From: Chloroflexota bacterium
GTDB lineage: Bacteria > Chloroflexota > Anaerolineae > Ardenticatenales > Ardenticatenaceae
Length of the DNA: 21,577 nucleotides
Direction of reading: 5' to 3'
Assembly (NCBI GenBank): GCA_003520455.1
Contig: DOUV01000675.1
Coordinates: 1 to 21,577 of the forward strand
Shown: piece after piece, positions 1 to 21,577 of the stretch
Numbering within the stretch: the first letter of the stretch is position 1
Layout: each line of letters starts with the position of its first letter
Made by a program: the position numbers and the translations under genes
Notes under the pieces: generated by a model
What the model was told of the DNA's origin: nothing
The model's input: the letters and a program-made list of their open reading frames with translations, nothing else
Database searches by the model: none

Positions 1-51
1 ATGGATTTCCGCAAAGCTGTACTTAGGAAGGTTCTTGACCACTTGAGCTGA
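1..51 (+). CDS. Possible 3' end of a gene (last 16 codons)
   Basis: An open frame from the window edge reads 16 codons (ending in DHLS) and stops at TGA 49-51. A GC-rich hairpin follows eight bases later, which is what one expects after a gene end. The piece is too short to recognise. The ATG at base 1 may be an internal methionine, or this may be a chance open frame. Confidence 0.3.
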   Translation: MDFRKAVLRKVLDHLS

Positions 52-58
52 CGCGTCG

Positions 59-96
59 AGGCAGGCCCACTGAGATGTCCCAGCGGGCCTGCCTTG
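59..96 (+). terminator. Hairpin terminator after the left-edge gene
   Basis: AGGCAGGCCC (59-68) pairs perfectly with GGGCCTGCCT (85-94). The stem can be extended inward by CTG/CAG across one mismatch. The following bases are only moderately T-rich (TGTCTAG), so it may be an inefficient or two-way terminator. Its position just after a stop codon and before a long non-coding leader supports the call. Confidence 0.55.
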
Positions 97-303
97 TCTA
101 GCCGTTGGCCATTAGTTTCGCATAGTCAACAAAATACACAACCGTAAGCTCAACCAACAACCAAAATACCACCACCAAAACCACAATCGAGGAAAGCCAG
201 CCAGGCCGCTTTCCTCTCACCGCCAGCCAACCACCAGGCGAGCATTCTCCACCCCTATTTCAACTGAATTCGGCACGTTACTCTACGACTCTACGGAGAG
301 TCA

Positions 304-332
304 TTGACAACGAGCCACTTTTCCTGTAGGCT
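304..332 (+). promoter_or_regulatory. Sigma-70-type promoter for the catabolic operon
   Basis: TTGACA (304-309) is a perfect -35 box. At the ideal spacing of 17 bases lies TAGGCT (327-332), which keeps the key T1, A2 and T6 of the -10 consensus and is a form often seen in high-GC bacteria. Transcription would start near 339, immediately before the palindromic operator candidate. No other equally good promoter was seen ahead of the first gene. Confidence 0.5.
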
Positions 333-340
333 GTAGGTTA

Positions 341-370
341 TCTATACAGGTACACATCTACACGTGTAGA
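341..370 (+). promoter_or_regulatory. Putative GntR/HutC-type operator
   Basis: TCTATAC (341-347) and TCTACAC (357-363) are repeated with a 16-base period. The second is half of the perfect palindrome TCTACACGTGTAGA (357-370). The sites fit five of the six fixed positions of the GTnTAnAC core described for HutC-subfamily GntR regulators. They sit at the predicted transcription start, the classic place for a repressor. A GntR regulator is encoded in the same operon at 3583-4329. The regulator-site link is inferred. Confidence 0.45.
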
Positions 371-652
371 ACTACATATAGCTAGACTTCTACCACTTCA
401 CCAGTCTCTGCCAGGTCGGAAAGTATCGACTAGTCCCGATTGCCTGGCTCTCGGATTTGTCGAATCAGAGTAACACGCCACGCACTACCGAGTGAGGAAG
501 AGAGAGACAAGCATAAGAAGCACCAGGTGAGAGCTGGATACAAGAGCACCGGGTACAGCTGGCCGATCTGTTCCGTCCCTAATCCATCCACACACCCAGC
601 TAGCTACAGTCGTACCCGACACTCTCCCAAGCGATTGTCTAAGGATCACACC

Positions 653-1390
653 TTGAAGTCAGACCCACCCAAAACAACTGTCGACTTACTGCTTACAGGC
701 TTTCCAGGACGCACACCCCGCGGCTGGCTCGGCTGGAGCACTGTCACACTGATTTGCCAGGCCGGGCGTGCGCTACTGTTTGACACAGGGGGACCTGGCG
801 ACCGACCGGCTCTCCTGGCCAGCCTACAAACAAAAGGCCTCACGCCAGGCAACATCGATACTATAGTACTCAGCCACTTTCACTTCGATCACGCTGCAAA
901 TGTTGAGCTATTCCCAACTGCTGAGATTTTGGTACACGAGAGAACTGCCGTTTATGCCCAGGAACAGACAGGCAAAGATCTGGCCTTAGTAGAGTGGCTA
1001 ACTACCACCATTCTAGCTCAGCCACGAGTACGTTTGCTTCATGGTGAGCCTGAGGTCTGGCCAGGAATCCAGATGATTCAGACGCCGGGTCACACAAGTG
1101 GCTGTGTTTCACTACGACTAGAACAGGAGCAGGAGGTGTGGGTATTCGCGGCAGATGCCGTCAAACACCGCGAAGAACTATCGGCAGGCGTCGCTCAAGC
1201 CGGGTTCGACCTGAAAGCCTCCCGCAACAGCATCGCCCGTATTCGAAGAATCGCCGACCGGGTTATACCTGGACACGACGTCCCTTTGAGAGTAACACCA
1301 CACGGCATCGAACCTGAAGGCCAGGCACACCTCGAAATCACGACCACCCTTACTACAAGCATTGCAAAGATGGCAACGCTCGATCTGTAA
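653..1390 (+). CDS. Metallo-beta-lactamase-fold hydrolase
   Basis: A 245-residue protein of the metallo-beta-lactamase superfamily, the first gene of the operon. The metal-binding motif HFHFDH lies at residues 75-80, followed by the later ligands in TPGHTSG (H147), AADAVKH (D168) and PGHD (H208), so the dinuclear zinc site looks complete. The spacing resembles the lactonase-like branch (N-acyl homoserine lactonase and relatives), but the substrate cannot be read from the sequence. Start chosen at TTG 653 because AAGGA lies seven bases upstream. A longer frame opens at TTG 440 but adds 71 residues with no family resemblance. There is no signal peptide, so it is cytoplasmic. The next gene begins 14 bases after its stop. 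In this operon it may open a lactone or other ester/amide ring; that is inference. Confidence 0.85.
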   Translation: MKSDPPKTTVDLLLTGFPGRTPRGWLGWSTVTLICQAGRALLFDTGGPGDRPALLASLQTKGLTPGNIDTIVLSHFHFDHAANVELFPTAEILVHERTAVYAQEQTGKDLALVEWLTTTILAQPRVRLLHGEPEVWPGIQMIQTPGHTSGCVSLRLEQEQEVWVFAADAVKHREELSAGVAQAGFDLKASRNSIARIRRIADRVIPGHDVPLRVTPHGIEPEGQAHLEITTTLTTSIAKMATLDL

Positions 1391-1404
1391 TTGAGGGTCC
1401 TTAC

Positions 1405-2733
1405 ATGCAGACGCTGATGCGAAACGCCTTTGTCTACACCGGCGACGAGAAGTGGCGCTCATTTGCAGATGGTACCCTGCTCGTCGAGGACGACCACATT
1501 GCATGGGTTGGCGAGTCCGCCGAATGGGCCGTCGTTGCGAGCACGAACCAATTCTCCCCCGATCTAGTATTGGACATGGACGGCACCGTCATCATACCCG
1601 GACTGATCAACGCACACGCTCATGGTGGACTATCAATTCATCGTGGAGTCTGCGATGACGGGGATCTATTTAGTTGGGCACGGCGTCTCGCACCGCATAC
1701 ATCACACCTGGTTGAAGCAGACCTGATCTTCGGTTGTTATCTGGCAATCATGGAGCAGGTAACTTCCGGAACAACCTGTACCTGTGACTGCACTCGCTAC
1801 GGCACCAGCATCTTTGCGCAGGTGAGCTCGGTGATCGGCTCGCGAAGCCTTTCCGGCACACTTGTCAACTCGCCAGAGTTACGGCCTGAGGGTCGTCCAA
1901 ACTGGCCATCAGCACTTGAAGAGACCGAAGCGGCCTTGACAGAGTTCTCCGGCACACCACGAGTGCGCTTCTTCTTAGGCACCCACTCGCCGTACAACTG
2001 CACAGCAGAGTTACTTATCGAGGTAAAGCAGCAGGCCGAACGTCTGGGTTTGCCATTCAACATACATGTTGCCGAGACGCATACTGAGGTGGTGCAGGTA
2101 CAGATCGCGCGGGGACACCGGCCGGTTGAGTGGCTGGACTATCTCGGACTTCTGGACGCGAACTGCTTGATCGATCACGCCGTCTGGTTAGCTCCAAATG
2201 AAATCGAGATTCTGGCACAGCGGGGTGTTGCTGTTGCCCACTGCCCCGTCAGCAACGCAAAACTCGCCAGCGGCATAGCCCCGGTACCCGAGCTCCGCCG
2301 GGCTGGCGTACCGGTCGGCCTCGGTACCGACAGCGTGCTCAGCCAGAATAGTCAGGACATGTTCCAGGAAATGAAGCTGGCTGTACTCCTACAGCGAGCC
2401 AGCCGGCTCAATGGCAGTGTTCTAAGCGCACGAGATGCCATTCGTATGGCGACCCTGGAGTCGGCACGAGCTCTACAATGGGCCGACGAGATTGGTAGTA
2501 TCAGTGTCGGAAAACAGGCAGATCTGGTCGTGATCAACCTCTCGCACCCACAAGGGCTCACCGCCGAACGAGTCGAGTCGGACCTGGTATACGCCTGCGG
2601 CCCGCACAAAGTTCGGACCGTGCTGGTAGCAGGAGAGGTAATCTACGACCGCGGTCGCTTTACCCGGTTTGATGCGGAGGCGCTCAAGGAGCAAATCCGG
2701 CACCGTTATCACCACGTCCAGACAGAAAGCTAG
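1405..2733 (+). CDS. Amidohydrolase, SsnA/TrzN/MTA-SAH deaminase-like
   Basis: A 442-residue metal-dependent hydrolase of the amidohydrolase superfamily, in the group containing chlorohydrolases (AtzA/TrzN), SsnA and 5'-methylthioadenosine/S-adenosylhomocysteine deaminase. Visible ligands are HAH in GLINAHAHGG (H71, H73), HVAETH (H221, E224), LIDHAVW (H258) and GTDS (D309). The motif AHCPVSNAKLASGIAPVPEL is typical of this deaminase branch. ATG 1405 is preceded by GAGGG with good spacing. The probable reaction is hydrolytic deamination of an amino-substituted heterocycle such as an aminopurine nucleoside. The following gene is a purine nucleoside phosphorylase homologue, so a deaminate-then-cleave route is plausible, as known for methylthioadenosine deaminase with methylthioinosine phosphorylase. 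Substrate is not determined by sequence. Confidence 0.88.
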   Translation: MQTLMRNAFVYTGDEKWRSFADGTLLVEDDHIAWVGESAEWAVVASTNQFSPDLVLDMDGTVIIPGLINAHAHGGLSIHRGVCDDGDLFSWARRLAPHTSHLVEADLIFGCYLAIMEQVTSGTTCTCDCTRYGTSIFAQVSSVIGSRSLSGTLVNSPELRPEGRPNWPSALEETEAALTEFSGTPRVRFFLGTHSPYNCTAELLIEVKQQAERLGLPFNIHVAETHTEVVQVQIARGHRPVEWLDYLGLLDANCLIDHAVWLAPNEIEILAQRGVAVAHCPVSNAKLASGIAPVPELRRAGVPVGLGTDSVLSQNSQDMFQEMKLAVLLQRASRLNGSVLSARDAIRMATLESARALQWADEIGSISVGKQADLVVINLSHPQGLTAERVESDLVYACGPHKVRTVLVAGEVIYDRGRFTRFDAEALKEQIRHRYHHVQTES

Positions 2734-2759
2734 CTAAGGAAATAGGGATAGGAATCGCG

Positions 2760-3599
2760 ATGGCGCCCATAGGTATGATCACCAGTCGGGTAAGCGATCA
2801 TCTCGTAGTAGACTTACACCCCGAGCACGTACCAACACCCTTCGGCACTGCCGAAGTTCTCCTCGGTCGTATGGGTGGCCAAGAGGCTGCCTGCATCAAT
2901 CGCTATGGTCCCGACCTGAAGATACCGAGCCACAAGGTAAATTACCGTGCCAACATATGGGCACTACGCCTCTTAGGCGTAGAGCGCGTCATCTCTCAGA
3001 ACGCGATTGGCTCCGTGAACCCGGCACTACGGCCCGGCGATATCGTCATTCCTCACGATCTCCTCGACCGGACGAAGACCCGCCCGCTGAGCCTATTCGA
3101 CAACGAGGACTGCTGGGTCCGGGTAGACGTGACCGAACCATTTTGCCCACAGGTACGGCAGATCTTGATCCAGGCAGCAGCCAGGCACAGCGAGCGAGTT
3201 ATCCCACGCGGCGTCTTTGTCTGCACTGAAGGCCCACGCTTTGAGACGCCCGCTGAGATTCGCGCCTACCAGCAGGAGGGCGGCGACATCGTGGGCACGC
3301 CGATCGTCCCAGAGGCCATCTTCGCCCGCGAGGCCGAACTCTGCTACGCGTCGATTGCTCCAATCATCAACTTTGGAGCGGGCCTCGCCCCTGCCGTGGA
3401 ACATACCGGGATGGTCGCCTATTACTACACTGGCGGGCTCCATGAACTAGTCGAGGATATGATCCGAGACGCCGTCGCGCTGATGCCCGAGGAACGAACC
3501 TGCCATTGTGGAATTGCCTTGCAAACAGCGTTGCATGGTACCCGACCCACCTGGCTCACCGCTCATTCGGACAGGAGAGGCCATGCGCTCGGTGATTGA
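2760..3599 (+). CDS. Divergent MTAP/purine nucleoside phosphorylase-family protein
   Basis: A 279-residue protein of the methylthioadenosine phosphorylase/PNP family. Clear family motifs are KVNYRANIWALRLLGV (59-74), GSVNPALRPGDIVIPHDLLDRT (84-105 region) and TEGPRFETPAEIRAY (156-170). Several active-site elements differ from the usual enzyme. The N-terminal glycine-rich phosphate loop (GGSG/GGTG) reads TSRVSD, the RHG phosphate motif reads RYG (48-50), and the GMT of the nucleoside pocket is GTPIVPE (179-185). An Asn at 204 (IINFGAG) occupies the place where 6-oxopurine enzymes carry Asn and MTAP carries Asp. It may therefore use another substrate, or act without phosphate. ATG 2760 has AGGAA six bases upstream. 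Its 3' end overlaps the regulator gene by 17 bases. Confidence 0.82.
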   Translation: MAPIGMITSRVSDHLVVDLHPEHVPTPFGTAEVLLGRMGGQEAACINRYGPDLKIPSHKVNYRANIWALRLLGVERVISQNAIGSVNPALRPGDIVIPHDLLDRTKTRPLSLFDNEDCWVRVDVTEPFCPQVRQILIQAAARHSERVIPRGVFVCTEGPRFETPAEIRAYQQEGGDIVGTPIVPEAIFAREAELCYASIAPIINFGAGLAPAVEHTGMVAYYYTGGLHELVEDMIRDAVALMPEERTCHCGIALQTALHGTRPTWLTAHSDRRGHALGD

Positions 3600-4329
3600 T
3601 CGCTCGTCCTATGTCCCAATCTACGTCCAGATCCAACACCACCTACGCGAGAAGGTTGCCGCACACGCCGACCCCAACACACCGTTCCACAGCGACAATG
3701 AGCTAGCAGAGATGTTCGGGGTTAATCGTCTGACGGTTCGGCGCGCTATACAGGACCTTGTCGACGAAGGCTTACTCTACCGCGTCAGAGGAGCCGGCAC
3801 CTTCGTGCGATCGCCCAAAGTTGCCGGAGAGCCACTGTACCAAAGGGGTTTCGTCTCTCAGTGGAGTATGCAGGGTAAAGTCGTCGAAGCCCGGATCCTT
3901 ACGCTAGAGGAGCGCCCGGCACCACTCAGAGCTACAAAGGCACTCGACCTCCCTGAAAAGACCGTACTACTCTTCGTGAAGCGATTGCGCACTGCAGATG
4001 GATTGAGCGTCGTGCTCGACGACATTTACCTACCTGCGCAGATGATAGCAGCCGTGACCTCCAAAGACTTTGAAGCACAAACCATCGCGCAGCTCCTGTT
4101 TGACAAGCTTAGACGGCGGCCAAAGACAGCCGCCATCGAGATCGAGGCGGTCAAGGTACGGCGGCTGGAGGCACACGCCTTGGGCATCCGAGTCGGCGAT
4201 CCCGTCCTCCTGCGCAGAATCACCATGCTCTCGGAGACCGAGGAACCGCTCAGTTACGGTGAGTCGTACCACCGTTCAGATCTGTTCAAGTACAGCCTCC
4301 GTGTGCCGGTCAAGATTGAAGGACTCTGA
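3583..4329 (+). CDS. GntR-family transcriptional regulator, HutC type (UTRA domain)
   Basis: A 248-residue regulator with an N-terminal GntR winged helix (about 10-77; YVPIYVQIQHHLREKV, then NRLTVRRAIQDLVDEGLL and the wing GAGTFV) and a C-terminal UTRA ligand-binding domain (about 95-243; ending LSYGESYHRSDLFKYSLRVP). Such proteins usually repress their own operon until a small-molecule inducer binds. ATG 3583 follows GGAGAGG by two bases and overlaps the preceding gene; the open frame extends upstream but only as antisense-free overlap of that gene. The next gene starts one base after the stop. The TCTAYAC palindromes at 341-370 are candidate binding sites. Confidence 0.93.
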   Translation: MRSVIDRSSYVPIYVQIQHHLREKVAAHADPNTPFHSDNELAEMFGVNRLTVRRAIQDLVDEGLLYRVRGAGTFVRSPKVAGEPLYQRGFVSQWSMQGKVVEARILTLEERPAPLRATKALDLPEKTVLLFVKRLRTADGLSVVLDDIYLPAQMIAAVTSKDFEAQTIAQLLFDKLRRRPKTAAIEIEAVKVRRLEAHALGIRVGDPVLLRRITMLSETEEPLSYGESYHRSDLFKYSLRVPVKIEGL

Positions 4330-4330
4330 C

Positions 4331-5800
4331 ATGAGCCTGCTGGTGCGCGGCGCCCAAGTCTTACTTCGCGATAGCCGGGAGTGGCACCTCGAGCGCTGCG
4401 ACCTACGGATCGAGCGGGGGATCATCACGGCGCTCTTACCCCCTGGGTCGAGCAGCGATGCCGACACGAGCCCTGACGAGACAAGCGTCATCGACGCTTC
4501 GGGAGAATGGATTCTACCGGGGCTTATCAATGCGCACTACCACTCCCATGACAACCTCATACGTGGGACCGGCTCCAGCGCCCCACTTGAAATCTGGTCA
4601 CTCGAGTCCACACCACTACGGCAGGAGTACGACCCACGCGAAGCCTACATCAGCACACTACTCGGCTGCGCTGAGTTACTCGCGAGTGGCTGTACCGCAG
4701 TGATCGACCATGTGAAGCTTTCCCCGCACCTCGATCCAGAGGCTCTCGCCTCGGTCGTAGCCGCATATCGTACCGCAGGGCTCCGTGTAGTTGTGGCCCC
4801 CGTTATCTCCGATCGCCCTTTCGCTGAGAGCCTACCACTGACCGCTACGGAGCGCGCAGCCTGCGGGGGTCTGGTCGGTTGGTCAACGATGCCGGCGATG
4901 GAACAGATTGCGCGCGTGGAAACGCTGATTCGCGTTACAGACGATGGAGTCGGCGGACGGGTACGGGTTGGGGTTGGACCCTCCGGGCCGCAGCGTTGTA
5001 CGGATCGCCTGCTCGTTGAGGCAGCGGCTCTGGCAAGCCGCTATCAAACTCTTCTGCACATGCACGTTTTGGAAACACGCTTGCAAAGGGCTATGGCCAC
5101 GCGTCTCTATAGCCAGCCCATGCTGACGCACTTAGCAGAGCTTGACGTCCTGACACCGCGCACGCAACTGGTCCACCTGGTCTGGCCAGAGCGGGACGAA
5201 TTGGCTCAAGTTGTGAGCACCGGAGCTGTCGTGGTACACAACCCCATCTCGAATGCCTATCTGGGCAGTGGCGTGGCGCCGGTGCCGGAACTACTCGCAA
5301 TGGGCATCCCTGTTGCCATTGGCACCGATAGCGCCTGTTGCAACAATAGCACCAGCCTCTTCGAAACCATGAAGTGGGCCGTACTCATCCACAACCTTAC
5401 CTCACCTGATCCGGACCGGTGGCTTCCTACCGATGCTGCGCTGACGATGGCGACGGCGGGAGGTGCGCTGGCGTTGGGACAACCATATCAGGTTGGTGAG
5501 ATTGCGCCGGGTCGATCGGCAGATCTGGTCTGCATCGACGCACAGAGCCCTGGCCTGGTCCCGCCCAACGCACCTGTGCGCCAGATCGTCACAGCCGGCA
5601 CCCAAGCACAAGTGACGCGTGTATTCGTCGCCGGCGAACTCATCTACGATCACCACCCTTTGAAGTTCGACCTGAACGCTTTGCACCAGGAAGTCCGGGC
5701 ACTGGCTGCCACGCGACTGGAACGCTGGAGAGGTCGGTCAGACCCAAAGGTACAGGCTGTAATACGAGCGGCGTACCAGCGCGAGATTGCAATGCGCTGA
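4331..5800 (+). CDS. Second amidohydrolase/cytosine deaminase-like family
   Basis: A 489-residue amidohydrolase of the same branch as the 1405-2733 gene, clearly a distant paralogue. Ligands seen are HYH in GLINAHYHSHDN (H69, H71), LHMHVLET (H245, E248), LVHLVW (H282) and GTDSAC (D333). The conserved NPISNAYLGSGVAPVPEL matches the equivalent stretch of the first enzyme. ATG 4331 has GAAGGA seven bases upstream and lies one base after the regulator stop, so it is translationally coupled. Two related aminohydrolases in one operon suggest stepwise deamination or dechlorination of one compound, or of two related ones. Cytoplasmic, no signal sequence. The exact substrate is unknown. Confidence 0.88.
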   Translation: MSLLVRGAQVLLRDSREWHLERCDLRIERGIITALLPPGSSSDADTSPDETSVIDASGEWILPGLINAHYHSHDNLIRGTGSSAPLEIWSLESTPLRQEYDPREAYISTLLGCAELLASGCTAVIDHVKLSPHLDPEALASVVAAYRTAGLRVVVAPVISDRPFAESLPLTATERAACGGLVGWSTMPAMEQIARVETLIRVTDDGVGGRVRVGVGPSGPQRCTDRLLVEAAALASRYQTLLHMHVLETRLQRAMATRLYSQPMLTHLAELDVLTPRTQLVHLVWPERDELAQVVSTGAVVVHNPISNAYLGSGVAPVPELLAMGIPVAIGTDSACCNNSTSLFETMKWAVLIHNLTSPDPDRWLPTDAALTMATAGGALALGQPYQVGEIAPGRSADLVCIDAQSPGLVPPNAPVRQIVTAGTQAQVTRVFVAGELIYDHHPLKFDLNALHQEVRALAATRLERWRGRSDPKVQAVIRAAYQREIAMR

Positions 5801-5924
5801 TCGATCGCTCCTTTTTCAACGTGTGGGCGCGATGGAGTTTGCGAACGAGCGGCCCCGCACGCAAACCTCACGCCCGAGAAGGTTTCTACTGTTTCGGGCC
5901 GTTTGAACAAAGGAGAGAGAACGT
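5801..5924 (+). promoter_or_regulatory. Intergenic leader with two hairpins before the binding-protein gene
   Basis: GTTTGCG (5837-5843) pairs with CGCAAAC (5860-5866), and GCCCGA (5872-5877) pairs with TCGGGC (5894-5899). A strong ribosome binding site, AAGGAGAGAG, precedes ATG 5925. The hairpins could stabilise the binding-protein mRNA or act as a processing point between the enzyme and transporter halves of the operon. No clear promoter was found here. Confidence 0.35.
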
Positions 5925-7607
5925 ATGACGAAGCCACACGCACTCGTCCTGCCGCTCGCGGTGGCGGTCCTCCTGATAGCCGTGGGCTGCGCGGGTAGTC
6001 CACCCGCCACGCCTACAGCTCCACCTGCGGCACCAGCTACGAGTCAGGCTGAGCCAACGAAGGCCCCGACGGCGGCCCAGACCCAGCCAACCGCAGCGCC
6101 TTCCAAGCCCACCGAAGCACCTGCGGCCAAGCAGCCAGCAGCACCGTCAAAGGATACGATCGTTATCGCCCAGGGTGCGGATGCCTTCAGCATGGACCCC
6201 ACCCAGCACACCGTCCTCCCCACCGCTGCGATCTTGTTCCACATTTACGAGCCCCTCATCTTTCGTCAGCCCGACGGCAGTTTTGCCCCGGGCCTGGCAG
6301 AATCTTGGGCACAGGAAGAGCCCACACGTTGGCGATTCCATCTGCGCAAGGGCGTGAACTTTACGAATGGGGAGCCGATGAATGCCGAGGCAGTGGCCTT
6401 TAGCATCAATCGAGCGATCGATCCCGAGACGAAAAGTCCCTACCGCAGCCGCCTGAGCACGATCAAAGAAGCGAAGGTCGTCGACGAGTACACGGTCGAC
6501 ATAGTAACGACAGAGCCCGATCCCGTGCTTGAGCATCGCCTCATTCAGAATAGCTTCGCGTCACTGATCGTTCCGCCCAAGTACGTCAAGGAGCATGACG
6601 GCAAGATCCCCGATGACGCACCAATTGGAACCGGCCCATACAAGTTCAAGGAGTGGGTCAAGGACGATCATGTTACCCTGGTTGACAATGAGGACTACTG
6701 GGGAAACGATCTCTTCTGGAGCGGCAAGCCGAAACCCAAAACGCTCATCTGGAAGCCAATTCCGGAGACCAGTGCACGAATCGCAGCCCTCAAGAACAAT
6801 GAGGCCGACATCATCGTGAACGTTCCGCCCGAGTTAGCAGACAGCATCAACAGTAACGAGGGCACGCAGGTGGTGGAGGTTCCCAGCGACTTCCTCTACT
6901 TTGTGGTCATGAACACCGAAACGGTCAAGGCATTCCAGGATCAACGCGTTCGCCAGGCAATGAACTATGCCGTCGATGTCGACGCGATTCTAAAGAACAT
7001 CATGCTCGGGCACGGGAAGCGTATCGCCGTCACCATGACAACAAATGGCTTTGCCTATCCCGACGATCTCAAGCCCTATCCCTACGATCCAGAGAAGGCG
7101 AAGCAGCTCCTCACCGAGGCGGGCTACCCCGACGGATTCGGTCCAATCGTCTTTATGTCCCGCAACGGGCGCTATCTGAAGGACGCTGAAATCGTTCAGG
7201 CGGTTGCTGGCTATCTCGACGAGGTCGGCGTCAAGACTGAGATTAAGTTCGTCGAAGGGGGTGTCTGGGGGAACCTGGGTGATGCCCACCAACGCGGCGA
7301 TATCAATTTCCCGGGCTGGAGCGGACTCGACCCAGACCTGGTATGGTACCCGATCCTGCACTGCGACCAATTCCAGAGTTACTTCTGCGACAAGAAACTG
7401 GATGCTCTCTTGGATACCGGCCGTTCGACCATCGACAAACAGAAACGTGCGGAGATTTACAAGGAAGCGGGCCATCTGATCTACGAGTTGGCACCGCACA
7501 TCCCGCTGTTCCAGCCACCACTGCTGTACGGTATCAACAAGGACCTGGTCTGGAAGCCGTCCGGAGACGACTTGATCAATCTCCGCGGCGCCTACTTCCA
7601 GAAGTAG
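5925..7607 (+). CDS. ABC transporter substrate-binding lipoprotein, family 5 (SBP_bac_5)
   Basis: A 560-residue extracytoplasmic binding protein of the peptide/nickel (DppA/OppA) family. It has a lipoprotein signal peptide with lipobox IAVGC, modified Cys 22. A low-complexity Pro/Thr/Ala/Lys linker (about 24-76) tethers the binding lobe to the membrane. Family 5 features include YEPLIFRQPDGSFAPGLAES, WRFHLRKGVNFTNGEP and the QAMNYAVDVDAIL hinge region. A strong RBS precedes ATG 5925. Family 5 proteins bind peptides, nickel, opines, sugars or other small solutes, so the ligand is not set by the fold. The neighbouring aminohydrolases and nucleoside phosphorylase homologue suggest a nitrogen-rich, possibly nucleoside-like ligand (inference). 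A large hairpin follows its stop. Confidence 0.95.
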   Translation: MTKPHALVLPLAVAVLLIAVGCAGSPPATPTAPPAAPATSQAEPTKAPTAAQTQPTAAPSKPTEAPAAKQPAAPSKDTIVIAQGADAFSMDPTQHTVLPTAAILFHIYEPLIFRQPDGSFAPGLAESWAQEEPTRWRFHLRKGVNFTNGEPMNAEAVAFSINRAIDPETKSPYRSRLSTIKEAKVVDEYTVDIVTTEPDPVLEHRLIQNSFASLIVPPKYVKEHDGKIPDDAPIGTGPYKFKEWVKDDHVTLVDNEDYWGNDLFWSGKPKPKTLIWKPIPETSARIAALKNNEADIIVNVPPELADSINSNEGTQVVEVPSDFLYFVVMNTETVKAFQDQRVRQAMNYAVDVDAILKNIMLGHGKRIAVTMTTNGFAYPDDLKPYPYDPEKAKQLLTEAGYPDGFGPIVFMSRNGRYLKDAEIVQAVAGYLDEVGVKTEIKFVEGGVWGNLGDAHQRGDINFPGWSGLDPDLVWYPILHCDQFQSYFCDKKLDALLDTGRSTIDKQKRAEIYKEAGHLIYELAPHIPLFQPPLLYGINKDLVWKPSGDDLINLRGAYFQK

Positions 7608-7613
7608 AGCGAG

Positions 7614-7655
7614 CCAGGCCGGCGAGGGAGGATTTCCCTCTCCTCGCCGGCCTGG
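7614..7655 (+). promoter_or_regulatory. Strong hairpin between binding-protein and permease genes
   Basis: CCAGGCCGGCGAGG (7614-7627) is the exact complement of CCTCGCCGGCCTGG (7642-7655), with a 14-base loop. No T tract follows, and the permease ATG lies 13 bases downstream. It is better explained as an mRNA-stabilising or partial attenuation structure, giving more binding protein than permease, than as a full terminator. Confidence 0.7.
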
Positions 7656-7668
7656 TTGGAGTGACGTT

Positions 7669-8586
7669 ATGCTCAAGATCCTCATCCGGCGCCTGGCTCA
7701 TTCTGTCCTGGTCCTCTGGGGCATCTCGACGATTGTCTTCGTACTTATACACCTGAGCGGCGACCCGACGAATTTGATGTTGCCACCCGATGCGACCTAC
7801 GAGCAGCGCGCCGAATTTCGCCACCGCATGGGCTTTGACCGGCCTCTCGCGGTGCAGTACATTGACTTCCTCGGTCACGCAGTGCGCCTGGATTTTGGTG
7901 AATCGATTCGACATAATCAGCCAGCGATGCAACTCGTCCTCGAACGCGTGCCGGCCACCCTCCAACTGAGTGGGGTTGCCCTGCTTATTGCATTTGCCAT
8001 AGCCGTGCCTCTCGGCGTGCTGGCGGCGATCAAGCGAGCCTCATGGTTCGACACTGCCAGTCTACTCGTTGCGCTCACCGGGCAAAGCTTTCCAGTCTTC
8101 TGGCTGGGGATCATGCTCATCCTTATCTTCTCCGAGAATCTACACTGGCTTCCCAGCTCCGGCCGGGGCGATTGGAAACACCTGGTACTTCCAAGTCTGA
8201 CACTAAGCGCCTTGTCCACGGCAATGATCATGCGGATCCTACGGTCCAGCCTCTTGGAGGTCTTAGCTTCCGATTATATCCGTACTGCAAAAGCCAAAGG
8301 GCTACCGGATCGTATCATCATTTACAAGCATGCCCTGCGAAATGCCGCTATCCCGGTCGTGACGATCGTGGGACTCAGTATTGGCATGATGCTCGGCGGA
8401 GCTGTCATCACCGAGACCGTCTTCGCCTGGCCTGGCATGGGACGTCTCGCCATCCAGGCCATCAGCAACCGTGATTTTCCAGTCGTTCAGTCGTTTGTAA
8501 TCTTCACAGCCGTTGTGATCCTGGTCATCAACTTGATTGTCGATCTGTTGTACACCTGGATCGATCCGCGTATCCGGGTCACCTGA
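7669..8586 (+). CDS. ABC transporter permease, DppB/OppB type
   Basis: A 305-residue inner-membrane permease of the peptide/nickel transporter family. It starts MLKILIRRLAHSVLVLWGIS, the usual first membrane helix, and about six hydrophobic segments can be seen. The EAA cytoplasmic loop that docks the ATPase is at about 201-230 (DYIRTAKAKGLPDRIIIYKH). The C-terminus LLYTWIDPRIRV is typical. ATG 7669 follows GGAG with a normal spacer. It pairs with the permease at 8702-9616 and the lipoprotein at 5925-7607. No DppD/DppF-type ATPase gene lies in the window. Confidence 0.95.
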   Translation: MLKILIRRLAHSVLVLWGISTIVFVLIHLSGDPTNLMLPPDATYEQRAEFRHRMGFDRPLAVQYIDFLGHAVRLDFGESIRHNQPAMQLVLERVPATLQLSGVALLIAFAIAVPLGVLAAIKRASWFDTASLLVALTGQSFPVFWLGIMLILIFSENLHWLPSSGRGDWKHLVLPSLTLSALSTAMIMRILRSSLLEVLASDYIRTAKAKGLPDRIIIYKHALRNAAIPVVTIVGLSIGMMLGGAVITETVFAWPGMGRLAIQAISNRDFPVVQSFVIFTAVVILVINLIVDLLYTWIDPRIRVT

Positions 8587-8701
8587 TGCCGCTGTCCCCA
8601 ACCTGATTGAGTTTATTTTCAAGAATCTGATGTGACGAGGCTCCTTGGTTGGGTTTCGCCCGGCATACAAGTTCCGCCCTGAGGTGCAGAGGTTCCCTAT
8701 A

Positions 8702-9616
8702 GTGGCTACCCAGGCAGCCATCGTAAGCACTAAGAAAGTTCCACAACCGCGGAATGGTCTCTGGCCGTTCTGGCGCAAGTTCGTGCGGGTTCGGGCGGCC
8801 GCACTCGCCCTCTTGATCCTGGTCATAATCGTACTGAGTGGTGCGTTGGCGCCCCTGCTGGCCCCGTTTCCGCAAAATCAACAGAATATCATGGCACGCC
8901 TGAAGCCACCTCTGTATGAGGGAACAGAGGGCTTGCATCTACTTGGAACAGATGCGCTGGGCCGCGACATCCTCGGGCGCCTGCTGTGGGGATCGCGCGT
9001 CTCCTTACTCGTCGGGGCGGCATCGGTTTTAGTAGCGGGGACGTTGGGTGTCACCCTCGGGCTCGTTGCCGGCTATTTCGGCGGTTCTGTCGACGCCGCG
9101 ATCATGCGTTGGACGGACATTCAGCTGGCGTTGCCATTCCTGATCATGGCACTTGCAGTCGTGGCCGTATTGGGCTCGGGCCTGTGGAATGTCATCATCG
9201 TCTTAGGCGTCACCGGATGGGTACAATACGCGCGGATCGTGCGCGGTGAGGTACTCAGCGTACGCGAGCGCGAGTTTGTACTTGGAGCCTATGCATCTGG
9301 AGTCCCGACACGGCGGATCCTGTTCTACCACATATTGCCCAATGTAACCGCGTCGATCATCGTCATCGCCTCGCTCCAGGTAGCGCGCATGATTCTCATG
9401 GAGGCCTCACTGAGTTTCTTAGGCCTGGGCGTACCTGTCGAGATTCCAACCTGGGGCCGGATGGTTGCCGATGGTCGTGATTACCTCTCGATTGCCCCCT
9501 GGGTCGCAACACTCCCAGGGTTGGCAATCTTTACCACGGTACTCTGCATTAATATCTGCGGCGACCGGCTACGTGACATGTTAGATCCGACACTCCGGCA
9601 TCAGAAGGAAGGATGA
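8702..9616 (+). CDS. ABC transporter permease, DppC/OppC type
   Basis: A 304-residue permease forming the heteromeric channel with the upstream DppB-type protein. Family signatures are LLGTDALGRDILGRLLWGSR (80-99) and an EAA loop at about 190-218 (REFVLGAYASGVPTRRILFY). The first membrane helix starts near residue 32, as is common for DppC proteins. I chose GTG 8702 because AGAGG lies nine bases upstream and the N-terminal length fits. The frame is open to TTG 8645, which has GAGG only four bases upstream and would add 19 residues. The 3' end overlaps the oxidoreductase gene by the ATGA motif. Confidence 0.92.
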   Translation: MATQAAIVSTKKVPQPRNGLWPFWRKFVRVRAAALALLILVIIVLSGALAPLLAPFPQNQQNIMARLKPPLYEGTEGLHLLGTDALGRDILGRLLWGSRVSLLVGAASVLVAGTLGVTLGLVAGYFGGSVDAAIMRWTDIQLALPFLIMALAVVAVLGSGLWNVIIVLGVTGWVQYARIVRGEVLSVREREFVLGAYASGVPTRRILFYHILPNVTASIIVIASLQVARMILMEASLSFLGLGVPVEIPTWGRMVADGRDYLSIAPWVATLPGLAIFTTVLCINICGDRLRDMLDPTLRHQKEG

Positions 9617-10938
9617 TGATAGCCACGGAACGAGCAACGTCCCGGGTAACGATCTCTGAGCCGGCGCGCAGTACTCCTGTTGTACGGGAGGTCGACGTTT
9701 TAGTGGTCGGCGGCGGGATGTCCGGCTGTAGCGCCGCCCGAGCGGCGGCCCAGGGCGGTGCCCGAACACTCCTGGTAGAACGCTACGGATTTCTTGGCGG
9801 TACAGCGACAGCGGCGATGGTGGGTTGTATCTGCGGTCTATATACTTGCGGACCGGAGTCCAGCCAGTTGCAGTTGATTTATGGAAACGCCCAGGAGTTG
9901 ATGGACCGGCTTGAGGCCCTCCACGCCGGCTTCAAATACCGGCATCGCTACCAACTTGACCATGAAGTGCTCAAGCTCGTCCTTGACGAGTGGCTGCTAC
10001 AGGCGGGGGTCGAACTGCTGCTTCACACCTTTGGAGTACACGCGATTGTGGAGGATGATTGTATTGCGGGCGTCGTCATCGAGAACAAAGGCGGCCGGGC
10101 TGCGATCCGGGCCTCGGTTGTTATAGATGCCTCCGGTGACGGCGATGTGGCGGCCCGCGCGGGCGCGCCGTGGGAGAAAGGTGATGCCGAGGGCCAACTC
10201 CAGGCACCGACGTACGTCTTTTATATGAGCGGAGTCGATATCGACCGGGCAATGTCCATCCCAGAGTCGAAACTCAAAGAGTGGATGAAAGCTGCGCGAG
10301 GCCGGGGTGAATACAACTTCCCACGCATCAGCGGCTCGTACTCACCTGCTCCCAAACCCGGCACTGTCCACGTCAACATGACGCGCACGCCGGGCGTCGA
10401 CGGTATCGACCCCGATAGCCTGACGGCGGGGCATCTGGAAGGCCGGCGGCAGATCAGGGACTTCATCGCTTTCCTGCAGCGGCACGTCCCAGGATTTGAG
10501 AACGCCTATCTCGATGCAATTGCACCCCAACTGGGCGTACGCGAGACACGGCGAATCATGGGGGAGTACGTGCTAACACGTGAAGACGTGCTTGGCGCTC
10601 AGAAGTTTGCCGATGGGGTCTGCCGAAGTTCCTGGCCGGTTGAGGACCATACTATTGGACTCGACACCGTACGCCTGCATCTCCCGGGCGACGATTACTA
10701 TCACGTGCCGTACCGAAGTCTGGTACCGCAGAAAATCGACGGTCTCTTGCTCGCGGGCCGCTGCATCTCTGCCACTCATGATGCCATGGCGTCGGTTCGA
10801 GTCATGGGACCAGGTCTGGCTCTCGGTCAAGCCGCTGGTACTGCCGCCGTGCTGGCTCTCGAGACGAATACTGCCCCCAGGAATGTGTCGATCCCTACGC
10901 TGCAAGAGCGGCTTCGATCGGCCGGGGCCCTCATTTAG
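9613..10938 (+). CDS. FAD-dependent oxidoreductase (FAD_oxidored family)
   Basis: A 441-residue flavoprotein. The dinucleotide-binding motif VVGGGMSGCSAARAA (31-45) is followed by the ribose-binding acid in LLVERYGFLGG (E56). The second FAD motif is VVIDASGDGDVAARAGAPW, and the C-terminal segment DGLLLAGRCISATHDAMAS with GPGLALGQAAGTAA closes the cofactor site. This matches the FAD_oxidored (PF12831) group, whose members are often encoded beside sugar- or solute-uptake operons and whose substrates are mostly unknown. ATG 9613 overlaps the permease stop; ATG 9616 is an alternative with better spacing from AAGGA (9605-9609). No signal peptide, so cytoplasmic. Its role in the pathway is inferred only from gene order. 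Confidence 0.88.
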   Translation: MMIATERATSRVTISEPARSTPVVREVDVLVVGGGMSGCSAARAAAQGGARTLLVERYGFLGGTATAAMVGCICGLYTCGPESSQLQLIYGNAQELMDRLEALHAGFKYRHRYQLDHEVLKLVLDEWLLQAGVELLLHTFGVHAIVEDDCIAGVVIENKGGRAAIRASVVIDASGDGDVAARAGAPWEKGDAEGQLQAPTYVFYMSGVDIDRAMSIPESKLKEWMKAARGRGEYNFPRISGSYSPAPKPGTVHVNMTRTPGVDGIDPDSLTAGHLEGRRQIRDFIAFLQRHVPGFENAYLDAIAPQLGVRETRRIMGEYVLTREDVLGAQKFADGVCRSSWPVEDHTIGLDTVRLHLPGDDYYHVPYRSLVPQKIDGLLLAGRCISATHDAMASVRVMGPGLALGQAAGTAAVLALETNTAPRNVSIPTLQERLRSAGALI

Positions 10939-10954
10939 GGCTTCGTGTTCTGGG

Positions 10955-13054
10955 ATGAACTTCCATCCTCATGTCTCCCCACAATTGAAAGGTAAATCTG
11001 ACTTGACTTCATTGAATCCGGCCAAGCCGTGGCCGCGACGGCCGTGGCAACCTTTGATGCGGCTGACCGACGTAGTCAATCTCGATGTCGAAGCGATGGT
11101 CTCAGACGCTGCGGCCCACGGTGTTGATTGCTTGATTGTGAGCGCCGGTGGCTTCACGGCCTGGTACCCAACACAACTCTCGTGCCAACGCCGCAATCCG
11201 TATATGACGGGCGACTTCCTCGGTGAAGTGGTTGCCGCAGCGAAGCGCCACGGCCTGCAAGTTTATGGACGCATGGATATTAGCAAGGGCTACGTGGAAT
11301 GGTATCAGCAGCACCCGGATTGGTACGCCGTTGATGCCGACGGGACACCGATCCGCTACTGGGAATTACACGAGACCTGTTTTACCGGCCCCTACTTTCA
11401 AGAGTACAACCTGCAGATTATCGACGAACTACTAACCAACTACCCGCTCGACGGTCTGTTTTACAATTTCTACTTGTTACAGTCCTGCCATTGTGAGCGC
11501 TGCCAGGAGGTTGTACAGACCGCGATTGGGCAGCGCGTACCCACCGGTTCTCGGCTCGACCCTACCTATGAGCGCTGGCGCCATCAGGCCCTGGCAGACT
11601 ATACAGCGCGGATCCGCAACCGCATACATCACCATCGGCCAGAGGCACGGCTCATGGTCTATCACCACCTCCAGAAGGGCTGGGATCCACGCCTGATGGC
11701 CGACGCCGTGGATATTTGGACCGCCCAGGCCAGCAGCCCGCTACTGCGGAATCCACTCGACCCCCAACCAGCGTGGCTCTACTGGATTGGCGAGGAGGTG
11801 CAGAAGGGCCAGGTACTAAAACCGGGAGTGCCGCCGATGCTCTGGCTCAGCTATTCTGAGATGTTTGCCAGTCGGCGCGTTTTGCAACCAGCCGATCGGT
11901 TGGTGACTCACATAGCACAGGGAGCAGCCTACGGGGCCAGCGTTTGTCCGAGCTTGAACGGAGTGCCGGGCCGGCAAGAAGATCCTCGACCGCTTCAGGC
12001 GGTAGCGGCCAAACAGCACGAATTGGAGCGCCTGGCACCATTTCTGGAGAAAACGACTGTACCCACTCGGGTCGCCCTTGTCTACTCACCAGACAGCTTC
12101 TGGTTTGGTCCCGACCAGGGCGAGCCAGGTGGGCGCAAGCATGGCCATCTGCCAGAGTTTCGCGGGCTGTATGCAGCGCTGATTGATAGTCGTTACCCGT
12201 TTGACGTACTAATCGGCGGTACACTCAACGCGCCGACTCTCCAGCGCTACGCCGTTGTGATTTTACCGGCCCTACACTGCCTGACGGATGCCGACGCTCT
12301 TGCCCTCGATCGCTGGGTTCGCGACGGCGGTTGCTTAATGGCGACGGCCGATACCGGTGTCGCCAACGCCGATGGGCATCCCAGGACACGCCCGGCGGCA
12401 CCGGTGTTCGCACCGCTCCCGGGGGAAGCCCAATCGGCGACAGGCGGCTATCTGAGAATTGCTGATCCGGCATTGCGGGCAGCACTCGGTGGCAGCAGTC
12501 TCATCGCCCTGGAGAGTGCATTCTTGCCTCTCTCCATTCAAGGTGCCCACACCGACTTGTGTTTGCTGGGGCCGTTTCGTAATAATGCGCCGGAATTCAC
12601 CTTTTGGGAGGGAGGGACCGTTGGCCCGCCCGGGTTAGTACACCAGCATTTCGGTCAGGGACATTCAATCCGGCTTCCATGGTATATCGGTGGCCTATAC
12701 AATACCGCCGCAATTCCGGAATACCCCGTCCTGCTGGGCTGGCTCCTCGAGCAGGTAACCGGCCCTTCACCCATAATGACGAACGCGCCTCCATCGGTAC
12801 AGGTTGTGCTTCGTGAGCAGCACCGGCCATCCGGAACCCGCTGGCTCGTTCACCTGATCAACAATACCGCGGCTGCAGAGCGCCCCTTGCTCTCCACGGT
12901 GGTGCTGCCCCCAGTGACAGTGCGAGTGCGCTGCCCGGCACGCCGCGTTTACCTGGCAGTAGCGGATCACGAGGCCAGGGCTACTCGCGACGGAGAGTGG
13001 ATCAGCGTGCGAACCGGCTCGCTCTTTCAACACGAGTTGCTCGTGCTCGAGTGA
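10955..13054 (+). CDS. Glycoside-hydrolase-like protein with GH42-type trimerisation domain
   Basis: A 699-residue protein. Residues about 35-360 look like a TIM-barrel glycoside-hydrolase-like domain (GHL6/GH10-like group): GRMDISKGYVEWYQQHPDWY, LDGLFYNFYLL and a CHCERC cluster (178-183). Residues about 370-560 resemble the class I glutamine-amidotransferase-like domain found in GH42 beta-galactosidases (RVALVYSPDSFW, YAVVILPALHCLTDADALAL). A beta-rich C-terminus follows. No signal peptide is seen, so it may act inside the cell on an imported glycoside. ATG 10955 has only a weak TGGG upstream; TTG 11003 with GAAAGG ten bases ahead is an alternative. The frame remains open far upstream inside the oxidoreductase gene, which I reject. 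Catalytic acids could not be assigned with confidence. Confidence 0.75.
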   Translation: MNFHPHVSPQLKGKSDLTSLNPAKPWPRRPWQPLMRLTDVVNLDVEAMVSDAAAHGVDCLIVSAGGFTAWYPTQLSCQRRNPYMTGDFLGEVVAAAKRHGLQVYGRMDISKGYVEWYQQHPDWYAVDADGTPIRYWELHETCFTGPYFQEYNLQIIDELLTNYPLDGLFYNFYLLQSCHCERCQEVVQTAIGQRVPTGSRLDPTYERWRHQALADYTARIRNRIHHHRPEARLMVYHHLQKGWDPRLMADAVDIWTAQASSPLLRNPLDPQPAWLYWIGEEVQKGQVLKPGVPPMLWLSYSEMFASRRVLQPADRLVTHIAQGAAYGASVCPSLNGVPGRQEDPRPLQAVAAKQHELERLAPFLEKTTVPTRVALVYSPDSFWFGPDQGEPGGRKHGHLPEFRGLYAALIDSRYPFDVLIGGTLNAPTLQRYAVVILPALHCLTDADALALDRWVRDGGCLMATADTGVANADGHPRTRPAAPVFAPLPGEAQSATGGYLRIADPALRAALGGSSLIALESAFLPLSIQGAHTDLCLLGPFRNNAPEFTFWEGGTVGPPGLVHQHFGQGHSIRLPWYIGGLYNTAAIPEYPVLLGWLLEQVTGPSPIMTNAPPSVQVVLREQHRPSGTRWLVHLINNTAAAERPLLSTVVLPPVTVRVRCPARRVYLAVADHEARATRDGEWISVRTGSLFQHELLVLE

Positions 13055-13084
13055 TCACCGAGGATCTATAATTTGACGTGAACG

Positions 13085-13270
13085 ATGGGAGACGGCGAAC
13101 TGTTCCTCCCGGAAGAAGGGTTTGGAGAAGACTTGGCTGATCTGCGTCAGGAACTGGGTATCCCAGAGAAGCGCCGCTTCGAGACCAAGATCGAGTTGGG
13201 CTTGAAGATTATCAGACGCGCCAACGCCAATGGTGTATCCTTCGATTGGCGCGCCTGCAACGCGGTTTAG
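13085..13270 (+). pseudogene. IS701-family transposase fragment
   Basis: About 61 codons resemble the middle of IS701-type DDE transposases: ELFLPEEGFGEDLADLRQEL, then FETKIELGLKIIRRA and VSFDWRACNAV, where intact relatives read roughly DRELYLP, FATKxEL and FxWVxxDxxYG. Both ends are missing. An in-frame stop lies just before the ATG, and the frame ends in a TAG exactly where the sequence passes into the ubiquitin-like gene of the other strand. It is a scar of an old insertion or deletion, not a working element. Confidence 0.72.
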
Positions 13271-13712
13271 CCACGAGCGTCCCAATGTGAGTATCCTCAT
13301 CGGGGCGGATCGTCGAGTTGCAGAGTTGGAGCGCGTGTTCTGCGGCATCAGTCGGTGGGAGGTTAAAGCCTTTGGGGCCCACCGCCCAGCGCTTCACACG
13401 GTGGATCGTCGCTGAGGGCGGAAAGGCCTCGGCCTTTTGGCCGCCGCTGAAGTTGACGACGACTTCAACCTGGCGGCAGCGGTGGACGTGAACGCGGCTC
13501 CGGTGCCGAACACCGGCGGCTTGCAGTGCGGCGCTGTGGTCCAGAGCCTCCTCAGCGTCTTCCAGGAGCACACTCGTACCTCCATCCGCAGTGACCAATC
13601 CGTGGCGGCTAGCCACTTCCAAGATGTCTCGAACGGTGCCGTCGTCCGGCACTCGCACCAGCACGATCTGAGGGATTCCCTCGCCTTGTAGGAAGATTTC
13701 GATCTCGGACAT
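13212..13712 (-). CDS. Tandem ubiquitin-like (beta-grasp) protein, 3' end disrupted
   Basis: A 166-codon frame. Residues 1-80 form one beta-grasp-like unit (MSEIEIFLQG, VPDDGTVRDILEVASRHGL, then RSRVHVHRCR). Residues 81-147 form a second (VEVVVNFSGGQKAEAFPPSA, VKRWAVGPKGFNL, DEDTHIGTLV). This two-unit layout matches ubiquitin-like proteins of bacterial conjugation operons, which normally sit with E1-, E2- and JAB-like genes. ATG 13712 is preceded by GAGGAG at proper spacing, so an in-frame upstream extension is rejected. The last 19 codons (AKPRCRRANRR onward) are antisense to the transposase fragment, so the native C-terminus needed for conjugation is probably lost and the gene is likely a remnant. 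Family assignment is from pattern memory and should be confirmed by profile search. Confidence 0.62.
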   Translation of the reverse strand: MSEIEIFLQGEGIPQIVLVRVPDDGTVRDILEVASRHGLVTADGGTSVLLEDAEEALDHSAALQAAGVRHRSRVHVHRCRQVEVVVNFSGGQKAEAFPPSATIHRVKRWAVGPKGFNLPPTDAAEHALQLCNSTIRPDEDTHIGTLVAKPRCRRANRRIHHWRWRV

Positions 13713-14122
13713 TCTCTTTCTCCTCGCGCAATATGGCGCTTGATGGTTTCTGAAGGTCTGCAGCGTCACTGCCGCTCGCTCCTTCTACTCCATCAATCCA
13801 CGCAGGGCGACAAAACCGGAAACAGGATGTGGCATTTCACCGGACAGTAGGGCTGCGCTCGCAGGCTGAAGCAGGCGTCGGAACGGGCAAGAGAAGGAAG
13901 CATCTACGCCAGGCGCGTCACACGGCGGGCAAGTGGCACAGTGGAGGCAACGGGACGCTGCGAATCAGCGGGTTAGCGGGGTGCAATTGCGGCCATGACC
14001 CACCCCGTCAGCCGTTCGATACAGCGCCGGCAGAGAGGCACGGTCGGCGAGCAGCGCAACGAAGAGAGGCAGCCCACGGTTCAGATGAGGCGATGGGGCG
14101 TACTGCGGATCTGCTATCAGCT
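13713..14122. other. 410-base gap without a recognisable gene
   Basis: This lies between the ubiquitin-like gene and the 3' end of the helicase gene. Open frames exist on both strands (for example plus 13829-14167), but they have no ribosome binding site, recognisable motif or family resemblance. No convincing promoter or terminator was found. It may be a decayed gene or an untranslated region, and it suggests the ubiquitin-like gene is not simply co-translated with the helicase. Confidence 0.5.
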
Positions 14123-17100
14123 CTAATTCGCCTCGTCCTCGGCAACGGGGCAGATGAAGTAGTGTGAACAGCGGGGACACTCGCGGTCGTTCGGTCGATG
14201 GGGGAATTCCGCTTGCAGAATTCCGACGATCGCATCGTCGTACCGTCCGAGGCGCGTGGCTATTGTTTTCGCTCCCAGCTCAACCCTCTCGACGTGATCG
14301 CTCGATAGATACACAAGTTCAACGCGTGTGCCTGCTTCCGGGTAGGCCCGTCGGCTTCCTTCCTGATACAGAGCGTAAACGTTCTTCTCGGTCTCACTCT
14401 TGCTGGGCCGCCCGGTTCGCCAACGGCGGACCACGGGTGGTGCGCTGCCATCTGGAGAGATCTCGACGTGGTCGGGCTTGAAGCCGACGTGACCGTGCGC
14501 CAGCGGAATCTTCCACTCGGGCTGAACGAATACACCAGACGACTGACCCGACCGAGTGACCACCCGCGCCACGATCGCCGTTGCTGCTTGCCAATAGATT
14601 GCCTCGTAGGCGTGACTCTTCAAACCTCTTTTCTCCCAGGCCTCTGCCAGCCGCTGTTGCCTGACGGCGACGTTGACCTCCCGCCCCTGCACTCGTTCGG
14701 CCTGCAGCCAGTGCAAAACGTCATACACACAGCGATGGAACTGGACGTAGGCTGAGTCCTCGCGCCTGCCACCCAGTCCAAGAATGAATTCGTAGTAGTA
14801 CTTTCGCGGGCAGTTTATGTACACATCCAACTCGTCGGCGGGAAATAATGGGGGCTCAAGCGGTGGTGAAAGTGGGATAGCGGCCTCTGGACCCACTTCG
14901 CTCCCAGGCCACGTGATCGAGCCGAGTGGCGGATAGGGTAACTCGGCGGCGACCGGCGAGAGAAGGCTCGACGGCGCGCTGTTCTGGCTGCCGTAGCGAT
15001 TCGCACGCGACAGGCAGAGGACGTCGCGCGCGCGCGACAACGCTACAAAGAAGAGGCACTCTTTCTCCTCGGCGTGCCAGTCTCTCGCCTCATGCGCAAC
15101 CATTCCAGTAGGCGGCGGGCAGATCTGACCTCGCCAGGGTACAGGAAAGTACCGTTGCCCGAGACCGGGCAAGTAGACAGCGGTGAACTCAAGACCCTTG
15201 CTCGCGTGGATTGTAAGTAGTCGCACGGCATCCAGGCCCATCGCCCACTCCGGTACCTCGCGGAGCTGGCGCTCTTCGCCGAAGATTTCGAGCCGCCGCA
15301 CGTACTCGAGGAACGCTCGCTTCGGGTCCTTGTCGTCTGCAAGAGCGCGTATGCGCTGCTCATGCGCGAACTGCAGGAACTGGAAGACCGCCAGCCGGCG
15401 CTGCTGACCGCCGACCGAACTGTCGTTCAGCAAAGGTCGCAGGTACTGGCTGCGGACGAACAGGTAGCGGACGAGCAGCCCCCAGGCAGTGCTCCCGTAG
15501 CAAAGACCATCCAGATGCCGGGCAAGCAGCACGAGCCCAGCCTTCCCCACTGCAGAGATCGTTTCCGCTTCCTGCGCGAGATGGAGCGCGCGTGGGAAGG
15601 GAACATCCTGCTCGCTTGCCAATTCAAGCAGAGCTTGTACATCCGAGAGGGGGATCTGGTACTCCGCAAAACGTGCCACCCGGACCAACGCGCATCGGTC
15701 ACCTGCGGCGAGCGCCATGAGCGCGAGCAGATCGCGGATCTCGTGGCGCTCAAAGAGGTCGCCCAAGTAGAGAATCGGGATCTCTGTCTGCTCGAGGTAG
15801 GTGGCGATGCGCGCGAGGAGTGTATGCGAGCGACAGAGCACGGCCTGATCACAGTATGGGATTCCAGCCGCCCGCTGCCGCTCGATCTCGCGTGCCAGTC
15901 CAACCCCCTCGGCGGTCTGGTCCACTGCGACCTCCATGAGTACCCGCCCACTTCCGTCGCGTCGGGCAGGCTCCCAGGGGATGAAGTTTGTTCCTCGCGT
16001 TGCCCTCATCTGGGGTGCCAGAGTGCCGACAACCTTGAGGATCGACGGCTGTGAGCGATAGTTCCGCCCAAGTGAACGCACCGTCGCGCCTGGGAAATCG
16101 GCAGGAAAGAGCCGCATATTGTCCGGTGCTGCTCCCCGGAAGCGGTAGATGGCCTGCCGCGCGTCCCCGACGACCCAAAGCCCGGCGCCCTCGCCGGCGA
16201 TCTCGCATAGGAGCAGCCCGCTCGCGCGGTTGACATCCTGGTATTCGTCCACCAGCACGTGCCGGAAGCTCTGCCTGATGTACTCGCGGATGTCACTGTG
16301 TGCCCGCAGCAGCATCACCGTGCGGAAAATAAGATCGCCGAAGTCGAGCAGGTACTCCCGCTCGATGCAGTCCTGGTAGATTGCGTAGACCCGTGCCACC
16401 TCAAGCGCCCGTTCCGCAGCCTCCCGCGCCTCATCAGCTTGCGCCGCCGCAAGCATCTGCTCAGCCAGAGCCACGTACGCAGCAGGGCCGACCAGCTCGT
16501 CCTTGGCACGCGAGATCGCGGCCAGGATGTAGCGCAGATTGGTGGTCGGCTCGTACAGGTTCCGGTAGTGATCGAGCGGGAGCGAGGGCAGCAGTCGTTC
16601 GAGCCGGAAGAGGGCGTCGACCGGATCGATGACTGTCAGCCGTGGCGGCAAGCCAAGCCGGCTTCCGAACTTCCGCAGCAGTTCAAGACCGAAAGCGTGG
16701 AACGTTCCCACCCAGATCCGCGGCGCCGCTTCCGGCACGACGCGCGCGACGCGCTCGCGCATCTCTTCAGCGGCCTTGTTCGAGAAGGTCAGGGCGAGGA
16801 TTGCGGAAGGCAGCACCTTTTCCTCTTCGAGCAGAAAAATGATCCGTCCCACCAACGTGCGGGTCTTCCCAGTGCCCGGTCCTGCTTCGGCCAGGAACGG
16901 CCCGCGGTTGACGCGCGCGGCTTCTTCCTGGCTCGGGTCGAGGTGCAGCTCGAGTGAATCACGGTCCTCCACGTTACCATCGGAGGGTATGGAGGTCAGC
17001 AAGGCTCGCGCGAGTTGGTGAAATACAAGTCCGTCAGGCAGGCCGACGCGAGCTGCAATTGCCGTCGCGTCCAGGTGATCCTCGACATACCACTGTCGCA

Positions 17101-17536
17101 CTGTCTCAGCCGGCAGGAAGAACTCCCGCGCGAATACGTTGGCCTCGCGCTCCTGCCGCTCCTCGGGATTGTAGCCTTCGACGTAATGGACGCCCGGCGG
17201 CACGCTCCCTTCGGTGATCTCGGGGTCGACATCAGAGGCGCTGCAGGCGGTGTGATCTCCATGCAGCCAAAAGTGGGCGTACTCATGCCCGATGTAGAAG
17301 GTGGCGAGCTCCGGGTCGACGTCTTGGTTGAACCAAATAACGTGGCTGGTAGGGTCAAGTATGGCCTCGCCGCCGTCCAACAGGGAATCTACGGCGGGAA
17401 CGCCGTGAGGCTTGATCCCCGTAATCTGCACCGCCGCCGCGATGAGCGCCTTGGCTGACGAATCACCGTTGGCCCTCGCTCGCGCGGTAGCATGCCACGC
17501 TCGCGCCTGTCTCTTAATCTCATCCCAATGGCTCAT
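14123..17536 (-). CDS. ImmA/IrrE metallopeptidase - UvrD-like SF1 helicase - degenerate AddB-type nuclease fusion
   Basis: A 1137-residue fusion. Residues about 25-185 are an ImmA/IrrE (M78) zinc peptidase with HEYAH (84-88) and the EREANVFAREFFLP motif (129-142). Residues about 200-850 are an SF1A UvrD/PcrA-like helicase with Walker A AGPGTGKT (218-225), Walker B VDEYQDVN (429-436), VVGDARQAIYRFRGA, TIHASKGLEF (775-784) and VALSRARD (831-838). Residues about 900-1130 resemble the Fe-S PD-(D/E)XK domain of AddB/Cas4, with C909 and C1120, C1123, C1129. Its catalytic D/E-x-K is replaced by R1038-W-R1040, so nuclease activity is doubtful. ATG 17536 was preferred over TTG 17569, though AGAGG lies 12 bases upstream. 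IrrE-type peptidases usually cleave an HTH repressor; one is encoded at 19464-20105. Confidence 0.9.
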   Translation of the reverse strand: MSHWDEIKRQARAWHATARARANGDSSAKALIAAAVQITGIKPHGVPAVDSLLDGGEAILDPTSHVIWFNQDVDPELATFYIGHEYAHFWLHGDHTACSASDVDPEITEGSVPPGVHYVEGYNPEERQEREANVFAREFFLPAETVRQWYVEDHLDATAIAARVGLPDGLVFHQLARALLTSIPSDGNVEDRDSLELHLDPSQEEAARVNRGPFLAEAGPGTGKTRTLVGRIIFLLEEEKVLPSAILALTFSNKAAEEMRERVARVVPEAAPRIWVGTFHAFGLELLRKFGSRLGLPPRLTVIDPVDALFRLERLLPSLPLDHYRNLYEPTTNLRYILAAISRAKDELVGPAAYVALAEQMLAAAQADEAREAAERALEVARVYAIYQDCIEREYLLDFGDLIFRTVMLLRAHSDIREYIRQSFRHVLVDEYQDVNRASGLLLCEIAGEGAGLWVVGDARQAIYRFRGAAPDNMRLFPADFPGATVRSLGRNYRSQPSILKVVGTLAPQMRATRGTNFIPWEPARRDGSGRVLMEVAVDQTAEGVGLAREIERQRAAGIPYCDQAVLCRSHTLLARIATYLEQTEIPILYLGDLFERHEIRDLLALMALAAGDRCALVRVARFAEYQIPLSDVQALLELASEQDVPFPRALHLAQEAETISAVGKAGLVLLARHLDGLCYGSTAWGLLVRYLFVRSQYLRPLLNDSSVGGQQRRLAVFQFLQFAHEQRIRALADDKDPKRAFLEYVRRLEIFGEERQLREVPEWAMGLDAVRLLTIHASKGLEFTAVYLPGLGQRYFPVPWRGQICPPPTGMVAHEARDWHAEEKECLFFVALSRARDVLCLSRANRYGSQNSAPSSLLSPVAAELPYPPLGSITWPGSEVGPEAAIPLSPPLEPPLFPADELDVYINCPRKYYYEFILGLGGRREDSAYVQFHRCVYDVLHWLQAERVQGREVNVAVRQQRLAEAWEKRGLKSHAYEAIYWQAATAIVARVVTRSGQSSGVFVQPEWKIPLAHGHVGFKPDHVEISPDGSAPPVVRRWRTGRPSKSETEKNVYALYQEGSRRAYPEAGTRVELVYLSSDHVERVELGAKTIATRLGRYDDAIVGILQAEFPHRPNDRECPRCSHYFICPVAEDEAN

Positions 17537-17800
17537 GCTATTGATCTGCCTCTTACTGGGCTGCCACAATTATCAGAAAAAACTCAGGTTAAGCGCCTCT
17601 AAAGCAGAAACCCGGAGAGAACAGCCTTTATCTCAGGATTCCGCCCTCGCCGGGGAAAGATTCTACCTCGCCAACGTCAGTTCCAGAGGGTCAATGTTTA
17701 TCATTATCACAGGAATTCTTCCGGGCAGACCGCCGATTTCACGCCCGTTGGTTCCTTATTCCGCCTTTTCTGTCGGATGATTGTCGCAGCCTGTACCCTG
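17537..17800. other. Gap between the helicase gene and the unknown protein
   Basis: 264 bases without a convincing gene. On the minus strand there is a TTGACC and a TAGAAT, but their spacing (23 bases) is too long for a normal promoter. A TTTTTT run lies near 17580, with no stable hairpin before it. The helicase gene may have its own weak promoter here or be read from the upstream operon. Confidence 0.4.
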
Positions 17801-18253
17801 TTAGTGCAAACTGGAGCGCCGGCAGCGCCCACCAGAGTTCTCTGGCATGTGCGAGGGGTGGCGCAGCGTTCCGTCGACGGCCTCAGCGAACCACCCCAGC
17901 CAGCGTTCAATGAACTGCTCTTCGTCTCCTTGATCGAACGGAAGCGGCTCCCACGCCACCTGACGAGCCGATATGGCCGGTGAAAAGGCCCGGGCAGCCG
18001 CCTCCTCTGTGGGAGGAAGGGCAAACGGATCGAGGCTGAACCTTTCACGAACAAGAGGTTGCACCATGAAGGCCATTTCAAACCAGCGATAGACGCCCTC
18101 GTCGTGGGCGTCGCAGAACCACAGCGAGTGGCTGCGCCCTTCGTAGTCGTACTGGTCGCGGGGCTTACGTGCAGCGATGGCGGTGTAGGCAATCACGTCG
18201 AATGCAGGTGGGCGACCAATGACCGCCAAGCAGTTAGATGGCGCTGACCTCAT
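17801..18253 (-). CDS. Conserved-looking protein of unknown function, coupled to the kinase
   Basis: A 150-residue protein I do not recognise. It is rich in Trp and Phe in blocks (SHSLWFCDAHDEGVYRWFEM at 41-60; ERWLGWFAEAV at 116-126) and has an acidic stretch (PFDQGDEEQF). Its C-terminal 15 residues are basic and look unstructured. No signal peptide or membrane segment is seen. ATG 18253 overlaps the kinase stop by ATGA, so it is translated by coupling. GTG 18289, twelve codons upstream in frame, is an alternative start. The tight coupling suggests that it is a substrate or partner of the kinase. Another frame (17707-18192) overlaps it but has the composition of a shadow. Confidence 0.7.
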   Translation of the reverse strand: MRSAPSNCLAVIGRPPAFDVIAYTAIAARKPRDQYDYEGRSHSLWFCDAHDEGVYRWFEMAFMVQPLVRERFSLDPFALPPTEEAAARAFSPAISARQVAWEPLPFDQGDEEQFIERWLGWFAEAVDGTLRHPSHMPENSGGRCRRSSLH

Positions 18254-19284
18254 TGGATCGACAACCAAAACTCCGTCGCCGAGTCGCACGACCGATTCGG
18301 GGGCTGTGTGACAGCGGCCGAAGGGGCGGCCTCGAGTACACGCGCTATGAGCCTTTCTAGAATCCCCTCAAGAGACTGCTTGGCTGCGGCGAAGAGCTCC
18401 GTCCGCCGTTCCTCAGCCGATTTCTGAGCCGCCGCCATCGCTCCTTCTTGCGTCTGTCTGTCGACGATTACCTGGTTGGCGGCTTGAAGCTTCGCGGCCG
18501 CTGGCGAAGGAGCCTGCTGGCTCGCGCGTAGACGCGTCAGAATGTTAGCTGGCGTGGGGCGCGCCTGTGGCGCCTTATAGAGGCACTCGGTCACTAGACT
18601 CGCAATTGAAGGTGAGCAACCTGCTAAACGTGGTGGTGCTTGGTTCAGGTGCTGCTCCCGATAGTCCCAGGGGCTGGGGCCGGGGAACGGCCGGTGGCCC
18701 TGGAGCAGCTCAAAGGCCATGACGCCGAACGCATACACGTCGGTTGCCGGGGTGGCCCGCTCAGCCCGCCACTGCTCAGGTGCAGCGTACGGGGCCGTGA
18801 GGGCATACTTCTGCGTATCGGGTGCGGTAGTGGCTTCCGCGTAACGCGCGATCCCGAAATCTGCCAAGCACCAGCGGCTCTCGTACAGTAGAACGTTCTC
18901 AGGTTTGAGGTCGCGGTGTACGACCCCCTGTTGAAGGCTAGCGAGGGCTTCAGCCACGTCGAGGAGGACGCGCACAGCCTCGTCGGTGGCAAGCTTCCCT
19001 CCAGCCTCGTTGAGGTGCTGACGAAGAGACTTCTCGGCGCGCGGCATCACCAGAACATAGTAGTCCTGCCATTCCCCGGAATCGATGATCGGGATGATGT
19101 TAGGAAGGCCGGAGACAGGCTCAAACAGTAGCTCGCGGGAAGCACCAGGTGCCTTAGGTACCAGCTTTACGACTGCCTGCGAGCCGTCCTCGGCCTCGGC
19201 CTCGTAGATACGGCCAAAGCCACCCTTTGTGATCTCTGTGCCGAGCCACCACTTTCGCCGCAGCTCGATTGTCTCGGAAGCCAT
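18250..19284 (-). CDS. Soluble Hanks-type serine/threonine protein kinase
   Basis: A 344-residue kinase. It shows the glycine loop TKGGFGRIYEAE (19-30), catalytic Lys 40 (AVVKLV), HRDLKPEN (123-130), DFG (142-144), APEQW (168-172) and DVYAFGVMAFELL (182-194), so it should be active. After the kinase domain (ends about 255) is a helical Ala/Gln-rich tail with a likely coiled coil (about 265-325) and no membrane helix or PASTA domain, unlike PknB. It is therefore cytoplasmic and senses something through partners. ATG 19284 has GGAGG six bases upstream; the open frame is longer but that part has no kinase features. The 3' end overlaps the unknown protein by ATGA. Confidence 0.93.
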   Translation of the reverse strand: MASETIELRRKWWLGTEITKGGFGRIYEAEAEDGSQAVVKLVPKAPGASRELLFEPVSGLPNIIPIIDSGEWQDYYVLVMPRAEKSLRQHLNEAGGKLATDEAVRVLLDVAEALASLQQGVVHRDLKPENVLLYESRWCLADFGIARYAEATTAPDTQKYALTAPYAAPEQWRAERATPATDVYAFGVMAFELLQGHRPFPGPSPWDYREQHLNQAPPRLAGCSPSIASLVTECLYKAPQARPTPANILTRLRASQQAPSPAAAKLQAANQVIVDRQTQEGAMAAAQKSAEERRTELFAAAKQSLEGILERLIARVLEAAPSAAVTQPPNRSCDSATEFWLSIQ

Positions 19285-19463
19285 CTCTCGCCTCCAAACT
19301 GCGTGGGTCGACCTCGAGCCGACCTTCACTGAGTGCACGCTATGCCAACCCGCTGAAGGATCGGAAACATTAGTCGTGCTTCCCACCGGTGGGCGACTGA
19401 CGCAAGTCACACGGTCGCGTAGAACAACAGCCCGAGTTTTCTTTCTGATGATTGTGGAAGCCC

Positions 19464-20105
19464 TTACTCCTCGCGGGATTGCAGTGCCAGCCAGTGCTGG
19501 CGGCGCTCTTCGCTCAATGCCGTGTCATTGCGGACCGCATCGAAGAAGTCCTCCTGTGTCGACAGGGTAGGGACCTGGTTGGCCCAATAGCGTGCCTGTA
19601 GTGCAAATCGCGGCCTTCCCTGTAAGTAGCGGGCGACGGCGGTGATCGTGCGATCAAGGGCTTGGGCAAGCGCCTTGATCGCCGCGAGCGGGATGGACGG
19701 GTAGCGGATCAACCGCCGGTCGAGTTTCCCCACCAGGGGGACGCTCATCTCTGCGCGCTCAGCAAGGTCTTCGATTGACGCGCCCCTCGCTTGGGCCTCG
19801 GCAACCAACCCGGAGATCGGCCGGTCCCCGTCGTCCGGGTCTTCGACCTGTCTCTGGTGCAGAAGGTTTTGGACAACGCTCATCCCCCGCAGGACCAGCG
19901 TATCTTCATCAACCGTTTGGGAATCAGGAGCAGGCGGAAGCTGCTGCATGAGGGTCCAGCTCACGGTGAACTCAGTGAGTTCCCGCGCGTACTGTGGGTA
20001 CCGCCGGACCCACTCCGCGAGGGCAGCATGGCTCCGGTCTGAGGTAGACGCAACGTAGGCGTCCAGCACGTCCTGCAAAGTTGGCTTCTCAGGAGGCTGC
20101 TTCAT
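19464..20105 (-). CDS. HTH-containing protein paired with the sigma factor (possible anti-sigma or repressor)
   Basis: A 213-residue protein. Its N-terminal part (8-55; LQDVLDAYVAS, EWVRRYPQYARELTEFTVSW) matches a helical module I associate with proteins beside bacterial sigma factors. An XRE-like helix-turn-helix follows at about 108-160 (ASIEDLAERAEMSVPLVGKL, ALAQALDRTITAVARYL), then a C-terminal helical part (DFFDAVRNDTALSEE). ATG 20105 overlaps the sigma stop by ATGA and has GAGGAG at the right distance; ATG 20123 would lie further into the sigma gene. No membrane segment. It probably controls the sigma factor or its genes. XRE-type regulators are the usual targets of ImmA/IrrE peptidases, and one is encoded in the same cluster. 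Function is inferred. Confidence 0.78.
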   Translation of the reverse strand: MKQPPEKPTLQDVLDAYVASTSDRSHAALAEWVRRYPQYARELTEFTVSWTLMQQLPPAPDSQTVDEDTLVLRGMSVVQNLLHQRQVEDPDDGDRPISGLVAEAQARGASIEDLAERAEMSVPLVGKLDRRLIRYPSIPLAAIKALAQALDRTITAVARYLQGRPRFALQARYWANQVPTLSTQEDFFDAVRNDTALSEERRQHWLALQSREE

Positions 20106-20884
20106 ATCGGCTCTCCTCGCCATCTTTCTAGGATCTTTTCAGCTTCAGCCAGCCAGTTTCGAATAGTACGGGGCGTCCTGTTGAAATGGCGGCTGATTGT
20201 GGGTACGTCCGGGTCACTGTCTTCGATTGGCCAGCCCTCGTAGTAGCGCAAAATGAAGGCGGTTCGGAGCGGCTCCTGGAGAGTCTTGAGCGCGTCCTGA
20301 AGCAGAAGTCGCTGTTCCATCGAGACGGGCGGATCAGGAAGGTCATCGGTCGACACCGCGAGGCGATTCGTACGGTCGTCTAGGTCGTGATCCTCTCCAG
20401 CCAGATCCAACAGTGAGACGAGATTCTTGTCGGCCTCAATCTCCTTCACTTTTCGATTGTATGCGGAGATCGTCCGCCTGTCGAGGGCAACCCAAAAGCG
20501 GACTTGCAGAAAGTCGCCTTCGTCGCTCTCCAGGTTCAAGATGGCCCTGAACAGGTCTTCGATCACGTCTTGGTAGGCTTCGTCTACCATCGCCGGCGGA
20601 AGCGCCTGCAGCTTCCCGTTGACCCGCTTCGCACACCGCTTAACCAAGATCCCTGACAGTGCGCTGACAGCCTTGCGGTTCTCTTGCTCACGGTAGTGAC
20701 GAATGAGGTAGACAAGGGTCTTTTCCTGCAAATAACTCGAAGTCATATGGTCGCGCTTTTGGGCACGCTCGATCAAGTGTGGAAGAGACATACCGAGAGC
20801 AGATTCGATCTGCTCGTCGACTTCGCGGCTCCGTTTGTATACCTCGCCGGCGCTATTGCGGTGGGTCAGGGGTTGAGGCGGCAC
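20102..20884 (-). CDS. RNA polymerase sigma factor, sigma-70 family (ECF-like)
   Basis: A 260-residue sigma-70-family protein. Region 2 is at about 65-145 (DEAYQDVIEDLFRAIL, then RFWVALDRRTISAYNRK). Region 4 is at about 195-255 (LQEPLRTAFILRYYEG, ISRHFNRTPRTIRNWLAEAE). Region 3 is absent and there is an acidic linker (AGEDHDLDDRT), as in ECF-type factors. The 60-residue N-terminal extension before region 2 is longer than usual for ECF factors. The start is GTG 20884 with GGAGG nine bases upstream. It is the first gene of the leftward cluster, downstream of a good promoter at 20999-21027, so it may be expressed constitutively and held inactive by a partner. Confidence 0.87.
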   Translation of the reverse strand: MPPQPLTHRNSAGEVYKRSREVDEQIESALGMSLPHLIERAQKRDHMTSSYLQEKTLVYLIRHYREQENRKAVSALSGILVKRCAKRVNGKLQALPPAMVDEAYQDVIEDLFRAILNLESDEGDFLQVRFWVALDRRTISAYNRKVKEIEADKNLVSLLDLAGEDHDLDDRTNRLAVSTDDLPDPPVSMEQRLLLQDALKTLQEPLRTAFILRYYEGWPIEDSDPDVPTISRHFNRTPRTIRNWLAEAEKILERWRGEPI

Positions 20885-20998
20885 GCCGTTTCACCTCCGT
20901 CGTTGCCTTGATTTGCACGGCACGGTGCCCATCCTGCGCCTCCTCTCGATGAGTTCCCTACCCCGTCAATCGTCACGATCTCGCTGAACCGGAAGCCG

Positions 20999-21027
20999 GA
21001 ATTACTACCAAAACGATATCACGTCAA
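20999..21027 (-). promoter_or_regulatory. Sigma-70-type promoter for the sigma-HTH-kinase cluster
   Basis: On the minus strand, TTGACG (21027-21022) is separated by exactly 17 bases from TAATTC (21004-20999). The sigma gene start is about 115 bases downstream. No other promoter of this quality was found between the IS256 transposase and the sigma gene. Confidence 0.5.
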
Positions 21028-21089
21028 CGATGTCTGATCGCGGAGCGCCGAGAGGACTCTGCTCGGCTCAAGTCGTTGTTGTCTCAAAC

Positions 21090-21182
21090 CTACCCTCGTG
21101 CGACATGGCAGAGATAACACGACGCGTAACGGACGCGGTGCCGGTGCTCGCCGCAGACGGAACACAGTTTGGGTAGTGTCAC
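21090..21182 (-). pseudogene. Possible truncated zinc-ribbon small ORF next to the IS256 end
   Basis: A 30-codon frame from GTG 21182 encodes MTLPKLCSVCGEHRHRVR then YASCYLCHVARG, with two CxxC pairs 16 residues apart, like a zinc ribbon. No ribosome binding site is seen and the frame starts inside the transposase 3' end, so it may be the rest of a gene cut by the insertion, or chance. Confidence 0.3.
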
Positions 21183-21577
21183 CCGGTATTCGCATAATCG
21201 ACCCGGTCGTGTTTGGCATGTTCGCGGACTATGACCAGATGGAACACGGTTAAGCAACTGACTTCATTTGGGAAGGCCCCGATCTGATCGGCCTTGGTGC
21301 GGAACTCGCGGAAAAAGCGTTCAAGCAAGTTGGTCGAACGCACGAGTGGCTGGAGGGCCGGATCGAGGTGGTAACAGGTGAAGCAGCGTTGGATGCTCCA
21401 GGTGAAACTCTGAACGGCTTGTGGTTCCAGGGGCTGCCACGTGGCCACGAAGGCAGCCAAGCGGTGTTCGGCTTCGACGCGGGTGGGGGCCTCGAAGAGC
21501 GCCTGGGCCTCGGCGTGCATGGCCTGGTGGCGCTGCTGACGGGCTCGATCACGCGTCAGCGGCTGGCCGGTCTGCGG
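21179..21577 (-). mobile_element. IS256-family (Mutator-type) transposase, C-terminal part, running off the window
   Basis: The frame is open from the window edge to TGA at 21179. It carries the C-terminal signature of IS256/Mutator transposases: STNLLERFFREFRTKADQIG then AFPNEVSCLTVFHLVIVREH, where intact members read TNxxER...R...FPNE. The preceding part (LFEAPTRVEAEHRLAAFVAT) also fits. The TNxxER glutamate is probably the last residue of the DDE triad. The first two catalytic residues lie outside the window. The terminal inverted repeat could not be placed; GGGTAGTGTCACCC at 21171-21184 overlaps the stop and is a candidate. Confidence 0.85.

Follow-up and report, generated by a model that had tools for sequence, protein, structure and literature searches.

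The gene at 14123..17536 on the minus strand of the window (the whole stretch of 21,577 nt that was analysed) encodes a genuine fusion of an M78 (ImmA/IrrE) protease, a UvrD/AdnA-like helicase and an apparently inactivated PD-(D/E)XK domain in a single chain of 1137 aa. The fusion probably acts as sensor and trigger in a self-contained switch, cleaving an XRE-like partner, freeing a sigma-like protein and turning on a ubiquitin-like (Ubl) conjugation operon; a probability of roughly 0.57 was assigned to this reading. The cassette most likely represents a CapP/CapH-like switch that has been rebuilt around an AdnA-like motor. All features below are on the minus strand.

The open reading frame ends at 14123 and starts at either 17569 (TTG) or 17536 (ATG). 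The ATG is residue 12 of the longer form and the alignment of many relatives begins there, so that 17536, the start used in the sequence-only reading, is the likelier one. The Peptidase_M78 domain lies at 17027..17350 (residues 63-170; Pfam E 1.9e-8, 34.6 bits against a cut-off of 22), and the three marks of this peptidase family, HExxH (84-88), a downstream Glu ligand (E129) and a profile match above cut-off, are all present. It is followed by the N-terminal part of the UvrD helicase (16091..16942; UvrD-helicase 1.2e-64), with Walker A AGPGTGKT and motif II DEYQD, and by UvrD_C (15002..15304; 7.6e-27); the SF1 helicase motif set is complete. A C-terminal PD-(D/E)XK domain of the Fe-S type (14147..14833; PDDEXK_1 8.8e-10, 39.4 bits against a cut-off of 22) has four conserved Cys residues (909, 1120, 1123 and 1129). 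The earlier claim of an M78 peptidase and a full UvrD-like helicase in one chain was thus borne out, Peptidase_M78, UvrD-helicase and UvrD_C all being matched. Structure prediction with AlphaFold2 likewise gave a confident model (mean pLDDT 90.5, pTM 0.90) in which the linker at 190-195 was weak. The closest PDB relative of the M78 domain was CapP (7t5t, E 4.2e-5) and the second was IrrE, which supports a role in a switch; the best PDB relative of the PD-(D/E)XK domain was AdnA.

Relatives across genomes were taken as the 120 listed of 4,223 with E<=1e-3. Most of these carried both the M78 and UvrD labels (M78 106, PDDEXK_1 119, UvrD 120). The full-length relatives listed were aligned in 119 rows, leaving out the 763-aa P0005. 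A wider 63-row alignment was made from 72 loci (80 minus the 8 helicase-only loci L072-L074 and L076-L080), further leaving out 10 loci (L005, L030, L036, L055-L058, L066, L069 and L070). The protease residues (HExxH and the third-ligand Glu) and the motor residues (Walker A Lys and motif II DE) were each kept in 119/119 and 63/63 rows. R1038 and R1040 of the fusion occupy the positions of the AdnA catalytic Asp and, two residues on, Lys. Among the close relatives listed, Arg was found in 119/119 at the AdnA D934 position and in 118/119 at the K936 position; in the wider set Arg was found in 41/63 at each position and Lys in 8/63 at the second. An active nuclease was rejected on these substitutions. 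Judged from the alignments, the nuclease site is changed to Arg-x-Arg while the protease and motor residues are intact, and the invariance of the zinc and ATPase residues beside such a site argues for the proposed switch.

The 72 loci were selected by the fusion alone, and neighbour counts cover the testable loci among them. The conserved order is a sigma-like gene, an XRE-like gene, the fusion as third gene and then a Ubl conjugation operon. The XRE-like gene was upstream of the fusion in 69/69 loci, relatives of the sigma-like gene were present in 65/69 and a Bil or multi-ubiquitin type operon adjoined the fusion in 58/63; this association is a further reason for reading the cassette as a switch. 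Chimeric assembly and chance fusion were ruled out by the same domain labels in most listed relatives and by the conservation of the XRE-like and Ubl neighbours. Spacing between the fusion and XRE-like genes ranged from a 120-bp overlap to a 20-bp gap in 62/69 loci. The window's XRE-like gene (19464..20105, with a longer start possible at 20123), named in the sequence-only reading as the candidate substrate, belongs to the sole gene family that adjoins the fusion in every testable locus. Its product, a presumed anti-sigma factor or repressor of 213 aa, has an HTH fold at ~96-165 in the AlphaFold2 model and an extra N-terminal helical region. HTH_31 was detected in 2/57 family members. In Foldseek, DdrO was listed first (best E 0.064) amid many generic HTH proteins, and this match was not taken as proof; the predicted HTH nature of the partner is weak by sequence and generic by fold. 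The sigma-70/ECF-like gene at 20102..20884 matched Sigma70_r4_2 at 1.5e-7. Across its family Sigma70_r4_2 was found in 20/30 members and Sigma70_ECF in 2/30, with no region 2 family listed; region 4 is the main basis for the putative sigma assignment.

BilA, B, C and D occurred together in 17 of the 63 loci that have 2.5 kb or more of downstream sequence, and PADLOC identified BilA-D at L002. In Caulobacter sp. RHG1 (L052), a relative lies immediately ahead of the Bil operon, which has reportedly been tested for defence. No recognised Ubl operon was present in 5/63 loci (L001, L004, L013, L020 and L053), so outputs other than Ubl are possible. In the window, a BilA-like gene is present at 13212..13712 (PADLOC BilA 1.4e-47), and its conserved C-terminal end is lost (tblastn, C-terminal comparison). 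No tblastn match to BilB, BilC or BilD below E 0.04 was obtained in the window with queries from four loci; the window's own Bil operon is decayed, with BilA truncated and BilB-D not found. Of ten alphaproteobacterial Ubl loci that lack the fusion, seven have a stand-alone M78 gene near the operon instead, which also argues for a switching role of the fusion, and an HTH_3-type partner accompanied the stand-alone M78 in both loci checked.

The fusion was found in 7/754 sampled genomes, two of these being centres chosen as carriers. All five non-centre carriers (5/5) had the sigma-like, XRE-like, fusion and Ubl arrangement, which again favours the switch. At the thresholds used, 20/27 sampled genomes with a Ubl match were without the fusion. 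It was present in 92/72,556 plasmid records (E<=1e-60), absent from 50,697 phage records (E<=1e-40) and found in no E. coli record in a near-match search. The distribution is rare and accessory.

In the window, a promoter-like bipartite motif, TTCCGGTT-N15-GATTGA, lies ahead of both the sigma-like gene (site 20966..20994, 81 nt upstream) and the ubiquitin-like gene (site 13793..13821, 80 nt ahead of the BilA-like ATG). The motif is kept in many, not all, relatives, downstream of the fusion stop codon and either ahead of the sigma gene or within it. A first test that compared upstream regions within and between loci reached only mild significance (p 0.028; 10/51 loci >2 SD above background). 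The consensus was taken from the window after that test, and later p-values are not from a blind motif. In 1.32 Mb 57 sites were found against 0-4 in five Markov copies, and 54/57 were at cassette positions; this excess and concentration support the switch. Around the fusion stop codon, a site at p<0.01 by this non-blind consensus was present in 33/57 loci against 0.6 expected, and 24/57 had none at that threshold. Both cassette sites matched in 6/12 genomes scanned, being 12 of those genomes' 16 sites. In five validation genomes searched by pattern, both sites were found in two, one site in one and none in two of Bil type. At the in-gene sigma site, Arg was encoded by CGG in 30/34 rows and Ile by ATT in 27/33, against a background of 1066/4344 and 621/2087 across those loci's sigma and fusion genes. 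The codon bias argues for constraint at the DNA level over coding constraint, although the rows were chosen by protein pattern and come from related loci. The second motif base (T, A or G) agreed between both sites of a locus in 18/18 cases; this equals two changes on the fusion tree and two independent pairs, and was not counted as evidence. For the tree count both traits were set equal since all agreed, the window was added and the TG/TG locus L053 was left out.

In the proposed mechanism, the AdnA-like motor would load on DNA ends or on ssDNA arising from damage or phage attack, and the dead nuclease domain would bind DNA without cutting. DNA engagement would activate the M78 protease, which would cut the XRE-like partner, presumed to bind the sigma-like protein as an anti-sigma factor. 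The sigma-like protein so released would read the bipartite motif, amplify its own cassette and turn on the Bil or multi-ubiquitin operon. More tentatively, and at somewhat less than an even chance, the cassette may define a new class of immune switch, in which an AdnA-type motor with a disabled nuclease senses DNA ends and gates a fused protease, and the protease destroys its partner to release a dedicated sigma factor. This factor would mainly target the Ubl conjugation operon and its own cassette, the latter in many lineages via a promoter inside the factor's coding sequence, so that Ubl immunity would be under sigma-factor control.

M78 proteases cut HTH regulators in CapP/CapH and PprI/DdrO (available parts of PMC13373217 and PMC10904395). 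The CapP+CapH pair is found beside CBASS, Bub and other operons, and in it an M78 protease activated by ssDNA cuts an HTH repressor. The cassette resembles this pair in its closest PDB M78 relative, in an HTH-like neighbour gene and in its location at Ubl operons, an M78 gene and an HTH gene (HTH taken from the model) standing beside an immune-type operon at the frequencies given above. It differs in that the M78 domain shares a chain with an AdnA-like helicase and a dead nuclease, giving 1137 aa against the stand-alone 176-309 aa in the loci checked and 291 aa in 7t5t; in the sigma-like third gene and promoter-like motif; and in its larger helical-plus-HTH partner, against a short HTH_3 protein. 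PprI (IrrE) of Deinococcus is likewise an M78 protease and cuts the HTH repressor DdrO when ssDNA-bound, its GAF-like part being required for ssDNA binding and stimulation (available part of PMC10904395); in the fusion, the motor occupies the place of the GAF-like part. AdnA/AdnB and AddA/RecB share with the fusion a PD-(D/E)XK domain after the SF1 helicase but have neither Arg for the catalytic Asp/Lys nor an N-terminal M78, and a second helicase-nuclease gene was not seen among recurrent neighbours of the fusion. Filing under AdnAB (catalytic Asp...Lys missing) or CapP (stand-alone M78 with short HTH_3 partner lacking) was rejected because one defining feature of each fails. CapK+CapS, a kinase with a repressor that is phosphorylated, lies upstream of Bub, Bil and CBASS operons and resembles sigma/anti-sigma partner switching (available part of PMC13373217). 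The cassette would similarly be a DNA-damage switch before Ubl operons, but utilizes a protease and a sigma-like gene, and the proteins are unrelated as judged by description.

An unlikely alternative is a CapP/CapH-type arrangement, in which the XRE-like protein is a DNA-binding repressor, the motif its operator or a neighbouring ordinary promoter, and the sigma-like protein a secondary activator. The HTH domains of CapH and DdrO were among the fold matches of the XRE-like protein, and stand-alone M78 genes, with HTH_3-type partners in the two loci checked, replace the fusion at other Ubl operons. Rather than a sigma promoter, the motif may be an operator for the XRE-like protein; as read, however, it is not an inverted repeat but two unlike parts at a nearly fixed spacing, a layout which we take to resemble an ECF promoter. 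The additional N-terminal region and poor HTH scores of the XRE-like protein, and the frequency of the sigma-like gene, also count against a simple repressor. Less probable still is an effector or processing enzyme that acts by cutting the precursors or conjugates of multi-ubiquitin, or by attacking complexes of phage DNA and protein. Ubl precursors may have to be processed, and the fusion is tightly linked to Ubl operons, but of three operons checked by family search two encode a JAB-type protease (L002 and L019; L045 has DUF6791 instead), most sampled Ubl-bearing genomes are without the fusion at the thresholds used, the fusion abuts the XRE-like gene and a promoter-like site separates it from the Ubl genes in many loci. 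That a DNA-repair helicase lies beside these operons by chance, with M78 as a passive remnant, is very improbable despite the strong similarity to PcrA/UvrD, AdnA/AdnB and AddA, given the invariant zinc ligands, neighbour frequencies not expected of a chance neighbour and the rare accessory spread.

The sequence-only reading, in which DNA unwinding or end sensing would be coupled to cleavage of a regulator, held in part, in that the fusion is a conserved family; the inactivated nuclease domain of Fe-S type had been missed, as had the sigma-like gene, the promoter-like motif and the Ubl operons. The fusion and cassette were not described in literature searched by title and abstract start, a scope outside which lie supplementary data sets that may list the cassette, possibly under CapH+CapP. 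They are unmentioned in the available parts of PMC13373217, PMC10904395, PMC5512222, PMC8195603, PMC7159879 and PMC11354881. How bacterial Ubl operons are switched on is known in part only, and controllers are reported for some; among 544 Bub operons, CapW or CapH+CapP was found at 219 and CapK+CapS at 59 (available part of PMC13373217). If the proposal is correct, the cassette would add a type of controller whose sensor can be named and whose candidate parts include a substrate, a sigma factor and a target site of 29 bp, and a helicase-nuclease would have been converted from a DNA cutter to a signal transducer.

The window also contains a Ser/Thr protein kinase gene between the XRE-like and fusion genes (18250..19410; Pkinase 1.2e-35). 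No kinase gene was present at this junction in the 72 loci, and the kinase is not part of the conserved cassette; in PADLOC it matched mad6 and PD-T4-6.

The fusion is encoded on the minus strand (17536-14123) as a single chain of 1137 residues, in which Peptidase_M78, UvrD-helicase, UvrD_C and PDDEXK_1 were each identified by Pfam above the curated cut-off. The sequence-only reading of an M78 protease joined to a UvrD helicase was borne out; the PDDEXK_1 domain had gone unnoticed. By NCBIfam the helicase was closest to PcrA, Rep and UvrD, yet fell far under the equivalog cut-offs. From 5.8 billion proteins searched, 7,994 candidates were scored and 4,223 relatives, which may include plain helicases, were retained at E ≤ 1e-3. 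The domain pairing also held in relatives: among the 120 listed, 106 carried an M78 label, 119 PDDEXK_1 and 120 UvrD. Structure prediction with AlphaFold2 from a 56-row alignment gave a confident model (pLDDT 90.5, pTM 0.90) that was matched by Foldseek to UvrD/PcrA, Rep, AddA, AdnA/AdnB and RecB. P0005, the closest relative among the matches listed (99% identical, named from an Ardenticatenaceae MAG), is 763 residues long and ends inside the helicase; it is a broken or mis-assembled copy.

Active-site residues were compared in an alignment of 119 full-length close relatives from the 120 listed (54-65% identity). H84, E85, H88, E129, the Walker A Lys, D430, E431 and C909 were kept in 119/119, and C1120, C1123 and C1129 in 118/119, with one gap. 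Searched against solved structures, the M78-domain profile gave CapP first (7t5t, E 4.2e-5) and IrrE second (3dte, 6.5e-4), and the C-terminal-domain profile gave AdnA as the top match (E 5.7e-4). In the latter alignment R1038 faces the Asp mutated in entries titled AdnA(D934A) and R1040 faces the Lys two residues on; these positions were Arg in 119/119 and 118/119 close relatives. In a wider set of 63 sequences every zinc ligand, Walker A, the acidic pair of motif II and all four Cys were kept (63/63), and the R1038 and R1040 positions were Arg in 41/63 each, with Lys at the second in 8/63. Because the zinc and ATPase residues are invariant and the AdnA catalytic positions are mostly Arg, both the protease and the motor appear functional, and the nuclease appears not to be, although its cysteines persist. 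The four-Cys pattern is presumably that of an Fe-S cluster, as in AddB/Cas4-type nucleases. Compared with AdnA, the motor is related but the nuclease appears disabled.

Loci were collected from genome contigs with the fusion protein as the only query; the best 80 of 588 were used and 8 helicase-only matches dropped, leaving 72. With neighbour profiles derived from clusters of the very loci then counted, an XRE-like gene adjoined the fusion in 69/69 loci that extend 600 bp or more upstream, a sigma-like gene was present in 65/69, and a ubiquitin-like (Ubl) conjugation operon in 58/63 loci that extend 2.5 kb or more downstream. In 62/69 the XRE-like and fusion genes overlapped by up to 120 bp or stood at most 20 bp apart. 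Three of the four loci without a sigma-like match had an ORF that, on visual inspection alone, resembles sigma region 2. Neighbour profiles found no Ubl gene in L001, L004, L013 (upstream sequence too short to judge the cassette), L020 and L053. The 58 operons comprised 17 of BilA-B-C-D type, 39 with multi-ubiquitin and an E1 gene, and 2 of another set (L018, L039); in two of the 58 (L024, L063) the operon lay upstream on the other strand. PADLOC assigned the L002 operon genes to BilA, B, C and D; those of L045 and L019 were Multi_ubiq, Prok-E2_E, ThiF, Prok-JAB, DUF6791 and DUF6527. On a FastTree phylogeny of 64 fusions the multi-ubiquitin label required 3 changes and the Bil label 6: the same cassette has served differing Ubl operons. 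AAA ATPase-like and S8 subtilase-like genes recurred by profile, the families being named by eye, 5' of the sigma-like gene in L019, L021, L023, L041, L054, L062, L064 and L070; L025 had only the S8 subtilase-like gene.

Genome samples were drawn around Caulobacter sp. RHG1 and Kluyvera georgiana, which we take to be alpha- and gammaproteobacterial respectively; each set includes its centre, a known carrier. Among 385 alphaproteobacterial genomes the fusion was found in 5 (E ≤ 1e-100), BilD in 6 (E ≤ 1e-50) and Multi_ubiq in 9 (E ≤ 1e-6), and all 5 fusion genomes fell within the 15 Ubl genomes. Among 369 gammaproteobacterial genomes, 2 carried the fusion (E ≤ 1e-90), both among 12 Ubl genomes counted by Multi_ubiq alone. 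Without the alphaproteobacterial centre, 4/4 carriers lay among 14 Ubl genomes of 384, a chance probability of ~1e-6, though the genomes are not independent. All five non-centre carriers had the sigma-like gene, XRE-like gene, fusion and Ubl operon in order. The reverse fails: 20/27 Ubl genomes had no fusion at the thresholds used. At 7/10 alphaproteobacterial Ubl loci without the fusion a stand-alone M78 gene lay near the operon, a CapP-like arrangement; the two HTH partners checked were both HTH_3. The fusion thus seems to be an alternative component doing the same job. The other three loci held an HExxH ORF (L108), a BilD fragment (L110) and a RES-domain gene (L115). The last (5212-5949 of its locus) sits beside a multi-ubiquitin operon, with neither fusion nor stand-alone M78 in view.

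Within-locus comparison of the pre-sigma region with the fusion-Ubl gap suggested TTCCGGTT, with an overall p of only 0.028. Perfect minus-strand copies of TTCCGGTT-N15-GATTGA lie at 20994-20966, 81 nt 5' of the sigma-like start, and at 13821-13793, 80 nt 5' of the BilA start; no further window site on either strand scored above 11/14. With the window consensus, the fusion-stop region stood out in 33/57 loci with a Ubl operon downstream at p<0.01 (42/57 at p<0.05), and in 11 loci without a downstream operon in view, 4 of which (L005, L014, L043, L049) end soon after the fusion, in 1 (L053) at p<0.01 and 2 (L014, L053) at p<0.05. A looser pattern gave 57 sites in 1.32 Mb, spread over 35/72 loci, compared with 0-4 for five Markov copies. 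Of these sites, 27 lay near the fusion stop, between 16 bp upstream and 26 bp downstream of it; 20 were within the sigma gene, 209-221 bp upstream of its end except in the shortened L066; 5 preceded the sigma gene by no more than 126 bp (L002, L003 and L015, of Bil type, L051 and L053); 2 followed a fusion frame that is broken or shortened (L066, L069); and 3 lay elsewhere. The in-gene motif, about 215 bp before the sigma-like stop, was seen in L016, L019, L022, L046 and others. Strong codon bias at the in-gene sites (Arg as CGG 30/34, Ile as ATT 27/33) suggests a promoter embedded in the sigma coding sequence, a possible dual-coding site. Ten fusion-less Ubl loci held one site in 131 kb, away from the operon start. 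Of the five non-centre carriers, which served as validation loci, 2 had both sites, 1 had one, and the 2 of Bil type had none by the pattern; in one of the five, L139, the sites are the same as those of L046, and the two may be one species. Some Bil-type loci, including Caulobacter sp. RHG1 (L052), have GCTTCCGGTTTTT or a close variant in both regions and agree poorly with the full consensus (L052, 11 and 10 of 14). In whole genomes both cassette sites matched in 6/12, where 12/16 sites were cassette sites; the remaining six had 0-1 site each by strict patterns.

The known M78 proteases CapP and PprI cut HTH regulators upon activation by ssDNA (PMC13373217, PMC10904395). In the fusion the DNA-sensing part would be an AdnA-related motor with a disabled nuclease. 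The protease would be activated as the motor loads onto, or translocates along, DNA ends or ssDNA, and would cleave the XRE-like partner; the sigma-like protein, thereby freed, would transcribe the Ubl operon as well as its own cassette. The steps that concern sequence are shown, and we infer the biochemical ones; most in doubt is the role of the XRE-like protein, anti-sigma factor or repressor. The C-terminal tail of this protein after the HTH (about residues 170-213 in the window's copy) has a conserved K...KP...F with P179 nearly invariant, and is a candidate protease recognition or cleavage region. The parts are known, and so is the principle that immune operons can be controlled by a protease trigger in response to DNA damage. 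In the literature searched there was no description of the fusion build, its sigma-like gene or the tie to Ubl operons; prior notice is possible.

The window's Ubl operon is decayed: its BilA-like gene lacks the conserved C-terminal end, and a search for BilB, BilC and BilD found none of them. Between the XRE-like gene (19464-20105) and the fusion lie a Ser/Thr kinase (18250-19410, minus), resembling PADLOC mad6 and PD-T4-6 kinases, and a 162-residue ORF (17801-18289, minus) without a family match, neither of them seen there in the 72 loci. They may represent a further defence gene that the cassette controls. The cassette may thus be idle in the source organism, or may control something else, possibly the kinase. 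The C-terminal piece of a Mutator-family transposase (21179-21520, minus; Transposase_mut 7.5e-9) lies just upstream of the cassette. Elsewhere, the fusion was found on 92/72,556 plasmid records, 45 of them in Acinetobacter, and 72/92 were predicted mobilizable or conjugative; features under the match are labelled 'UvrD-helicase domain-containing protein' and 'hypothetical protein'.
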